From Dechloromonas denitrificans (GTDB lineage: Bacteria; Pseudomonadota; Gammaproteobacteria; Burkholderiales; Rhodocyclaceae), in assembly GCF_001551835.1 (NCBI RefSeq), contig NZ_LODL01000021.1, positions 161,750 to 225,749 of the forward strand: a stretch of DNA of 64,000 nt. The letters are read 5' to 3'. A program made the position numbers and the translations under genes. Position 1 is the first letter of the stretch; each line of letters starts with the position of its first letter. The notes under the pieces are model-generated. The model made no database searches. It was not told where the DNA came from and saw nothing but the letters and a program-made list of their open reading frames with translations. Positions 1 through 64,000 of the stretch are shown piece by piece.

Positions 1-143
1 TCGCCGTCGCCGAACAAGGCGCTGAAGCCGCCCGGCAGGCGCACTTCGAGCAGGCCGCCGTGCAGTTTTTCAAGCAGTTCGAAGACGAGGCGGGTATCAC
101 GGGCGACTTGCTCGCTGCCGCGCAGGACCAGGGTATTGTTCAT
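1..143 (-). CDS. Cyclopropane-fatty-acid synthase-type methyltransferase (N-terminal fragment)
   Basis: Only the first 47 codons lie in the window; the gene continues past the left edge. The start ATG overlaps the stop of the upstream DUF1365 gene in an ATGA, so it is the next gene of the same operon. The visible N-terminus (MNNTLVLRGSEQVARDTRLV, then a LLEKLHGG...EVRLPGG stretch) resembles the leader region of SAM-dependent CFA-synthase-like methyltransferases, which modify unsaturated acyl chains of membrane lipids. No catalytic motif is visible, so the call rests on this leader and on the frequent association of FAD-oxidoreductase, DUF1365 and CFA-type genes. It is probably a light- or oxidant-induced membrane-lipid modification enzyme, by context. 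Confidence 0.6.
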   Translation of the reverse strand, partial: MNNTLVLRGSEQVARDTRLVFELLEKLHGGLLEVRLPGGFSALFGDG

Positions 144-901
144 TTTGTCGATTCCCGAAGGGGTTGAGAGACGTGGGCGCCACGGAAGGGCACCCCTTTC
201 AGCCAGAGTTTCAGCGCCTGCCAGTGGATGCGGAAAACCACGCCGGCGGTGAGCAGCGGCATGCGCAGGAAGGCGCCGAGCAGCGCCCTTGCGGTCCACG
301 CCTGCGCCTTACCGGAAATGGCGGTGAGCAGCAATTCGCCGTCGGCATCGTCGTAGTCGATGCGGGCGAGCGGGATCGGCCGCGCCAGGTGAAAACGGAA
401 GCGGTAGCCGCCTTCGATCTCGTTGAACGGCGAGACGTGGAACAGCTTGTCGGCGCGCAGTTCCTCACCGTCGCGCAGCGCGGCGCCGGCCCGGTGCAGC
501 AGGTAGTTGTGGTGGCCGCCGAAGGTATTGTTCACCTCGGCCAGCACGGCGATCAGTTCGCCGGCCCGGTTGTGGCAGAACCAGAAGCTGACCGGGTTGA
601 AGAGCAGGCCGCAGACGCGCGGGAAGGTCTGCAGCATGATCTCGCCATCGTCCGCCAGGCCGTGTTCGCGGAGCAGCGCCTGGATCCAGGGCAACAACGG
701 GCTGCCGTCGCGGGCGCCGTGGTCGCGACTGCGGAAACTGAGCAGATTGCTGCGGTCGACCCCGAAAATTCCGCAATTTCCCGCCGCCAGGTCGCGCACC
801 GGCAATTGCACGTAGAACACCGGATAGACGAAGGCATTGACCACCGGGCGCAGGCGCCGGTGCATGACATGGCCGAGGAAGAGTTGCGGACGGGGTTTCA
901 T
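140..901 (-). CDS. DUF1365 family protein
   Basis: A protein of 253 residues when started at the ATG at 901, which follows a GAGGT ribosome site; a longer in-frame extension runs into the upstream gene and is not needed. The N-terminus (LFLGHVMHRRLRPVVNAFVY) and the internal NPVSFWFCH stretch are characteristic of the DUF1365 family, whose biochemical function is unknown to me. The family is commonly encoded between an amine-oxidase-like flavoprotein and a CFA-type methyltransferase, exactly as here. It overlaps the next gene by 4 bp and lies 7 bp after the flavoprotein gene. By inference it helps in membrane fatty-acid modification under photo-oxidative stress. Confidence 0.85.
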   Translation of the reverse strand: MKPRPQLFLGHVMHRRLRPVVNAFVYPVFYVQLPVRDLAAGNCGIFGVDRSNLLSFRSRDHGARDGSPLLPWIQALLREHGLADDGEIMLQTFPRVCGLLFNPVSFWFCHNRAGELIAVLAEVNNTFGGHHNYLLHRAGAALRDGEELRADKLFHVSPFNEIEGGYRFRFHLARPIPLARIDYDDADGELLLTAISGKAQAWTARALLGAFLRMPLLTAGVVFRIHWQALKLWLKGVPFRGAHVSQPLRESTK

Positions 902-908
902 GGCGACC

Positions 909-2231
909 TCAGACGGTTTCCATCGCCGGCTGCGGTTCGGTAACGCCACCCTGCCACGGCGCCTTGACGCCCAGGCCGTTGACGACGCGCAGTGCCGATT
1001 TCAGGCCGTCCTCGTGGAAGCCGTAGCTGCCCCAGGCGCCGGCCAGCCAGATGCCGTTTTCGCCCTGGATCTCGGCCAGCTTGTGCTGGGCGGCGATGGC
1101 CGGGCCGTCGAAAATCGGATGGGCGTAGTCGAACTCGGCAATCACCTGGGCCGGGTCCGGTTCGCGAGCCGGGTTCAGGGTGACCACCACCGGCGTCGTG
1201 AACGGCAGCGGTTGCAGCTTGTTGATCAGGTAGGAAACACCGACCGGCTGGTCATTGGCCTCCGCGCCGGGGGCGCCCTGCGCGGCAAAGTAGTTCCAGG
1301 CCGACCACAGTTTTTCGTCGCGCGGCAGCAGCGCGCGGTCGGTGTGCAGCACGGCGCGGTTCGGCTGGTAGCGGATCGCCGACAAAACGGCGCGTTGCGC
1401 ATCGCTCGCCGTGAAGCCGAGGATGGCCAAGGTCTGGTCGCTGTGGCAGGCCATCACCACCTGGTCGAAATGCTCGCTGCCCTCGGCATGGGTGACGCGC
1501 AGGCCATCGGCCTCGCGGCTCACCGCCTTGACCGGACAGGCCAGGCGGATATCGTCGAGCTGGGCGGCAATCTTCTGCACATACTGGCGGCCGCCGCCCC
1601 GCACGGTACGCCACATCGGCCGGTCGAAAACCTGCAGCAGGCTGTGGTTCTGGCAGAAGCGGATGAAGGTGGCGAGCGGCATGTCGAGCATCTGGCCGGT
1701 CGGGCAGGACCAGATGGCGGCCGCCATCGGCAGCAGGTACCAGTCGGCGAAGGCCGCCGAATAGCGCCCTTCGACCAGGAAGTCGCGCAGGCTGCGCTTG
1801 TTGTCCGGGTGACTGAGCAGCCAGGCCGTGCTTTCCCGGTTGAAGCGCAGGATGTCGGAGAGCATCGACCAGAACTGCGGCCGGATCAGGTTGCGCTTCT
1901 GGCCGAACACCGTCGCCAGATTGCTGCCGGCCCATTCGAGATCGGGCTGCTCCAGGCTGACGGCGAAGGACATTTCCGTTTCGACGCTATCGACGCCGAG
2001 CAGCGCGAACATCGCGATCAGGTTGGGGTAGGTCTTTTCGTTGAAGACGAGAAAGCCCGTATCGACTGGATGCGTTTTGCCCTCCAGCGTCACGTCCACC
2101 GTATTGGTGTGGCCGCCGAGGTAGGCGCCGGCCTCGAACAGCGTCACGTCATGCGTCCGGCTCAGCAGCCAGGCGCTGGCCAGGCCGGAAATGCCGGCAC
2201 CGACGACGGCGATACGTTGCTTTCTCTGCAT
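909..2231 (-). CDS. NAD(P)/FAD-dependent oxidoreductase, amine-oxidase-like
   Basis: About 440 residues. The N-terminus carries a dinucleotide-binding motif IAVVGAGISGLASAW followed by an acidic residue at the end of the second strand (FEAG), typical of FAD-binding amine-oxidase/phytoene-desaturase-like flavoproteins. Near the C-terminus the segment GIWLAGAWGSYGFHEDGL matches the second FAD-contacting region of that fold. The ATG at 2231 is preferred over an upstream in-frame start because GAGGAG lies just ahead of it. It sits 10 bp after folE2 and 7 bp before the DUF1365 gene. The substrate is not readable from sequence; related flavoproteins next to CFA-type methyltransferases act on acyl chains in some bacteria, so lipid oxidation or desaturation is a plausible role. 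Confidence 0.88.
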   Translation of the reverse strand: MQRKQRIAVVGAGISGLASAWLLSRTHDVTLFEAGAYLGGHTNTVDVTLEGKTHPVDTGFLVFNEKTYPNLIAMFALLGVDSVETEMSFAVSLEQPDLEWAGSNLATVFGQKRNLIRPQFWSMLSDILRFNRESTAWLLSHPDNKRSLRDFLVEGRYSAAFADWYLLPMAAAIWSCPTGQMLDMPLATFIRFCQNHSLLQVFDRPMWRTVRGGGRQYVQKIAAQLDDIRLACPVKAVSREADGLRVTHAEGSEHFDQVVMACHSDQTLAILGFTASDAQRAVLSAIRYQPNRAVLHTDRALLPRDEKLWSAWNYFAAQGAPGAEANDQPVGVSYLINKLQPLPFTTPVVVTLNPAREPDPAQVIAEFDYAHPIFDGPAIAAQHKLAEIQGENGIWLAGAWGSYGFHEDGLKSALRVVNGLGVKAPWQGGVTEPQPAMETV

Positions 2232-2241
2232 GCTGCGCTCC

Positions 2242-3042
2242 TCAGGCGTTGACGCCGAACAGTTCGGCAAAGGCGGAATGGTTGTGGATCGACTCGAAGT
2301 TCTCCGAAGCCACCTTCCACTCGGCGATGCGCGGTTCGTTCATCAGGCGCAGCGCGATGTCGCGGACCAGATCCTCGACGAACTTCGGGTTGTCGTAGGC
2401 GCGCTCGGTGACCCACTTCTCGTCCGGCCGCTTGAGCAGGCCGAACACTTCGCAGGAAGCCTCCTCCTCGGCGATGCGGACCAGTTCCTCGATGCTCATC
2501 GTCGAACGCAACTTCGCTTCGAGGGTGATGTGCGAGCGCTGGTTGTGGGCGCCGTAGTCGGATATCTTCTTCGAGCACGGGCACAGGCTGGTCACCGCGG
2601 CGACGACGCGCAACGTCAGGCTGGCGACCTGGCCTTCCGGCTGGTCGATGATCAGTGTCGCGTCGTAATCGAGCAGGCTCTCGACGCCGGACACCGGCGC
2701 CGCCTTGCGAATGAAATAGGGGAAAGCCAGCTCGATGCGGCCGCTGCGCGCCTCCAGCCGCAACAGCATTTCCTCGAACATGCGAAACAGGCCATCCTGG
2801 CTCAGTGCGCCGCGCCGGGCTTCGAGCAGTTCGACGAAACGCGACATGTGCGTGCCCTTGACCTCGGGCGGCAAGCCGACCGTCATCGCCAGCGTCGCCA
2901 CGGTATTGAGCAGTTCGCCGTTGGCGGCAGCCAGTTGCAAGGGATAGCGCAGGCCTTTGACACCGACGTTCTGGATGGCCAGGCGACGGGTGTCGGCGGT
3001 GGACTGCACGTCAGGCAGGAAAATATTTTCTGGGGCATTCAT
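2242..3042 (-). CDS. folE2: GTP cyclohydrolase FolE2
   Basis: 266 residues, the normal size for the FolE2 (type IB, COG1469) family, which converts GTP to 7,8-dihydroneopterin triphosphate, the first step to folate and other pterins. The metal/catalytic region is visible around residues 150-175: a CPC pair (C154, C156), [15 protein letters not shown] and HITLEAK. FolE2 is known for tolerating metals other than zinc. It is the second gene of the gpx-folE2-FAD-DUF1365-CFA run, 21 bp after gpx. Its place in a putative LitR light regulon suggests supply of pterins, for instance the folate antenna of a photolyase, but no photolyase is visible in the window. Confidence 0.95.
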
Positions 3043-3063
3043 GGCAAGGCTCCTGGTCGCGGC

Positions 3064-3621
3064 TTACTTGAGGAATTCGTCGATTTTCTTCAGCAGATCC
3101 TTGTCGTCCGGCTTGGTCAGGCTGCTGAAGGAGAGCACCTGCGTCGCCTCGCGGTTGATCAGGTACTTGTGGAAATTCCACTTCGGACGGCTGTCGGTGA
3201 TTTCGTCCAGCTTCAGGTAGAAGGGATTAGCGTTCTTGCCCTTGACCACGCTCTTGCCGACCATCGGAAACTCGACGCCATAGGTCAGGCGGCAGAAGTC
3301 GGCGATTTCCTTTTCCGTGCCCGGCTCCTGCTCGCCAAAATCGTTGGACGGAAAGCCGATGACCACCAGCCCCTTGTCCTTGAGGCGGGCATAGAGCTTC
3401 TCCAGCCCGTCGTACTGTGAGGTGAAACCGCAGTAGCTCGCCGTATTGACGACCAGGATCACCTTGCCGGCGTACTGGCAGAGCGGCATCGGCTTGCCGT
3501 CCTGCAGACTGGCAAAAGTGTAATTGAGCAGGGGCGGGCATTCACCGGCCGCCGCAGCCGGCACGACACCGGCCGAAAGCAAGGTGGCAATGCCGAACCA
3601 GCGTTTGAGTTTGCTAATCAT
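3064..3621 (-). CDS. Glutathione peroxidase family protein, exported (Cys type)
   Basis: 185 residues starting at the ATG at 3621, which has AAGGAG seven bases ahead; a TTG two codons upstream is less likely. Residues 1-26 look like a Sec signal peptide ending AAAAG. The mature part is a thiol peroxidase of the GPx family: peroxidatic Cys64 in NTASYCGFTSQY (cysteine, not selenocysteine), FPSNDFGEQEPG at 90-101 supplying Gln98, and WNFHKYLI at 148-155 supplying Trp and Asn. It should reduce hydrogen or lipid peroxides in the periplasm, probably using a thioredoxin-like donor. It is the first gene of the operon read leftward from the LitR promoter region. Confidence 0.92.
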   Translation of the reverse strand: MISKLKRWFGIATLLSAGVVPAAAAGECPPLLNYTFASLQDGKPMPLCQYAGKVILVVNTASYCGFTSQYDGLEKLYARLKDKGLVVIGFPSNDFGEQEPGTEKEIADFCRLTYGVEFPMVGKSVVKGKNANPFYLKLDEITDSRPKWNFHKYLINREATQVLSFSSLTKPDDKDLLKKIDEFLK

Positions 3622-3639
3622 GTTCAACTCCTTGTTCGT

Positions 3640-3654
3640 TTTGTCCTAGACAAA
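3640..3654. promoter_or_regulatory. Palindromic operator candidate in the litR-gpx spacer
   Basis: A perfect inverted repeat TTTGTC-CTA-GACAAA. It overlaps the -35 element of the rightward (litR) promoter candidate and lies just downstream of the leftward (gpx) start point. The same half-site recurs three more times in the spacer. MerR-type cobalamin photoreceptors bind spaced inverted half-sites in divergent promoters, so this is the natural binding site for the adjacent regulator. Confidence 0.6.
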
Positions 3655-3675
3655 CAGGACGTTTGTTCGTAAGAT
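3647..3675 (+). promoter_or_regulatory. Promoter candidate of litR, overlapping the gpx promoter
   Basis: -35 TAGACA at 3647-3652, 17-base spacer, -10 TAAGAT at 3670-3675. The -10 shares five bases with the -10 of the opposing gpx promoter, so the two face each other and cannot be occupied together. The -35 lies inside the TTTGTCCTAGACAAA palindrome, which suggests autoregulation. Confidence 0.45.
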
Positions 3676-3699
3676 AGTCATCAAAGATTCGTTTGTCAA
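3671..3699 (-). promoter_or_regulatory. Sigma-70-type promoter of the gpx operon
   Basis: Read on the minus strand: a perfect -35 TTGACA (complement of 3694-3699), a 17-base spacer and -10 TATCTT (complement of 3671-3676). The -35 overlaps a TTTGTC half-site at 3692-3697, so a bound LitR protein would block polymerase. Transcription would start near 3664 and read into gpx. Confidence 0.65.
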
Positions 3700-3728
3700 C
3701 GGTTTGTCTAACAATTGTTCAGGACAAA
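3692..3728. promoter_or_regulatory. Second cluster of TTTGTC/GACAAA half-sites
   Basis: TTTGTC at 3692-3697 and again at 3703-3708, exactly 11 bp apart, and the inverted GACAAA at 3723-3728 immediately before the litR start codon. An AACAATTGTT palindrome lies between. One half-site overlaps the gpx -35; the last overlaps the litR ribosome-site area. Probably further LitR-binding positions. Confidence 0.5.
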
Positions 3729-3729
3729 T

Positions 3730-4635
3730 ATGAATACCCCAAGCTTCAACATTGCCGCCGTCGAACGGGATACCGGCCTCTCCAAGGATGTCCTGCGTAT
3801 GTGGGAACGCCGCTACGGATTTCCCGTACCGGACCGTGACGCCAACGGGGAACGCTGCTACCCGGCCGAGCAGGTCGACCGCCTGCGCCTGATCAAACGC
3901 CTGATGGATCAGGGACATCGCCCCGGCAAGCTGATCGCCACCCCCGCCGAAGAACTGACCGCGCTGGCGCCGCGTCGTTCAGCCCCCCGCGACAGCCACG
4001 ATGCCGCCACGGCCGAGGACCTCGGCGAACTGCTGGCACTGATCAAGCAGCACGATGCCGCCGGCTACCAGCAGGCCATGCTGCAGCGCCTGGCCCGCCA
4101 GGGCTTGCAGCGTTTTGTCCAGGACACCGTCGCGCCACTCACCCGGCGCGTCGGCGAGGCCTGGGAAGACGGCAGCTTCGAAGTGTTCGAGGAACACCTG
4201 TTCACCGAGCTGACCAAGCGCCTGCTCCGCCAGGCCATCGCCGCCCTGCCCGGCGGCCCGCGCCGGCCGCGCATCCTGCTCACCAGTGTGCCGGAAGAAC
4301 AGCACGTCCTCGGCCTGCTGATGGTCGAAGCGCTGTTCGCGCTGGAAGGCGCCGAGTGCATCCCGCTCGGCACCCAGATGCCGCTGCTCGAAATCGGCCG
4401 CGCCGCCAGCGCTCACCGCGCCGACATCGTCGCCCTCTCCTTTTCGGTCGCCTTCCCGCAGCGGCAGATTCCCGGCCTGTTGCAGCAATTGCGCCTCGTC
4501 CTGGCACCGGAAATCGCGCTCTGGGCCGGCGGCGGCGGCGTCGCCCGGGTCGCAAAAACAGACGGTGTGCATCTGCTGGTCACGCTGGACGACGCCCTGC
4601 GGGCCTTGCACGACTGGCATGCCGCGCCGCCCTGA
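3730..4635 (+). CDS. litR: LitR/CarH-type MerR regulator with cobalamin-binding domain
   Basis: 301 residues from the ATG at 3730 (AGGA six bases ahead; an in-frame TTG at 3715 is less likely). Residues 5-70 form a MerR-type winged helix (VERDTGLSKDVLRMWERRYG, then RCYPAEQVDRLRLIKRLMDQG). Residues 95-175 are a helical cap with Trp145-x9-Glu155-His156, the signature of the adenosylcobalamin light-sensing cap of CarH/LitR proteins. Residues 180-300 are a B12-binding Rossmann domain with E190-x-H192-x2-G195. In known members the dark adenosylcobalamin form represses and light releases DNA. It is divergent from gpx-folE2-FAD-DUF1365-CFA, the type of gene set such regulators control. Confidence 0.9.
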   Translation: MNTPSFNIAAVERDTGLSKDVLRMWERRYGFPVPDRDANGERCYPAEQVDRLRLIKRLMDQGHRPGKLIATPAEELTALAPRRSAPRDSHDAATAEDLGELLALIKQHDAAGYQQAMLQRLARQGLQRFVQDTVAPLTRRVGEAWEDGSFEVFEEHLFTELTKRLLRQAIAALPGGPRRPRILLTSVPEEQHVLGLLMVEALFALEGAECIPLGTQMPLLEIGRAASAHRADIVALSFSVAFPQRQIPGLLQQLRLVLAPEIALWAGGGGVARVAKTDGVHLLVTLDDALRALHDWHAAPP

Positions 4636-4695
4636 AAGCAGCCGGACGACGCAATAACCCCCTTCCTGGCCCGCGGCAGAGCGCTGGCTTCAAAG

Positions 4696-4722
4696 TAAAA
4701 GCAACAGGCTTGGCGCCTTGTA
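4696..4722 (+). promoter_or_regulatory. Weak FliA (sigma-28) promoter candidate before the chemoreceptor
   Basis: TAAA at 4696-4699, then 15 bases, then GCC at 4715 (GCCTTGTA, 4 of 8 matches to the GCCGATAA -10). The spacing is exact but the -10 is poor. Chemoreceptor genes are often under flagellar sigma control, which is why it is noted. Confidence 0.25.
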
Positions 4723-4736
4723 GCAAAGCCAAGCCT
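4706..4736. repeat. Inverted repeat between litR and the chemoreceptor gene
   Basis: AGGCTTGGC (4706-4714) and GCCAAGCCT (4728-4736) form a perfect 9-bp stem with a 13-base loop. No T-run follows, so it is not a convincing intrinsic terminator; it could end litR transcription weakly or be an operator. Confidence 0.5.
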
Positions 4737-4783
4737 TGAGCTTCTTTACGCCGTTTTTCATGAGATGACCTCAGGAGTGCCCG

Positions 4784-6100
4784 ATGTTTTGCCGCAAACA
4801 CCTGCAAAAAATTACCGAACTGGAACGCCAACTGAGCCATGCCCAGGCCCAGCAGCACGCACTTGATCGCTCGACGGCCGTCATCGAACTGGCGCTCGAT
4901 GGCAGCATCATCCGGGCCAACGACAATTTCTGTTCGACGATGGGCTATACGCCGGCCGAACTCACCGGCCAGCATCACCGCATGCTCTGTGACGAGGCCT
5001 TTGCCGGCAGCCGGGAATATGCCGATCTATGGACCCGCCTGCGAACCGGGGATTATTTCCGCGGCACGATCAAGCGTCGCCACAAGAGCGGCCGGGAGAT
5101 CTGGCTCGAGGCAAGTTACAACCCCGTCCTCGATGAGCGTGGCCAGGTGAAGATGGTGGTCAAATTAGCCACCGATGTCACCCGGCAGGTCGAAGAGGCT
5201 TCGCGCATGCAAGCCATGGTGCAGGCGATCGAACGTTCGATGGCGTTGATCGAGTTCAGCCTGGATGGTGTGGTATTGCGTGCCAACGACAATTTCCTGC
5301 GGACCATGGGCTATTCGCAGCAGGAAGTGATTGGTCGGCATCACCGTATTTTTTGCCCGGCCGACTATGCCGCGAGCAGCGCATACGCCAATTTCTGGGC
5401 CGCACTCGGGCGTGGCGAAATCAACGCCGGCCAGTTTTCCCGGCTCGACCGCCAGGGCCGGGAAGTCTGGCTGGAAGCCAGCTACAACCCGGTGTTCGGC
5501 CCGGACGGAAAAGTCACAAAAGTCGTCAAATTCGCCACCGACATCACCGCCCAGATCCAGCGTCATCAGGCTGAAAAACAGAGTGTGGGAACGGCCTATG
5601 AGGTGGCGCAGGAAACCCGGCAAATTTCCCAAAACGGTGAAAACATCATTCTCGCCACCATTGCCAAGATGCAATCGATCACCGCAATCGTCGAACAATC
5701 TGCCAATCTGGTCGATGCGCTCGGTGCCCAGACCACCCGCATCACGTCCATCGTCAATACCATCAAGGAAATTGCCGACCAGACCAACCTGCTCGCCCTC
5801 AACGCAGCCATCGAAGCCGCCCGGGCCGGCGAAAGCGGCCGGGGTTTTGCCGTGGTCGCCGACGAAGTGAGAAAGCTGGCCGAGCGCACCGGCAAATCGA
5901 CCGGCGAGATCAGCCAGATGATTCAAGGCATCCAGGCGGAAACCGCATCGGTCGGTAACAGCATGAGCCGCGGCCTGAGCGAGGTCGCCTCCGGGGTCGA
6001 TCTGGCGAACGAGGCCGGAACCTCGATCCAGCAGATACGCAACGGCGCGACGCGGGTCGTCGAAGTGATCCAGGAACTCTCGGAAACCGTTGCTAACTGA
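4784..6100 (+). CDS. Soluble methyl-accepting chemotaxis protein with two PAS domains (BdlA-like)
   Basis: 438 residues with no signal peptide or membrane segment, so cytoplasmic. Residues about 5-30 form a short coiled coil. Two very similar PAS domains follow (about 28-140 and 150-265), each with a xxANDNF start, an H-H-R near the middle and an [22 protein letters not shown] end, then a D-V/I-T linker. The rest is a chemotaxis signalling hairpin with the conserved tip region [21 protein letters not shown]. The layout and length match BdlA and aerotaxis-type receptors, which sense redox or bound cofactors. AGGAG precedes the start. The ligand cannot be named from sequence; no che genes are nearby. 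Confidence 0.9.
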
Positions 6101-6201
6101 GCAGCAGGCAGCCCGACCTAGCGCTCCTTGGGGCGCAACAAGCTGTCCCTCCTGGCATCGGCGCACTAAAATACGCGCCTGTGTCCTCATTGAAGCCAGC
6201 C

Positions 6202-6690
6202 ATGACCTACGCCGCCCCCAGTTTTGAATCGAAAATCTGCCCGCCGGAGCAGTTGACCGCAAGAGCCGCCCAGATCGCCCGGCCGCTGGTGTTCACCAAT
6301 GGCTGTTTCGACATCCTGCATCGCGGCCACGTCACCTATCTGGCGCAGGCGGCAGCGCTGGGCGTCAGCATGGTCGTCGCGCTCAACACCGACGCTTCCG
6401 TGAAACGCCTCGGCAAGGGCGACGACCGCCCGGTCAATCTGCTGGAAGACCGCTTGGCCGTGATGGCTTCGCTCGGTTGCGTGGCGCTGGTCACCTGGTT
6501 CGACGAAGACACGCCGCTACAGCGCATTCTCGACTGCCGGCCGGAAATCCTGGTCAAGGGCGGCGACTGGCCGGTGGACAAGATCGTCGGCTGCAACGAA
6601 GTGCGCGGCTGGGGCGGCACGGTGCATTCGATCCCCTTCATTCACCAGAAATCGACGACTGCGCTGCTCGAAAAGATCCGCAAGCTGTAA
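6202..6690 (+). CDS. rfaE2: D-glycero-beta-D-manno-heptose 1-phosphate adenylyltransferase
   Basis: 162 residues from the ATG at 6202; a GTG at 6181 would add seven residues. This is the adenylyltransferase half of HldE as a separate protein, as is usual in betaproteobacteria. It makes ADP-heptose for the lipopolysaccharide inner core. The nucleotidyltransferase motif FTNGCFDILHRGHVTYL (HxGH type) is near the N-terminus, KGGDW lies about residue 125 and the closing STTALLEKI is intact. It stands alone between the chemoreceptor and kup, followed directly by a strong hairpin. Confidence 0.95.
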   Translation: MTYAAPSFESKICPPEQLTARAAQIARPLVFTNGCFDILHRGHVTYLAQAAALGVSMVVALNTDASVKRLGKGDDRPVNLLEDRLAVMASLGCVALVTWFDEDTPLQRILDCRPEILVKGGDWPVDKIVGCNEVRGWGGTVHSIPFIHQKSTTALLEKIRKL

Positions 6691-6692
6691 TG

Positions 6693-6722
6693 AAAAAGGC
6701 GCCCGCGGGCGCCTTTGTTCTT
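6693..6722. terminator. Bidirectional intrinsic terminator between rfaE2 and kup
   Basis: AAAGGCGCCC (6695-6704) and GGGCGCCTTT (6707-6716) form a 10-bp stem with a 2-base centre. The plus side is followed by GTTCTTT, the minus side by TTTTTCA, so it can end both convergent genes. Confidence 0.85.
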
Positions 6723-6734
6723 TGCGGGCGCCCC

Positions 6735-8630
6735 TTAAAGGACGACCTGGGTACCCAGTTCGACCACCCGGTTGCTCGGGATCTTGAAGAAGGCGGTGGC
6801 CGAACCGGCATTGCGGAACATGGCGATGAAGATCTTTTCGCGCCAGAAGGCCATGTCGGAATTGAGGCGCGGAATCAGCGTTTCGCGGCCGATGAAGTAG
6901 GAGGTTTCCAGCGAGCTGAATTCGAGACCGGAATCGGCGCACAGTTGCAGGGCCGCCGGGATGTCCGGCTCGTCCTTGAAACCGTACTGGATGACGACGC
7001 TCCAGAAATTCTCCTTCAGTTGCCGCACTTCGACGCGGTCGATATCCGGCACATAGGGCACGTCGTAGAACTGCACCGAAACCAGCACGACGCGCTCGTG
7101 CAGCACCTTGTTGTGCATCAGGTTGTGCAGCAGCGCATGCGGCACGCCCTTGGGGTCGGCATTCAGGAAGACCGAAGTACCGGAGACCCGGGTCGGCATC
7201 GACGAGGCCAGCGACTCGAGGAACAGCGACAGTTCCAGGCGCTCGCCCTGCAGGCGTTCCGACAGCAGCTGGCGGCCACGCTTCCAGGTCGTCATCAGAA
7301 TGAAGACGACCATCCCGGCGATCAGCGGGAACCAGCCGCCATCCGGGATTTTCAGGATATTGGCGGCGAGGAAGACGAGTTCGACGGCGAGGAAACAGGA
7401 GAAGAGCAGCACGGCCCGCGTCCAGCCCCATTTCCAGGTGCGGGCGACGACGAAGGTGGCGAGCAGCGAGGTGATCACCATGTCGCCGGTCACCGCGATG
7501 CCGTAGGCGGCGGCCAGGTTGTTCGAGGACTTGAAGCCGAGGACGAGGATCATCACGGCCAGCATCAGGCCCCAGTTCACCGCCGGCAGATAGATCTGGC
7601 CGGCTTCCTTGTCCGAGGTGTGCTGCACTTCCATGCGCGGCATGAAGCCCAGCTGCATGGCCTGGCGGGTCACCGAGAAGGCGCCGGAAATCACCGCCTG
7701 ACAGGCGATCACCGTCGACAGCGTGGCCAGCCCGACCAGCGGGTAGAGCGCCCAGTCCGGCGCCAGATGGAAGAAGGGACTGGCCGCCGCCTCCGGCTCG
7801 GCCAGGATCAGCGCGCCCTGGCCGAAGTAATTGAGAACGAGGGCCGGCAGGACAAAGAAGAACCAGGCGCGCTGGATCGGCTTGCGGCCGAAATGCCCCA
7901 TGTCGGCATAGAGCGCCTCGGCCCCGGTCACGGCGAGCACGACGTTACCCATGGCGACCAGCGCCATCGCCTTGTTGGCCAGCAGAAAGTCGAGACCATA
8001 GGCCGGATTGAGCGCGCTCAGGATGGCCGGGTGGTCGACGATGCTGGCAATGCCGAGCAGTGCCAGCGTACTGAACCAGAGGACCATGACCGGGCCGAAG
8101 AAGGCGCCGACCACGGCCGTGCCGCTGCGCTGCACGAAGAAGAGGCCGAACAGCACCAGCATCGTGATCGGGATGACGAAGGGCTTGAAGGCCGGCGTCG
8201 CCACCTCCAGCCCTTCGACCGCCGACAGCACCGACATCGCCGGCGTCACCATGCCGTCGCCGTAGAACATCGCGGCGCCGAGGATGCCAACGATCATGAT
8301 CGCCTTCATCTGCTTCGGGCTGCCCTGCGCCTCATGCAGGGCCAATGCGATCATCGCCATGACACCGCCTTCACCGCGGTTGTCGGCGCGCATGATGAAG
8401 ATCACGTATTTGATCGAGACGATGATGATCAGCGCCCAGAAAAACAGCGACAGGCTGCCGAAGATGTTGGCCTCGGTGACTGGAATCGGATGATTGCCGG
8501 CAAAGACTTCCTTGACCGCATAGAGCGGGCTGGTCCCGATGTCGCCATAGACCACCCCGAGGGCGGCCAGCGCCAGGACGGCAAGACGCTTGCCGGAGAT
8601 ATCCCCGGCCGTTGTGTGACTGTTACTCAT
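6735..8630 (-). CDS. kup: Low-affinity potassium uptake protein Kup
   Basis: 631 residues, normal for the KUP/HAK/KT potassium:proton symporter family. The first membrane span holds the diagnostic LGVVYGDIGTSPLYA, followed by about eleven more hydrophobic spans up to roughly residue 430. The remaining 200 residues are a soluble cytoplasmic tail. It would import K+ across the inner membrane. It is transcribed leftward as a single gene, ending at the terminator shared with rfaE2. The upstream 87-base gap to the HDOD gene shows no clear promoter to me. Confidence 0.96.
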   Translation of the reverse strand: MSNSHTTAGDISGKRLAVLALAALGVVYGDIGTSPLYAVKEVFAGNHPIPVTEANIFGSLSLFFWALIIIVSIKYVIFIMRADNRGEGGVMAMIALALHEAQGSPKQMKAIMIVGILGAAMFYGDGMVTPAMSVLSAVEGLEVATPAFKPFVIPITMLVLFGLFFVQRSGTAVVGAFFGPVMVLWFSTLALLGIASIVDHPAILSALNPAYGLDFLLANKAMALVAMGNVVLAVTGAEALYADMGHFGRKPIQRAWFFFVLPALVLNYFGQGALILAEPEAAASPFFHLAPDWALYPLVGLATLSTVIACQAVISGAFSVTRQAMQLGFMPRMEVQHTSDKEAGQIYLPAVNWGLMLAVMILVLGFKSSNNLAAAYGIAVTGDMVITSLLATFVVARTWKWGWTRAVLLFSCFLAVELVFLAANILKIPDGGWFPLIAGMVVFILMTTWKRGRQLLSERLQGERLELSLFLESLASSMPTRVSGTSVFLNADPKGVPHALLHNLMHNKVLHERVVLVSVQFYDVPYVPDIDRVEVRQLKENFWSVVIQYGFKDEPDIPAALQLCADSGLEFSSLETSYFIGRETLIPRLNSDMAFWREKIFIAMFRNAGSATAFFKIPSNRVVELGTQVVL

Positions 8631-8717
8631 GCTTACCCCTGAAACCCCGGCGGCTTGAAAACCGCTCTGGAAATCGTATCTGCTGCTGCCGCCAATGGGC
8701 TGACGGCCCCCCAGCCA

Positions 8718-9566
8718 TCAGCCACCCAGCGCCGACTTCAGCGACTGCACTTCTTCTTCGGATTCCTCGATGATCTCGGCCAGCGTTTCGGCGTCGAAGA
8801 TTTCATCGAGTATCGAGGTGTCGACCGCACCATCGAGTTCCGGATCGCGCCAGCTCGCCGAACGGTTGGCGATCTTGTTGGCGACGTAAAGGACGTCGGA
8901 CAGCGACTTGATTTCGACGATCTCGCGGTCGGTCTCGTGTTCCTGTACTGCCTTCAGCACCGATTCCGGCTGGCCGAGCGCCGAGAGCAGCGCATGGCCG
9001 ATGTTGTCGTGCCAGTCAACCAGCAAGGCGTGCAGTTCGACCTTGTCATTGACCAGTTCAGGGAAATTGGCGGCGCGCGACATCAGGTAGAAAACGCCGA
9101 GATCGTGCACCAGGCCGGCGAACATCGCCTCGTCGCCGTTGATCTTGGCGACTTTGCGGGCCAGCACGCGGCACAGCGCGGCGACATGCGAGGTGTGCTC
9201 CCACAGCTTCTTCGAAATGCCTTCGAAGGCGTGCATCTGCTTCGATTTCAGCAATTGTTCCATGGCCACGGCAAAGGACACCGTGCGTACCGCTTCCATG
9301 CCGACCCGGACAATCGCGTTCTTGACGTCGGCAATCTCGCGACCAGACGGATTCAGCGCCACCGAATTGGACATCCGGATGATCTTGGCGCTCATCAGCG
9401 GCTCGGCCCCGACCAGCTTGGCCAGTTGCTCGATGCTCAGATTCGGATCCTTGAGCGCCGAACGCACCTGGAAGGTGATGTCGAGGAAGGTCGGAAAAGT
9501 AATCTCGTCGCCGGAAAGATCCTTGGCAATGTCTTCGAGAATCTTGAAGGTGATGGCATTGGACAT
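8718..9566 (-). CDS. HDOD domain signalling protein
   Basis: 282 residues from the ATG at 9566, which has AAGGAT ahead of it; a longer in-frame extension to 9734 has no ribosome site. Most of the protein is an HDOD domain (residues about 20-215), a relative of HD phosphohydrolases that usually lacks full catalytic residues. Here LVHDLGVF keeps one HD pair, and the motif HTSHVAALCRVLA is present. HDOD proteins take part in signalling and in motility or stress control, often near chemotaxis or c-di-GMP genes. The C-terminus is acidic (IIEESEEEVQ). The partner is unknown. Confidence 0.88.
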   Translation of the reverse strand: MSNAITFKILEDIAKDLSGDEITFPTFLDITFQVRSALKDPNLSIEQLAKLVGAEPLMSAKIIRMSNSVALNPSGREIADVKNAIVRVGMEAVRTVSFAVAMEQLLKSKQMHAFEGISKKLWEHTSHVAALCRVLARKVAKINGDEAMFAGLVHDLGVFYLMSRAANFPELVNDKVELHALLVDWHDNIGHALLSALGQPESVLKAVQEHETDREIVEIKSLSDVLYVANKIANRSASWRDPELDGAVDTSILDEIFDAETLAEIIEESEEEVQSLKSALGG

Positions 9567-9775
9567 GCTTTTATCCTTGGTCGGCTGCAGCAGTGCAGCA
9601 AGGCCGGAAATATCGTCGCAAAAGCGGTCTACCGGGCAAGGCACGGCACGCCGCAAACAAAACGAGCTTATTTTACAACCAGCCTGCACCAGGACGTGCG
9701 GCTCTCGTGCAGACAAGCTGCCGGTCGCCGCCAAGATGGCCGATAATCGACGCTCTCGAATTTCCGGACTGCCCG
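9567..9775. other. Divergent spacer between the HDOD and cytochrome genes
   Basis: 209 bases without a gene. An inverted repeat GCTGCA-GCAG-TGCAGC lies at 9584-9599, just upstream of the HDOD gene. An AT-rich patch (TTATTTTACAACC) at about 9668-9680 may hold a promoter, but I could not assign a -35/-10 pair with confidence. Confidence 0.4.
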
Positions 9776-10222
9776 ATGCGCCGCCTGCCCCTGCTGATTG
9801 CCGCCCTTCTCCCGCTTGCCCTGGCCGGCTGCGGCGAGCCCGAAGACACCCGCCCCGGGCAGCCGGTCAAACATCGGCGCGCCGCCTTTGCGACCATCCT
9901 GAAAGCCTTCGAACCGATGGGCAAGCAGTTGCGCGACGATCGCTACGAGGCCGACAAGTTCCTCACCCATGCCAAGGCGCTGGCCGCGGCCAAGGATGGC
10001 CCCTGGCAATATTTCGGCGCCGATACCAACTACCCGCCGACCCATGCCACGGCCCGCGTCTGGAGCGAGCCGGAACGTTTCGAAGCCGATCGCCAGGCTT
10101 TTTTCAAGGCCACAGACAAATTGCTGCAAGCCGCCGAGCGCCGCGACGAGAAAGAGGTCAAGGCGGCCTACGAAGCGGTGCATGACAGTTGCCGGACCTG
10201 CCACAAGGCCTTCAAGGAATAA
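9776..10222 (+). CDS. Cytochrome c'-like lipoprotein
   Basis: 148 residues from the ATG at 9776. A lipoprotein signal peptide with lipobox LAGC is at residues 13-19, so the protein should be membrane-anchored on the periplasmic side. The mature part is helical, and the C-terminus ends in CRTCHKAFKE, the single CxxCH haem site placed near the C-terminus that defines class II cytochromes c (cytochrome c'). Those proteins bind NO or act in electron transfer and nitrosative stress. It is a single gene, convergent with the TonB-like gene 6 bp away. The haem axial ligands and NO binding are inferred from the family. Confidence 0.85.
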   Translation: MRRLPLLIAALLPLALAGCGEPEDTRPGQPVKHRRAAFATILKAFEPMGKQLRDDRYEADKFLTHAKALAAAKDGPWQYFGADTNYPPTHATARVWSEPERFEADRQAFFKATDKLLQAAERRDEKEVKAAYEAVHDSCRTCHKAFKE

Positions 10223-10228
10223 AGCCGC

Positions 10229-11071
10229 TTAGCGGCAGCGGCTGCCGCTCATCCGGGAAAAGCCGAGGCCGCTGCCACCGCCGCTGCCCGGCTGGATGCA
10301 GATGGTCACCCCCAGCGAGCGGGCAGCCTTGTCGATATCCGGCGGGAAGGGCGAAAACGGTAGCGAACGCTCGATCACCGACTTGATGAAAGCGATTTCC
10401 TCGGCCTGATCGCCAGCATTCAGCACGACGAAGGATTTCAGCGAGCCGTCCGGGTTGAGCCTGAACTGCACCGCTGCCGAGCGGACGCCCTTGCTGCGCG
10501 GATCGTTCTTGACGAAAGCGGCACTCCGGTTGAGGCGGCGGACCAGGCCGTCCATATACATTTCCAGGCTGAAGGGGTCGGCCGGCGGGCCGTTCGGACG
10601 CCGCTCCAGCATCGCCTCGCCTGCCTCGTCCTGTGCCGCCATCTGGCGGCCCTGCTCGCGCGCCATGGCCAGCGAGCGCTGGGCCAGCGTCGGCTTCGGG
10701 GTGGCTTGAGCCTGACCGGCCAGCTCGTTGAGAAAGCCATCCATCTCCGCCTTCTGTGCCGCCGTCCATTTCGGCGCTGCCGCCACGGCCGGCCCGCGCG
10801 ACTTGTCGACCGTCATCATCCGTGGCCGCGGAGCCGGCTTGGCGGCCTTGCTCGCCGACCTCGGCTGGATGTTGGCCGGCACCGGCGGCGCCGGTGTTTC
10901 TGCCGCTGGCTGGCGCACCGGCCCGAGGCGCGCTTCCAGACGCGACGCTGCCGCCGGCTGGGCGGACGGCTCGTGCCGGGGAACGAACAGGATCAGCAGG
11001 TGGATCACCAGCGAGGCAGCCAGCGCCCAGTTCAGGGCGCGCTGCTCGGGCGAGGTTTGCGCAATCAGCAT
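10229..11071 (-). CDS. TonB-like energy-transducer protein
   Basis: 280 residues. One membrane span near the N-terminus (ALNWALAASLVIHLLILFVP), then a long Pro/Ala-rich periplasmic linker, then a C-terminal domain from about residue 175 (VQFRLNPDGSLKSFVVLNAG, with SLPFSPFPPDI) resembling the TonB/TolA C-terminal fold. It probably spans the periplasm to contact outer-membrane partners. There is no exbB/exbD next to it, and the end is an unusual Gly/Ser-rich tail. The exact partner is unknown; a TolA-like role is also possible. Confidence 0.72.
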   Translation of the reverse strand: MLIAQTSPEQRALNWALAASLVIHLLILFVPRHEPSAQPAAASRLEARLGPVRQPAAETPAPPVPANIQPRSASKAAKPAPRPRMMTVDKSRGPAVAAAPKWTAAQKAEMDGFLNELAGQAQATPKPTLAQRSLAMAREQGRQMAAQDEAGEAMLERRPNGPPADPFSLEMYMDGLVRRLNRSAAFVKNDPRSKGVRSAAVQFRLNPDGSLKSFVVLNAGDQAEEIAFIKSVIERSLPFSPFPPDIDKAARSLGVTICIQPGSGGGSGLGFSRMSGSRCR

Positions 11072-11146
11072 CGGCGGAATTCTAAGCGGACCTCAGCGTG
11101 ATGCTCAGCGAAAGCTGCCCCGGGTGGCATAAATAAACGCAAATTC

Positions 11147-11175
11147 CGGCCGGGTTCGAGCAGTTGTCCCGGCCG
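11147..11175 (-). terminator. Hairpin downstream of the small gene at 11188-11370
   Basis: CGGCCGGG (11147-11154) and CCCGGCCG (11168-11175), an 8-bp stem with a 13-base loop. Only a short T-rich stretch follows on the minus strand, so terminator strength is doubtful. Confidence 0.35.
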
Positions 11176-11187
11176 CGCCGGCAAGGC

Positions 11188-11370
11188 TTATTTGCCGTGC
11201 CGACGCTTGCGCTCGAAGTTCAGGGCCCGGGTCAGGTAGTCCCCGAATTCCTTCATCGCCTGCGGGTTGTTGCTGTAGCCCTGCTGCTCGATCTCGGCAT
11301 CGATGATGGCATCGGTTTCCGGAGACATCGAGGCGTTCGGGTAAGTTGTTCTCTTTTTTGCTTGCTTCAT
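11188..11370 (-). CDS. Small charged hypothetical protein
   Basis: 60 residues, starting MKQAKKRTTYPNASMSPETD and ending with the basic FERKRRHGK. I do not recognise a family. It has no signal peptide or membrane span; acidic and basic stretches alternate and two helices are likely. AGGA lies about ten bases ahead of the ATG. Codon use matches its neighbours and no overlapping gene competes for the space. Size and charge would suit a nucleic-acid-binding or toxin/antitoxin-like accessory protein, but nothing proves that. Confidence 0.55.
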   Translation of the reverse strand: MKQAKKRTTYPNASMSPETDAIIDAEIEQQGYSNNPQAMKEFGDYLTRALNFERKRRHGK

Positions 11371-11390
11371 CGCGACTGATCCTAAAATGA

Positions 11391-11423
11391 GGCCGAGACT
11401 TTAGCAGAGTCGACCGCTCGGCC
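11391..11423. repeat. Imperfect dyad between the small gene and the DUF2721 gene
   Basis: Outer arms GGCCGAG/CTCGGCC and inner arms GACT/AGTC in the divergent spacer. This could be an operator or an RNA hairpin in the leader; no T-run follows. Confidence 0.4.
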
Positions 11424-11471
11424 CCAGACCAGCCGCCGCCCTACCCCATTCACTACTGGAAAATTGACCGC

Positions 11472-11891
11472 ATGGAATCCCACCTCACCGACATTACGCA
11501 CGTCATCCAGTTGTCCGTCGCCCCGGTTTTCCTGCTGACGGCCATCTCGACGCTGATCGGTGCGATGAATGCCCGTCTCGGGCGCATTGTCGACCGGCGG
11601 CGCGTACTCGGCGAACGGAACAACCGGGGCAACAAGGCGACCGAGGATCTCGAAGAACTCCAGCAACTGGCCCGCCGTCGCCACCTGATCTATCTCGCCA
11701 TCCTCTTTGCGGTGATCGCGGCCCTGGCCGTCTGCCTGGTCGTCGGCGGCGCCTTCCTCGGGGCGTTGATGGCGTTCGATCTGGCCCGCCTGGTCGCTGC
11801 TTTTTTCATCTTCGCCATGACCTCGATGATCGCTGCGCTGTCACTATTGCTCCGCGAAATCTACCTGGCCGTCAGCGAGGGGAGCCGTTAG
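11472..11891 (+). CDS. DUF2721 family membrane protein
   Basis: 139 residues. A first hydrophobic segment (VIQLSVAPVFLLTAISTLIG) is followed by a basic loop with RLGRIVDRRR and a charged helix, then two strong spans (LIYLAILFAVIAALAVCLVV and LVAAFFIFAMTSMIAALSLL). This is the usual three-span shape of DUF2721 proteins, whose function is not known to me. It is a single gene, ending at a shared terminator with ssb. Confidence 0.85.
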   Translation: MESHLTDITHVIQLSVAPVFLLTAISTLIGAMNARLGRIVDRRRVLGERNNRGNKATEDLEELQQLARRRHLIYLAILFAVIAALAVCLVVGGAFLGALMAFDLARLVAAFFIFAMTSMIAALSLLLREIYLAVSEGSR

Positions 11892-11910
11892 GCAAGCAGC
11901 CGGGACAATG

Positions 11911-11940
11911 AAAAACGCCCTGCAAAACAGGGCGTTCTTT
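11911..11940. terminator. Bidirectional terminator between DUF2721 and ssb
   Basis: AACGCCCTG-CAAAA-CAGGGCGTT (11914-11936), with TTCTTT after it on the plus strand and TTTTT on the minus strand. It serves both convergent genes. Confidence 0.85.
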
Positions 11941-11965
11941 AAAGAGCTGACCAAGCCGGTTCGGG

Positions 11966-12439
11966 TTAAAACGGGATATCGTCGCCCAGATCGTCGAACG
12001 AGGGCTTCGGCTTGTTCTTGGCCGGCGCCGGCGCGTAATCAGTCGGCTCGTTGTCGTAACCGCCACCACCACCGCCGCCACCGCCCGCCGGGGCGCCCAT
12101 GCCCTGACGGCCGCCCAGCATCTGCATGGCGTCGCCGCGAATTTCGGTGGTGTATTTCTCAACGCCGTCCTTGTCCGTCCATTTGCGGGTCCGCAGGCTG
12201 CCTTCGACGTAGATCTGCGAGCCTTTCTTCAGGTACTGGCCGCAAACTTCGGCGGTCTTGCCGAAGAAGGAAACGCGGTGCCATTCGGTCACTTCCTTGC
12301 GCTCGCCGCTGGCCTTGTCGCGCCAGTTGTCGGTGGTCGCCACGCTCAGGTTGCACATCGCATCGCCGCTGGCGGTGTAGCGCACTTCCGGGTCGCGGCC
12401 CAGATTGCCGACGAGAATCACCTTGTTTACCGATGCCAT
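11966..12439 (-). CDS. ssb: Single-stranded DNA-binding protein
   Basis: 157 residues. The N-terminal 105 residues are the OB-fold ([49 protein letters not shown]). Then comes a flexible linker with a run of nine glycines and Pro/Ala/Lys residues. The C-terminal tip DDIPF is the acidic peptide that docks replication and repair partners. It coats ssDNA as a tetramer. It lies 12 bp after the MFS gene and is probably co-transcribed with it; uvrA, a common neighbour, is about 2.6 kb away. Confidence 0.97.
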
Positions 12440-12451
12440 ACCCTATCTCTC

Positions 12452-13681
12452 CTAAGCTGTTTGAGTCGCAGCGGCGGTCTGGCGCCGTTGCGGAAAATTC
12501 ATCGAGTTCGCTACCGCCAGCCAGAGCAAAGCCAGCCCGGCGCAGGCAGCAAAAACGGCATTATCGCCGAAATTTTGCGCCACATAGCCACCGACCGCAC
12601 CACCAATAAAGAGTCCGATGGCCTGCGTCGTGTTGTAAACCCCGAGCGCCGCGCCCTTGGCGGCGGGCGGCGCGGTCCGCGAAACCAGCGACGGCAGCGT
12701 CGCTTCCAGCACGTTGAAGGCAACGAAGAAAAGCAGCAGCCACAATGCCAGCGTCCACAAGCTGGCGCTGAAGAAAAACAGCCCAACCTGGACGGCGATC
12801 AGCAGGGCGACCGCGGCGAGGAAGATCGGCCGCATCTTGTCCTTGCGCTCGGCGGCGATGATCGCCGGTACCATCACGGCGAAGGAGACGAGTACCGCCG
12901 GCAGATAGACTTTCCAGTGCTCCGCCGCGGCCAGCCCGCCGTGACTGACCAGGGCGTGCGGCAGCACGACGAACATCGCCATCTGCACCATGTGCAGCAC
13001 GAAGATGCCGAGATTCAGGCGCAGCAGGTTGGCGTCGAATAGCACCTGGCGCAAGGGCAGCTTGGCGTGGCCCTGCGGCCCCGGCGCCGACGGCACGGCC
13101 TTGAGCAGCAGGATGATGGCGGCCAGGGCCAGGCCACCGGTCAGACAGAACAGGCCGCCCATGCCGATCCAGCCATAGAGTAGCGGCGCACCGACCAGCG
13201 ACAGCGCAAAGACGAGGCCGATCGAGGAACCGATCATCGCCATCACCTTGGTCCGATGTTCCTCGCGCGTCAGGTCGGCGGCGAGCGCGGTGACCGCGGC
13301 GGAAATGGCACCGGCGCCCTGCAGCACGCGGCCGACGATGATCCAGTTCATGTCCGGCGCCCAGGCGGCGACGAAGCTGCCGAAGGCAAAGATCAGCAGG
13401 CCGATGACGATGACCGGCTTGCGCCCCCAGATGTCGGAAGCGATGCCGTAGGGAATCTGGAAAACGGCCTGGGTCAGGCCGTAGGCGCCGAGCGCGAAGC
13501 CGACCAGCGCCAGGTTGTCGCCGCCGGGCAGGGTTTTCGCGTAAACAGAAAACACCGGCAGGATCAGGAACAGCCCGAGCATGCGCAGGGCGAAGATGGA
13601 GGCCAGCGAGGCGCCGGCGCGGCGCTCCTCGGGACTCATGCGATCGGTTGGGGCAGACATTATGTTTGGTGTTTGTTGCAT
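12452..13681 (-). CDS. MFS transporter
   Basis: About 409 residues; an ATG at 13660 would shorten it by seven. Around twelve hydrophobic spans are visible. The loop between spans 2 and 3 has the MFS motif in the form GIASDIWGRKPVI, and FQIPYGIASD is present. The N-terminal region (RMLGLFLILPVF) resembles YajR-type and drug-efflux MFS proteins that commonly precede ssb and are divergent from uvrA in betaproteobacteria. The substrate cannot be told. The C-terminus ends in a short basic tail. It is followed 12 bp later by ssb. Confidence 0.9.
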   Translation of the reverse strand: MQQTPNIMSAPTDRMSPEERRAGASLASIFALRMLGLFLILPVFSVYAKTLPGGDNLALVGFALGAYGLTQAVFQIPYGIASDIWGRKPVIVIGLLIFAFGSFVAAWAPDMNWIIVGRVLQGAGAISAAVTALAADLTREEHRTKVMAMIGSSIGLVFALSLVGAPLLYGWIGMGGLFCLTGGLALAAIILLLKAVPSAPGPQGHAKLPLRQVLFDANLLRLNLGIFVLHMVQMAMFVVLPHALVSHGGLAAAEHWKVYLPAVLVSFAVMVPAIIAAERKDKMRPIFLAAVALLIAVQVGLFFFSASLWTLALWLLLFFVAFNVLEATLPSLVSRTAPPAAKGAALGVYNTTQAIGLFIGGAVGGYVAQNFGDNAVFAACAGLALLWLAVANSMNFPQRRQTAAATQTA

Positions 13682-13739
13682 CGCAGCGAAGGCGAGAATA
13701 TTAGCAGGTTTGCCCCGCCCTCCTCGCCCTCTCCGCCCC

Positions 13740-14066
13740 TCAAGCCAGCCAGGCCTGGGCGCCCCACAGCGCCAGCATGCCGGCCGCGATGGTCGCCAGC
13801 ACGCTGCGCGTGGCCACCGCCACGGCCAGGGCGACCAGCGTCGCCCACCAGCGCGGATTGCCCGGAATGTCGGCCAGCACCGGCCCGCCGGGGAAAATTT
13901 CCGGCGCGATCAAGGCCCCGAGAATGGCCGGCGGCACGTAACGCAGGAATAGCGAAAAAGCCGGACTGGCCGGCAGGCGCTGGCCGCCCGCGATGAAGGA
14001 GAAGCGGATCAGGAAAGTGACCAGGCCGCAGGCCGCCATGGTCAGCAACAACGCGCCCGTACTCAT
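13740..14066 (-). CDS. azlD: AzlD family branched-chain amino acid export subunit
   Basis: 108 residues with about four hydrophobic spans. The segment TFLIRFSFI near the N-terminus and LRYVPPAILGALIAPEI in the middle are typical of AzlD. AzlD is the small partner of AzlC in two-component exporters of branched-chain amino acids. The start codon overlaps the azlC stop in an ATGA, which supports coupled translation. The gene ends 58 bp before the start of the next gene (MFS) on the same strand. Confidence 0.9.
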   Translation of the reverse strand: MSTGALLLTMAACGLVTFLIRFSFIAGGQRLPASPAFSLFLRYVPPAILGALIAPEIFPGGPVLADIPGNPRWWATLVALAVAVATRSVLATIAAGMLALWGAQAWLA

Positions 14067-14767
14067 GCCGCCCCCTGGTCGAAACGGCGCAGCAAGACGC
14101 CGCAGACGACGCCCACCGCCGCCGCGAGCAGCAGTCCCAGCTTGTGCGGCAGACCGAGCGCCAGCAAGGCGGTGGCCGCTGCTGCCAATGCCGCCCAGGC
14201 ATCGCTGCGGCGATGGACGCCCAACACCAACAAGGCGATGAAGGTCAGCGCCACCGAGAAATCGAGCGACCAGCCGGCCGGTATCGCTGCCCCGACCAGC
14301 ACGCCGGCCAGCGTCGACAATTGCCAGCCTGCCCACAGCGTAAACCCGGCGCCGAACAGGAACCAGTGACGCTGTGCTGTCGCCGGCCCGTCACGCAGGC
14401 GGCCGATCCCCGCGGCAAAAGCCTCATCGGTCAACAGATAAGCCAACAGCAACTTCCAGCGCCAGGGCAGCGCCTTCAGATAGGCGGCGATCGCCGCGCT
14501 GTACAAGGCATGGCGCAGATTGACGACGCCCACCGTGGCCACGATCACCGCCCCCGGCGCCGCCGCGCCGAACAACTGGGCAAAGACGATCTGCGACGAG
14601 CCGCCGAAAATTAGCGACGAACTGAGCACCACGGCCCAGTCCGGCAAGCCGGCGGCCAGCCCGAGCACACCGAAGATCAGGCCGAAGGGCACGACGCCGA
14701 GCAGCAGCGGCAATTCGGCGCGAACGCCACCGAGGAATTCGGTACGACAGGATGAGGATGACGGCAT
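14063..14767 (-). CDS. azlC: AzlC family branched-chain amino acid export subunit
   Basis: 234 residues with about six to eight hydrophobic spans. The N-terminus PLLLGVVPFGLIFGVLG and the segment SSLIFGGSSQIVFAQL are characteristic of AzlC, the large subunit of AzlCD exporters (LIV-E class). It is divergent from uvrA and overlaps azlD. Export of leucine, isoleucine or valine is inferred from the family; substrate range varies. Confidence 0.92.
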   Translation of the reverse strand: MPSSSSCRTEFLGGVRAELPLLLGVVPFGLIFGVLGLAAGLPDWAVVLSSSLIFGGSSQIVFAQLFGAAAPGAVIVATVGVVNLRHALYSAAIAAYLKALPWRWKLLLAYLLTDEAFAAGIGRLRDGPATAQRHWFLFGAGFTLWAGWQLSTLAGVLVGAAIPAGWSLDFSVALTFIALLVLGVHRRSDAWAALAAAATALLALGLPHKLGLLLAAAVGVVCGVLLRRFDQGAA

Positions 14768-14936
14768 GGCGGGGTAGAAAAGAAACAGAGCGCTATGCTA
14801 ACCGCCGGCCGGCTGCGATAGAACAAATACGGCGGTAAATCTAGCCGTTCCGGTTTTTGCCTTTTTTCGCGGGTTCACCGCAGCAATCAGGGCGAACGGG
14901 CAAAAAATCGACCGTGGCCGAGCGCCGCCATAAAAA

Positions 14937-14952
14937 CTGTATGGACATACAG
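14937..14952. promoter_or_regulatory. LexA (SOS) box upstream of uvrA
   Basis: CTGTATGGACATACAG is a perfect CTGT-N8-ACAG palindrome, the E. coli-type LexA operator that betaproteobacteria also use. It lies 66-81 bases before the uvrA start and 30 bases upstream of a TATAGT -10, so LexA would cover the -35 region. Confidence 0.87.
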
Positions 14953-14981
14953 TCTTCAGTGCAAAACCCAGCTATTTTGCG

Positions 14982-14987
14982 TATAGT
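14982..14987 (+). promoter_or_regulatory. uvrA -10 element candidate
   Basis: TATAGT lies 30 bases ahead of the uvrA start codon and downstream of the LexA box. No good -35 is present at 16-18 bases (the sequence there is GTGCAA), so the promoter may be weak or activator-assisted. Confidence 0.4.
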
Positions 14988-15017
14988 TCCCTTCTCCCAA
15001 TCCCTAGCAGAACAGCG

Positions 15018-17837
<2,820 letters not shown>

Positions 17838-17855
17838 CCGACCAGGGAGTCCGCC

Positions 17856-18410
17856 ATGTCGCTCGCCATCACCATCGTCACGACCGCCAACCGCAAACGC
17901 CGTTTCGTCCAGACCGACCCGACCCAGATCGGCCACATCCTGGACAGCCTGCAACGCGCCGGCCAATGGTTCAAGCAATCGAACCTGATCATCGTCGGCC
18001 ACGACTCGACCGAGGTTTTCAACCCGTCGTCGATTGCCCGCGTCGAGTTCGAAACGACGATCGACCTGACGCCTCACCTGCCCTCGGGCTGGAAGCCGGA
18101 TGCCATGCAGGCGCTCGCCGCCGACGCCGCGACGCCGACCGGCCAGGTCGATGAGGACTCGATGCAGATGCGGATCGATTTCTTCTTCGAAGGCGGCGAC
18201 ACGCTGCCGGTCTGGCTCGACAACAAGGATCCGGGCAGCGCCGCCGAACGCAAGGCCCGCGCCACCCATCTGTTCGAACAGGCGGTACTGCCCTACCGCC
18301 CGCTGCAACCGGGCATCGGCCTGATCAACCCGGCCGCGCTGACCCGTGCCCGCTTCGGCATCGCCGTCCTCTACCCGCCGAACAGCGCCTGGTTCGCCAA
18401 CGAGGCATGA
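17856..18410 (+). CDS. Conserved-looking hypothetical protein
   Basis: 184 residues, no signal peptide or membrane span. It starts MSLAITIVTTANRKRRFVQT with GGGAG ahead of the ATG and lies 18 bp after uvrA. Predicted mixed alpha/beta, with an acidic middle (DEDSMQMRIDFFFEGGD). I do not recognise a family. Its stop overlaps the dgkA start in an ATGA, so it sits in a small group with uvrA and dgkA. Codon use is like the neighbours. A housekeeping role is suggested only by position. Confidence 0.75.
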   Translation: MSLAITIVTTANRKRRFVQTDPTQIGHILDSLQRAGQWFKQSNLIIVGHDSTEVFNPSSIARVEFETTIDLTPHLPSGWKPDAMQALAADAATPTGQVDEDSMQMRIDFFFEGGDTLPVWLDNKDPGSAAERKARATHLFEQAVLPYRPLQPGIGLINPAALTRARFGIAVLYPPNSAWFANEA

Positions 18411-18778
18411 GCAGCGCCGAATTCAAGGGCAAGACCGGCCTCGTTCGGCTGTGGAACGCGCTTGGCTATTCGCGCGACGGCATCGGCGCCGCCTGGAAAA
18501 ATGAAGCCGCCTTTCGCGAGGAAGTGCTGCTCGCCATCGTCACCATTCCGCTCGCCCTGTACCTCGGCCGGAGCGGTGGCGACCGCGCCTTGCTGGTCGG
18601 CAGCATCATCCTGGTTCTGATCGTCGAGATCCTCAATTCGGCGGTCGAAGCGGTGGTCGACAAGGCCTCGCCGGAAAAACACGAACTGGCCAAGCGTGCC
18701 AAGGACATGGGTAGCGCCGCGGTACTGTTCAGCCTGCTCAACGCCGCCGCCGTCTGGGCCTGCGTGCTCTGGCCGTGA
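18407..18778 (+). CDS. dgkA: Diacylglycerol kinase DgkA
   Basis: 123 residues with three membrane spans, the size of the small prokaryotic diacylglycerol kinase. The catalytic signature EILNSAVEAVVD is present (Glu and Asn of the active site), and an N-terminal amphipathic helix with ALGYSRDGIGAAWKNEAAFREE carries the conserved N-E-x-A-F-R-x-E motif. It recycles diacylglycerol released by membrane-derived oligosaccharide or lipid A modification. It overlaps the preceding hypothetical gene by 4 bp and is followed by a strong terminator. Confidence 0.96.
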   Translation: MSSAEFKGKTGLVRLWNALGYSRDGIGAAWKNEAAFREEVLLAIVTIPLALYLGRSGGDRALLVGSIILVLIVEILNSAVEAVVDKASPEKHELAKRAKDMGSAAVLFSLLNAAAVWACVLWP

Positions 18779-18857
18779 ACCGAAATTTATGTCAGTCAGA
18801 TTGCGGTCAGACTTTGCCGGCATGATGGCCCGGCAACTCCTCCTAGACATACTTTGC

Positions 18858-18881
18858 CCCGCCACCCGGCGGGTTATTTTT
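18858..18881 (+). terminator. Intrinsic terminator after dgkA
   Basis: CCCGCC-ACCC-GGCGGG (18858-18873) followed by TTATTTTT. The T-run overlaps the stop codon of the convergent SRPBCC gene. Confidence 0.85.
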
Positions 18882-19443
18882 GCCGGCTTGCCTGCCGCCG
18901 CAGCATCTCGCGGGCCAGCGCCGAAAACTGCTCGGCCAGTTCATGGCGCATCAGATTGACACCGAGCACTGAAGGCAGCCAGCGCTCGGGCTCCACTTCC
19001 AGCTTGTAATCAATGCGCGTGCCGCCGCCTGCCGCCTGATAGTGCAGTTCGCTGCGCATCGATTTGGTCGAGCCGGACAAGGCCTGAGCCAGAATCCGAC
19101 CATCCGGCATCAGCTCGATCCGGCGCTCCGACTCGAAAGGGAAGGAAAATGGCCCGAAATCGGCCTTGCCGTACTGAATGACCCGATAGACATTGGCGCT
19201 GCGCGAGACGAGGCGGCTACTCGTCAGGTTGGGCATGAAGGCGGCCATGTGCTCGAAGTCGGTCAGCACCTCGAGCGCTACGGCCGGCGTCACGGCGACG
19301 CGCAGGCTCAGGCTGGCGAAATAGGTGCCGGCCCGATAGTCGACCGCGACATCGTCGTCAGCAAGCGGCGCCGCCGGCCCATCGGCAGCCGCCGTACCGG
19401 CCAGGCAGAGCATCCAGAGCAACAGGGGAAGGACGCCGCGCAT
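18874..19443 (-). CDS. Exported SRPBCC/START-like protein
   Basis: 189 residues. Residues 1-20 are a signal peptide (MRGVLPLLLWMLCLAGTAAA). The rest looks like the helix-grip fold of the polyketide cyclase/coenzyme Q-binding SRPBCC family: VTPAVALEVLTDFEHMAAFMPNL near residue 55, then repeated strands ending in a C-terminal helix (LMRHELAEQFSALAREMLRR). Such proteins bind a hydrophobic ligand; a periplasmic location is unusual but occurs. It is the first gene left of the RND pump gene, 14 bp away from its stop, and may be transcribed with the pump. Confidence 0.8.
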   Translation of the reverse strand: MRGVLPLLLWMLCLAGTAAADGPAAPLADDDVAVDYRAGTYFASLSLRVAVTPAVALEVLTDFEHMAAFMPNLTSSRLVSRSANVYRVIQYGKADFGPFSFPFESERRIELMPDGRILAQALSGSTKSMRSELHYQAAGGGTRIDYKLEVEPERWLPSVLGVNLMRHELAEQFSALAREMLRRQASRQK

Positions 19444-19457
19444 GGCCTCTGCTCGCC

Positions 19458-22400
19458 TCAGTGCAGCGCCCGGGCCAGCCGGGGATGGGTCGCCACGTAG
19501 TAGTAAAGCGCCGGCAGCACGAACAAGGTGAGCAGGGTTGCCGAGATCAGGCCGCCGATGACGACCAGCGCCAGCGGCCGCTGGGTTTCCGAACCGATGC
19601 CGTGCGACAGCGCCATCGGCAGCAGGCCGAGCATGGCCAGCAAGGCGGTCATCAGTACGGTGCGCAGCCGGGACAGCGCACCCTGGAAAACCACCTGATA
19701 GGTCTCGAGCTTCTGCTGCTTCAACTGGTTGAAGTAACTGACCATCACCACCCCGTTCAGCACCGCCTGCCCGAACAGCGCAATGAAGCCGATCGCCGCC
19801 GAGACCGAGAGCGGGATGCCGGAAATGAGCAAGGCGAAAATGCCGCCGATCAGCGCGAACGGAATGTTGCAGATGATGATCAGCGCATCCTTGAAGGATT
19901 CGAAAGCATCGAAGAGCAGCACGAAGATCATCAGGATCGACAGCGGCACGACCAGCATCAGCCGTTTCATCGCCCGTTCCTGGTTCTCGAACTCGCCCGA
20001 CCAGGTGATCGAGTAGCCTTGCGGCAGCTTGATGTCCTTGGCCTGGGTCTGCATGTCGGCGACGACGCTGCCCATGTCGCGGTCGCGGATGAAGACACCG
20101 ATAGCGACGACGCGCTGGCCGGATTCGCGGGCGATGTTCATCGCCCCGCTACCCATCTTGAAATCGACCAGCGCCGACAGCGGCACCTGCGCCCCGGACG
20201 GGGTCGGCACCAGCACCTCCTTCAGGCGCTCAAGCTGGCGCGACGGCTCGTCGAGGCGGACGACGACGCTGAAATGGCGGTCGCCTTCCCACAACTCGGT
20301 CGCCGCCTTGCCGGCCAGCGCCGTTTCGACGACGTCCTGCACATCCATCACGTTCAGGCCGTAGCGCGCCGCTGCCGCCCGGTCGATCTCCAGCCGGTAT
20401 TGCGGCAGATCGCCGTCGCGGTCGATGAAGGCGCGGACGACGCCCGGCACCTTGCCGATCCGCTCGAGCAGCTGGTTGGCGTGCAGCTTGAGGGTCGCCG
20501 TATCGTCGCCGAACAGCTTGACGACGATCTGGCCGTCGATCTGCGAGATCGATTCGAGAATCTGGTCGCGCACCGGCTGGCTGAAGGTCGGCTCGATGCC
20601 CGGCATGTCGTTCAGCTTGTCCTCCATCTCGCGGACCAGTTCGTCCTTGCTGACGCCCTTGCGCCAGAATTTGTCCGGCTTCAGGTCGACCAGCATCTCG
20701 GTCATGTTGATGTTCTTCGGATCGGTGCCGTCTTCCGGCCGGCCGCCCTTGGAAATCACCGCATTGACTTCGGGGAAGTCGGCAATGATCCGGCGCAGCT
20801 TGCGCAGTTCGCTCTTCGCCTCATCGACCGAAACCGAGGTCGGCAGCGTGATGTTGATCCAGATCGAGCCTTCGTTCAGCTCGGGCAGGAACTCGGTGCC
20901 CAGTTGCGGCACCAGCGCCGCCGTGATGGCGAGGGCGCCAAGGGCGATCAGCAGCACCCGTCGAGTGTTGGCCAGCACCCACTTGAGCGCCGGTTCGTAG
21001 CGGTTCATGAACCAGTGCATCAGCATCGTTTCTTCGTGCGGCACGTTTTTCCGGAAAGCGATCTTGCTCAGGAAAGGCACCAGCGTCAGCGACAGGATCA
21101 GCGAGGTGATCAGCGCCGCCACCACCGAGTAGGCCATCGGCGCGAAAATCTTGCCCTCGTGGCGCTGCATGGTGAAGATCGGCAGGTGGGCGACCATGAT
21201 GATGACCATCGAGAACACGGTCGGCCGGCCGATTTCGACCACCGCCTCCTGGATCGTCCGCGTATGCGGCCGGTGATCGTCGTCGCGATTGGCTTCGCCA
21301 AGGCGGCGGAAGATGTTTTCGATGACGATCACCGCGCCATCGACAATGATGCCGAAGTCCATCGCCCCCAGTGACAGCAGGTTGGCCGGGATGCCGACCG
21401 CCGACAGGCCGATGAAAGTGCCGAGCAGGGCGAGCGGAATGATCGAGGCGACAATCGCCGCCGCCCGCAGGTCGGCCAGGAACAAGTAGAGAACCAGCGT
21501 GACCAGCAGGGCGCCTTCGAGCAGGTTCATGAAGACGGTTTTCAGCGTTTTGCTGATCAGCCAGGAACGGTCGTAGAAGGGCACGATCTGCACGCCGGGC
21601 GGCAGGCCACCGGCATTCAGCACATCGACCTTGGTCTTCAGGGCGTCGAGCACCATCGACGGATTCTCGTCCTTGCGCAGCAGCACGATGCCCGATACCA
21701 CGTCGTCCTGGTCGCCGTTGGCATCGCTGATGCCGACGATGCCCTGCTCCGGCACCCGCGACTCGACGATTTCGGCCAGATCGCGGATCAACACCGGCGT
21801 GCCCTTGTTTTCGGCGACCACGACCTGGCCGATATCGGCCGACGAACGGAGCAGGCCGAGCGAACGGATCAGGAACTGCTGCCGGCCCTGCGCCACCGAA
21901 CCGCCGCCGGCATTGGCGTTGGCCCGTTGCAGCGCATTGAACAACTGGCCGATGGTGATCTTGTAGTCGCGCAGCTTGGCCAGGTTCGGCCGCACTTCGT
22001 ACTGGCGGATCGGGCCGCCGAGCGAAACGACATCGGCGATGCCGGGCACCTGCTTGATCTGGCGGGCCACCGTCCAGTCCTGGATGGCGCGCACTTCGCT
22101 CGGTTTCAAGCCGGGCGCATCGAGCCGGTAACGGAAAATTTCGCCGGTTGCCGTCGCCGGCGGCGCCAGTTCCGGCTCGACGCCGGCCGGCAGATCGAGA
22201 CCGCGCAGGCGTTCCTCGACCAGTTGGCGGGCCATGAACAGGCTCGGTTTTTCGTCGAAGGTGACGACGATGAAGGAAAGGCCGAACTGAGTGTGCGAGA
22301 ACATGCGGATCGAGTTCGGCACGCCGGACAGGGCAATCTCCAGCGGAATGGTCACCTGCTTCTCGACCTCTTCCGGCGCCCGCCCCGGGTAAAGGGAAAT

Positions 22401-22547
22401 CACTGTGACCTGGGTATCGGTCACATCGGGAAAGGCCTCAATCGGCAGGTTCTTGAAGGCAATCACGCCGATGCCGATGAACAGCACCAGGCCGAGAATG
22501 ATGAAGAGCGGCTGGTTGAGGGCGAAATGAACGATCCGCTTGATCAT
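19458..22547 (-). CDS. Heavy-metal RND efflux pump, CzcA-type
   Basis: 1029 residues from the ATG at 22547, which overlaps the stop of the adaptor gene in an ATGA. It has the RND layout: a first span at 10-32 (LFIILGLVLFIGIGVIAF), a large periplasmic loop, spans, a second loop and more spans. The proton-relay segment is DFGIIVDGAVIVIEN, with the Asp-x5-Asp-x6-Glu pattern of the heavy-metal (HME) RND branch that exports divalent cations such as Co, Zn, Cd or Ni. Cu/Ag-type CusA proteins have a different sequence here. It drives efflux from the periplasm through the adaptor and outer-membrane channel encoded just upstream. The exact metal is not determinable. Confidence 0.92.
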   Translation of the reverse strand: MIKRIVHFALNQPLFIILGLVLFIGIGVIAFKNLPIEAFPDVTDTQVTVISLYPGRAPEEVEKQVTIPLEIALSGVPNSIRMFSHTQFGLSFIVVTFDEKPSLFMARQLVEERLRGLDLPAGVEPELAPPATATGEIFRYRLDAPGLKPSEVRAIQDWTVARQIKQVPGIADVVSLGGPIRQYEVRPNLAKLRDYKITIGQLFNALQRANANAGGGSVAQGRQQFLIRSLGLLRSSADIGQVVVAENKGTPVLIRDLAEIVESRVPEQGIVGISDANGDQDDVVSGIVLLRKDENPSMVLDALKTKVDVLNAGGLPPGVQIVPFYDRSWLISKTLKTVFMNLLEGALLVTLVLYLFLADLRAAAIVASIIPLALLGTFIGLSAVGIPANLLSLGAMDFGIIVDGAVIVIENIFRRLGEANRDDDHRPHTRTIQEAVVEIGRPTVFSMVIIMVAHLPIFTMQRHEGKIFAPMAYSVVAALITSLILSLTLVPFLSKIAFRKNVPHEETMLMHWFMNRYEPALKWVLANTRRVLLIALGALAITAALVPQLGTEFLPELNEGSIWINITLPTSVSVDEAKSELRKLRRIIADFPEVNAVISKGGRPEDGTDPKNINMTEMLVDLKPDKFWRKGVSKDELVREMEDKLNDMPGIEPTFSQPVRDQILESISQIDGQIVVKLFGDDTATLKLHANQLLERIGKVPGVVRAFIDRDGDLPQYRLEIDRAAAARYGLNVMDVQDVVETALAGKAATELWEGDRHFSVVVRLDEPSRQLERLKEVLVPTPSGAQVPLSALVDFKMGSGAMNIARESGQRVVAIGVFIRDRDMGSVVADMQTQAKDIKLPQGYSITWSGEFENQERAMKRLMLVVPLSILMIFVLLFDAFESFKDALIIICNIPFALIGGIFALLISGIPLSVSAAIGFIALFGQAVLNGVVMVSYFNQLKQQKLETYQVVFQGALSRLRTVLMTALLAMLGLLPMALSHGIGSETQRPLALVVIGGLISATLLTLFVLPALYYYVATHPRLARALH

Positions 22548-23665
22548 TTCGCCGCCTGCTTGTCGGCGGCCAGCGGCTTGAAAAACTTCAGCAGGTGCAG
22601 GTTGCCTTCGACGACGACCTTGTCGCCCTGTTTGACGCCCTCGAGCTCGATCCAGCCGTCGCGTTCGGTGCCGCAACGAACCGGCTGCCGCCGGTAGCTG
22701 CCGGCCGCTTCCTCAACGAAGACATAGCGCTTGTCGCCGAACAGGAAAACTGCCGTTGCCGGCGCCCGCAAGGCCTGCGTCGCCGGCAGTTCGACCAGCG
22801 CATTGACGAACATTTCCCCTTTCAGGCGGCGCTCGGCATTCGGCACCTCGCCGCGCACTTTGATCGTCCGCGTCGTCGGGTCGACGAAATCGGCGACGTG
22901 GCGTATGACGCCCTTGAAACGTTCGCCGGGATACTGCCGCGATTCGATGAGCAGCGGCTCGCCCGTCTGCAAATGGGCCAGGTCCACCTCGCCGGCATCG
23001 ATCTGGATCCACAGGCTGGCCGGATCGGTGACCACGAATAGCGGCGTGGTCGCCTGCTCGGGGCGGAACTCCATGCCCGGGTTCAGGTTGCGCTCGACGA
23101 CAACGCCGGCCAGCGGGCTGCGCAGCACGTAGGAACCGTCGGCCTCGCCGCCCAGCCCGGCCAGCCGGCGGGCGGCCCGTTCGCCTTCGGCCTTGGCCGC
23201 GACGGCGGCCGCCTCGGCCTGTTGCCAGTCCTTTTCGGCGATGACGCCGGCTTCACGCAACTGGCGGCTGCGGTCCAGCGCCTGAGCCGCGACCTGCGCC
23301 TCGGCCCTCGCCTTGCGCGCGTCGGCCAGGGCCTGGCCGTAATCCGGCGAATTGAGCACGGCCAGTGCCTGGCCGGTTTTTACCGTATCGCCGACGTCGA
23401 CCGCCAGACTCTGCACCCGGCCACCCAGTTGCGGGAAAACGCGCACCGTCTTTTCCTCGTTCCAGACCAGCCGGCCGGGCAGGCGCAGCACGCCGCCCGG
23501 ATCACGCTCGACCGTCGCCAGTTTGAGGAAGGTCGCCTTGTCCGGCTCGCTCAGCGTGATGCGCTCGCCATCGACCTTGAACGCCGCCTGTTGTTTCGGT
23601 TCGGGTTCGCCGGAACAAGCGGTCAGGGCCAGCAACATGGAGAGAAGGATGGGTGTGAACTTCAT
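22544..23665 (-). CDS. RND efflux periplasmic adaptor (lipoprotein)
   Basis: 373 residues. Signal peptide with lipobox LTAC (Cys17), so anchored to the inner membrane. The barrel-sandwich and hairpin regions of a membrane fusion protein follow: GRVQSLAVDVGDTVKTGQALAVLNSPDYGQ near residues 80-110, a coiled-coil hairpin rich in Ala/Glu/Arg at about 112-165, then VLRSPLAGVVVERNLNPGMEF. The C-terminal domain ends with VVEGNLHLLKF. It links the RND pump to the outer-membrane channel. Both neighbouring overlaps are ATGA, so all three subunits are translated together. Confidence 0.93.
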   Translation of the reverse strand: MKFTPILLSMLLALTACSGEPEPKQQAAFKVDGERITLSEPDKATFLKLATVERDPGGVLRLPGRLVWNEEKTVRVFPQLGGRVQSLAVDVGDTVKTGQALAVLNSPDYGQALADARKARAEAQVAAQALDRSRQLREAGVIAEKDWQQAEAAAVAAKAEGERAARRLAGLGGEADGSYVLRSPLAGVVVERNLNPGMEFRPEQATTPLFVVTDPASLWIQIDAGEVDLAHLQTGEPLLIESRQYPGERFKGVIRHVADFVDPTTRTIKVRGEVPNAERRLKGEMFVNALVELPATQALRAPATAVFLFGDKRYVFVEEAAGSYRRQPVRCGTERDGWIELEGVKQGDKVVVEGNLHLLKFFKPLAADKQAAK

Positions 23666-24900
23666 TTCGCTTTCCTGAATTCGGCCTGGATCTGCCAGTC
23701 CGACAATGCCTTGGCGTAATCGGCGCGCGCGCTGGCCGCCTCGATCTGAATCTGGCGCAGCGTCCGGCGGGCATCGAGCAGATCCATCAGCCCCATCGCC
23801 CCCTTGCCGTAGGCAAACTCGGCGGCCTTGGCGACCCGTTCGGCATCGGCCAGCAAGCCGCCTTCGAGTCTCTGGTAGCGATCCCGCGCCGAGAGCAACG
23901 CATTGCGCGCCTGCGCCACCTGGCCGGTCGCCTGCGCCTGCAACTGCTCCAGTTGCCGGCGGGCGACATCGAGGTCGGCTTCGGAGCGGGCGATTTCGCC
24001 TTCGTACTCGTGCCAGATGAAGAGCGGCAGGCTGACCCCGAAACCGTAGCTGTTGGTCGGCGCGTTCTGCATGTTGTGTTCGTACTGGACGCCAAGCGTA
24101 ACGTCGCGACTTTTCTTCGCTTTCGCCAGATCGCGCTCGGCCTCGGCTGCCTGCAGGCGGCGGCTGGCCGCCTCCAGGTCTGGCCTCTGCTCGAGCGGCG
24201 CCTGGGCCAAGGCCAATGCTTCCAGCGCCGGCCAGCTATCGGCGGCAACCAGCGACTCGGCCTCGGCTTCGCGGCCAATCAGGTAGGCCAGCGCCTGCCG
24301 GGCCTGCTGCAATTCGGTCAGCGCCTGCCGTGCATCGCTGTCGGCCCGCGCCTGATCGATCTGCAGGCGGGAGAGGTCGACCGGCGCAATGTCGCCGGCC
24401 TTTTTCCGCAACTTGCCGGCCTCGGCACTCTTGCCGTAGAGCGCCGCGCTTTCCTGCGCCAGGACCAACCGTTCCTGGGCCAGGCGCAGGTTGTAGTAGG
24501 CGTAGCGCAGCAGGCCCAATTGCTGGCGGGCAGCGTCATCGAGATCGAAACGCGCCGCATCGAGGCGGGCTGCGGCGCTCTTGACCCGCAACTCGCGCTT
24601 GCTGCCGCGCTCGATCAGTTGATCGAGGCGGAGCTGGGTATCCATTTTCTTGTCCTTCCACGGGCCGGCGCCGTAGCCCGACCACGGGCTGATCGACAGC
24701 ATGTTCAGCGAGACGTCGGGGTTGGGAATTTGCCCGGCTGCCGTCACATCGGCGGCGGCCCCGGCCACGGCGGCCTGGCCGAGGCGAAGTTCGTGACTGT
24801 GCTCCTGCCAGAGCAGCTCGGCTTCGCGCAGGCTCAAGGGGGAAGTTCCTTGCGCCATGGCCAGCGTCGGCAGTATCAGGAAAAACAATAAGGATCGCAT
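23662..24900 (-). CDS. TolC-family outer-membrane efflux channel (CzcC-like)
   Basis: 412 residues from the ATG at 24900. Signal peptide MRSLLFFLILPTLAMA. The protein is mostly long helices with two repeats typical of the TolC/OEP fold (for example LRYAYYNLRLAQERLVLAQE and its counterpart at about 320-380), plus short strands for the barrel. It forms the outer-membrane exit of the metal pump encoded downstream. It overlaps the adaptor gene by 4 bp. The 63-base gap to the divergent regulator gene must contain both promoters. Confidence 0.9.
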   Translation of the reverse strand: MRSLLFFLILPTLAMAQGTSPLSLREAELLWQEHSHELRLGQAAVAGAAADVTAAGQIPNPDVSLNMLSISPWSGYGAGPWKDKKMDTQLRLDQLIERGSKRELRVKSAAARLDAARFDLDDAARQQLGLLRYAYYNLRLAQERLVLAQESAALYGKSAEAGKLRKKAGDIAPVDLSRLQIDQARADSDARQALTELQQARQALAYLIGREAEAESLVAADSWPALEALALAQAPLEQRPDLEAASRRLQAAEAERDLAKAKKSRDVTLGVQYEHNMQNAPTNSYGFGVSLPLFIWHEYEGEIARSEADLDVARRQLEQLQAQATGQVAQARNALLSARDRYQRLEGGLLADAERVAKAAEFAYGKGAMGLMDLLDARRTLRQIQIEAASARADYAKALSDWQIQAEFRKAK

Positions 24901-24915
24901 TGCTCTGACTGGGAA

Positions 24916-24958
24916 AGCGGAGTGGTATCGTATGGCGCTCCGCTGACCAATTTCTGAC
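24916..24958. promoter_or_regulatory. Operator candidates between the efflux operon and its regulator
   Basis: A perfect inverted repeat AGCGGAG (24916-24922) / CTCCGCT (24938-24944), and a direct repeat CTGAC at 24943-24947 and 24954-24958, exactly 11 bp apart, as OmpR-family regulators often need. Both lie in the short divergent spacer. Confidence 0.4.
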
Positions 24959-24963
24959 ACCCG

Positions 24964-25653
24964 ATGCGCATACTTCTTGTCGAGGACGACGCCCTGCTGG
25001 CCGACGGTCTGGCCCGTTCCCTGGGCCAATCCGGCTATCTCGTCGAAGTCGCCGCCGATGGCCTGACCGCCGACCGCTGGCTGGAAAACGAGAGCTTTGA
25101 CCTGACCATTCTCGATCTCGGCCTGCCCGGCCTCGATGGCAGCACCGTGCTGCAACGCCTGCGTGCCCGCAAGCAACGCACGCCGGTACTGATCCTGTCG
25201 GCCCGGATGGCGATCGAGGAGCGGGTCCGCCTGCTCGACCTCGGGGCCGACGATTACGTCGTCAAGCCAGTCGCCCTGGTCGAGCTCGAAGCCCGCGTCC
25301 GCGCCCTGATCCGCCGCGGCGCCGGCACTGGCGAACCGAACATCCGGCTCGGCCGGCTGGAACTCGACACGGTCGGCAAGCGCGCCTGGCTGGCCGGCAA
25401 GGCGCTCGAACTGAGCGCCCGCGAATGGACCGCACTGGAGTTCCTGGCCAGCCGGGTCAATCGTATCGTCAACAAAGAACAGATCATGCAGGCGCTCTAT
25501 AGCTGGGATGACGAAATCACCCCCAATGCCATCGAGAAATTCATCTCTCGCCTGCGCAACAAGCTCGAACCGGCCGGCATCACCATTCGCACCGTGCGCG
25601 GCCTCGGCTATTACCTGGAGAAACCCGACAAGGACGGCGATGAAGCAGGCTAG
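24964..25653 (+). CDS. OmpR-family response regulator (TctD/QseB-like)
   Basis: 229 residues. Receiver domain at 1-115 with acidic pocket EDD at 7-9, phosphoacceptor Asp in LTILDLGLPG and Lys in YVVKPV. The DNA-binding winged helix fills about 130-222 (RLGRLELD...LSAREWTALEFL, ending TVRGLGYYLE). It is divergent from the metal efflux operon and overlaps the sensor kinase gene by 14 bp. By position it should control the efflux operon in response to the kinase. Confidence 0.93.
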   Translation: MRILLVEDDALLADGLARSLGQSGYLVEVAADGLTADRWLENESFDLTILDLGLPGLDGSTVLQRLRARKQRTPVLILSARMAIEERVRLLDLGADDYVVKPVALVELEARVRALIRRGAGTGEPNIRLGRLELDTVGKRAWLAGKALELSAREWTALEFLASRVNRIVNKEQIMQALYSWDDEITPNAIEKFISRLRNKLEPAGITIRTVRGLGYYLEKPDKDGDEAG

Positions 25654-27019
25654 CCTGCGTTTCCTGCTGCTCCGCCAGCTGCTGCCGGCGATGCTGGTGC
25701 TGCTGCTGGCCGGCGCCGCCACCGCCTACTGGGTCGCCTGGCGCAGCGCCACCAAGGCCTATGACCGCGCGCTGTTCGATACGACGCTGGCCATTGCCGA
25801 CCAGTTGCGCATCGTCGACGGCAAACCGCAACTGCCCTTGACGCCGCAGGCGCGGGCGGTACTGCTCACCGACAAGTTCGACGACACCTTCTACGCGGTG
25901 CGCGGCCCGGCCGGCGAGGTGCTGGATGGTGAGGCCGGGCTGCCGATGCCGGCAGCGACGCAACCGAGAATCACCAGCAAGGAAGGGCGCTATTACTTCG
26001 ATGGCTGGCTGCAGGGGCGGCCGATCCGCATTGCGGCGCTGCAAAAGGAGCTGGCCGGCTCGACGATAACGGTGCTGGCCGGCGAAACGCTGGTCAAGCG
26101 CAATGCGCTGGTCCGGGAAATCATTCTCGGCATGCTGCTCCCCGAACTGCTGCTGATCGTGGTCAGCCTGGCCGTCGTCTGGTTCGGTGTCCGCTCCGCC
26201 CTGCGCCCGCTGTCGGCCTTGCGCCAGGAACTGGCCGGGCGCTCGCAGAGCGATCTCAGCCCGGTCCTGGTCGCCGTCCCCGAAGAAATCAGGCCGGTCG
26301 TCACCGAAATCAACGAACTGCTGCAGCGCCTGCAACGCTCGTTGGCCAGCCAGCGCAATTTCGTCTCCGATGCCGCCCACCAGTTGCGTACCCCGATTGC
26401 GGCGCTGCAGGCCCAGGTCGAGGCGGCGCGCAGCGAGTCGGCGCCCGACACCCGGCAAAAACTGGATGGCGTGCTAACCGCTGCCCAGCGCCTGTCGCAC
26501 CTGGTCGCCCAGATGCTGGCGCTGGCCCGGGCCGAGCCCTCGCCGGCCCAGACGCAACCCGAGGTTGCGCTGGAAGCGGTGGTTCAGAAAGTGGCCGAAA
26601 GCTGGCTGCCGCTGGCCTTCAGCCGGCAGATCGATCTCGGCTTCGAACTGGCGCCGGCCTTCATGCACGGCAACAGCCTGCTGCTCGAAGAACTGCTCGG
26701 CAACCTGCTCAATAACGCGCTGCGCTACACGCCGGAAGGCGGCATGGTCACCGTCAGTTGTGGCGAAAAGGATGGCCGGGCCTGGCTCAGCGTCGAGGAC
26801 AGCGGCAAGGGGATCGCCGCCGGCGAGCGCGACAAGGTCTTCGCACGCTTCTACCAGGCACCGGGCAGCCTGAGCGACGGCAACGGCCTCGGCCTCGCCA
26901 TCGTCCGCGAAATCGCCCGCCAGCATGGCGGCAACGTCGTCGCGCAGGTCTCGGAAAAACTGGGCGGTGCCTGCCTGCTGGCCAGCTTCCCCGCCCAGCG
27001 CCCGACCGCCTCCGCTTAG
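25640..27019 (+). CDS. Sensor histidine kinase (TctE/QseC-like)
   Basis: 459 residues from the ATG at 25640. Membrane spans at about 8-32 and 155-180 bracket a periplasmic domain of the type found in TctE-like kinases. HisKA dimer region with the phosphoacceptor in FVSDAAHQLRTPIAAL, and an ATPase domain with N box LGNLLNNALRY, G1 DSGKGI and G2 GNGLGLAIV. It should phosphorylate the regulator encoded just upstream. TctE itself senses tricarboxylates, but the partner efflux genes point to metal or envelope stress. The signal is not readable. Confidence 0.92.
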   Translation: MKQASLRFLLLRQLLPAMLVLLLAGAATAYWVAWRSATKAYDRALFDTTLAIADQLRIVDGKPQLPLTPQARAVLLTDKFDDTFYAVRGPAGEVLDGEAGLPMPAATQPRITSKEGRYYFDGWLQGRPIRIAALQKELAGSTITVLAGETLVKRNALVREIILGMLLPELLLIVVSLAVVWFGVRSALRPLSALRQELAGRSQSDLSPVLVAVPEEIRPVVTEINELLQRLQRSLASQRNFVSDAAHQLRTPIAALQAQVEAARSESAPDTRQKLDGVLTAAQRLSHLVAQMLALARAEPSPAQTQPEVALEAVVQKVAESWLPLAFSRQIDLGFELAPAFMHGNSLLLEELLGNLLNNALRYTPEGGMVTVSCGEKDGRAWLSVEDSGKGIAAGERDKVFARFYQAPGSLSDGNGLGLAIVREIARQHGGNVVAQVSEKLGGACLLASFPAQRPTASA

Positions 27020-27040
27020 CGCGGCAGCGACCGGCCTGGC

Positions 27041-28942
27041 CTAATGGCGGCCGTCATTGCCGTGCCGCTCCATCAGCAGCGCCGCCCCCTGGAAGTAGGC
27101 AATCGCTTCCTCGGCCAGTTTCGGATCGGTTGCCATCGGCTGCGCATCCTTGCCGTCGGCGCTGATCCGGAAGGTTTCGATCTTGCGGCGCGGTTGCAGC
27201 ACCGTCATCACATCGCCCTTCAGATAACCGAGGTTTTGATAAGTCGAGAGCAGGGCGCGGCCCTCCTCCGGCGGCACCTGCAGGATATTGCGGCCGACGA
27301 AATGATCGTCCTTTTCCAGACCGAGCATGGCGAGCAGGGTCGGCACCAGGTCGATCTGGCTGGCCAGCGTATCGACGCGCTGCGGCGAGATCATTTTCGG
27401 CGCATAGACGATGGCCGGGATGTGATAGCGATGGACCGGGATCTTGGCCTTGCCGGCGCTGCTCGCGCAGTGGTCGGCAACGAAGACGAAAATGGTGTTG
27501 TCGAACCACGGCTTCTGCTTGGCCATCTCGATGAAACGACCGACCGCATAGTCGGCGTACTTGACGCCGCCGGCCCGCTTGCCCGGCGACGGGATGTCGA
27601 TGCGGCCGGACGGGTAAGTGAAGGGCACGTGGTTGGAGGCGGTCATGACGTGGCCGAAGAAGGGCTTGCCGGTGGCCGTTTCCCGGTCGATTTCAAGCAG
27701 CACCTGGTCGAACAGATGCTCGTCGGCGACGCCCCAGACATTCTCGAACTCGACCAGGCCGTCCTTGAAGCCGGTGCGGTCGGTGACCTTGTAGCCCTGA
27801 GCGCCGAAATAACCGTTCATGTTGTCGAACATGCCATAGCCGCCATAGAGGAAATGCGGCGCCCAGCCGCGCTCGGCCAGCGAAGCGCCGAGCGTGTTCA
27901 GGTTGGTGATGTCCGGCCAACGCACGACCGACTTGCCGGGCAGCGGCGGCAGCGCCGCCGACAGCGCTTCCAGGCCGCGCACGGTACGCGTGCCGGCGGC
28001 ATAGAGGTGGGTGAACAGCATGCCCTCGCCGGCCAGCTTGTCCAGGCTCGGCGTCAGGTTCTCGGTGTTGCCGAAGGTCGCCATGTATTCGGCCGACATG
28101 CTTTCCATCATGACGACGACGACATTCGGCTGTTTGCCACCGGGGAAGCCCGACTTGTAGGCCACCTTCTGAACCGCGTCGTGCGTCGCCGAAACCCGGG
28201 CGTGACCGGACAGGCGCTGCAGATCGCTGATCACCTCGGCATCCGGGCGGGTAGCGTAGAACTGGCGATAGTCCAGCTTGTTCTGGCGAGCCGCCCACAG
28301 GAAGCTGCGCCAGCCGTTGTCGGCCAGTTCGTTGGCGAAATTGCTGCTGGAGAATTCGGGCGGCGCCATCTTGTAGGCGACGACCCAGACCAGCACGACG
28401 AGGCTGAGCACCCAGCCGAACTGGCTGCGGCGCGGCACGCTGCGGGCGACGGCCGAATGCAGCGGCCGCTTGAGCAGCCAGACGAGCAACGCGCTAAGCA
28501 GGGCGAGGGCACCGACGATCTGGCCGACCGGGTAGGACTCGCGGATATTGCCGATGACTTCGGTGGTGAACACCAGGTAATCGAGGGCGATGAAGTTGAA
28601 GCGGACGCTGAACTCATCCCAGAAGATGGTCTCCGAAACGGCGACGAAGCACAGTGTGAAGACATAGATCGCCAACAGCGGCCAGCGCAGCCGGGCTCGC
28701 CAGCTTGGCTTGCCGAGCAATTCGAAGAGCGCCCAGGGCGAAGCGACCACCGCCGCCGCCGGCAGGTCGCGCAGCAGGCCGAGCGCGACGGCGCCGAGCA
28801 GGCCGCCCGCCGGCTGTTCGCTGAAAACCACGGCATGAGCCAGCAGCACCAGGCGGGTCACGAAAAATACACCAAGCGCCAGTAGAGCCGTCAGGCCCCA
28901 GACACGCAAGGCATTGCCGTTCAATCCGGAAAAGCGCTTCAT
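27041..28942 (-). CDS. LTA-synthase-family sulfatase / phosphoglycerol transferase
   Basis: 633 residues from the ATG at 28942 (a TTG six codons upstream has no better site). Five membrane spans occupy residues about 15-195. The C-terminal half is an alkaline-phosphatase-like domain: metal-ligand Glu280 in VVVMMESMSAEYM, nucleophile Thr320 in AAGTRTVRGLEA, then HVMTASNHVPF and FVADHC. This is the LtaS/OpgB-type family that moves phosphoglycerol or phosphoethanolamine groups to envelope glycans or lipids. The gene lies between two two-component systems and is preceded by an unusual repeat array. The acceptor is unknown. Confidence 0.88.
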   Translation of the reverse strand: MKRFSGLNGNALRVWGLTALLALGVFFVTRLVLLAHAVVFSEQPAGGLLGAVALGLLRDLPAAAVVASPWALFELLGKPSWRARLRWPLLAIYVFTLCFVAVSETIFWDEFSVRFNFIALDYLVFTTEVIGNIRESYPVGQIVGALALLSALLVWLLKRPLHSAVARSVPRRSQFGWVLSLVVLVWVVAYKMAPPEFSSSNFANELADNGWRSFLWAARQNKLDYRQFYATRPDAEVISDLQRLSGHARVSATHDAVQKVAYKSGFPGGKQPNVVVVMMESMSAEYMATFGNTENLTPSLDKLAGEGMLFTHLYAAGTRTVRGLEALSAALPPLPGKSVVRWPDITNLNTLGASLAERGWAPHFLYGGYGMFDNMNGYFGAQGYKVTDRTGFKDGLVEFENVWGVADEHLFDQVLLEIDRETATGKPFFGHVMTASNHVPFTYPSGRIDIPSPGKRAGGVKYADYAVGRFIEMAKQKPWFDNTIFVFVADHCASSAGKAKIPVHRYHIPAIVYAPKMISPQRVDTLASQIDLVPTLLAMLGLEKDDHFVGRNILQVPPEEGRALLSTYQNLGYLKGDVMTVLQPRRKIETFRISADGKDAQPMATDPKLAEEAIAYFQGAALLMERHGNDGRH

Positions 28943-28989
28943 AAGTCGACCACGAGACAAAAAGTGCTCGTGAATTTAGTCGACCGCGC

Positions 28990-29027
28990 GTGAGGCTTTA
29001 GTGAGCGAGTTGTGAGGGAATTGTGAG
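28990..29027. promoter_or_regulatory. Four GTGAG direct repeats at 11-bp steps upstream of the sulfatase gene
   Basis: GTGAG occurs at 28990-28994, 29001-29005, 29012-29016 and 29023-29027, each exactly 11 bases apart. One helical turn per repeat is the pattern OmpR/PhoB-family regulators bind. On the sulfatase strand this reads as CTCAC repeats 48-85 bases before the ATG at 28942, where an activator would sit. Adjacent OmpR-type regulators at 24964 and 30648 are the obvious candidates. Confidence 0.65.
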
Positions 29028-29054
29028 GCTAGCCAGATAACCGGAAAGCGCAGT

Positions 29055-29333
29055 TTACCGGGCAGCCTCGGCGGTGGCTTCGCTCTTCATCTGCTTGACC
29101 CGGAGCTCGATGTAACGGGCCCTGGCCACGCCTTCATCGCCGCTGGCGATCTGCATCGCGCTATCCCACAGTGCATGGTCGATGCGTTGCAGGTGCAGTT
29201 CCCGATTGGCCACCATGAAGCGCTGCAGATCGTTTTTATCCGTCGCGTCGGCCGAGGCCATCGAGCGGCGATAGATGAAATAGCAGGCACCGACCAGCAA
29301 TGCCAGCGCCAGGAAAGCCAGGAAAGTCGCCAT
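29055..29333 (-). CDS. Small single-span membrane protein, hypothetical
   Basis: 92 residues: one N-terminal membrane span (FLAFLALALLVGACYFIY), then a charged, helical cytoplasmic or periplasmic tail with no recognisable motif (RFMVANRELHLQRIDHALWD). It is 50 bp after the sensor kinase gene on the same strand and could be the last gene of that operon. The sulfatase promoter region with its repeats starts right after it. Function unknown. Confidence 0.7.
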   Translation of the reverse strand: MATFLAFLALALLVGACYFIYRRSMASADATDKNDLQRFMVANRELHLQRIDHALWDSAMQIASGDEGVARARYIELRVKQMKSEATAEAAR

Positions 29334-29383
29334 CGATAGGTCCCGTTGAGTGAGGGCGCCAGCATACCACCCGGACCGGGCGC

Positions 29384-30634
29384 TCAGTGGAGCCGGCTGC
29401 TGCCGAAGTCGAGCATGATCTCGCCGCCCCCGGCTGGCGCATTGCGCGCACTGACTTGCCAGCCGCAGGCCGCGCAGACGTGGCGAACCAGCGCCAGACC
29501 GAGTCCGTGGGCGCCGCGCGGACCGACGAAGAAGCGATCGAACACCCGCGCCAGATCGCTTTCGGCAAAGCCCGGGCCGCTATCGCGCACGCTCAGCAGC
29601 TGGCCGCTCAGCGAACAGATGATGTCGCCCGTTTCGCTGTAGCGCAGCGCGTTGTCGAGGATATTGCGCAGGACCAGGTCGAACAGCCGGGGGTCGGCGG
29701 CCAGCGTGCCCTCGGCCGGGATATCGAGGCTGAGGCCGACTGGCTTCGGCGTGGCCAGGAGCAGCGACTCCCAGACCGCTTCGATGGCCGGGCGCAGGCG
29801 GATTTCTTCCGGCTGGCCGGCTTTCGCTTCACGGGCCAGCAGGAGCAGGCTGCTGGCCAGGCCATTGATGCGGTCGACGCTGCTGACAATGCGATTTCCG
29901 CGCCGGGCGACGGCGGCGGGCAGATCGGGCAAGGCGGCGAGCATTTCAGCGTCGGTGCGGATGCCGGTCAACGGCGTGCGCAGCTCGTGCGACAGGTTGG
30001 CGGCGAAGGCGCGTTCGCGCTCAAGGACGGCGGCCTGGCGAGCCCGGGAATGGTCGAGCGCTGCGGCGACGGCCTGCAGTTCGCGTTCCATGCCGGGTTC
30101 GACCAGGGGGCCGGGGCTTTCATGCTCGACGCGCTCGGCCAGCCGTTCCAGCCGGCGACTCAGGCGCCCGGCCAACCAGTAACCGGCAAGCAGGGTCAGT
30201 ACGCAGAGCAGCAGCGAGGCACAGACGGTGATCCAGACCAGGCTGTTGAGCCGCGATTCGTGGTCTGCGACATCGTAGGCCAGGATATAGCGCCCACTGT
30301 CGTCCTCGCGCACCGCGACGTGGTATTCCTTGCTGCCGAGATAGGCTTCGTGGTTGCCGACAGTCAACTGGCGGAACACCGGCGGCACATCGCTCCTCGC
30401 CGGGCCTGCCGTCTCGTCCTTGGCAACCCGATACAGCCACATCGCCGGCGTGTTGGGGAACGCCGCCTCGGGTGACTTGCGCCAGATCGCCATGCTGTAT
30501 TCGATCTGATCGGCCAACTGGTTGTTGATGAACTCTTCTTCCTTCTCATGCAGCAGGAAGACCAGCGACAGCGACAGGGTCAGGATGACCAGGAAGACCA
30601 GCGCCGCCAGCGACAGGGCGATGCGCAGGCGCAT
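29384..30634 (-). CDS. Sensor histidine kinase
   Basis: 416 residues from the ATG at 30634. Spans at about 5-30 and 135-160 bracket a periplasmic domain of about 105 residues with a Glu cluster (HEKEEEF) right after the first span. HAMP-like linker, HisKA with the phosphoacceptor in NLSHELRTPLTGI, then the N box ILDNALRYSE, DSGPGF and HGLGLALV. It lies 13 bp after its response regulator gene in an operon of binding proteins and a diguanylate cyclase. The input may be a periplasmic ligand shared with the binding proteins; this is inference. Confidence 0.92.
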   Translation of the reverse strand: MRLRIALSLAALVFLVILTLSLSLVFLLHEKEEEFINNQLADQIEYSMAIWRKSPEAAFPNTPAMWLYRVAKDETAGPARSDVPPVFRQLTVGNHEAYLGSKEYHVAVREDDSGRYILAYDVADHESRLNSLVWITVCASLLLCVLTLLAGYWLAGRLSRRLERLAERVEHESPGPLVEPGMERELQAVAAALDHSRARQAAVLERERAFAANLSHELRTPLTGIRTDAEMLAALPDLPAAVARRGNRIVSSVDRINGLASSLLLLAREAKAGQPEEIRLRPAIEAVWESLLLATPKPVGLSLDIPAEGTLAADPRLFDLVLRNILDNALRYSETGDIICSLSGQLLSVRDSGPGFAESDLARVFDRFFVGPRGAHGLGLALVRHVCAACGWQVSARNAPAGGGEIMLDFGSSRLH

Positions 30635-30647
30635 GCTGGGGGCCCGT

Positions 30648-31313
30648 TCAGGCAGCGACGAGCTTGTAGCCAAGGCCATGCACGTTCTGGATTTCGACGG
30701 CGCCGCTGCCCAGTGCCTTGCGCACGGTATGCAGCACGCTGCGCAGGTTGTCGCTGGACTCCTGCTCGTGGCCCCAGATGGCGATTTCCAGTTCGCGGCG
30801 GGCAAACAGGCGGCCGGGGTGGGGCAGCATCACGGCCAGCAGGCGGATCGCCTTCGGCGGCAGGACGAGCAATTCGCCATCCAGGCGGACTTCCTGCGCC
30901 GACGGATCGTAGGCCAGTCGGCCGAGCTGCAGCGGCCCCTCGCCGCCCCGGCTGCCGCAACGGCGCTGCAAGGCGAGCAGGCGGACCTCGACCTCCTTCA
31001 GCGCGAAGGGTTTGGCCAGGTAATCGTCGGCCCCGGCATCGAAGCCGGCCAGCTTGTCGTCGAGCCCGTCCCGGGCGGTCAACATCAGAATCGGCAGCAT
31101 TTTGCCGGCGCTGCGCAGGCTGCGGGCCAGCGTCGCGCCATCGCCATCCGGCAGGTTGCGGTCGAGGATCAGCGCATCGATCGTCGATCGGGCCAGCAGT
31201 TGCCGGGCCGCCGCCAGCGTCGTCGCGAAATCGCACTGGTGACCGCGCGACTCGAGAAAATCGTAGAGATTCTCGGCAATCAGCGGGTCATCCTCGACAA
31301 TCAGGACATGCAT
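30648..31313 (-). CDS. OmpR-family response regulator
   Basis: 221 residues. Receiver with EDD at 7-9, phosphoacceptor Asp in ALILDRNLPDGDG and Lys in YLAKPF. Winged-helix DNA-binding domain at about 125-219 (PPKAIRLLAVMLPHPGRLF, ending NVHGLGYKL). Start and the stop of the diguanylate cyclase gene overlap as TGATG, so translation is coupled. It is the natural partner of the kinase encoded next and a candidate reader of the GTGAG array at 28990-29027. Confidence 0.94.
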   Translation of the reverse strand: MHVLIVEDDPLIAENLYDFLESRGHQCDFATTLAAARQLLARSTIDALILDRNLPDGDGATLARSLRSAGKMLPILMLTARDGLDDKLAGFDAGADDYLAKPFALKEVEVRLLALQRRCGSRGGEGPLQLGRLAYDPSAQEVRLDGELLVLPPKAIRLLAVMLPHPGRLFARRELEIAIWGHEQESSDNLRSVLHTVRKALGSGAVEIQNVHGLGYKLVAA

Positions 31314-32605
31314 CAGGCAACCGTACCACTCGCATCGGCCAGCACGATCCGGTTGCGCCCCTGGCGCTTGGCCATGTACAGCGCCTCGTCGGCCCGCCGT
31401 AGCGCAACCTCGATCGGGCAGGCGCTGGCATCGGCCAGCCCCATGCTCAGCGTGACCCTGACCAGGCGACCGTCGGGAATGCGGATGTCGTAGTCGGCGC
31501 AGCGGGCCCGGAAACGCTCGGCCAGCTTCTCGGCCTCGACCAGCGTGCTTTCCGGAAAGAGAAAGGCGAACTCCTCACCGCCGTAGCGGCAAACGAAATC
31601 GGACTGGCGCAGCATCTCGTTGGCCAGTTCGGCAAAGGCGCGCAAGACCGCATCGCCGGCGGCATGGCCGTAGGTGTCGTTGAGCTTCTTGAAGAAATCG
31701 AGGTCGGCCATGCCGACGGTGACCGGCCGCTGGTAGCGCTGGGCGCGCTGCAACTCGGTGTCGGCCGTCTGCAGGAAGTGGCGGCGGTTCATCAGGCCGG
31801 TCAGGCCGTCCTTGTTGGCCAGCTTTTCCAGCGCATGGCGTGCCACCTCGTTCTCGAGCAGCGAAGCGTGCAGTTCGCCGATCGCCTCTTCGACGACCTG
31901 GATCTCGACCATCGCCGACGGCCTGAACTCCGGCGCCGGCCGGTCAACGCTGAGGCTGGACAGCGCCCGATCGATGCGCTGCAAGGGGTGAATCAGGTGC
32001 CCCCGGACCAGGAACAGGAAAACGACGAGAAACAGGCTGACCACCAGCAGCGCTGCCGTCAGCTTGTAGCGCGCCAGGCGCATGGCGCCCGCAACATCGG
32101 TCAAGTCGGCGGTCGCCAGATTGATGCCCTGGATCGATACGTCATCGACCAGGATACCGAGGCGGCCGGCCAGACGCTGCCATTCGTCGTAGCTGGCGGC
32201 AAAGGCTTGCGCATCGCGCGCCGAGTGCCGCACGACATCGATCAGGAAGCGTTCGGTCTGCCGCGCCAGGTCGGCCGCCTCCTTGTGCTCCAGCACGCTC
32301 GGGTGGCTGGCGACCAGGGTGACGACGAACATCGCCTGCTGCCGGGCTTGCGGCGTGCCGGCCGAGAAAACACGCTCGCCTTCCTGGCGCAACTGCTCCA
32401 GATTACGCGCCAGACGCTGGTAGCGGATGATTTCCGGCACCGTCTGTTCCTGCAGGCGGGCCGTCGCTTCGAGCACCCGTTGCTGGTCGAGGGCGACCAG
32501 CGCCACCATGATGCCGAAGGCCAGGATGAAGGCCGCCCCCAAAAAACCGAAGGCGTGACCGGCGCGCAGACCGGAGAGACGGGGGATGAAGGTCAGCGGC
32601 GCCAT
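31313..32605 (-). CDS. Membrane diguanylate cyclase with periplasmic sensor region
   Basis: 430 residues from the ATG at 32605. Spans at about 17-39 and 181-200 enclose a helical periplasmic domain of about 140 residues. A HAMP-like linker and a short coiled coil lead to the GGDEF domain (about 260-425). The active-site motif is GGEEF (342-346) and the inhibitory RxxD site (RQSD, 333-336) is placed correctly, so it should make cyclic di-GMP and be product-inhibited. It starts 1 bp after a periplasmic binding-protein gene and its stop overlaps the response regulator start. The periplasmic domain may receive input from those binding proteins. Confidence 0.93.
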   Translation of the reverse strand: MAPLTFIPRLSGLRAGHAFGFLGAAFILAFGIMVALVALDQQRVLEATARLQEQTVPEIIRYQRLARNLEQLRQEGERVFSAGTPQARQQAMFVVTLVASHPSVLEHKEAADLARQTERFLIDVVRHSARDAQAFAASYDEWQRLAGRLGILVDDVSIQGINLATADLTDVAGAMRLARYKLTAALLVVSLFLVVFLFLVRGHLIHPLQRIDRALSSLSVDRPAPEFRPSAMVEIQVVEEAIGELHASLLENEVARHALEKLANKDGLTGLMNRRHFLQTADTELQRAQRYQRPVTVGMADLDFFKKLNDTYGHAAGDAVLRAFAELANEMLRQSDFVCRYGGEEFAFLFPESTLVEAEKLAERFRARCADYDIRIPDGRLVRVTLSMGLADASACPIEVALRRADEALYMAKRQGRNRIVLADASGTVA

Positions 32606-32606
32606 C

Positions 32607-33395
32607 TCAATCCAGATTGAAGGGGAAATGCCGACGGACGATGCGCAACCAGGTTCCGTCGGCCCGAATCGCCGCAATCGCCCGATTGACCGCCGGCTGC
32701 AACGTGGCGTTGCCCTTGGTCAGCGCAATATGCACCGTACCGCCGAGGCCGCGTTCGGCAATGGCCGGACCGACGAACTCGAAAGTACCGGGGGTTTCCC
32801 GGCTCAGCATGACGAAGGCACTGAGCATCGTCAGCAGCGAAAAATCGGCCTTTCCGTCGCGCAGCAGGCGCAAGGTATCGGCCATGGTTTTCGCCTCGAC
32901 CAAACTCAGTTGCTGCTCGGCGGCAACGCTGCGCAGATAGATCGCCTGCTGCGTGTCGGCAATGACGGCGACCCGCACGCCGCGCAATTTGTCGAGCGTC
33001 ATCTCGCCTTCCGGATGGTCGGCATAACGGCGGGCGGTGGCCGCCGTCGCCAGCAGGCGTGACGACGAGCGCCAGATCGAGTCGCTGAAATCGACCCGCC
33101 GCTCGCGCTCCGGCGTGCGCAGGAAATTGCCGAAACCGAGGTCGGCGCGGCGTGCCTCGACATCGGGCAGGATGCTGGCAAAGATGCCGTAAGTGAAGCT
33201 GCAACGCGCATTCAGCCGGCGGCAGATTTCGCGGGCCAGATCTTCGTTGAAAGCGACCAGGCCGCCGGTTGCGCCACTTTTGCCGGCCGCATTCGGGGCC
33301 AGATCCTGGACGCCGAGCGCGACACGCAACTCCAGCGCGTGGGCGAGCGGCAGGCAAAGGCTGAAGCAGAGCAGGAAAAACGCAACAAAACGCAT
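32607..33395 (-). CDS. Periplasmic amino-acid-type solute-binding protein (family 3), copy 2
   Basis: 262 residues. The ATG at 33395 forms TGATG with the stop of the preceding gene. Signal peptide MRFVAFFLLCFSLCLPLAHA. The mature part is a two-lobed family-3 binding protein: ELRVALGVQDLAP at the start of lobe 1, then GLVAFNEDLAREICRRL, and the return to lobe 1 near AVNRAIAAIRADGTWLRIV. No ABC permease or ATPase gene is near, so it probably serves signalling rather than import. It lies directly before the diguanylate cyclase gene. Confidence 0.88.
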   Translation of the reverse strand: MRFVAFFLLCFSLCLPLAHALELRVALGVQDLAPNAAGKSGATGGLVAFNEDLAREICRRLNARCSFTYGIFASILPDVEARRADLGFGNFLRTPERERRVDFSDSIWRSSSRLLATAATARRYADHPEGEMTLDKLRGVRVAVIADTQQAIYLRSVAAEQQLSLVEAKTMADTLRLLRDGKADFSLLTMLSAFVMLSRETPGTFEFVGPAIAERGLGGTVHIALTKGNATLQPAVNRAIAAIRADGTWLRIVRRHFPFNLD

Positions 33396-34138
33396 CAATT
33401 CACCCGAAACGGCAGAAATTGGGAATTGATACGATCATACGTCCCATTGCGCTTGATGCGCTCAAGCGCCGCGTCAATTTGTTCCTTCAGTTCCGGCCGG
33501 CGCGGCGCAATGCCGAACGAGGCATCGCCGCCCAGTTCCGGTTCGGGCATCACGCTGCTGCTCAGGCCAAGCTGGCGAAACTCCGGTCGCTTCATCAGGT
33601 TGAGGGCGCTGCTCATCGGAATGATCGCCGCCTGGGCGAGACCGGCATTGAGCGGCTCGGCCAGTTCGCCATTGGTCTGCACACCGACGGTATCCCACCC
33701 CTTGGCCCGGGCGAAGCGGTCCTGCGCCGAACCGCGGACGACGGCGACGCGGATGCCGGCCTGCCCGGGCAACACCCCCGGCTTGGCGAACCACAGTGAA
33801 ATCGAGCGGAAATAGGGCTTGGCCAGAATGATCCGGGCCCGCCGCTCCGGGGTGTCGAGCAGGCTGACCGCGGCAATGTCGTACTCGCCGGCAGCCAGTT
33901 CATCGACGACGCGGTCGAGGGTCGTCACCTGGAAGCTGCAGTGGGCCCGCATTTCCTCGCACAGGGCACGGATGATGCCGAGCGAAAAACCGCTCAGTTC
34001 GCCATTCGCATCGCGAAAAGCCATCGGCGGCGAATTATCAAGGACGGCAACGCGCAGGTTTCGCTCGCCGGCCGCCAGCCCGGCACTGGCGGCGAACAGC
34101 AGCAGGATGCTGGCGAAAACTCGACGAAATTCAGACAA
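33395..34138 (-). CDS. Periplasmic amino-acid-type solute-binding protein (family 3), copy 1
   Basis: 247 residues if started at the TTG at 34138, which has GAGG eight bases ahead and gives a good signal peptide (FRRVFASILLLFAASAGLAA). A TTG at 34159 would add seven residues; no ATG is available. The mature part has RVAVLDNSPPMAFRDANGEL, SGFSLGIIRALCEEM and the closing IDAALERIKRNGTYDRI, typical family-3 features. It differs clearly from copy 2. It is the first gene of the binding-protein/cyclase/two-component operon. No transporter partner is encoded here. Confidence 0.85.
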   Translation of the reverse strand: MSEFRRVFASILLLFAASAGLAAGERNLRVAVLDNSPPMAFRDANGELSGFSLGIIRALCEEMRAHCSFQVTTLDRVVDELAAGEYDIAAVSLLDTPERRARIILAKPYFRSISLWFAKPGVLPGQAGIRVAVVRGSAQDRFARAKGWDTVGVQTNGELAEPLNAGLAQAAIIPMSSALNLMKRPEFRQLGLSSSVMPEPELGGDASFGIAPRRPELKEQIDAALERIKRNGTYDRINSQFLPFRVN

Positions 34139-34169
34139 CAGGCACGCCTCGACGATCAATATCTATGAC

Positions 34170-34185
34170 TAAAGTATAAGCAGTC
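34170..34185 (-). promoter_or_regulatory. Promoter region of the binding-protein/cyclase operon
   Basis: On the minus strand a good -10 (TATACT, within CTTATACTTTAG) lies about 35-40 bases before the TTG start. No convincing -35 is found at standard spacing. The surrounding 34139-34228 spacer is AT-rich compared with the flanking genes. Confidence 0.35.
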
Positions 34186-34228
34186 GTTTTTGAAGGTTAT
34201 GTGTAATTTTTCATACTTTGCAGAATTC

Positions 34229-37200
34229 TCAGCCGGTCAGTTCGATCAGCCGCCCCTGCAACGGAAAATAGATCGCCAGGCGTAGCGGCAGCGGGTCGCC
34301 GGCGAACAGGCCGGCATAACGCGCCAATTGCGGCCGGTAGGTCTCAGCCCGCTGCGCCAGCTGGTCATCTGGCAGGCGTACCGTCTTGTAGTCGATAATC
34401 CAGCGGCAGCCATCGGCGACGAAAATGCGGTCGATGATGTGGTTGACCGGCGCCCCGCCATCGCTGCTGCTCCAGGCTTCTTCGGCCGCCGCCAGGGGGT
34501 GGTCGGCGAGCAGCCAGCGGCCAGTATCGCCGGCCAGCGTTTGGCTCAGGGCAGCGACCACCTCCCCTGCCCCGCTCTCCGCCTCGGCCTCGCCGTGGCC
34601 CTGGGCGAGCAGCCAGCGCCGGTAGGCCGGCTGCAAGCTGGCGACCCTTGCGGTCGACCAGCTTTCCAGGCCGTTTTTCGCGATCAGTTCGAGGCAGCGG
34701 TGCACCAGCGTGCCGACCGAGGCTTCGAGCGACAGGCCGCTTTCCGCCACGTCGAGATCGACCGGGTTGCCGGCCGGACGCAGGCCGCCGGGAATCTGGC
34801 GCAGGCCATCGGCCAATTCGATGTCGCGCAGGCGGACCAGCGGCGGTACGAAGCTGGCCGGATCGATACTGCTGGCGGCTTCGCCGGCCGTGACCAGGCC
34901 GGCCAGTGCCGCGGCGAAGACCGGCTGGGCGACGCCCGGCCAGAGCAGCTTGAGCAGCGTGCCGGCAGCCGGCGCTTTCAGGCCGTCGTCCTTGTTGGCG
35001 TCGGCAACGGCGATGCCGACCAGATGCAGGCGGCGGATGGCGCGGGTGGCGGCGACGTAGAGCAAACGCTCATCTTCGTGCGCCGCGCGTTCGGCTTCCA
35101 GTTTCTTCAGGTAGTCGTAGGCCGTCGGCTCACTGCCCGCCCCCTTGGCTTTGATCGGCGCGACCAGCAGATGCTCGGCGCCGTCGGCCCCGGCCACTTC
35201 GTCCCAGAGCAGCAAGCTACTTTCGTTGCCGCCGGTCTCGCGGTGCAGGCCGGGCAGGATCACGGTATCGAACTCGAGGCCCTTCGACTTGTGCACCGTC
35301 ATCATCTGCACCGCATCGCCGAGCGGGTCGGACGGCGCATAAAGCTCGGCGGCATGGGCGGCCAGCGTCTCGGCGCTCAGATTGCGTGCGGCGACCAGCT
35401 TGTCGACCAGTGCGAAGAAGGCGGCGACATCGTTCAAGGCCTCCGGCGCTTCCAGGCAACGCGGTCCGCCAAGCATCAGCCAGACCCCTTCCAGCCAGCG
35501 CCGCGGATGCAGGCGGGCACGGCCGGCGAAGGCCAGGTCGAGCACCGCGCGCACATGCCGCAGGCGCTGCCGGCCGTCGTCGGACAGGCGGGCAAGGCGG
35601 GTTTCGTCCTGCATCAGTTGCCAGATCGTCTGTTTCTTGTCGTCGGCGGCCAGCGCGTGCAGGTCGGACAGGGTCAGGCCGCACCACGGAGCGCGCAGCA
35701 GGGCCAGCCAATGCACGCGGTCGGCACGATGCTGCAGGGCGCGGAACAGGGTCAGCAGATCCTGGACATGCTGGCGCCCATCCAGGCCTTCGATATCGAC
35801 CGCCTGAAAGCGTAGCTCCGGCGCGCTGCGGCGAATCTCGCCGACCAGTGCATCGAGGTGGCTACGAGCGCGGACCAGCACGGCGACCCGTTCCTCTGGC
35901 GCCTCGCGTCGCGCCTGCTGGATGATGCCCAGCACCTGGCGGGCTTCCTCGGCGATGGCATCCGAGCCATCGCGCTCGATCACCGGATGCACGATCACCC
36001 CGCTGTCGGCTCGTGCCGCCCGGGTCGCCGCCGATTCGGCATAGCGCACGGCGCCGGCCTCGGGGCTGTCGGCGGCCGGGAAGATGCTCGGAAAGGCCGT
36101 ATTGACCCAATCGACGATGCCCGGATAGGAGCGGTTGTTGCGGAACAGCCGCAGGTGGCCGAGCCGGATGTCGCCGATGCCGCGCTCGCGGCAGCGCAGG
36201 AAAAGCCCGACGTCGGCCTTGCGGAAGCGGTAGATCGACTGCATCGGGTCGCCGACCACGAACAGCGTCCGACCGTCGTCCGGCATCCAGCCACGGGTCA
36301 GTTTCTCGATCAGGCCGACCTGGCTCGGGCTGGTGTCCTGGAATTCGTCGACCAGCAGGTGGCGGATGCGGTAATCGAGGGCCTGCGCCAGATCGGTCGG
36401 CGCCTCGTCGTCGCCGAGCGCCAGCCCGGCGCGGGCGGCGATTTCGATGAAATCGACCTCGCCGGCTTCCTGGAAGGCCAGCCACAACTGGCCGGCGGCC
36501 AGCCGGAGCAGGCGCGAAAAGCATTCGACGGTGGCCCATTCGGCGGCGCTCAGCTCCGGCTGCGGCAGCTTGCCGAGGACGCCGAGTTTGTCTTCGATAC
36601 CTGGCAAGCCGGCCAAATCGGCGAGCAGTTCGCCCATCGCCTCCTTTTGCGTCGCCGCTTCCTTGCCGGCCGGGAAGCCGATGTTCTTGTTCAGCGCCTT
36701 GCGCAGCGTGCCGGTGCCTGTCAGCAGCAGGCTGGCCAGCGCCTGCCAGCGCGGCAGATCGTCGATGGCTGCGGTCAACGGCGTCGACCAGTCCAAAAGC
36801 GGCTCCAGCACCTCCGGCACATTGGCCGCGGCAAAGCGGGCGAGCGGCATCAGGCGCTGCTGCCAGGCGCTGTCGAGCAAGCGCCCGACCTGCGCCAGAT
36901 CGCGCTCGATCAGCGCCGCGAAGCCGGCCTCGACTTCGGCCTGCATGGCGCCGCTTTCGATCCGCGTCGCGTGCTGCACCCACTGGTCGCGCCGGCCGAG
37001 CATGCTGACCAGCAGCTTTTCCAGGCGGCCGGCGTTGTTGTCCATGAAAGCCAGCGCCTCAGCCACCACCCCGGCATCGGCCCCGTCGCCCTCGACCATT
37101 TCCAGCGTCCGCCGCGCCGCCGTCGCGTAATGTGCCGCGACATCATCGCTGACCCCGGGCTGGCTGCCGAAACGGCTGAGGTAGGGCATCTGCCGGGCCA

Positions 37201-37630
37201 GGCTGGCGCACAGCGCATCAAGCGTCGTGATGCGCAGGCGGCCGGGGTGGCCGAGCAGGCTCCAGCCGAGCCGGGCGTCGTGGGCCAGCACCTTGGTCGC
37301 CAGATCGAAAGTCAGCTGCTTGTGCGCCTGTTCCGGCAGCTCGCCGCTCGCCGCGCGCTCCAGGCTACCGAGGATGCGGTCGCGCATCTCGGTCGCCGCC
37401 TTGTTGGTGAAGGTCAGCGCCAGCACCTCTTCCGGATTGTCGACGACGGCGAGCAGGCGCAGGTAGCGCTGGGTCAGCAGCTCGGTCTTGCCCGCCCCGG
37501 CCGGCGCCTCGACGATGAAGGAAGCAATTTCGAGCGCCCGCAGCCGGGCGATTTTATCCTCTTCGAGGCGGTCGCCCCCAGGACCAGCCGTTGATTCCAT
37601 GGTCGCCGGCATCGTGGCGGAATCAGTCAT
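34229..37630 (-). CDS. AddA/RecB-like UvrD-family helicase-nuclease
   Basis: 1133 residues. UvrD/Rep helicase motifs run in order: Walker A EAPAGAGKTEL at about 42-52, LTFTNKAATEMRDRI (motif Ia), LLVDEFQDTSP (Walker B), VVGDPMQSIYRFRKA (motif III), TVHKSKGLEFDTVILPG (motif V) and YVAATRAIRRLHLV (motif VI). The last 100 residues carry a PD-(D/E)xK nuclease core (DRIF...WIIDYKT), with Asp, Asp and Lys. This is the larger subunit of an AddAB-type double-strand-break resection enzyme. Its start forms TGATG with the stop of the PAS-GGDEF-EAL gene, which separates it from the AddB-like gene. Confidence 0.93.
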   Translation of the reverse strand: MTDSATMPATMESTAGPGGDRLEEDKIARLRALEIASFIVEAPAGAGKTELLTQRYLRLLAVVDNPEEVLALTFTNKAATEMRDRILGSLERAASGELPEQAHKQLTFDLATKVLAHDARLGWSLLGHPGRLRITTLDALCASLARQMPYLSRFGSQPGVSDDVAAHYATAARRTLEMVEGDGADAGVVAEALAFMDNNAGRLEKLLVSMLGRRDQWVQHATRIESGAMQAEVEAGFAALIERDLAQVGRLLDSAWQQRLMPLARFAAANVPEVLEPLLDWSTPLTAAIDDLPRWQALASLLLTGTGTLRKALNKNIGFPAGKEAATQKEAMGELLADLAGLPGIEDKLGVLGKLPQPELSAAEWATVECFSRLLRLAAGQLWLAFQEAGEVDFIEIAARAGLALGDDEAPTDLAQALDYRIRHLLVDEFQDTSPSQVGLIEKLTRGWMPDDGRTLFVVGDPMQSIYRFRKADVGLFLRCRERGIGDIRLGHLRLFRNNRSYPGIVDWVNTAFPSIFPAADSPEAGAVRYAESAATRAARADSGVIVHPVIERDGSDAIAEEARQVLGIIQQARREAPEERVAVLVRARSHLDALVGEIRRSAPELRFQAVDIEGLDGRQHVQDLLTLFRALQHRADRVHWLALLRAPWCGLTLSDLHALAADDKKQTIWQLMQDETRLARLSDDGRQRLRHVRAVLDLAFAGRARLHPRRWLEGVWLMLGGPRCLEAPEALNDVAAFFALVDKLVAARNLSAETLAAHAAELYAPSDPLGDAVQMMTVHKSKGLEFDTVILPGLHRETGGNESSLLLWDEVAGADGAEHLLVAPIKAKGAGSEPTAYDYLKKLEAERAAHEDERLLYVAATRAIRRLHLVGIAVADANKDDGLKAPAAGTLLKLLWPGVAQPVFAAALAGLVTAGEAASSIDPASFVPPLVRLRDIELADGLRQIPGGLRPAGNPVDLDVAESGLSLEASVGTLVHRCLELIAKNGLESWSTARVASLQPAYRRWLLAQGHGEAEAESGAGEVVAALSQTLAGDTGRWLLADHPLAAAEEAWSSSDGGAPVNHIIDRIFVADGCRWIIDYKTVRLPDDQLAQRAETYRPQLARYAGLFAGDPLPLRLAIYFPLQGRLIELTG

Positions 37631-40221
37631 CAGGGGCCGGCATCCTCGAGTTCAGCGGCAAATTTCTCGGCGAAGGCGACGAACTGCTCAAGCGGCAGCG
37701 GCCGGCTGAAGAAATAGCCCTGGTAGGCATGGCAGCCGGAAGCGGCGAGAAAGTCGCGCTGCGCCGCAGTTTCCACCCCTTCGGCGATGACGCCGAGGCC
37801 CAGGCTGCGGGCCAGCGCAACCACCGTCCGGGCGATCGCCGCGTCGTTCGGGTCGACCAGCACATCGCGCACGAAGGACTGGTCGATCTTCAGCTCATCG
37901 AGTGGCAGGCGTTTCAGGTAGCTCAGCGAGGAATAGCCGGTACCGAAATCGTCGAGCGAGAAACCGACGCCGGCCGCTTTCAGTTCGGACATTTTGCCGA
38001 TCACTTCCTCGACGTTATGGACGAGCAGGCTCTCGGTCAGTTCCAGTTTCAGGCGCTGCGGATTGGCCCCGCTCTGCACCAGCACGGCCAGCACCCGGGC
38101 CACGAAGTCGGGCAGGCGCAACTGATGGGCGCTGACATTCACCGCAATCGTCAGATGCGCCAGCTCCGGCCGGCATGCCCAGACGGCCAACTGCCGACAC
38201 ACGGTTTCCAGCACCCACTGGCCGAGCGGCACGATCAGCCGGGTTTCTTCGGCCAGCGGAATGAAGTCGGCCGGCGACACCATGCCCAGTTCGGGATGCT
38301 GCCAGCGGAGCAGGACTTCGGCGCCGGTCAATCGATCGCCGCCGGCAATCTGCGCCTGGTAGTGGAGCAGGAACTGCTTTTCCTCGACGGCGCGGCGCAG
38401 GTCGGTTTCAAGCAGCGCCCGCTTGAGCAGGCTGGCCTCCATCGCCGGGTCGAAGAAACACAACGCGTCGCGCCCCGCCGCCTTGGCCTTGTACATCGCC
38501 ATGTCGGCCTGCTTGAGCACCTCGTCCATGCTGTCGTGCGGATTGCCGAACAGCGCGACGCCGATGCTCGACGTGCTGTGACACTTGTGGTCGCCCACTT
38601 GGTAGGGTTCCTTCAGGGCGGCGAGGATCTTGTCGCCGACCGCTTTCGCCTGGTCGGCCGCGACCCCGGGGTCGAGGTCCAGGCCTTCGAGCATCACGAC
38701 GAACTCGTCACCGCCGAGGCGGGCCACGGTATCGCCGTCGCGCACGCAACTGGCCAGGCGGCGGGCGACATCCTGCAGCAAAAAGTCGCCCGCCGTGTGA
38801 CCGAGGGTGTCGTTGAGGGTCTTGAAATTATCGAGGTCAATGAAGAGCACGGCACCGCGCAGTTGATTGCGGACGCTGAGGGCCAGCGCATGGTGCAGAC
38901 GGTCGCGCAGTTGCCGCCGGTTGGGCAAGGCGGTCAACGGATCGTAGAAGGCCAGATTCTGGATTTCCTGTTCCGCCGCCTTGCGTTCGCTGATATCGAT
39001 ATGAGTCGCCACGAAATGCGTCGTCTCACCGGACTCGCCCTTGACGGCCGTGATGCTCACCCACTTGGGATAGACCTCGCCATCCTTGCGGCGGTCCCAG
39101 ACTTCGCCCTCCCAGACCCCGGCCTGCGCCAGGCCCTGCCACATCGACGCATAAAAGGCCGCATCGTGCCGGTCGGAGCGGAACAGGCTGGGCGTCTGGC
39201 CGAGCAACTCGTCCGCGGCATAGCCGCTGGATTCGACCAGTGCCCGGTTGACCTTGACGATCCGCCTCTCGCTATCGATCACCATGATGCCGACCTGCGC
39301 CTCGAAGGCGCTGGCCGCCACCCGCCGGTCGGCCTCGAGCCGGCGCGACTCGCTGATGTCCTCGACGATCGACCAGATGTGGCGCTCGCCATCGGCGCCG
39401 GCGACCAGCACGCCGTTCAAGCGGACCGGTACCAGGCTCCCATCCTGGCGCCGATATTCTTTCTCGTAGGGGCCATAGCGCCCGCTGCGGGCCAGCGCAT
39501 CGAGTTGCCGGGCCTCTTCCGCCGCGTACTTTTCCGGGGTCAGTTGCCAATAATCGAGCGCCTTGAGTTGATCGGCGTCATAGGCGCAGAGCTTGCGGAA
39601 GGCCTCGTTGAATTCGATAAAACGGCCGTTCATGTCGGTCAAGGCAATGCCGAGCGGCGACAGCTCGAACAAGCCGCGCAACTTTTCCTCGCTGGCGCGC
39701 AAATCGAGCTGCGCCTGCTTGACCGAACTGATGTCGGAAACCTGGACGAAAAATCCGCGCACGGTGCCATCGACCACATCCGGCACATATTCGGCCAGCG
39801 CATTGCGGACGACCTTGCCATCCGGCGACGGAATGGCCCGCTCGAAGGCTTGCGCTTCACCGCGCAATGCCGCCTCGATGTAGGGCAGGTTGAGCTGATA
39901 GCGTTCCTCGCCGATCACATCCCGGATATGGCGACCGGCAATCTGGGCCGGCTCGAGACCGAACCAGGTCGAATAAGCCTGGTTGCAGAAACAGTTATGC
40001 AACTCCGTGTCCCAGTAGCCGATCATCGCCGGCATGTTGTCGAGAATGCTCAGCGGCAGGCAATGCGCCGCCTGGGCATCGTAACGATCGGCCGTGGCAA
40101 CGGGGCCGGTGCCCGCGGCGGGCCCAAGCAGAGCCGTGAGGCGGGCCACCTCGGCCTGCAGGCGCTGCTTGTCGGCTTCCAGCTCGCGCAGGCGGGCGGC
40201 AAAATGGTCGGGGGAACACAT
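37630..40221 (-). CDS. PAS-PAS-PAS-GGDEF-EAL cyclic di-GMP enzyme
   Basis: 863 residues, no membrane span. An N-terminal coiled coil (about 8-35) is followed by three PAS domains (about 55-175, 180-295, 300-420), a GGDEF domain with intact GGDEF near residue 510, and an EAL domain (about 605-855). The EAL motif reads EVLLR in place of EALLR, a common active variant; DDFGTGYSSLSYLKRLP, KIDQSFV and EGVET are intact. It may make or break cyclic di-GMP. The gene lies between the two subunits of the AddAB-like nuclease and is translationally coupled to the AddA-like gene. Confidence 0.94.
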   Translation of the reverse strand: MCSPDHFAARLRELEADKQRLQAEVARLTALLGPAAGTGPVATADRYDAQAAHCLPLSILDNMPAMIGYWDTELHNCFCNQAYSTWFGLEPAQIAGRHIRDVIGEERYQLNLPYIEAALRGEAQAFERAIPSPDGKVVRNALAEYVPDVVDGTVRGFFVQVSDISSVKQAQLDLRASEEKLRGLFELSPLGIALTDMNGRFIEFNEAFRKLCAYDADQLKALDYWQLTPEKYAAEEARQLDALARSGRYGPYEKEYRRQDGSLVPVRLNGVLVAGADGERHIWSIVEDISESRRLEADRRVAASAFEAQVGIMVIDSERRIVKVNRALVESSGYAADELLGQTPSLFRSDRHDAAFYASMWQGLAQAGVWEGEVWDRRKDGEVYPKWVSITAVKGESGETTHFVATHIDISERKAAEQEIQNLAFYDPLTALPNRRQLRDRLHHALALSVRNQLRGAVLFIDLDNFKTLNDTLGHTAGDFLLQDVARRLASCVRDGDTVARLGGDEFVVMLEGLDLDPGVAADQAKAVGDKILAALKEPYQVGDHKCHSTSSIGVALFGNPHDSMDEVLKQADMAMYKAKAAGRDALCFFDPAMEASLLKRALLETDLRRAVEEKQFLLHYQAQIAGGDRLTGAEVLLRWQHPELGMVSPADFIPLAEETRLIVPLGQWVLETVCRQLAVWACRPELAHLTIAVNVSAHQLRLPDFVARVLAVLVQSGANPQRLKLELTESLLVHNVEEVIGKMSELKAAGVGFSLDDFGTGYSSLSYLKRLPLDELKIDQSFVRDVLVDPNDAAIARTVVALARSLGLGVIAEGVETAAQRDFLAASGCHAYQGYFFSRPLPLEQFVAFAEKFAAELEDAGP

Positions 40222-40338
40222 GATGGGCGGTGGCTCGGGAAACGGTTAATTAATGACGTGCGAAAGGCGAAAAGTACCATTACTGCGACACAATGTGAAA
40301 ATCGATGGCACTAATCCACAGGCCGGCGCGAGAAAAGT

Positions 40339-43044
40339 TCAGCCATCCGCCGGTTGCAGCGCCATTGCCAGCAGCCGTCGGCGTTCCGGCAAGCGGAGCA
40401 GCGGCAGCACCTCGCAATACTGCAAGGCCTTTTCATCGGCAAACATCACCCCGGCCTGCCCTTGCCTGACCTCCCTCGCCACCGCATGCAGTCGTTCGCG
40501 CCAATGGGTGATGACGGCAACCCAGTCGGGGAACTCGGCCGGATCGAAAATTTTCTGCTTGTCGTCGCCGATACCCTGGACGCCGGGCAGGATGTCCTTT
40601 TCGTCGGCGACGCCGGTAAAAGCCGGCTTGTCGAGCAGTACCTTGGCGAAGACGACGGCCGCCACGTCCTCATTGACCAGCGCGGCGTAGATCGGCAACT
40701 GCGGCTCGGTGATGCGGAGCGCCGCCCAGTTCTTGGTGTCGATGCTGGCGCCGGTCTTGTAGTCGATGATCACCTGCCGGCCGTCGGCCAACTGATCGAT
40801 GCGGTCGACGACCATTTTGACCTTGATTTCCTCGATCTCGACCTCGGCCGCCTGTTCGCAGGCGAGCACGTCAAACGGCTGCTCGCGCCGGCTTTCGACC
40901 TGCAGCCAGACCTCGAGCAGGCGGGCCAGGCGCGCCGCCTCCAGGGCGCGGAAACGGGCCGGCAGGGTCAGGCGCCGATCCAGTTCGAAGCTCTGCAGTG
41001 CCTGGTCGACCGCCGTGGCGATCGCCGGCCGACGGCCCGCCTCGCCCAACGCGGCGAGCGCCGCCGACGAGCGAACCGCCGTCCAGAAGGCTTCCAGCGC
41101 CTCGTGAACCAGCGTGCCACGCGCCGCCGGATCGAGCCCTTCGACCGGTTTTTCCATCGCCTCGCCGCCGAGCCGGAACTGGTAATAGGCCCAGGCCGGG
41201 CAAATCGCCTGGGCGCGCAGCAGCCAACTGCCGCCGGAGACCTTTTCGCCTTCCGCCACCGGCGGCGCCACGGCATCCGCCAGTTGCTCGCAGGCCGTCC
41301 CGGCGGCACCGGCCAGTCGCCGGGCCAGGCTACTCACCTCGCCGGCCGGCTCGCGGCTGGCCGGAATGCCGGCAATCAGCGGGCTGGGCCGCAGCACGCG
41401 GTTGCCGTCGGCCTGCGCCCAGGAAAAGGTCACGCTCGGCGCCGCCAGCAACAGCCTGGCATGGACGCGCCGGGCAAAATCGAGCTCGACTTCGGCGCTG
41501 GCATGTGCCGCCCCGGCGGCACGCAGCGCCTCGGCCGGCAACAGCGGATTGGGGCGCGGCGGCGGCGGCCAGAGGTCGTCGTTCATGCCCATCACCCACA
41601 GCGCGTCGAATTCGAGGCCGGCACTTTCGAGCACGCCAAGCACCTGGATCGCCGGCCGGCCGCGCGTTTCCGGCTGGAAGATGCGCTGGCGGCAGAGTTG
41701 TGCCAGGCGATGAACCGCTTCGGCAAAAGCCTGCGCCCCGAGCAGGCCATCGAAACGGCCAAAGCCGTCGAGCACCTCGGCAAAAGCCAGACGGGCCTGG
41801 AATTCATGGCTGGACAGTTCGCGGTCGCCGGGCCAGCCGGCCGCTTTCAGGCACTGGCGAAAAACGCCGGCCCACTGACCGGGCAGCAGCTTGCGCGGCG
41901 CGCTGTCGGCTGCGACGAGCAGGGCCTCAAGCGCCGCCATCGTCTGCGGGCAGAGGGGCGGCTCGTTGTCGGCCAGCCGACCAGCCAGCCGGATCAGGGC
42001 CGGCAAGGTGGTGAAATACGGCAAGTCACGGCGCAACGCGACATCGAGCCGGGCCCGGCCATCCGCCTCGGCATCGCTCGCCGACCAGCCGCTGCTCAAC
42101 AGCAAGGCGGAAAAACGGCTTTGTTCGAGTTTGGCCCGACTACTGCCGAGGGCCAGCAAATCGAGGGCGACGCGGATCAGCGGCAGATCGGCCAGCGCCC
42201 GACCGAGCGAGAAATTGAAGCTGCGCTGCACCTCCGCCGCATCGGGGCGAATCAGTGCCGGGTGCAAGGCATCGTCGAGCTGGAATTCCAGCCGGTCGCG
42301 CACGCCGGCCAGATCGGGGGCGACGATGCCGAGCCGGGCCGCCGGATTGGCCCGCAGTTGCGCCGCGGCCCAGGCAGCGACGGCCACGCATTCGGCCTCG
42401 ACGTCGGCACAGGCCAGGCCGCGACGCTGACCACCGACCAAGGGAATTTCCTCGGTGCGGCGGTCGACGGCCGTTTTTTGCCCATTTTCAAGACTGACAC
42501 CACGCGCCTGCAAGGCCGCCAGCAAACGCAGTTCAAGCGGCGTATGGCGATCGTAACCGACCACGCTGATCGTCGCCGGCAAGGTGAAATGGCCGGCCTC
42601 GATCAGTTCGATCAGGCGCCGCTGCAGCCCGGCTGCATCGATCCAGCCGGCGGCCCGGCAGCGTTTTTCGAATTCAGCCTGCCAACCGATGAAGAGCCGG
42701 GCTTCGTCGGACAGCGCGCTTTCCGCCGGCTGAACATTCCAGACCTGGCTCAGGGCATGCGCTTCGGCGGCCGAGGAGGCCATGCCCTGGATATCGAAGA
42801 GCGGCGCCGCTTCGGTCAACGCAGCGGCAATGACTTTTTCCCAGAGCAGCCGTTCGGCAAAGGCATCGAGAGCGACCGGCAACTCGGCAATGCCGGTCAG
42901 CTGCGCCTCGTCGGCCAGCGTCGCCAGCCACTGGCCAAGGGTCAGGGCCGGCCGGGTCCGCCACACCGCCTGCCCGCCCGGCACCTCGCCGCGCAAGGTC
43001 TGGGCAAGGCGGGTGGTGGCGCAGAGGAATAAAGACTGGCTCAC
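40339..43044 (-). CDS. AddB-like PD-(D/E)xK nuclease subunit (probable DNA repair protein)
   Basis: 901 residues from a GTG start at 43044 with GGAG six bases ahead. The N-terminal part resembles an inactivated UvrD-like helicase, and the C-terminal part carries the nuclease core VVDRIDQLADGRQVIIDYKTG around residues 750-775, followed by PQLPIYAALV. This matches the family annotated as probable DNA repair protein, the AddB-like partner of a UvrD helicase in many betaproteobacteria. It would form the second half of a break-resection enzyme with the protein at 34229-37630. A 117-base gap follows it. Confidence 0.9.
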   Translation of the reverse strand: MSQSLFLCATTRLAQTLRGEVPGGQAVWRTRPALTLGQWLATLADEAQLTGIAELPVALDAFAERLLWEKVIAAALTEAAPLFDIQGMASSAAEAHALSQVWNVQPAESALSDEARLFIGWQAEFEKRCRAAGWIDAAGLQRRLIELIEAGHFTLPATISVVGYDRHTPLELRLLAALQARGVSLENGQKTAVDRRTEEIPLVGGQRRGLACADVEAECVAVAAWAAAQLRANPAARLGIVAPDLAGVRDRLEFQLDDALHPALIRPDAAEVQRSFNFSLGRALADLPLIRVALDLLALGSSRAKLEQSRFSALLLSSGWSASDAEADGRARLDVALRRDLPYFTTLPALIRLAGRLADNEPPLCPQTMAALEALLVAADSAPRKLLPGQWAGVFRQCLKAAGWPGDRELSSHEFQARLAFAEVLDGFGRFDGLLGAQAFAEAVHRLAQLCRQRIFQPETRGRPAIQVLGVLESAGLEFDALWVMGMNDDLWPPPPRPNPLLPAEALRAAGAAHASAEVELDFARRVHARLLLAAPSVTFSWAQADGNRVLRPSPLIAGIPASREPAGEVSSLARRLAGAAGTACEQLADAVAPPVAEGEKVSGGSWLLRAQAICPAWAYYQFRLGGEAMEKPVEGLDPAARGTLVHEALEAFWTAVRSSAALAALGEAGRRPAIATAVDQALQSFELDRRLTLPARFRALEAARLARLLEVWLQVESRREQPFDVLACEQAAEVEIEEIKVKMVVDRIDQLADGRQVIIDYKTGASIDTKNWAALRITEPQLPIYAALVNEDVAAVVFAKVLLDKPAFTGVADEKDILPGVQGIGDDKQKIFDPAEFPDWVAVITHWRERLHAVAREVRQGQAGVMFADEKALQYCEVLPLLRLPERRRLLAMALQPADG

Positions 43045-43072
43045 AACGACTCCGGAAAAATGGCCAAAAAGG

Positions 43073-43417
43073 TCAGTTGACCGCAGCTGGCTGTGCCGGT
43101 TTGGCCGGTTTGGCCGGAGCGACCGGCATGGCTGGCTTGCTGGCTGGCGCAGCCGGGGTCGCCGGCTTGCTCGCCGACGATGCCGTGGGCGGTGCGGCTG
43201 GCTTCGCCGGCGCAGGCTTGGCCTCGGCGGCCGGCTTGCCGGGCATGGCCGGCCGAGCAGGGGCCGCCGGTTTAGCCGCAGAATCGGCGACGGCCGGCAC
43301 AGGTGCCGGCGTTGCCGGCTTGGCCGTTGGCCGAGCCGGCGCTACCGCCTCGGGCTGGCCGATGGCCAACCCGATGCCGAGCAACCAGCTGGCGATAACG
43401 AGGCATAGTGTCTTCAT
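43073..43417 (-). CDS. Ala/Pro/Lys-rich exported low-complexity protein
   Basis: 114 residues. Signal peptide MKTLCLVIASWLLGIGLAIG. The rest is almost entirely Ala, Pro and Lys with repeated PAKPA/KPAxPA units, unstructured and basic. It resembles periplasmic linker or cell-wall-interacting low-complexity proteins. No homologue is known to me. It lies 28 bp before the addB-like gene. Several other open frames cross the same stretch because of its repetitive GC-rich composition, so a spurious call is possible, but the signal peptide and frame favour this one. Confidence 0.6.
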   Translation of the reverse strand: MKTLCLVIASWLLGIGLAIGQPEAVAPARPTAKPATPAPVPAVADSAAKPAAPARPAMPGKPAAEAKPAPAKPAAPPTASSASKPATPAAPASKPAMPVAPAKPAKPAQPAAVN

Positions 43418-43457
43418 GATTTCTCCACTGATTCACAGATCGGCAACGGATAGCCAA

Positions 43458-45650
43458 TCACTTGACGCCAATCGAAAGGAAGAAGTTGGAAACGCCGCTG
43501 CTCGAATAGGCCATGCCCAAATAAACCGGCCCGAGCGGGGTTTCGCCGCCGACATAGAGGCCCAGCGAATCGAGCAGGCCGTCACGCTGTGTTTCAGTAT
43601 AGCGATAGCCGGCCCGTGCGACTTCCAGCGAGATGCCCAGACGCATGTCACCGCGCAAACCGAGCGGCAGCCGCCCGATAATCTGTTCGGCGCGCAAGCC
43701 GGCATAAGCGATGTCGTCACCGATGATCTGGCCCTGGGCATAGGCGCTCAGGTTCTGAGGACCGCCCAGGCTGGCTGCATCGTAGATCGGCAGTTGACCA
43801 CGCGGCGATCCGGAGTAGCTGGCGCGTGCATTGAACACGGTATTACCCCACGACATGGCGCCCTGCAACTGACCATCGATCCGGGAATAGCCAGATTGTT
43901 GCGAGTCGAAGTAAACGAAGCGGGCCGACCAACCATCGGTCGGGAAGTACATCCGGTTCATCTGGTCGAAATCGAGGGCCAGACGGACCCCGCCGAAGGT
44001 CACGTCGCCGTCCGGCAACGAGGGCGTCCCGGTATCCAACTCGGCCCGCCGCTTGCGCTCCAGCCAGCCCATGCGGATCTGGCCAAGCAGGCCGACGTTG
44101 ACCCCGCCATAGACGCCGAGGGCCGACTGATAGACGTTGTACTGGGCGATCCGCTGATCGTTCTGGAACACCGTGGTCCGCGTTTGTTCGGTCAAGGCTG
44201 TGGTTTCAACGAAATAGCGCTGTGCCGCATCGAGCGGCTGGTAGTAGTCACCGCCCAACCGGTTGACGTTACCGACATCGACCGAAGCGATCAGCTCGCC
44301 GCCCAACTGGTTGATCAGAGTTTTGTGATAGGCGGCCCGCAGACCGAAAGTTGAACCCTTCGACGCATCAGCCTCCAGATGCATCGCCAAACGCAGATAA
44401 TCCGGTCCCCAACTTTTCTCCAGCGGCATGACGCGCAGGATGTTGCGGTCGCGCTGGGTCAGCACGCTATAATCGACCGCCTCGTAATAGCCGTCGCCAT
44501 ACATGCGGAGCAGGTCGCGATTGATTTCGTTGGGCCGGACTTTCGTCCCGTTACCGAGCGTCAGATGCCGTTCGACCACGGCCGGATTGACCCGCTTCAA
44601 GCCGGCCACCTCAACCTCGTCAATGACCGGGGAGACCCGTGGCGCGCCCTCGATGCCCTGCCACCACGCCAAATAGACCGCTTCCGGCTGGCTCAGCTTC
44701 TGTAGTTGGGGGATCAGGGCCTCGGCCGCAACCCGACCGCGATCGGCGGTTTCGGCATGACGCGGAAAATCGCCGGCGCTGATGCCGTTCAGGTCCGGCT
44801 TGATGTAGACGTCTTGCGGCGTCAACTGGGCCAGCGAACGCGTCACGTTCTGTTCGGTCAGAATATTGACCATCTGCGCCGAGACGCTCAGCAGCGAACC
44901 GACCTCCTCGGGCTTGAGCAAGGGCGAACCGACATTGACGGCAATCACCACGTCGGCCTTGCAGCGCTCCTTGACTTCGCTGATCGGCACGTTATCAACA
45001 AGGCCGCCGTCGACCAGCTTGCGCCCCTGATGATCGACCGGCGCCAGCAGGCCGGGCACCGACATGCTCGCCCGCATCGCCTTGGTCAGGCTGCCATCGC
45101 GGAAAACGACCCGATCGCCATTGCCGATGTCGGTGGCGATGATCGACAGCGGCAACGGCAGATCCTCGATATTTCGCTCGCCCTGGTTGGCGCGCACCAG
45201 CTGGTTGAAGAAGAGCTTGATCTTCTGGCCGGCGACGACACCCGGCTGATAGCGCGCCCCCTCCGAGGTAATGCCGGTTTCCGAACCGGGCAGGTAATTG
45301 CGCAACATCGTCTTGTTACGAAAGCTCATCTCCGAATAATCCGGGTTGTCGATGAACATGTCGTTCCAGTCGGCTTTCCCCAGTTGCTCGCGCATCACGG
45401 CCGGCGACAGGCCGGCGGCGTAGGAGCCGGCGACCAGGGCGCCCATGCTGGTCCCGGCGATGCAATCGACCGGCACCCGCATTTTCTCCAGCACCTCCAG
45501 CACGCCGATGTGCGCCGCGCCGCGCGCGCCGCCGCCGCCGAGGACCAGGCCGATACGTGGCCGGCTCGGTAGCTCGGCGGCCTGGGCGCCACAAACAATG
45601 AGCAGAGCGGCCAGCATCAGCGAACGAAGCAGTGAGGACGTGTTAGGCAT
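43458..45650 (-). CDS. Patatin-like phospholipase fused to an outer-membrane barrel (PlpD-like)
   Basis: 730 residues from the ATG at 45650 with AAGGGG ahead. Signal peptide MPNTSSLLRSLMLAALLIVCGAQA. Patatin domain at about 30-330: oxyanion GGGGARG, nucleophile Ser in GTSMGALVAG and Asp in DGGLVDN. A POTRA-like segment follows (about 355-430), then a C-terminal 16-strand-type barrel ending FFLSIGVK. This is the type Vd autotransporter layout of PlpD/RssA-BamA fusions, which place a phospholipase at or beyond the outer membrane. It is downstream of ompA behind a strong terminator. Confidence 0.9.
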   Translation of the reverse strand: MPNTSSLLRSLMLAALLIVCGAQAAELPSRPRIGLVLGGGGARGAAHIGVLEVLEKMRVPVDCIAGTSMGALVAGSYAAGLSPAVMREQLGKADWNDMFIDNPDYSEMSFRNKTMLRNYLPGSETGITSEGARYQPGVVAGQKIKLFFNQLVRANQGERNIEDLPLPLSIIATDIGNGDRVVFRDGSLTKAMRASMSVPGLLAPVDHQGRKLVDGGLVDNVPISEVKERCKADVVIAVNVGSPLLKPEEVGSLLSVSAQMVNILTEQNVTRSLAQLTPQDVYIKPDLNGISAGDFPRHAETADRGRVAAEALIPQLQKLSQPEAVYLAWWQGIEGAPRVSPVIDEVEVAGLKRVNPAVVERHLTLGNGTKVRPNEINRDLLRMYGDGYYEAVDYSVLTQRDRNILRVMPLEKSWGPDYLRLAMHLEADASKGSTFGLRAAYHKTLINQLGGELIASVDVGNVNRLGGDYYQPLDAAQRYFVETTALTEQTRTTVFQNDQRIAQYNVYQSALGVYGGVNVGLLGQIRMGWLERKRRAELDTGTPSLPDGDVTFGGVRLALDFDQMNRMYFPTDGWSARFVYFDSQQSGYSRIDGQLQGAMSWGNTVFNARASYSGSPRGQLPIYDAASLGGPQNLSAYAQGQIIGDDIAYAGLRAEQIIGRLPLGLRGDMRLGISLEVARAGYRYTETQRDGLLDSLGLYVGGETPLGPVYLGMAYSSSGVSNFFLSIGVK

Positions 45651-45670
45651 GAGAACCCCTTGTATGGCAA

Positions 45671-45697
45671 AAAAAAGCCCCGCTGGGCGGGGCTTTT
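45671..45697 (-). terminator. Intrinsic terminator after ompA
   Basis: AAAAGCCCCGC (45673-45683) and GCGGGGCTTTT (45687-45697) with a 3-base loop; read on the minus strand it is followed by a run of eight T. Confidence 0.9.
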
Positions 45698-45715
45698 CGC
45701 TGAAGCGTCGGCGGA

Positions 45716-46369
45716 TTACTTGGTGCCGATGACTTCGATGTCGACGCGACGGTCCGGCTGCAGGCAGTCGATCAGCGCCTTGGACTTGGTGGTGCCCTTG
45801 CACTTGTCGCCGGTCACGGGCTGCTTCTCGCCCTTGCCTTCGGTGTAGACGCGGTTGGCTTCGATGCCCTTGGCAACCAGGTATTCCTTGACCGCGGCAG
45901 CGCGCTTCTCGGACAGCTTCTGGTTGTAGGCGTCACCACCGATGCGGTCGGTGTGGCCAACGGCGAGGATCACTTCGAGCTTGATCGCCTTGGCCTTGGA
46001 GACCAGTTCGTCGAGCTTGGCCTTGCCTTCCGGACGCAGCACAGCCTTGTTGAAGTCGAACAGCGCGTCAGCGGCGACGGTGATCTTCTCACCGGTCGGC
46101 TTCGGGCCAGCCACGGCGGCGCCGGTAGCTGCGGTCTTCGGGGCGCAAACTTCGGCCGGCAGCAGGTCCTTGTCGCATTCGCAACCGGCAGCGTCCTTGG
46201 CGGCAGCAGCCGGGGTCCAGTAACCGGTACGCCAGCACAGGCCGAAGCCGCTCTTGGCGACGACGTCGCGCTGGTCGATGACGTATACGCGTTCCTGGGC
46301 AGTGGCAGCAAAGCCGATACCGGCCAGCAGGGCCAGAACCAGCGACTTCTTGGCGATGTTCTTGATCAT
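45716..46369 (-). CDS. ompA: OmpA-family protein
   Basis: 217 residues. Signal peptide MIKNIAKKSLVLALLAGIGFAATA, a short N-terminal region with two pairs of cysteines (CECDKD) and no barrel of normal length, then an OmpA/peptidoglycan-binding domain from about residue 95: LFDFNKAVLRPEGKAKLDEL, VGHTDRIGGDAYNQKLSEKRA and the closing PDRRVDIEVIG. It anchors the envelope to peptidoglycan. GAGGGAAAACA precedes the ATG. It is upstream of the patatin gene and separated from it by a terminator. Confidence 0.93.
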   Translation of the reverse strand: MIKNIAKKSLVLALLAGIGFAATAQERVYVIDQRDVVAKSGFGLCWRTGYWTPAAAAKDAAGCECDKDLLPAEVCAPKTAATGAAVAGPKPTGEKITVAADALFDFNKAVLRPEGKAKLDELVSKAKAIKLEVILAVGHTDRIGGDAYNQKLSEKRAAAVKEYLVAKGIEANRVYTEGKGEKQPVTGDKCKGTTKSKALIDCLQPDRRVDIEVIGTK

Positions 46370-46425
46370 TGTTTTCCCTCGTTGAAGAAAATTTGAAAAT
46401 CTTTAACCCGCAATTCAGCCTAGAA

Positions 46426-47760
46426 CTAGGCCTCCCAGCGGACTTCCAACCTATTTTGCCATAGTGCAATAGTCGATTCCAAGTCATTTTGGTCGGCTGG
46501 GTGAAGTGTTTTGTGGTCTACGCAACACTTTCCGGCCACCCAGACGTGGGTGACGCATTCTCGGCCGGCGACATGTACCAGATGTGACACCGGGTCGAAG
46601 CACGGCTTGCTTTCGATAGCGCCCAGGCTGACCGCGCAAAGGTCGGCGGCCTTGCCGGGGGTGATCGAGCCGATCTCGTCGCCGAGGCCGAGTGCGATGG
46701 CGCCGTTGAGTGTCGCCATGCGCAGCACCTCGTTGGCCGGCAGGACGCTGGCGTCGCCGGTGCTGCCTTTGGCGAGCAGGGCAGCGAGGCGCATTTCGCC
46801 AAACAGGTCGAGTCGGTTGTTGCTGGCGGCGCCATCGGTGCCCAGGCCGACATTGATGCCCAGTTGTCTCATTCTTGCCACAGGGGCAAAACCGCTCGCC
46901 AGCTTTAGGTTGGAGGTCGGGCAATGGGCGATGGAGCTGCCGGTTTCGGCCAGCAGTTGCAGCTCGCCTTCGCTCAGGTGCACGGCGTGGACGCCGATGA
47001 AGCTGGGGCCGAGCAGGCCGAGTTGGTGCAGGCGTTCAAGTGGTGCCAATCCATTTTGCCGCTGGCCGTCCTCGATTTCCTGGCGCGTCTCGTGGATGTG
47101 GCAGTGAATGGGCAGATTCAGTTGTTCGGACAGGGTCAGTACGCGTTCGAAGGTGCCGTCGGAAACCGTGTAGGGCGCGTGGGGGGCAAGGCAGAAGTTG
47201 ATTAGCGGCTGGTTCAGCAGTTTTTCGCGGACGGCCAGGCCTTTGTTCAGGTAATCATCGGCATCGCTGGCGTAGGTGGTCGGGAATTCCAGGGTGGTGA
47301 TACCGAGCGTCGCCCGCATGCCGTATTCACGGGCGGCCGTGGCTGCCGCTTCCGGGAAGAAGTACATGTCGTTGAAGCAGGTGATGCCGCCCTTGAGCAT
47401 TTCGGCGCAGGCCAGCCGGGTACCGTCGTAGACGAACTGGGCCGAGACGTGGGCGGCTTCGGCGGGCCAGATGCGTTTTTGCAGCCAGTCGTGCAGCGGC
47501 AGATCGTCGGCCATGCCGCGCATCAGCGACATCGCGGCGTGGGTGTGCAGGTTGACCAGGCCGGGGATCAGGACGTGGTCTTCCAGTGTGACGCGCTGGT
47601 CGGGCAGGTAGCGCTGGCGGGCTTCGCTGCCGGGGAGGACGGCGAGAATACGGCCGTCGCGGATGGCGACGGCGTGGTTTTTGAGCACAACATCGGGGGC
47701 GACCGCAGCGATCCAGCGGGCTTCGATCAGAAGGTCGATTGCTTCGGGTGTTGTTGTCAT
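46426..47760 (-). CDS. Amidohydrolase, MTA/SAH deaminase family
   Basis: 444 residues. The TIM-barrel amidohydrolase has metal ligands in LVNLHTHAAMSLMRG, HCHIHET, GVHAVHLSEGEL and GTDGAASNNRLD, the pattern of 5'-methylthioadenosine/S-adenosylhomocysteine deaminases and the related TRZ/ATZ group. The usual reaction is deamination of adenosine thioethers, recycling methyl-cycle products. It is divergent from gyrA with a 97-base spacer. The next gene leftward is ompA, 56 bp after its stop. Confidence 0.9.
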   Translation of the reverse strand: MTTTPEAIDLLIEARWIAAVAPDVVLKNHAVAIRDGRILAVLPGSEARQRYLPDQRVTLEDHVLIPGLVNLHTHAAMSLMRGMADDLPLHDWLQKRIWPAEAAHVSAQFVYDGTRLACAEMLKGGITCFNDMYFFPEAAATAAREYGMRATLGITTLEFPTTYASDADDYLNKGLAVREKLLNQPLINFCLAPHAPYTVSDGTFERVLTLSEQLNLPIHCHIHETRQEIEDGQRQNGLAPLERLHQLGLLGPSFIGVHAVHLSEGELQLLAETGSSIAHCPTSNLKLASGFAPVARMRQLGINVGLGTDGAASNNRLDLFGEMRLAALLAKGSTGDASVLPANEVLRMATLNGAIALGLGDEIGSITPGKAADLCAVSLGAIESKPCFDPVSHLVHVAGRECVTHVWVAGKCCVDHKTLHPADQNDLESTIALWQNRLEVRWEA

Positions 47761-47857
47761 GGAAAACGGCGTCGGCTCTATGTTGGGGCGTGTTAAAATA
47801 ACAAATTACGCTCAATTCAACCAATAAGGCATCGCGCAAGCGGTGCGATTGTGAGAC
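47761..47857. other. Divergent spacer between the amidohydrolase and gyrA
   Basis: 97 bases. It has an AT-rich centre (TTAAAATAACAAATTA, about 47792-47807) likely to hold promoters, and a short imperfect hairpin GCATCGC/GCGGTGC just before the gyrA start. I could not define a -35/-10 pair. Confidence 0.35.
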
Positions 47858-50482
47858 ATGGATCAATTCGCCAAAGAAACACTGCCGATCAGCCTCGAAG
47901 ACGAGATGCGGCGTTCCTATCTCGATTACGCGATGAGCGTGATCGTCGGCCGTGCGCTGCCGGATGCGCGCGACGGCCTGAAGCCGGTACATCGCCGCGT
48001 GCTGTTCGCGATGCACGAGTTGAACAACGACTGGAACAAGGCCTACAAGAAATCGGCGCGTATCGTCGGTGACGTGATCGGTAAGTATCACCCGCACGGC
48101 GACTCCGCAGTCTATGAAACCATCGTTCGCATGGCGCAGGATTTTTCCTTGCGCTACATGCTGGTCGATGGCCAGGGCAACTTCGGTTCGGTGGACGGCG
48201 ATAGCGCGGCGGCGATGCGTTACACCGAAATCCGGATGGCTAAGATCGGCCACCAGATGCTGGAAGATCTGGATAAGGAAACGGTCGATTTTGGGCCGAA
48301 CTACGACGGTTCCGAGCATGAGCCGCTGGTCATGCCAGCGCGCATTCCGAATCTGCTGATCAACGGTTCGTCCGGTATCGCGGTCGGTATGGCGACGAAT
48401 ATTCCGCCGCACAACCTGAATGAAGTAGTCGCCGGCTGTCTGGCGCTGCTTGAAAACCCGGCGATTTCGATCGATGACCTGATCGACTACATCCCGGCCC
48501 CTGATTTTCCGACTGCAGCGCTGATCTACGGCGTCATGGGCGTCCGTGAAGGTTACCGGACCGGCCGTGGCCGCGTCATCATGCGCGCCCGCACCCACTT
48601 CGAGGACATGGAAAAGGGCGGGCGTCAGGCGCTGATCGTCGACGAGATTCCCTACCAGGTGAACAAGAAGTCGCTGATCGAGAAGGTCGCCGAACTGGTC
48701 AATGAGAAGAAGATCGAGGGTATCTCCGATATCCGCGATGAGTCGGACAAGTCCGGCATGCGCATCGTCATCGAACTGAAGCGCGGTGAAGTCGGCGAGG
48801 TCATCCTCAATAACCTGTACAAGCAGACGCAGTTGCAGGACACCTTCGGTATGAACATGGTGGCGCTGGTCGATGGTCAGCCGCGCCTGCTCAACCTGAA
48901 GCAGATGCTCGAATGTTTCCTGTCGCATCGCCGGGAAGTGGTGACACGGCGTACCGTCTATGAATTGCGCAAGGCGCGCGAACGCGGCCATATCCTGGAA
49001 GGTCTGGCTGTCGCGCTGTCCAATGTCGATGAAATCATCGCCCTGATCAAGGCGGCGCCGACGCCGGCTGACGCCAAGCGCGGCCTGATGGAGCGCATGT
49101 GGCGCAGCGCCGTGGTCGAGGAAATGCTGCTCCGTGCCGCCTCCGACGCTTCGCGACCGGAAGGGCTGGCGCCGGAATTCGGTTTGTCGGCACAGGGCTA
49201 CCGGCTGTCCGACGCCCAGGCCCAGGCCATCCTCGAGCTGCGTCTGCAGCGCCTGACCGGCCTTGAGCAGGACAAGATCGTCGGCGAGTACAAGGACGTC
49301 ATGGCCAAGATCCTCGATCTGCTCGACATCTTGGCTCGTCCGGAGCGCATCACCGAAATCATCGTCAATGAACTGACTGCCATTCGCGAGCAGTTCGGCG
49401 ACGACCGTCGCTCAGAAATCATCCTGCAGACTTCCGAACTCGGCATCGAAGACCTGATCACGCCGCAGGACATGGTGGTTACGCTGTCGCACGGCGGCTA
49501 CATCAAGGCCCAGCCGCTCGCCGATTACCGCGCCCAGCGCCGCGGCGGTCGTGGCAAGCAGGCGGCGGCGATCAAGGACGAGGATTTCGTCGATCACCTG
49601 TTCGTCGCCAATACCCACGATTACATCCTGTGCTTCTCGAACCGCGGCCGCTGCTACTGGCTCAAGGTATACGAAGCGCCGCAGGGCAGTCGGGTCAGTC
49701 GCGGCAAGCCGATCGTCAATCTCTTCCCGCTGGAAGAGGGCGAACGGATCAATGCCGTGCTGCCGGTCAAGGAATTCTCCGACGACCAGTATGTCTTCAT
49801 GGCGACCGTGATGGGCACCGTCAAGAAGACACCGCTCTCCGATTACTCGAACCCGCGCAAGGCCGGCATCATCGCCGTCGCGCTGGATGATGGCGACTAC
49901 CTGGTCGGCGTCGAGCTGACTTCCGGGCAGAGCGACATCGTGCTTGTATCCGACGCTGGCAAGGCTGTCTGGTTCGATGAGGAAGATGTCCGTCCGATGG
50001 GTCGCGGTGCTCGTGGCGTACGCGGCATGAAACTGCAGGAAGGCCAGTCGGTGATTTCCCTGCTCGTCGCCGAGAGCGATCAGCAGACCGTGCTGGTCGC
50101 TACCGAGAATGGCTACGGTAAACGTACCGTTCTGGCTGATTTCCGCCATTCCGGTCGCGGTACCCAGGGCGTGCGCGCCATTGCCGACAGCGAACGCAAT
50201 GGCACGGTGGTCGGCGCCAAGCTGGTCGGCGATGAGGATGAAATCATGCTGATCACCACCGGTGGCGTGCTGATTCGCACCCGCGTCTCGGAAGTGCGCG
50301 GCATGGGCCGGGCGACGCAGGGCGTGACGCTGATTTCGCTGGACGAAGGCGAGAAGCTGGCCGGCCTGGAAAAGGTGGCCGAATCCGTGGTGGAAGCCGA
50401 GGCCGAAGTCGAAGTTGGCGCTGAAGTCGAAGCGGCACCCGAAGTGCCGACCCCGAATGCAGAAGAAGGTGGAGAAGCCTGA
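47858..50482 (+). CDS. gyrA: DNA gyrase subunit A
   Basis: 874 residues, normal length. The catalytic Tyr122 is in AMRYTEIRM and the quinolone region reads [17 protein letters not shown], with Ser83 and Glu87 (an acidic residue, wild-type-like). The C-terminal beta-pinwheel repeats include [10 protein letters not shown] (the GyrA box) and [12 protein letters not shown]. The last 35 residues form an acidic tail of alternating Glu and Ala or Val, as in many gyrases. Its stop overlaps the serC start (TGATG), so it begins the amino-acid biosynthesis run. Confidence 0.98.
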
Positions 50483-51567
50483 TGAGTCGAATCTGGAATT
50501 TCAGCGCCGGCCCGGCTGCTCTGCCAGAAGAGGTCCTGCGCCAGGCGCAGGAAGAACTGCTCGACTGGCATGGCGCTGGCTGCAGCGTCATGGAGATGAG
50601 CCATCGTGGCAAGGAGTTCATGTCTATCCTCGATCAGGCCGAAGCCGACCTGCGTGAGCTGATGGGGATTCCCGCCAATTACAAGGTGCTTTTCCTGCAG
50701 GGTGGGGCGACGCAGCAGTTCGCACAGATTCCGATGAATTTGCTGGCCGGCCGTTCGGCCGACTACATCGTTACCGGCTCGTGGTCGAAGAAGGCACTCA
50801 AGGAAGCGCAGCGCATCGGTGACGTGCGCTGTGCGGCAACGACCGAAAGCAGCGGCTTCAACCGTCTGCCGACGGCCGAGGAAATCAAGCTCGACCCCTT
50901 TGCCGCCTACCTGCACGTCTGCACCAACGAAACCATCCACGGCATCGAAATTCCCGCCCAGCGCATTGCCGATACCGGGGTGCCGCTGGTCGCCGACATG
51001 TCGTCGCATATTCTGTCGCGGCCGGTGCCGGTCGAAAAGTTTGGCCTGATTTACGCCGGCGCTCAGAAGAACATCGGTCCGTCCGGCCTGACCCTGGTCA
51101 TCATTCGCGACGACCTGCTCGGCATGGCGCCGCTGACCATCCCGAGCGTGATGGATTACGCGGTGATGGCGGAAAACGGCTCGATGCTGAATACGCCGCC
51201 GACCTACGGTATCTATATGGCCGGTCTGGTTTTCCAGTGGCTGAAGAAGCAGGGCGGTCTGGCCGTGATTGATGCGGTCAACGCCGAAAAAGCACGTATT
51301 TTGTACGAGGCTATCGATCAATCCGCCGGCTTTTACCATAATCCGGTCGATCCGGATTGCCGCTCACGGATGAACGTGCCATTCACGCTGGCCCAGCCGG
51401 AACTCGATGCGGCTTTCCTCGACGAATCGAAGGCAGCCGGTCTGGTTTCCCTGAAGGGCCACAAATCGGTCGGCGGCATGCGTGCCTCGATCTACAACGC
51501 GGTTCCGCTGGCCGGTGTGCAGGCGCTGGTGGACTTCATGAACGATTTCGCCAAGCGCAACGGTTAA
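50482..51567 (+). CDS. serC: Phosphoserine aminotransferase
   Basis: 361 residues. Class V aminotransferase of serine biosynthesis, also used for pyridoxal phosphate synthesis. It starts SRIWNFSAGPAALPEEVL, the family's N-terminal signature, and the PLP lysine is in YAGAQKNIGPSGL. It overlaps gyrA and lies 6 bp before pheA. Length and motifs are complete. Confidence 0.97.
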   Translation: MSRIWNFSAGPAALPEEVLRQAQEELLDWHGAGCSVMEMSHRGKEFMSILDQAEADLRELMGIPANYKVLFLQGGATQQFAQIPMNLLAGRSADYIVTGSWSKKALKEAQRIGDVRCAATTESSGFNRLPTAEEIKLDPFAAYLHVCTNETIHGIEIPAQRIADTGVPLVADMSSHILSRPVPVEKFGLIYAGAQKNIGPSGLTLVIIRDDLLGMAPLTIPSVMDYAVMAENGSMLNTPPTYGIYMAGLVFQWLKKQGGLAVIDAVNAEKARILYEAIDQSAGFYHNPVDPDCRSRMNVPFTLAQPELDAAFLDESKAAGLVSLKGHKSVGGMRASIYNAVPLAGVQALVDFMNDFAKRNG

Positions 51568-51573
51568 CCCACG

Positions 51574-52665
51574 ATGAGCGACGATCTGCAGAAGGCTCTG
51601 GCCGGCGTCCGCGCCGAAATTGACGGTATCGATGCCGAGTTGTTGAATCTCCTCAACCAGCGCGCCCGTTGCGCCCAAAAGGTCGGCGAGATCAAGGCTG
51701 AGCACGGCGAAGCGGGGCATATCTACCGCCCCGAGCGCGAGGCCCAGGTTCTGCGCCGGTTGCAGGATGCCAATCCTGGGCCGTTGCCGAACGAGGGCAT
51801 TACTTTTTTCTTCCGCGAGGTGATGTCGGCCTGCCTGTCGCTCGAGCAGCCGCTCGGCGTGGCTTTCCTCGGGCCGCTCGGCACCTTTTCGGAATCGGCA
51901 GCGACCAAGCATTTTGGCCACGCGGCGCGCCTGTTGCCGCAGGCCTCGATTGACGATGTCTTCCGTGAAGTCGAATCGGCTCATGCCCACTATGCGGTGG
52001 TGCCGGTCGAAAATTCGACCGAAGGGGCGGTCGGCCGGACGATGGATTTGCTGCTCGGCTCGTCGTTGAAGATCTGTGGTGAAGTGGTGCTGCGTATCCA
52101 CCAGAACCTGCTCTCCAACGAGACGGATCTGAGCAAGATCACCAAAGTCTATTCGCACGCCCAGTCGCTGGCCCAGTGCCACGAATGGCTGAACCGGGTG
52201 TTGCCCAACGCGCAGCGTATCTCGGTCGGCAGCAATGCCCAGGCGGCGCAAAAGGCCTCCGAGGAAGCCGGGGTAGCGGCGATTGCCGGGGAAGCCGCGG
52301 CAACGCGCTACAGCCTGCCGCGTCTGGCCGAGAACATAGAGGACGAGCCGAATAATACGACGCGCTTTCTGATTCTTGGCAAGCACGATGCGGGTCCTTC
52401 CGGGCGCGACAAGACCTCGCTGATCATGTCCGCCCCGAACCGGACGGGCGCGCTGTACGAACTCCTGCTGCCCTTCTCGCATACCGGTGTCTCCTTGTCC
52501 CGCCTGGAATCCCGCCCGGCACGCCATGCCTTGTGGGAGTACGTTTTTTATGTCGACATCGACGGCCATCGCGACGATCCGACCGTCAAGGCCGCGCTCG
52601 ACGAACTGGCCGGCCGCGCCGCCTACCTGAAAATCCTCGGCTCCTATCCGGTTGCCGTTTACTGA
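51574..52665 (+). CDS. pheA: Bifunctional chorismate mutase/prephenate dehydratase
   Basis: 363 residues. Residues 1-90 are an AroQ chorismate mutase (RAEIDGIDAELLNLLNQRA), 95-275 a prephenate dehydratase (FLGPLGTFSESAA, VVPVENSTEGAVG, and NNTTRFLIL with the TRF motif), and 285-363 a C-terminal ACT regulatory domain with LSRLESRPAR, the phenylalanine-binding ESRP motif. It turns chorismate to phenylpyruvate and should be feedback-inhibited by phenylalanine. It sits 6 bp after serC and 9 bp before hisC. Confidence 0.97.
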   Translation: MSDDLQKALAGVRAEIDGIDAELLNLLNQRARCAQKVGEIKAEHGEAGHIYRPEREAQVLRRLQDANPGPLPNEGITFFFREVMSACLSLEQPLGVAFLGPLGTFSESAATKHFGHAARLLPQASIDDVFREVESAHAHYAVVPVENSTEGAVGRTMDLLLGSSLKICGEVVLRIHQNLLSNETDLSKITKVYSHAQSLAQCHEWLNRVLPNAQRISVGSNAQAAQKASEEAGVAAIAGEAAATRYSLPRLAENIEDEPNNTTRFLILGKHDAGPSGRDKTSLIMSAPNRTGALYELLLPFSHTGVSLSRLESRPARHALWEYVFYVDIDGHRDDPTVKAALDELAGRAAYLKILGSYPVAVY

Positions 52666-52674
52666 GGAAAGTTC

Positions 52675-53763
52675 ATGAGCCTCGCCGAACAAGCGCTCTC
52701 CTACGTCCGCGCCATTTCGCCTTACCAGCCGGGCAAGCCGATCACCGAACTGGCCCGAGAAATGGGCATTCCGGTCGACAGCATCGTCAAGCTGGCTTCC
52801 AATGAAAATCCGCTGGGCGTCAGCCCGAAAGCCAAGAAGGCGGTTGAGGCGGCGATCAACGGGGTCGAGCGTTACCCGGACCAGTTCGATCTGATCAAGG
52901 CCGTCGCCGAGCGTTCCGGCGTCGCCCAGGGGCAGGTCGTGCTCGGCAACGGTTCGAATGATGTACTCGATCTGGTTGCCCGAGTCTTCCTCGCGCCCGG
53001 TCGTTCGGCGGTGTTTGCCCAGCATGCCTTTGCGGTTTACCCGCTGGCCACGCTGTCGACCGGCGCCGAATTGATCGTCACGCCGGCCAAGAACTACGGT
53101 CACGATCTGGAAGCGATGCGCGCCGCCATTCGGCCGGATACGCGGATCATCTGGATCGCCAATCCGAACAACCCGACCGGCAACTTCCTGCCTTACCCGG
53201 AAGTGCGCGCTTTCCTGGAAAGCGTACCGAAGGATGTTGTCGTCGTGCTCGACGAAGCCTACAACGAGTACCTGCCGCCCGAGGAGCGGGCCGATACGGC
53301 TGCTTGGATAAATGATTTCCCGAATCTGGTGGTTTGCCGCACTTTCTCGAAGATTTTCGGTCTGGCCGGCTTGCGCGTTGGCTATGCCCTGGCTTCGGCC
53401 GAGGTCGCCGACCTGATGAACCGCGTCCGCCAGCCGTTCAATGTAAACAACCTGGCCCTGGCCGGCGCACTGGCTGCACTCGATGACCATGAGTTCATTG
53501 CCGAGAGCTACGAACTGAACCGCCGTGGCATGGCGCAGATCGTTGCCGGCCTGCAGCGCCTTGGCCTCGAATACATTCCGTCGTTCTGCAACTTCGTGAC
53601 CTTCAGGGCCGGCGACGGCGCGGCGGTCAATCAGAAGCTCCTGCAGCAAGGCGTGATTGTCCGGCCGATCGGTGGTTACGGCTTGCCCGAATGGTTGCGG
53701 GTGACGATCGGCACCGAGCCGGAAAATGCGCGCTTCCTGGAGGCGCTGGAGAAAGCCCTCTAA
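52675..53763 (+). CDS. hisC: Histidinol-phosphate aminotransferase
   Basis: 362 residues. Fold-type I aminotransferase with LASNENPLGVSPKA near the start, WIANPNNPTGNF and the PLP lysine in CRTFSKIFGLAGLRVGYA. The position between pheA and tyrA is the usual one for the hisC paralogue that also acts on aromatic substrates, so prephenate- or aromatic-aminotransferase activity is possible. It is immediately followed by tyrA (start directly after the stop). GGAAAG precedes the ATG. Confidence 0.95.
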   Translation: MSLAEQALSYVRAISPYQPGKPITELAREMGIPVDSIVKLASNENPLGVSPKAKKAVEAAINGVERYPDQFDLIKAVAERSGVAQGQVVLGNGSNDVLDLVARVFLAPGRSAVFAQHAFAVYPLATLSTGAELIVTPAKNYGHDLEAMRAAIRPDTRIIWIANPNNPTGNFLPYPEVRAFLESVPKDVVVVLDEAYNEYLPPEERADTAAWINDFPNLVVCRTFSKIFGLAGLRVGYALASAEVADLMNRVRQPFNVNNLALAGALAALDDHEFIAESYELNRRGMAQIVAGLQRLGLEYIPSFCNFVTFRAGDGAAVNQKLLQQGVIVRPIGGYGLPEWLRVTIGTEPENARFLEALEKAL

Positions 53764-54645
53764 ATGTCCGCGCATGCGCCCGAGTTCGGCAAAGTCGTTG
53801 TTTTTGGCACCGGCCTGATTGGCGGTTCTTTTGCGCTAGCCCTCAAGGAAGCCGGTGCGGTGGAAGAGGTGGTCGGTTTCGGCCGGACGCCTGCTACCCT
53901 GCGTGCCGCTCAGCAACTCGGCGTAATCGACCGGGCCGGGATCAACCCGACGCACGAAATCGAGGAAGCCGACATCGTTCTGGTCGCCACGCCGGTGGCC
54001 CAGATGCCGGAGATTTTTGCGCGCATCGAACCTTACCTGGGGCCGAATACCATCGTCACCGATGGTGGTTCAACCAAAGGGGATGTCGTTGCCGCGGCAC
54101 GGGCCGCCTTTGGCGACAAGATCAGCCAGTTCGTGCCGGCCCACCCGATCGCCGGGGCGGAAAACAGTGGCCCGGCTGCGGCGCGTTGGGATCTGTATCA
54201 GGGCAAGAAAGTGGTTGTCACTCCTTTGCCTGAAAACAGCGACGATGCGCTCGATCACATCAAGCGCGCCTGGTCCCTCTGTGGCGCCGATATCTACGAA
54301 CTGGCGCCGGAAGCACACGACCGGGTATTTGCCGCAGTCAGCCACCTGCCGCACCTGCTGTCCTATGCCTTGGTGCACGACCTAGCGGTCCGCGAGGATG
54401 CCGACCTGTTCTTCACCTTCGCCGCCTCGGGGTTTCGCGATTTCACCCGCATCGCGGCCAGTCATCCGGAAATGTGGCGCGACATCTGTCTTGCCAACCG
54501 GGCGGCCCTGCTTGGTGAACTCGACAGTTACCGGGCGCAACTCGATGAACTGCGACTGGCCCTGGCGCAAAACGATGGCGAGCGGCTCGAAGAGGTGTTC
54601 GGTATCGCCCGCCAGGCGCGGCGAAGCTGGGCGGGCGACAACTGA
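53764..54645 (+). CDS. tyrA: Prephenate/arogenate dehydrogenase
   Basis: 293 residues. Rossmann NAD(P) motif VVVFGTGLIGGSFA at residues 11-24, TDGGSTKGDVV, FVPAHPIAGAENSG with the catalytic histidine, and the C-terminal helical dimer part. It leads from prephenate to tyrosine. It starts directly after hisC and its stop forms TGATG with the next gene. In related genomes aroA-cmk-rpsA commonly follow tyrA; here an exported DNA ligase gene follows instead. Confidence 0.96.
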   Translation: MSAHAPEFGKVVVFGTGLIGGSFALALKEAGAVEEVVGFGRTPATLRAAQQLGVIDRAGINPTHEIEEADIVLVATPVAQMPEIFARIEPYLGPNTIVTDGGSTKGDVVAAARAAFGDKISQFVPAHPIAGAENSGPAAARWDLYQGKKVVVTPLPENSDDALDHIKRAWSLCGADIYELAPEAHDRVFAAVSHLPHLLSYALVHDLAVREDADLFFTFAASGFRDFTRIAASHPEMWRDICLANRAALLGELDSYRAQLDELRLALAQNDGERLEEVFGIARQARRSWAGDN

Positions 54646-55484
54646 TGTCACGCCTGTTGCGTGCCTTGCTGCTCGGGCTCGCATTGGTCCAGCCGCTCTA
54701 TACATTTGCCGCGGAGCCGCCGGCTATCCTGCTGGGGCAAACCTACCGTGGGCAAGTTGACGTTTCCCATTATTTGATCAGCGAAAAACTGGATGGCGTC
54801 CGTGCGATATGGAATGGCACAACGCTCCGCTTTCGCAGTGGCAAGGAAATTCAAGCGCCACGCTGGTTTCTGGATGGGTTGCCCAAAGAGTCGCTCGATG
54901 GTGAGTTGTGGATGGGGCGGGGCAGTTTCGAACGTCTTTCCGGTGCCGTTCGCCGCGACTCACCGGATGACGCAGGATGGCGGCAAGTTCGCTACATGAT
55001 TTTTGAACTCCCTGGCGCTGCTGGTAGCTTCAGGGAGCGTGCCGAAGCCATTCGGCAAATAATTCGCCAGGCCAGTGTCCCATGGCTGCGTGAAATTGAG
55101 CAGTTTTCAGTAGTCGACCGCAGCGCTTTGCAAACACACTTCAGTAAGGTCGTTAAGGCCGGCGGCGAAGGCTTGATACTGCACCATGCCGACGCCGAGT
55201 ACCAGACCGGACGTAGCGACGTGCTCCTCAAAATGAAACCCTGGGATGATGCCGAGGCGGAGGTGGTTGGCTACAAACCTGGCAAGGGAAAGTATGTCGG
55301 TGCCTTGGGGGCTCTGCGAGTACGGATGCCGGATGGTAAGGAGTTTTATCTGGGTTCAGGGTTTACCGATGAACAACGCCGTAATCCGCCTGAGATTGGT
55401 ACGGTGGTGACTTATGGTCATCGGGAGTTTACGGCAAATGGGCTGCCCCGGTTTGCGACTTTTTTGCGTGTTCGTGGGGAGTGA
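54645..55484 (+). CDS. ligE: Exported ATP-dependent DNA ligase (LigE-type)
   Basis: 279 residues. Residues 1-22 form a signal peptide (MSRLLRALLLGLALVQPLYT, then FAAEPP), so the enzyme should be periplasmic. The ligase core has motif I SEKLDGVRA with the nucleotidyl-lysine, SLDGELWMGRG (motif III), GGEGLILH (motif IV) and LLKMKPW (motif V), then a short OB-fold. This minimal two-domain form with a signal peptide is known as Lig E and is linked to DNA uptake. The gene is visibly less GC-rich than its neighbours, mainly in the second half. It overlaps the tyrA stop by one base. Confidence 0.92.
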   Translation: MSRLLRALLLGLALVQPLYTFAAEPPAILLGQTYRGQVDVSHYLISEKLDGVRAIWNGTTLRFRSGKEIQAPRWFLDGLPKESLDGELWMGRGSFERLSGAVRRDSPDDAGWRQVRYMIFELPGAAGSFRERAEAIRQIIRQASVPWLREIEQFSVVDRSALQTHFSKVVKAGGEGLILHHADAEYQTGRSDVLLKMKPWDDAEAEVVGYKPGKGKYVGALGALRVRMPDGKEFYLGSGFTDEQRRNPPEIGTVVTYGHREFTANGLPRFATFLRVRGE

Positions 55485-55612
55485 TTTTCAGGGGAATCAG
55501 CCCGATAAATTCATCAAGGATCGCATTGGCATGAGGTTCTATGACTAAAGCTAGACTGGGACAAATTGGTGCAATGCGATAGAATTAATGTTTTCGCCAA
55601 AAATTAACTGAA
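55485..55612. other. Spacer before the polysaccharide cluster
   Basis: 128 bases, AT-rich compared with the rest of the window. A TAGAAT -10-like element is at 55580-55585, but no matching -35 is seen. No JUMPstart/ops element was found. It is the likely promoter region for manC and the cluster. Confidence 0.4.
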
Positions 55613-57043
55613 ATGCTTATTCCTGTTATTTTATCCGGTGGTGCTGGTACGCGACTGTGGCCGGTTTCTCGTGAAGGGCATCCAAAGCCTTTCATGAAGC
55701 TGGCCGATGGTCAGAGCCTGCTGCTCAAGACCTATCTGCGGGCCGCTGGTGTTGCACAGGTTGGCGAGATGCTCACGGTTACCAATCGCGACTATTTCTT
55801 CATGAGCAAGGATGAGTTGGCCAACGCCAAACTGGGCGAGAACCTGCCGGGGGTCTTCATGCTCGAACCGGTCGGCCGCAACACTGCACCGGCGGTGGCC
55901 ATGGCTGCGCTGCATATTGCGGAAAAGTACGGTCGCGATGCCCGCTTGCTCGTTCTGGCGGCCGATCACCTGATTCAGGATCAGCCGGCTTTTGCCAAGG
56001 CAGTAGTCGATGCCACCAGTCTTGCCGCCGATGACTACCTGGTGACCTTTGGCATCGTCCCCGATGCGCCCGAAACCGGCTTTGGCTACATTGAAGCGGG
56101 CGAAGCGGTCGGTGCAGGCAAGGCGGTTAAGCGCTTTGTCGAAAAGCCTTCGCTGGACAAGGCGCGTAGTTATCTTGAGGCTGGCAACTTCCTGTGGAAC
56201 TCAGGGATGTTCTGTTTCAAGGCGGGTACCGTACTCGATGAGCTTGCAGTCCACGCGCCGGACGTTCTTAAGGCATGCGAGGCCTGCTGGGCGGCGATGA
56301 AGGAATGCGGTTCGCGGATCGACGCCATGCTCGAAATCCCTGCCGAAGCTTTTGGCGAAGTGCCCGATATCTCGGTCGATTACGCCATCATGGAGCGTTC
56401 GAGCAAGGTCGCCGTCGTCCCGGCGGATATCGGCTGGAGCGACATCGGCTCCTGGAACGCGATACGCGATCTGGCTGTGCCGGATGCCGACAGCAACCGG
56501 GCGGTCGGCGACGCTATTTTTGTCGATACCCGCAATACTTACGTGCAGAGCGAGGACCGTCTGGTTGCCGCGGTTGGTATCGACAACCTGATGATCATCG
56601 ATACGCCCGATGCCCTGCTCGTTGCCCATCCCGACAAGGCGCAGGAGGTCAAGCAGGTGGTCGCTCGACTCAAGCAGCGCGACCACGATGCCTACAAGCT
56701 GCATCGCACGGTGGCTCGCCCTTGGGGTACCTATACGGTGCTGGAAGAGGGACCGCGATTCAAGATCAAGCGCATCGAAGTCAAGCCCGGCGGTAGTCTT
56801 AGCTTGCAGATGCACCACCACCGTAGCGAGCACTGGGTCGTCGTCAGTGGCATGGCCAAAGTGGTGAATGGGGACCGGGAAATTTTCGTCGGCACCAACC
56901 AGTCCACCTATATTCCGGCCGGCCACAAGCACCGACTGGAAAACCCCGGGGTGATGGACCTCGTCATGATCGAAGTGCAGAGCGGCGAATATCTGGGCGA
57001 GGACGACATCGTTCGCTTCCAGGATGTTTACGGGCGCTGTTGA
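55613..57043 (+). CDS. manC: Mannose-1-phosphate guanylyltransferase/mannose-6-phosphate isomerase
   Basis: 476 residues, the size of bifunctional type II enzymes (AlgA/ManC/CpsB). The N-terminal part has the pyrophosphorylase signature ILSGGAGTRLWPVSRE and FVEKPSLD; the C-terminal cupin has GGSLSLQMHHHRSEHWVVV and TNQSTYIPAGHKHRLEN, the isomerase metal site. It supplies GDP-mannose for surface sugars. It opens the cluster, and the exporter gene starts 14 bp after it. Confidence 0.96.
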   Translation: MLIPVILSGGAGTRLWPVSREGHPKPFMKLADGQSLLLKTYLRAAGVAQVGEMLTVTNRDYFFMSKDELANAKLGENLPGVFMLEPVGRNTAPAVAMAALHIAEKYGRDARLLVLAADHLIQDQPAFAKAVVDATSLAADDYLVTFGIVPDAPETGFGYIEAGEAVGAGKAVKRFVEKPSLDKARSYLEAGNFLWNSGMFCFKAGTVLDELAVHAPDVLKACEACWAAMKECGSRIDAMLEIPAEAFGEVPDISVDYAIMERSSKVAVVPADIGWSDIGSWNAIRDLAVPDADSNRAVGDAIFVDTRNTYVQSEDRLVAAVGIDNLMIIDTPDALLVAHPDKAQEVKQVVARLKQRDHDAYKLHRTVARPWGTYTVLEEGPRFKIKRIEVKPGGSLSLQMHHHRSEHWVVVSGMAKVVNGDREIFVGTNQSTYIPAGHKHRLENPGVMDLVMIEVQSGEYLGEDDIVRFQDVYGRC

Positions 57044-57057
57044 TTCAGTCCGCGACT

Positions 57058-57897
57058 ATGAGTACCGAAAATTTTCCGATTCAAGCTACTGTTTCGTCGG
57101 CTCGACAGTTGTGGCACGAGCACGACGGAGGTAGCGATATCTCCGTCGGATTGTTAGCTTCACATGTATGGCTGGCGCTCGGCTGGCACGACATTCGACA
57201 GCGCTACCGTCGCTCGGTGCTGGGGCCTTTCTGGTTTACGCTGAGCACGCTCATCATGGTCGCGGTCCTCGGGATACTCTATTCCACGTTGCTGGGGCAA
57301 GAGATCACCACTTATTTGCCGTATCTGGGCATTGGGTTGGTTGTTTGGCAGTATTTGAGCGCTTGCGTCAACGAGGGGAGCACAGCATTCATTGGCTCGG
57401 CCTATCTCATTAAGCAGATCCGCATGCCATTGACGGTACACGTAAGTCGTATTGTCTGGCGTAATTTTGTGATTTTGCTGCACAGTCTGCCTGTCGTCGT
57501 GGTGTTTATGTTCATCTTTGGGCACGTGCCGGGGCCGGAATTCCTGTTGGTAGTGCCGGGCTTGGTGCTGCTGTTACTTAACGGAGTCTGGATTGGTGTA
57601 GTGCTCGGAACGCTCTGTGCCCGCTATCGTGATGTCCTGCCCATCGTCGGTAACCTTATTCAGATTGTGTTCTTCTTTACGCCGATCATGTGGACGAAAG
57701 ATCTGCTCAAGGACCGGGCTTGGGTCGCCGAACTCAATCCGTTTCACCACATGATCGATATCGTCAGGGGGCCGATTATCGGAAGCACAGTTGCGCCGGA
57801 GTCGTGGCTTTGGTCTGTCGGCATCTTGGTCGTTGGATTTCTTGCGGCTCAGTATCTGATGCAGCGTTGCCGCAATCGCGTTCCCTATTGGGTCTGA
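57058..57897 (+). CDS. ABC-2 type polysaccharide export permease (Wzm/KpsM-like)
   Basis: 279 residues from the ATG at 57058; an upstream TTG overlapping the manC stop is less likely. Six membrane spans after a cytoplasmic N-terminus with WHDIRQRYRRSVLGPFWFTLS, the family's amphipathic entry helix. It is the channel of an ABC exporter for O-antigen, capsule or teichoic-acid-type glycans. The ATPase gene starts 3 bp later. Confidence 0.93.
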   Translation: MSTENFPIQATVSSARQLWHEHDGGSDISVGLLASHVWLALGWHDIRQRYRRSVLGPFWFTLSTLIMVAVLGILYSTLLGQEITTYLPYLGIGLVVWQYLSACVNEGSTAFIGSAYLIKQIRMPLTVHVSRIVWRNFVILLHSLPVVVVFMFIFGHVPGPEFLLVVPGLVLLLLNGVWIGVVLGTLCARYRDVLPIVGNLIQIVFFFTPIMWTKDLLKDRAWVAELNPFHHMIDIVRGPIIGSTVAPESWLWSVGILVVGFLAAQYLMQRCRNRVPYWV

Positions 57898-57900
57898 TAC

Positions 57901-58632
57901 ATGGAAGCATTCATTCGCGCCCGCGACCTGTCGGTCGATTTTCCCATTTACGACAATTCACACCGCTCCTTCAAGAAAAAGGTTCTCAACCTCACGACCG
58001 GCGGACGGATCGGTAGCGATGCGGGCAAACATCCGGTAGTCAGCGCGCTGGCTGAGCTTAACTTCGATTTCAGCCATGGGGATCGGGTTGGCCTGGTTGG
58101 GCATAACGGCTCCGGGAAGACCACGCTGCTTCGCGTCCTATCTGGCGTTTACGCTCCAGTTCGAGGCCAGCTTTCGGTTCGCGGCAAGATCGCTTCGCTG
58201 CTCGATGTTTCAATGGGGCTCGATCCCGATGCCACGGGCTTCGAGAATATCTACCTGCGTGGCATCATGGATGGGCTCAAGCCGGCATTGATACGGAGCA
58301 AGATCGACGAAATTGCAGATTTCACCGATCTCGGAGAGTACCTCAACCTGCCGGTGAGGACTTATTCGAGCGGCATGATGCTCCGTCTCGCCTTTGCTAT
58401 CTCGACCAGCGTCGAGGCAGACATCCTGATCATGGATGAATGGTTGAGCGTCGGCGACGCCGAATTCAGCGCAAAGGCCGCGGCACGCCTCGATGTTCTT
58501 GTAGGAAACGCCGCCATTCTTGTTATTGCTTCACACAATCCGGCCCTCATCGCTCGAATCTGTACCCGTAAGATCCACCTGGAGCACGGCCGCGTCCTGT
58601 CTGATGAGCCAGTAGTACCGGAAGTCCAATGA
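57901..58632 (+). CDS. ABC-type polysaccharide export ATPase (Wzt/KpsT-like)
   Basis: 243 residues. Walker A VGHNGSGKTTLLRVLS, signature YSSGMMLRLAFAIS, Walker B ILIMDEWLSVGD and an H-loop in VIASHNPA. It stops soon after the nucleotide-binding domain and lacks the C-terminal carbohydrate-binding domain that Wzt proteins for capped O-antigens have, so the exported glycan is probably not recognised by a terminal cap here. It pairs with the permease just upstream and overlaps the next gene by 4 bp. Confidence 0.94.
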   Translation: MEAFIRARDLSVDFPIYDNSHRSFKKKVLNLTTGGRIGSDAGKHPVVSALAELNFDFSHGDRVGLVGHNGSGKTTLLRVLSGVYAPVRGQLSVRGKIASLLDVSMGLDPDATGFENIYLRGIMDGLKPALIRSKIDEIADFTDLGEYLNLPVRTYSSGMMLRLAFAISTSVEADILIMDEWLSVGDAEFSAKAAARLDVLVGNAAILVIASHNPALIARICTRKIHLEHGRVLSDEPVVPEVQ

Positions 58633-60002
58633 TCAGGGCGAACCATCCAGCGCTCCGCGTTGGCGAGGCGGTGTTCGCCCGCCAGCCATTCCGTCTGATT
58701 AAGGGGCTGGTTAGCGCCTACCTCGCTTATCCCGTCGCAGAGCGTCGTGAGATGCGGCTGATCCGTCCGAAGCTTGCCGAATTGCGCCGACATTACCGGA
58801 TGACCTTCCCGGAGCGGCTAAGTATGGCCCGCGAGCGCCTTGCCGATACCCTGTGCTTTGCCCAGTCTTCTGTGCCCTATTATCGCGATCTTTTTGCCGC
58901 CAGCGGGTTCGACCCCGAGCGGGTGCGGAGGGATACGGGCTACCTCGGCGACCTCCCTTACCTGACCAAGGACATCATCCGGGAGCAGGGCGAACGCCTG
59001 CTTTCGCGACCCCTTGCGGAGCTTCGCCATCATGCCTGCAAGACGGGCGGTTCCACCGGCGTTTCTACCGTCATCTACTACGATCAGGAAGCAGCCGACT
59101 ACTCGGCTGCCGTAACCTTGTACGCCCGCGAGCGCATCGGCAAGAAAAAATACAAGCCTGAGCTTCATTTCGCCTGCCGCTTCCCCGATCCGGACGTGCC
59201 CGAGTGGCCGACCCGCGAAGACTGGAAGTGCTTCGCGATGAACCGTAGCAACATTTTCTTTGACCGCATAGACGATGTGGGCCTCGAGGAGATTTGGCGA
59301 AAATTGAAACGCCGTCGCCCTTACCTGGTGCATGAGCATCCCTCGACCATCTATGCGCTCGCCTGCTACATCGAGCAACGCTATGGCAGCGGCAAGGCCT
59401 TCGATGTTTTCGAATCGAGCGGCGAACTCTTGCAGCCCTACATGCGCGAGAAAATTGCCAAAGCCTTGCGTTGCCGTGTCGTCGACCGCTACGGCCTCGC
59501 CGAACTGGGGGTCATGGCCTACGAACTCGATGGTGACTCGGGCGGGCTGCAGGCCCTCGACTCGGAAGGCTGGCCCGAGAGTCGCGAAATTGAAGACGGC
59601 CACGAACTCGTCTTCACCGGTTTTCGTAATCGCCTGATGCCGCTGATCCGCTACGCGACTGGCGACCGGGCCCGTGTGTCACAGGCTGACAACGCCTTCC
59701 TGCTGACTGATGTCGTCGGACGCATCCATGATGTCGTGCCGATCAACGGTGTTGCCCACGCGACGCACCACATCATGGACATGCTCGATCACCGGGTGGG
59801 CGGCATCCAGGAGTTCCAGATCGACCTGCGCACCGCCCATCCAGTCTTGCGCATCGTTCCGGAACCCCATGCCGACCCGGGCCATATCTCGGCACGCATC
59901 GAAACCTTCTGGCCTGGAGCCTTCCTCATTGAATACGTCGGCCACGATGCGCTCGTCCGCGTCGGTCATCGCGCCAAGTTCCGCCATGTGGTGACCGCAT
60001 GA
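58629..60002 (+). CDS. CapK/PaaK-like adenylate-forming protein
   Basis: 457 residues. Related to phenylacetate-CoA ligases and CapK proteins found in capsule and exopolysaccharide clusters. The nucleotide loop reads CKTGGSTGVST, followed by VVDRYGLAELGVM and RYATGDRA, motifs of the adenylate-forming family. In polysaccharide clusters such proteins have been proposed to activate or transfer acyl or amino-acid groups to glycans; the actual substrate is unknown. It overlaps both neighbours in ATGA arrangements. Confidence 0.85.
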   Translation: MIRANHPALRVGEAVFARQPFRLIKGLVSAYLAYPVAERREMRLIRPKLAELRRHYRMTFPERLSMARERLADTLCFAQSSVPYYRDLFAASGFDPERVRRDTGYLGDLPYLTKDIIREQGERLLSRPLAELRHHACKTGGSTGVSTVIYYDQEAADYSAAVTLYARERIGKKKYKPELHFACRFPDPDVPEWPTREDWKCFAMNRSNIFFDRIDDVGLEEIWRKLKRRRPYLVHEHPSTIYALACYIEQRYGSGKAFDVFESSGELLQPYMREKIAKALRCRVVDRYGLAELGVMAYELDGDSGGLQALDSEGWPESREIEDGHELVFTGFRNRLMPLIRYATGDRARVSQADNAFLLTDVVGRIHDVVPINGVAHATHHIMDMLDHRVGGIQEFQIDLRTAHPVLRIVPEPHADPGHISARIETFWPGAFLIEYVGHDALVRVGHRAKFRHVVTA

Positions 60003-61576
60003 TCGAACTACTCGCCGCAAGCGTCGCCCTGGATGCAGCAGGACTTGTTCTCGCCGCGCTCAGGCGTTCGGTCAGCACAACGCAGGCGCGCCGGATTTCC
60101 GGCGCTTTATCGGCGTCAACGGCAGCAGGCATCATCGTTGCCATCGAACCGGACGAAGAAGCCTCGCAACGCTTGCTGGCGTGGATGGCGCACGGCCCCT
60201 GTAAGCTGATCTTGCTCGGGCGCCTTTCGCCCACGCTGGTTGCCCATCTCGGTCTGCGCCATACCGACTGGCCTGGTGATTCAGCTTCGTGGAGCCGCAG
60301 TCCGCCCGCGCCGACCTATGCCTCTGCACAAAGCATGGGTGCCATTCGCTACACGCCAGTGGCTGGGCAGTTCGGCGCTGACCAGTGGCAGCGTCCGCTG
60401 GAGCGCTTCGATTTCACCGACGAGTGGAACAACCTCGGGTTTGGCGCCGTTCGTGCCGACGAGCCCTTCTGGTCGCTCTCCATGCCGGTACGCGCCGCCA
60501 CGGAGAGAACGCTTGCTGAAGTCGCCATTGACGGCCTGCCGGTACTTGCCTATTGCGCACTAGTCGATCAGGGTGAATCCAGCATCCTCTGGTTCAACCG
60601 CCAAGTTGGACCGATCGACTCCTTCGAGTGGCGCCTCGTGGAGCGCTTTCTTTCCTCCTGGCGATATGGCGAATTGCCCTGCCAGCCGGTATTGCAGGAG
60701 ATCCCGTGGGGGCATGAGGCCGCCGTCACCATGCGGCTCGACTGCGACGAAGACGTCGAGTCTGCGCGCCCCTTGCGCGGGGCCTATCACGCGATGGGTA
60801 TTCCCTTCTCGCTGGCAGTGCATACCACTAATCTCGACGACCCGTGCCACCACGGCATCCTGCGCGAAATGGCCTTGGCTGGGGAAAGTATCCTCTCGCA
60901 TACCGCGACCCATGCGCCAAACTGGGGCGGCAGCTATGAAGCCGCCCTGCGCGAAGCACGCGAATCGGCCAGCCGCCTGCAGGCTGTTACCGGACAATCC
61001 GTGCGCTATGCAGTCTCGCCCTTTCATCAATCCCCACCCTATGCCCTGGCCGCACTGGTCGATGCAGGTTATTACGGGTGCATCGGTGGCATCATCCGCA
61101 ATGACCCCGAGTTCCTGATCGCCCGTGGCGGGGCACTCGCCGACCTGCCCGCGGGTTTCATCGGCCACAGCCAGCAACACATGCTGCATGGCGATTGCCT
61201 GCTGGCCGAAGGCGATCCGCTCGCGGTGTTCAAGCAGGCATTCGACCGCGCCTGCGAAACCCGTACGCTTTTCGGCTACCTCGACCACCCGTTCTCGGCA
61301 CGCTATCAGTACGGCTGGCCGGACGAAACCACGAGAATCGCCGCGCATCGCGCCCTGGTCGATTACATCCGCATCAAGGCACCCGGCACCCTGTTCCTCT
61401 CGGAAAACGACGCCCTCGATTTTCTGCTCGCCAAATCCGAATGGCAGGTGGTGCAGCACGACGAGTATTTTGAGCTGCAGCCGCCGTCAACCGCAAAAGC
61501 ATTCAGCCCGCTGCTGCCCACCATCGAATATGCCGGCAAGCAATTCGAAGCCGTGGCCGGGAGATTGCCGGCATGA
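59999..61576 (+). CDS. Polysaccharide-deacetylase-like protein with unknown N-terminal domain
   Basis: 525 residues. The C-terminal half is NodB-like: the metal-binding Asp pair in MRLDCDED (D248, D250), His pair in LSHTATH (H301, H305), then LIARGGALADLP. The first 240 residues have no family I recognise. There is no signal peptide, so the enzyme is likely cytoplasmic or acts on lipid-linked glycan at the membrane's inner face. It overlaps capK-like and wecB genes by 4 bp each. Confidence 0.8.
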   Translation: MIELLAASVALDAAGLVLAALRRSVSTTQARRISGALSASTAAGIIVAIEPDEEASQRLLAWMAHGPCKLILLGRLSPTLVAHLGLRHTDWPGDSASWSRSPPAPTYASAQSMGAIRYTPVAGQFGADQWQRPLERFDFTDEWNNLGFGAVRADEPFWSLSMPVRAATERTLAEVAIDGLPVLAYCALVDQGESSILWFNRQVGPIDSFEWRLVERFLSSWRYGELPCQPVLQEIPWGHEAAVTMRLDCDEDVESARPLRGAYHAMGIPFSLAVHTTNLDDPCHHGILREMALAGESILSHTATHAPNWGGSYEAALREARESASRLQAVTGQSVRYAVSPFHQSPPYALAALVDAGYYGCIGGIIRNDPEFLIARGGALADLPAGFIGHSQQHMLHGDCLLAEGDPLAVFKQAFDRACETRTLFGYLDHPFSARYQYGWPDETTRIAAHRALVDYIRIKAPGTLFLSENDALDFLLAKSEWQVVQHDEYFELQPPSTAKAFSPLLPTIEYAGKQFEAVAGRLPA

Positions 61577-62703
61577 AGGTGATGGTCGTCGTCGGCACCC
61601 GTCCCGAAGTGATTAAGATGGCGCCGGTCATCAATGCGCTGCGCGCGGCTTTGCTCGATACGGTGGTTTGCGCCAGCGGCCAGCACCGCGAAATGCTGGC
61701 CCAGGCGCTTGATGTGTTCTCGATCAAGCCCGACATTTCGCTGGATGCAATGCGCCCGGGGCAAACCCTCAACAGCCTCGCCGCCCGCCTGCTGGCCGAT
61801 CTCGACACCATTCTGGCCGAGCAGACGCCCGATTGGGTTTTGGTGCAAGGGGATACCACCACCGCCTTCTGCGCCGGGCTCGCCGCCTTCCATCGTGACA
61901 TCCGCGTTGGCCATGTCGAAGCCGGGCTGCGCACCGGTGACCTGGCCAGCCCGTTCCCCGAAGAAGCCAACCGCAGCCTGCTGGCAAGGATCGCTACCCG
62001 CCATTTCGCACCGACCATCGCGGCCCGCCAGGCACTGCTGAATGAAGGTATTCCGGTGGAGGCTATCGATGTGACCGGCAACACAGTTGTCGATGCCCTG
62101 TACATGGCACAACGCATCATGGCCGTAGCACAGGCTGCCCCGGCGCTTGCCGACGTAATCCATGCCGCTGCCGGAAGGCCGCTGGTGCTGATTACCTGCC
62201 ATCGCCGCGAGAACTTCGGTGGCGTGCTCGAAGGTATCTGCCATCTGTTGAAGCGATTAGCCATGCGCTACCCGGACTTTTACTGGGTCTTCCCGGTGCA
62301 CCTCAACCCGAATGTTCGCGAACCGGTGGGGCGCATTCTCGGCAACGTATCCAACCTGAGTCTGATCGAACCCGTCGACTACCTGACCAGCCTCGCGTTG
62401 ATCTCCCGCGCTGCGCTCGTCATCAGCGATTCCGGAGGCATCCAGGAAGAGGCGCCGAGTTTTGGTGTGCCGGTTGTCGTCATGCGCAGCCATACCGAGC
62501 GGCGCGAGGGCGTTGAAGCTGGCTTCGCAACTCTTGCCGGGCAGTCGGCGGAGCGCATTGATGCCGCAGTCATGGGCTGGCTCGATCATCCGGAACGAAG
62601 AGATGAGTTGAAGAATCGCCCCAACCCTTACGGTGACGGCCAAGCTGCAGCACGCATTGCGGCCATTCTTGCCAGCGATACGGTTCATGAATTCAATGGT
62701 TGA
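61573..62703 (+). CDS. wecB: UDP-N-acetylglucosamine 2-epimerase
   Basis: 376 residues, normal size. Starts MKVMVVVGTRPEVIKMAPV, and has SGQHREML, VQGDTTTAF, VGHVEAGLRTGD, PFPEEANR, HRRENFGGVLEGIC, FPVHLNPNV and SDSGGIQEEAPSFGVPVVVMR, all typical of WecB. It makes UDP-ManNAc, an amino-sugar donor for surface glycans. Start overlaps the deacetylase stop. Confidence 0.96.
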   Translation: MKVMVVVGTRPEVIKMAPVINALRAALLDTVVCASGQHREMLAQALDVFSIKPDISLDAMRPGQTLNSLAARLLADLDTILAEQTPDWVLVQGDTTTAFCAGLAAFHRDIRVGHVEAGLRTGDLASPFPEEANRSLLARIATRHFAPTIAARQALLNEGIPVEAIDVTGNTVVDALYMAQRIMAVAQAAPALADVIHAAAGRPLVLITCHRRENFGGVLEGICHLLKRLAMRYPDFYWVFPVHLNPNVREPVGRILGNVSNLSLIEPVDYLTSLALISRAALVISDSGGIQEEAPSFGVPVVVMRSHTERREGVEAGFATLAGQSAERIDAAVMGWLDHPERRDELKNRPNPYGDGQAAARIAAILASDTVHEFNG

Positions 62704-63895
62704 ACAACCTCCAGTCATCCCGCAAAGCTGTGTCTTGTTTGCCACGGCCGACTGGGATGAACCCTACTGGACCAATAAGCAGCACTGCGCCCAATCCCTC
62801 GCGGAACTCGGCACCCGGGTGCTGTATGTGGAAAGCGTGGGCCTGCGCAGCCCCAAGGCCGGCAGCGCGAAAGATTGGGGCCGCCTGTCGAACCGGCTGC
62901 GCAAGGGCCTGTTGTCATTACTGCTCGGCGCCCGCGAGCGCTCGCCCGGCATCTTCGTGCTCTCGCCGCTGCTGATTCCTGCCGGCCACCGCCATCCCGC
63001 TACCCGCGCCCTCAACCGCTGGCTGCTCAGGGCCGCCATCGCCCGCAGTACTTGGCAGCGTGACTTCTCGCGCCCGCTCATCTGGACCTACCACCCCTTC
63101 ATGCTGGATGTTATTGACGGCATGGAGACTGGCCCTGTGCTCTATCACTGCGTGGACGACTTGGCCGCTGTGCCTGGCGTGGATGCCGCCACCTTCCGTG
63201 CCGCTGAGGCCAGGCTGCTCCAGCACGCCAACGTCGTGTTCGCCACTGCCCCGGCGCTGGCCGAGCACTGCAAAAAGCACAACCCCAATTCCCACTTCCT
63301 GCCCAACGTGGTGGATGCCGAACACTTCGGTAAGGCACTCGAGCCGGGCCCCGTCCCGGCCGACCTAGCTCACATCCCTGAGCCGCGCCTGTGTTACCAC
63401 GGCGTGCTCTCCGACTTCAAGATCGACTTCCAACTCCTGCTCGATGCCGCACGCCTGAAGCCTGAATGGAGCTGGGTCTTGATCGGCGAAGAGCGCGAAG
63501 GCCAGAGCAGTTCGCGGTTGGCTGAACTGGCGAAACTGCCGAACGTGCATTTCCTCGGATATAAGCCGTATTCCGTATTACCCGATTACCTGCGCGGCAT
63601 GCGGGTCGGCCTGCTGCCCTCGCTGATCAACGACTATACGCGGGGCATGTTCCCGATGAAGTACTTTGAATACATCGCAGCTGGATTGCCGGTAGTTTCC
63701 ACGCCGCTGGACTTTACCCGGACCCACAACGCTGGGCTAGAAAGTGGTGCCACCCCAGAAAATTTTGTTGCAGCAATTCATCGTCAACTGGGTTCAGGAC
63801 GCTTCAGCATGTTTCAGGTTTCAGAACTGGTGGGATCCAATACCTGGCAGGGGCGCACGATCAAGATGTTGAGTGATTTGGGTTATGCCGAATAA
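62687..63895 (+). CDS. Glycosyltransferase, GT4-like
   Basis: About 402 residues if started at 62687 (overlapping the wecB stop by 17 bp); an ATG at 62696 is equally possible and a further upstream start at 62633 would overlap wecB by 71 bp. The fold is GT-B: the N-terminal half begins VLFATADWDEPYW, a middle linker LPNVVDAEHFG, and the C-terminal half has LIGEEREGQS, VHFLGYKPYSVLPDYLRGM and an acidic/Glu site in MFPMKYFEYIAAGLPVVST. It should add a sugar from a nucleotide donor to the cluster's glycan. Confidence 0.85.
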   Translation: MNSMVEQPPVIPQSCVLFATADWDEPYWTNKQHCAQSLAELGTRVLYVESVGLRSPKAGSAKDWGRLSNRLRKGLLSLLLGARERSPGIFVLSPLLIPAGHRHPATRALNRWLLRAAIARSTWQRDFSRPLIWTYHPFMLDVIDGMETGPVLYHCVDDLAAVPGVDAATFRAAEARLLQHANVVFATAPALAEHCKKHNPNSHFLPNVVDAEHFGKALEPGPVPADLAHIPEPRLCYHGVLSDFKIDFQLLLDAARLKPEWSWVLIGEEREGQSSSRLAELAKLPNVHFLGYKPYSVLPDYLRGMRVGLLPSLINDYTRGMFPMKYFEYIAAGLPVVSTPLDFTRTHNAGLESGATPENFVAAIHRQLGSGRFSMFQVSELVGSNTWQGRTIKMLSDLGYAE

Positions 63896-63943
63896 CGTTG
63901 GCAGCTGCGGCAATTAACAAGCAGTTCCTTTTGAAAGGTTGAG

Positions 63944-64000
63944 ATGATGAAATTGGCTCCCCAGATGTTCGATATGCCCCATCAGAATGGGTGGCTGGAT
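63944..64000 (+). CDS. Start of the next cluster gene (partial)
   Basis: After a 48-base gap and an AAAGG ribosome site, an ATGATG opens a frame reading MMKLAPQMFDMPHQNGWLD to the window end. 19 codons are too few to name a family. Its position suggests another polysaccharide-cluster protein. Confidence 0.45.
   Translation, partial: MMKLAPQMFDMPHQNGWLD

Follow-up and report, generated by a model that had tools for sequence, protein, structure and literature searches.

The 108-base spacer between litR and gpx in the window, i.e., the whole stretch of 64,000 nucleotides of Dechloromonas denitrificans DNA that was analysed, is quite likely where a CarH-type (class I LitR-like) regulator controls its own gene; this regulator would repress transcription in both directions in the dark and release it in the light. 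The cell probably holds both directions off in the dark and opens both together in the light. The lines of evidence, all taken from sequence, are two promoters, their operators, the conservation of both, a statistical link to LitR, and the residues of the cobalamin site. On these grounds, it is well supported, by comparison, that a CarH-type regulator represses both directions in the dark.

Overlapping divergent promoters in the litR-gpx spacer

The spacer (3622-3729) separates gpx, which is read leftward (3621-3064), from litR, which is read rightward from 3730. A scan of 3550-3800 for σ70-like promoters yielded two promoters and no third, compared with a mean of 0.1 (sd 0.3) in 50 dinucleotide shuffles. 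The rightward promoter, facing litR, consists of the -35 element TAGACA (3647-3652, + strand), which is also a CarH half-site TnnACA, and the -10 element TAAGAT (3670-3675, + strand) 17 bp after it. The leftward promoter, facing gpx, consists of the -35 element TTGACA (the complement of TGTCAA; 3694-3699, - strand), which is the half-site in the first of the 11-bp repeats described below, and the -10 element TATCTT (the complement of AAGATA; 3671-3676, - strand), and its spacer is also 17 bp. The leftward promoter matches the consensus at 10 of 12 positions and the rightward one at 9 of 12.

Seven bases, TAAGATA, are common to both -10 elements, and the scan thus reveals two opposed σ70 promoters with overlapping -10 elements, the arrangement that defines a bidirectional promoter. 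Read from its sequence, the pair is a set of overlapping divergent (bidirectional) promoters with a common -10. The transcripts are predicted to start about 7 bp beyond each -10, at about 3682 for litR and about 3664 for gpx, so that they would diverge without overlap. The original prediction had described a face-to-face pair. Its two promoters and their overlapping -10 elements were recovered, but they are not face-to-face, since the predicted transcripts run apart, and the strict face-to-face reading was dropped for this reason.

In classical MerR activator promoters, the -35 and -10 elements are 19-20 bp apart. The operator in such promoters lies within the over-long spacer, and no such arrangement was found here. 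With 17 bp in both spacers and the operators placed over the -35 elements, MerR-type activation was rejected. A terminator-like stem on the + strand (3642-3661), over the left palindrome, is at chance level (1 vs 0.5 expected).

Operator elements over the -35 regions

The left operator is the palindrome TTTGTCCTAGACAAA (3640-3654), which contains the litR -35 and lies inside the predicted gpx leader. The genome (4,238,526 bases in 41 contigs) has no other exact match to TTTGTCCNNGACAAA. On the right side, the 11-bp pair TTTGTC-N5-TTTGTC at 3692-3708 is likewise without a second exact match in these 4,238,526 bases and 41 contigs.

This pair belongs to an array of three 11-bp direct repeats on the - strand. 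Repeat 1 (3693-3703; TGTnnA at 3694-3699) has the half-site TTGACA, which is the gpx -35; repeat 2 (3704-3714; TGTnnA at 3705-3710) has the half-site TGTCTA; and repeat 3 (3715-3725; TGTnnA at 3716-3721), which the original prediction did not name, has the half-site TGTTCA. The CarH operator is described as an 11-bp repeat, nnnnTnnACAn (PMC9304148, PMC8156234), and the three tandem units at 3693-3725 are this published repeat (PMC9304148) read leftward. Tandem nnnnTnnACAn repeats that overlap a -35 or -10 element, as expected for CarH or class I LitR, are thus present, with unit 1 coinciding with the gpx -35.

Repeat 3 overlaps the right operator palindrome ATTGTTCAGGACAAA (3714-3728), which is imperfect, with two mismatches to the pattern, and almost abuts the litR ATG at 3730; its AGGACAAAT runs into this ATG. 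The AGGA of ATTGTTCAGGACAAA may also serve as the ribosome-binding site of litR. Boxes on each -35 had been proposed in the form of a perfect palindrome on one side and an 11-bp pair on the other. Both were found again, but the array has three units rather than two, and a second palindrome is added to it.

Elsewhere in the genome, palindrome sites with at most two mismatches gave 60 strand hits compared with 75 for the reversed control, and no additional genomic sites are claimed for this reason. One two-mismatch copy, at 4114-4128 within the litR coding sequence, is probably due to chance.

Conservation across litR loci

The family sample comprised 121 genomes, of which 65 have a LitR match at E <= 0.001 and 50 at E below 1e-30. 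Compared were 53 family loci and 80 named loci (Azonexus, Dechloromonas, Accumulibacter, Zoogloea, Massilia, Ramlibacter, and others), with the family, named, and class sets overlapping in part. These 133 loci were reduced to 132 (one being too short) and to 109 after spacers more than 75% identical had been collapsed, the window's own locus included. The left palindrome core, TGTCNNNGACA, stands at a usable place in 93 of the 109 non-redundant loci, which constitute the anchored rows, and 98 have it at some place between -300 and +60 of the start; the strict palindrome lies within 220 bp in 66 of the 109. The exact core TGTCNNNGACA is absent from -300 to +60 in 11 of the 109 loci, including all four Massilia loci in the set.

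The 16 unanchored loci of the 109 fall outside all of the 93-row counts below. In L045, L146, and L161, a core near the start codon was probably misplaced by the script, that of L146 being just past +60, and in L053 the core is just beyond the 220-bp limit. The left box is one base off the core in L113 and L135, and L078 has one core near its start; none was found in the remaining loci. L078 and L081-L083 (LitR identity 35-44%) look like more distant paralogues.

Measured from the left palindrome, both promoters stand at the same offsets in 69 of the 93 loci (at least 8 of 12 matches, 3 per hexamer), with the litR -10 at +28 and the gpx -10 at +29. When the flanks were shuffled 200 times with the palindrome, and hence the litR -35, kept intact, the corresponding mean was 0.46 and the maximum 3. 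The TGTnnA half-sites are found at +52 in 55, at +63 in 45, and at +74 in 30 of the 93 loci, and at any other offset from 36 to 89 in at most 3. GTCAA occupies the repeat 1 position (+52) in 68 loci. TnnACA is present at the litR -35 offset in 87 of 93, this offset being partly fixed by the anchoring on the palindrome. The right palindrome stands at +74 in 31 of 93 loci, at +63 in 25, and at other offsets in 12, and was not found in 25; its two main places are one repeat unit apart. GGACA is found close upstream of the ATG in 61 of 93.

All three repeats are present in 22 of the 33 loci with LitR identity of at least 65%, compared with none of the 60 below 65%, and repeat 3 therefore seems to have been gained within the clade of the window. 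Identity is 0.74 in the motif columns vs 0.33 in the other columns, a contrast of descriptive value only, because the data compared had also served to choose the motif columns, and the palindrome had been used to anchor the rows.

Promoter-like and box-like matches are common in AT-rich spacers, and all of the elements above might be matches of this kind. Against such an origin stand the exact matches unique in the genome, the 0.1 promoters expected by shuffling, and the fixed spacing conserved in many relatives; given the conserved offsets, chance is judged from the sequences to be very unlikely, with a probability close to nil.

Association of the palindrome with LitR

The palindrome TTTGTCYWRGACAAA was found in 45 of the 121 family genomes, and the reversed control pattern in 1. 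By hand tally, with a Fisher test, the strict palindrome is present in 43 of the 50 LitR-positive genomes (E below 1e-30) vs 2 of the 71 other family genomes. Since most copies adjoin litR itself, copies away from litR provide a fairer test; these were tallied by hand in 13 of the 50 vs 2 of the 71 genomes (p 0.0002).

There are 22 palindrome sites away from litR, and photolyase genes stand beside four of them. Further neighbours, determined by Pfam on 30 of the 36 frames found at these sites plus one litR locus, include FAD oxidases, short-chain dehydrogenases, DUF3429, fasciclin, glutathione peroxidase, FolE2, lipocalin, LytTR, and chemotaxis genes, among others. The single photolyase gene of the window's own genome has no site upstream, as read by eye, and no listed two-mismatch copy nearby.

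The palindromes may alternatively be the site of another regulator, with LitR bound to the direct repeats only or acting elsewhere. The 15-bp palindrome does depart from the classic CarH direct-repeat layout, and it is present in two family genomes without detected LitR. Its half-site TRGACA, however, is the CarH motif TnnACA; the palindrome follows LitR across genomes in the proportions just given; and most of the right palindromes that were found fall on the +63 or +74 repeat. A regulator other than LitR is thus considered quite improbable at these sites. LitR is the preferred candidate for the protein that binds the boxes, and the CarH-like half-sites, the conserved 11-bp periodicity, and the tracking of LitR by the palindrome are in agreement with the proposal, made in the original prediction, that it would repress both directions from over the two -35 elements.

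In L250, a locus from a genome without detected LitR, the palindrome lies at 2501-2515 before a glutathione peroxidase gene; LitR may have escaped detection in the draft, or else the palindrome is used by another protein. In L247, at about 2480-2570, the palindrome, CTAAGAT, GTCAA, and TTGTCCAGG are found between a short-chain dehydrogenase gene and an FAD oxidase gene, a similar layout, so that the two-way operator may serve a second divergent pair. In L232 and L233, from two genomes, the LitR palindrome has LytTR regulator genes next to it (in one case with a PAS domain), a hint at a regulator downstream of LitR.

The LitR protein and its cobalamin site

litR (3730-4635, + strand) encodes a 301-aa CarH-type MerR regulator with a cobalamin-binding domain, as indicated by Pfam, PDB, and fold matches. 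The Pfam domains are MerR_1, B12-binding_2, and, just below the cut-off (31.2 vs 32.1), B12-binding; the MerR-type N-terminal DNA-binding domain matches PF13411 with E 9.8e-14 and 51.7 bits (cut-off 21.6). The best PDB matches are Thermus LitR/CarH, with E values of 1.1e-30 and 1.2e-30, and CarH is the first fold match of the predicted structure (mean pLDDT 86.9). In the fold alignments, LitR is 31-33% identical to the twelve best full-length CarH rows.

The Wx9EH motif is present as W145, E155, and H156, and the equivalents of W131, E141, H142, and H177, by which CarH holds adenosylcobalamin, are conserved throughout, in all 53 family rows and in all 79 named rows that could be read. When compared with the cobalamin motif D/E-x-H-x2-G-x41-S-x-T/V-x22-27-GG, the window LitR has E190-x-H192-x2-G195-x41-S237 and G267-G268, with S239 where T or V is expected. 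Two adenosyltransferase families are found in the genome. With the adenosylcobalamin-contacting residues conserved and these enzymes encoded, binding of adenosylcobalamin and light release by the window LitR are plausible.

The position of Thermus CarH His132 is occupied by Glu (E146), and the His that typically, but not as a defining feature, follows the Trp of Wx9EH is thus lacking in the window LitR. A His at this position was found in none of the 53 family rows, none of the 79 readable named rows (1 of 80 being gapped), and 2 of the 30 class rows; 'many' CarH homologues are stated to carry it (PMC9304148). In Thermus CarH, His132 becomes the upper cobalt ligand in the light, in a bis-His ligation. 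The H132A mutant is described as mostly tetrameric in the light in a study that also mentions an earlier report of the opposite (PMC10442372). CtMerR, a natural CarH-like protein with Arg at position 132, forms monomers in the light and is light-responsive (PMC11796333). The missing His, therefore, does not exclude membership in the CarH/class I LitR group, and light release is plausible but may differ in detail, considering that His132 is absent, that the H132A reports conflict, and that the relative with Arg still monomerises. The CarH-like proteins that naturally lack His132 form a large group, with which the disputed role of this residue in light release becomes directly testable.

The same substitution bears on the signal. 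LitR might repress both promoters but respond mainly to the level of adenosylcobalamin or to redox, with the operon answering oxidative or cobalamin status, as the absence of His132 from all 53 family rows and all 79 readable named rows, together with a stress-like gene set (gpx, folE2, FAD oxidase, DUF1365) without carotenoid genes, would allow. This explanation is rather unlikely: the residues corresponding to W131, E141, and H142, by which CarH caps the adenosyl group, are present in all 53 rows, the same palindrome is found beside photolyase genes at four places, and the Arg-bearing CarH-like protein responds to light (PMC11796333). Moreover, the light regulon of the P. putida LitR proteins is reported to include folE, photolyase, and cryptochrome genes (PMC9758184). 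Light thus stays the preferred input.

Proposed mechanism

Binding, oligomeric state, direction of control, operon structure, and light dependence are what we infer from these data. In the proposed mechanism, one bidirectional promoter with a common -10 would serve litR on the right and the gpx-folE2-FAD oxidase-DUF1365 operon on the left. LitR operators would lie over both -35s, with three 11-bp repeats on the right, the first of them being the gpx -35, and the palindrome on the left, with the litR -35 inside. In the dark, adenosylcobalamin-loaded LitR oligomers on both operators would block RNA polymerase both ways. In the light, the Co-C bond would be broken, LitR would leave, and litR and the stress operon would both be expressed; fresh LitR would then allow repression to be regained in the dark. 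Because each operator is inside the predicted leader of the opposite transcript, it may also hinder elongation or the start of translation.

The three repeats of the Thermus operator leave the fourth DNA-binding domain of CarH idle. In a fairly improbable elaboration, a single dark LitR assembly would span the window's promoter, with three DNA-binding domains on the direct repeats and the fourth some five helical turns away, on the single half-site that covers the other -35, so that the shared -10 would be caged and both directions would be opened by one light event, in a release independent of His132.

Since the -10 is shared, competition between the two directions is possible. The original prediction went further and proposed a competitive switch, in which light relieves both promoters and the polymerases then exclude each other, litR against the stress operon. 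It is true that the -10 elements overlap, so that two polymerases should not sit on both promoters together, and that the arrangement of both promoters is kept in 69 of 93 loci. E. coli bidirectional promoters do compete at high activity, but the five that were studied show no RNA polymerase competition at basal activity, and competition appears at them only once one direction is strongly active (PMC12825309). At one shared promoter there, AcrR acts as repressor in both directions, a simpler logic of co-regulation (PMC12825309). A competitive switch is, therefore, held to be unlikely, though with some chance of being correct, and joint repression and release by LitR is preferred.

Comparison with known systems

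The CarH-type regulator, the 11-bp repeats, the repression over a -35, and the bidirectional promoter are each already known. Thermus thermophilus CarH shares with the window LitR the MerR and cobalamin domains and the Wx9EH and E-x-H-x2-G residues, but the window LitR has Glu for His132 and is 31-33% identical to the twelve best full-length CarH rows. The Thermus operator also has three tandem 11-bp repeats, one of them over a -35 (PMC9304148); in contrast, the window operator flanks a bidirectional promoter and adds palindromes, and the adjoining operon is without carotenoid genes. Myxococcales CarH operators, some of which lie between divergent pairs such as crtI-carH, are similar in having 11-bp repeats of plastic number, full and degenerate (PMC9304148). 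However, no shared -10 is described for them in the available text of that source, and an inverted repeat is described there for the related CarA site (PMC9304148).

In the Pseudomonas class II LitR proteins PplR1 and PmlR2, site 1 similarly lies over a -35 and site 2 between the start site and the ATG, and the regulon in P. putida, with folE, photolyase, and cryptochrome genes, recalls the genes found here (PMC9758184). Unlike the window operator, their sites are TGTACA-N12-TGTACA; unlike the window LitR, these proteins are judged unable to bind cobalamin, and a LOV protein relieves the repression (PMC9758184). One promoter direction was studied there (PMC9758184). E. coli acrR/acrA resembles the window in its overlapping -10 elements, with a repressor gene on one side and repression of both directions by AcrR, but it is without a light sensor and belongs to a different regulator family (PMC12825309).

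The combination of operators on both flanks, absence of His132, and occurrence in many Betaproteobacteria was not found in a literature search, a weak negative with partial coverage in which subscription papers are mostly outside. A search on LitR, betaproteobacteria, photolyase, and light also found no paper, again a weak negative of partial coverage. If the reading is true, the CarH-type operator would reach beyond carotenoid clusters, into a stress operon of Betaproteobacteria (among them relatives of Azonexus, Dechloromonas, and Accumulibacter), and its clear consensus would make candidate regulon members readable from genomes. The spacer would also represent a natural repressor-controlled bidirectional promoter with a switchable light input; the control of bidirectional promoters is described as hardly studied (PMC12825309).

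Genes divergent to litR

Four genes on the - strand probably form the leftward operon, gpx-folE2-FAD amine oxidase-DUF1365. The first, gpx (3064-3621, start codon 3621-3619), encodes a glutathione peroxidase (GSHPx, E 9.9e-35). It is followed by folE2 (2242-3042), encoding a GTP cyclohydrolase (PF02649, E 1e-86) and divergent to litR in some relatives too, by the gene of an FAD amine-oxidase-like protein (909-2231; PF01593, E 2.4e-19), and by that of a DUF1365 protein (140-901; PF07103, E 4.4e-74).

Among the 88 loci scanned, with the window included, the first gene divergent to litR encodes a glutathione peroxidase in 32 and an FAD amine oxidase in 17, and many of the 88 gave no Pfam match. 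The other 5 of the 93 loci had no divergent reading frame, the frame finder being crude. Of the 53 family loci, 41 have an FAD oxidase gene and 39 a DUF1365 gene divergent to litR; some of the others are contig ends or paralogues.

At the far end of the operon, the DUF1365 stop overlaps the start of a minC-like gene (ATGA, 140-143), with a minD-like gene next in the same direction, outside the window. Because of this overlap, the stress operon may continue into the genes for inhibitors of cell division. LitR identity is at least 66% in six family relatives, and in four of them (L032, L035, L036, and L037) DUF1365 is likewise followed by a minC-like match.
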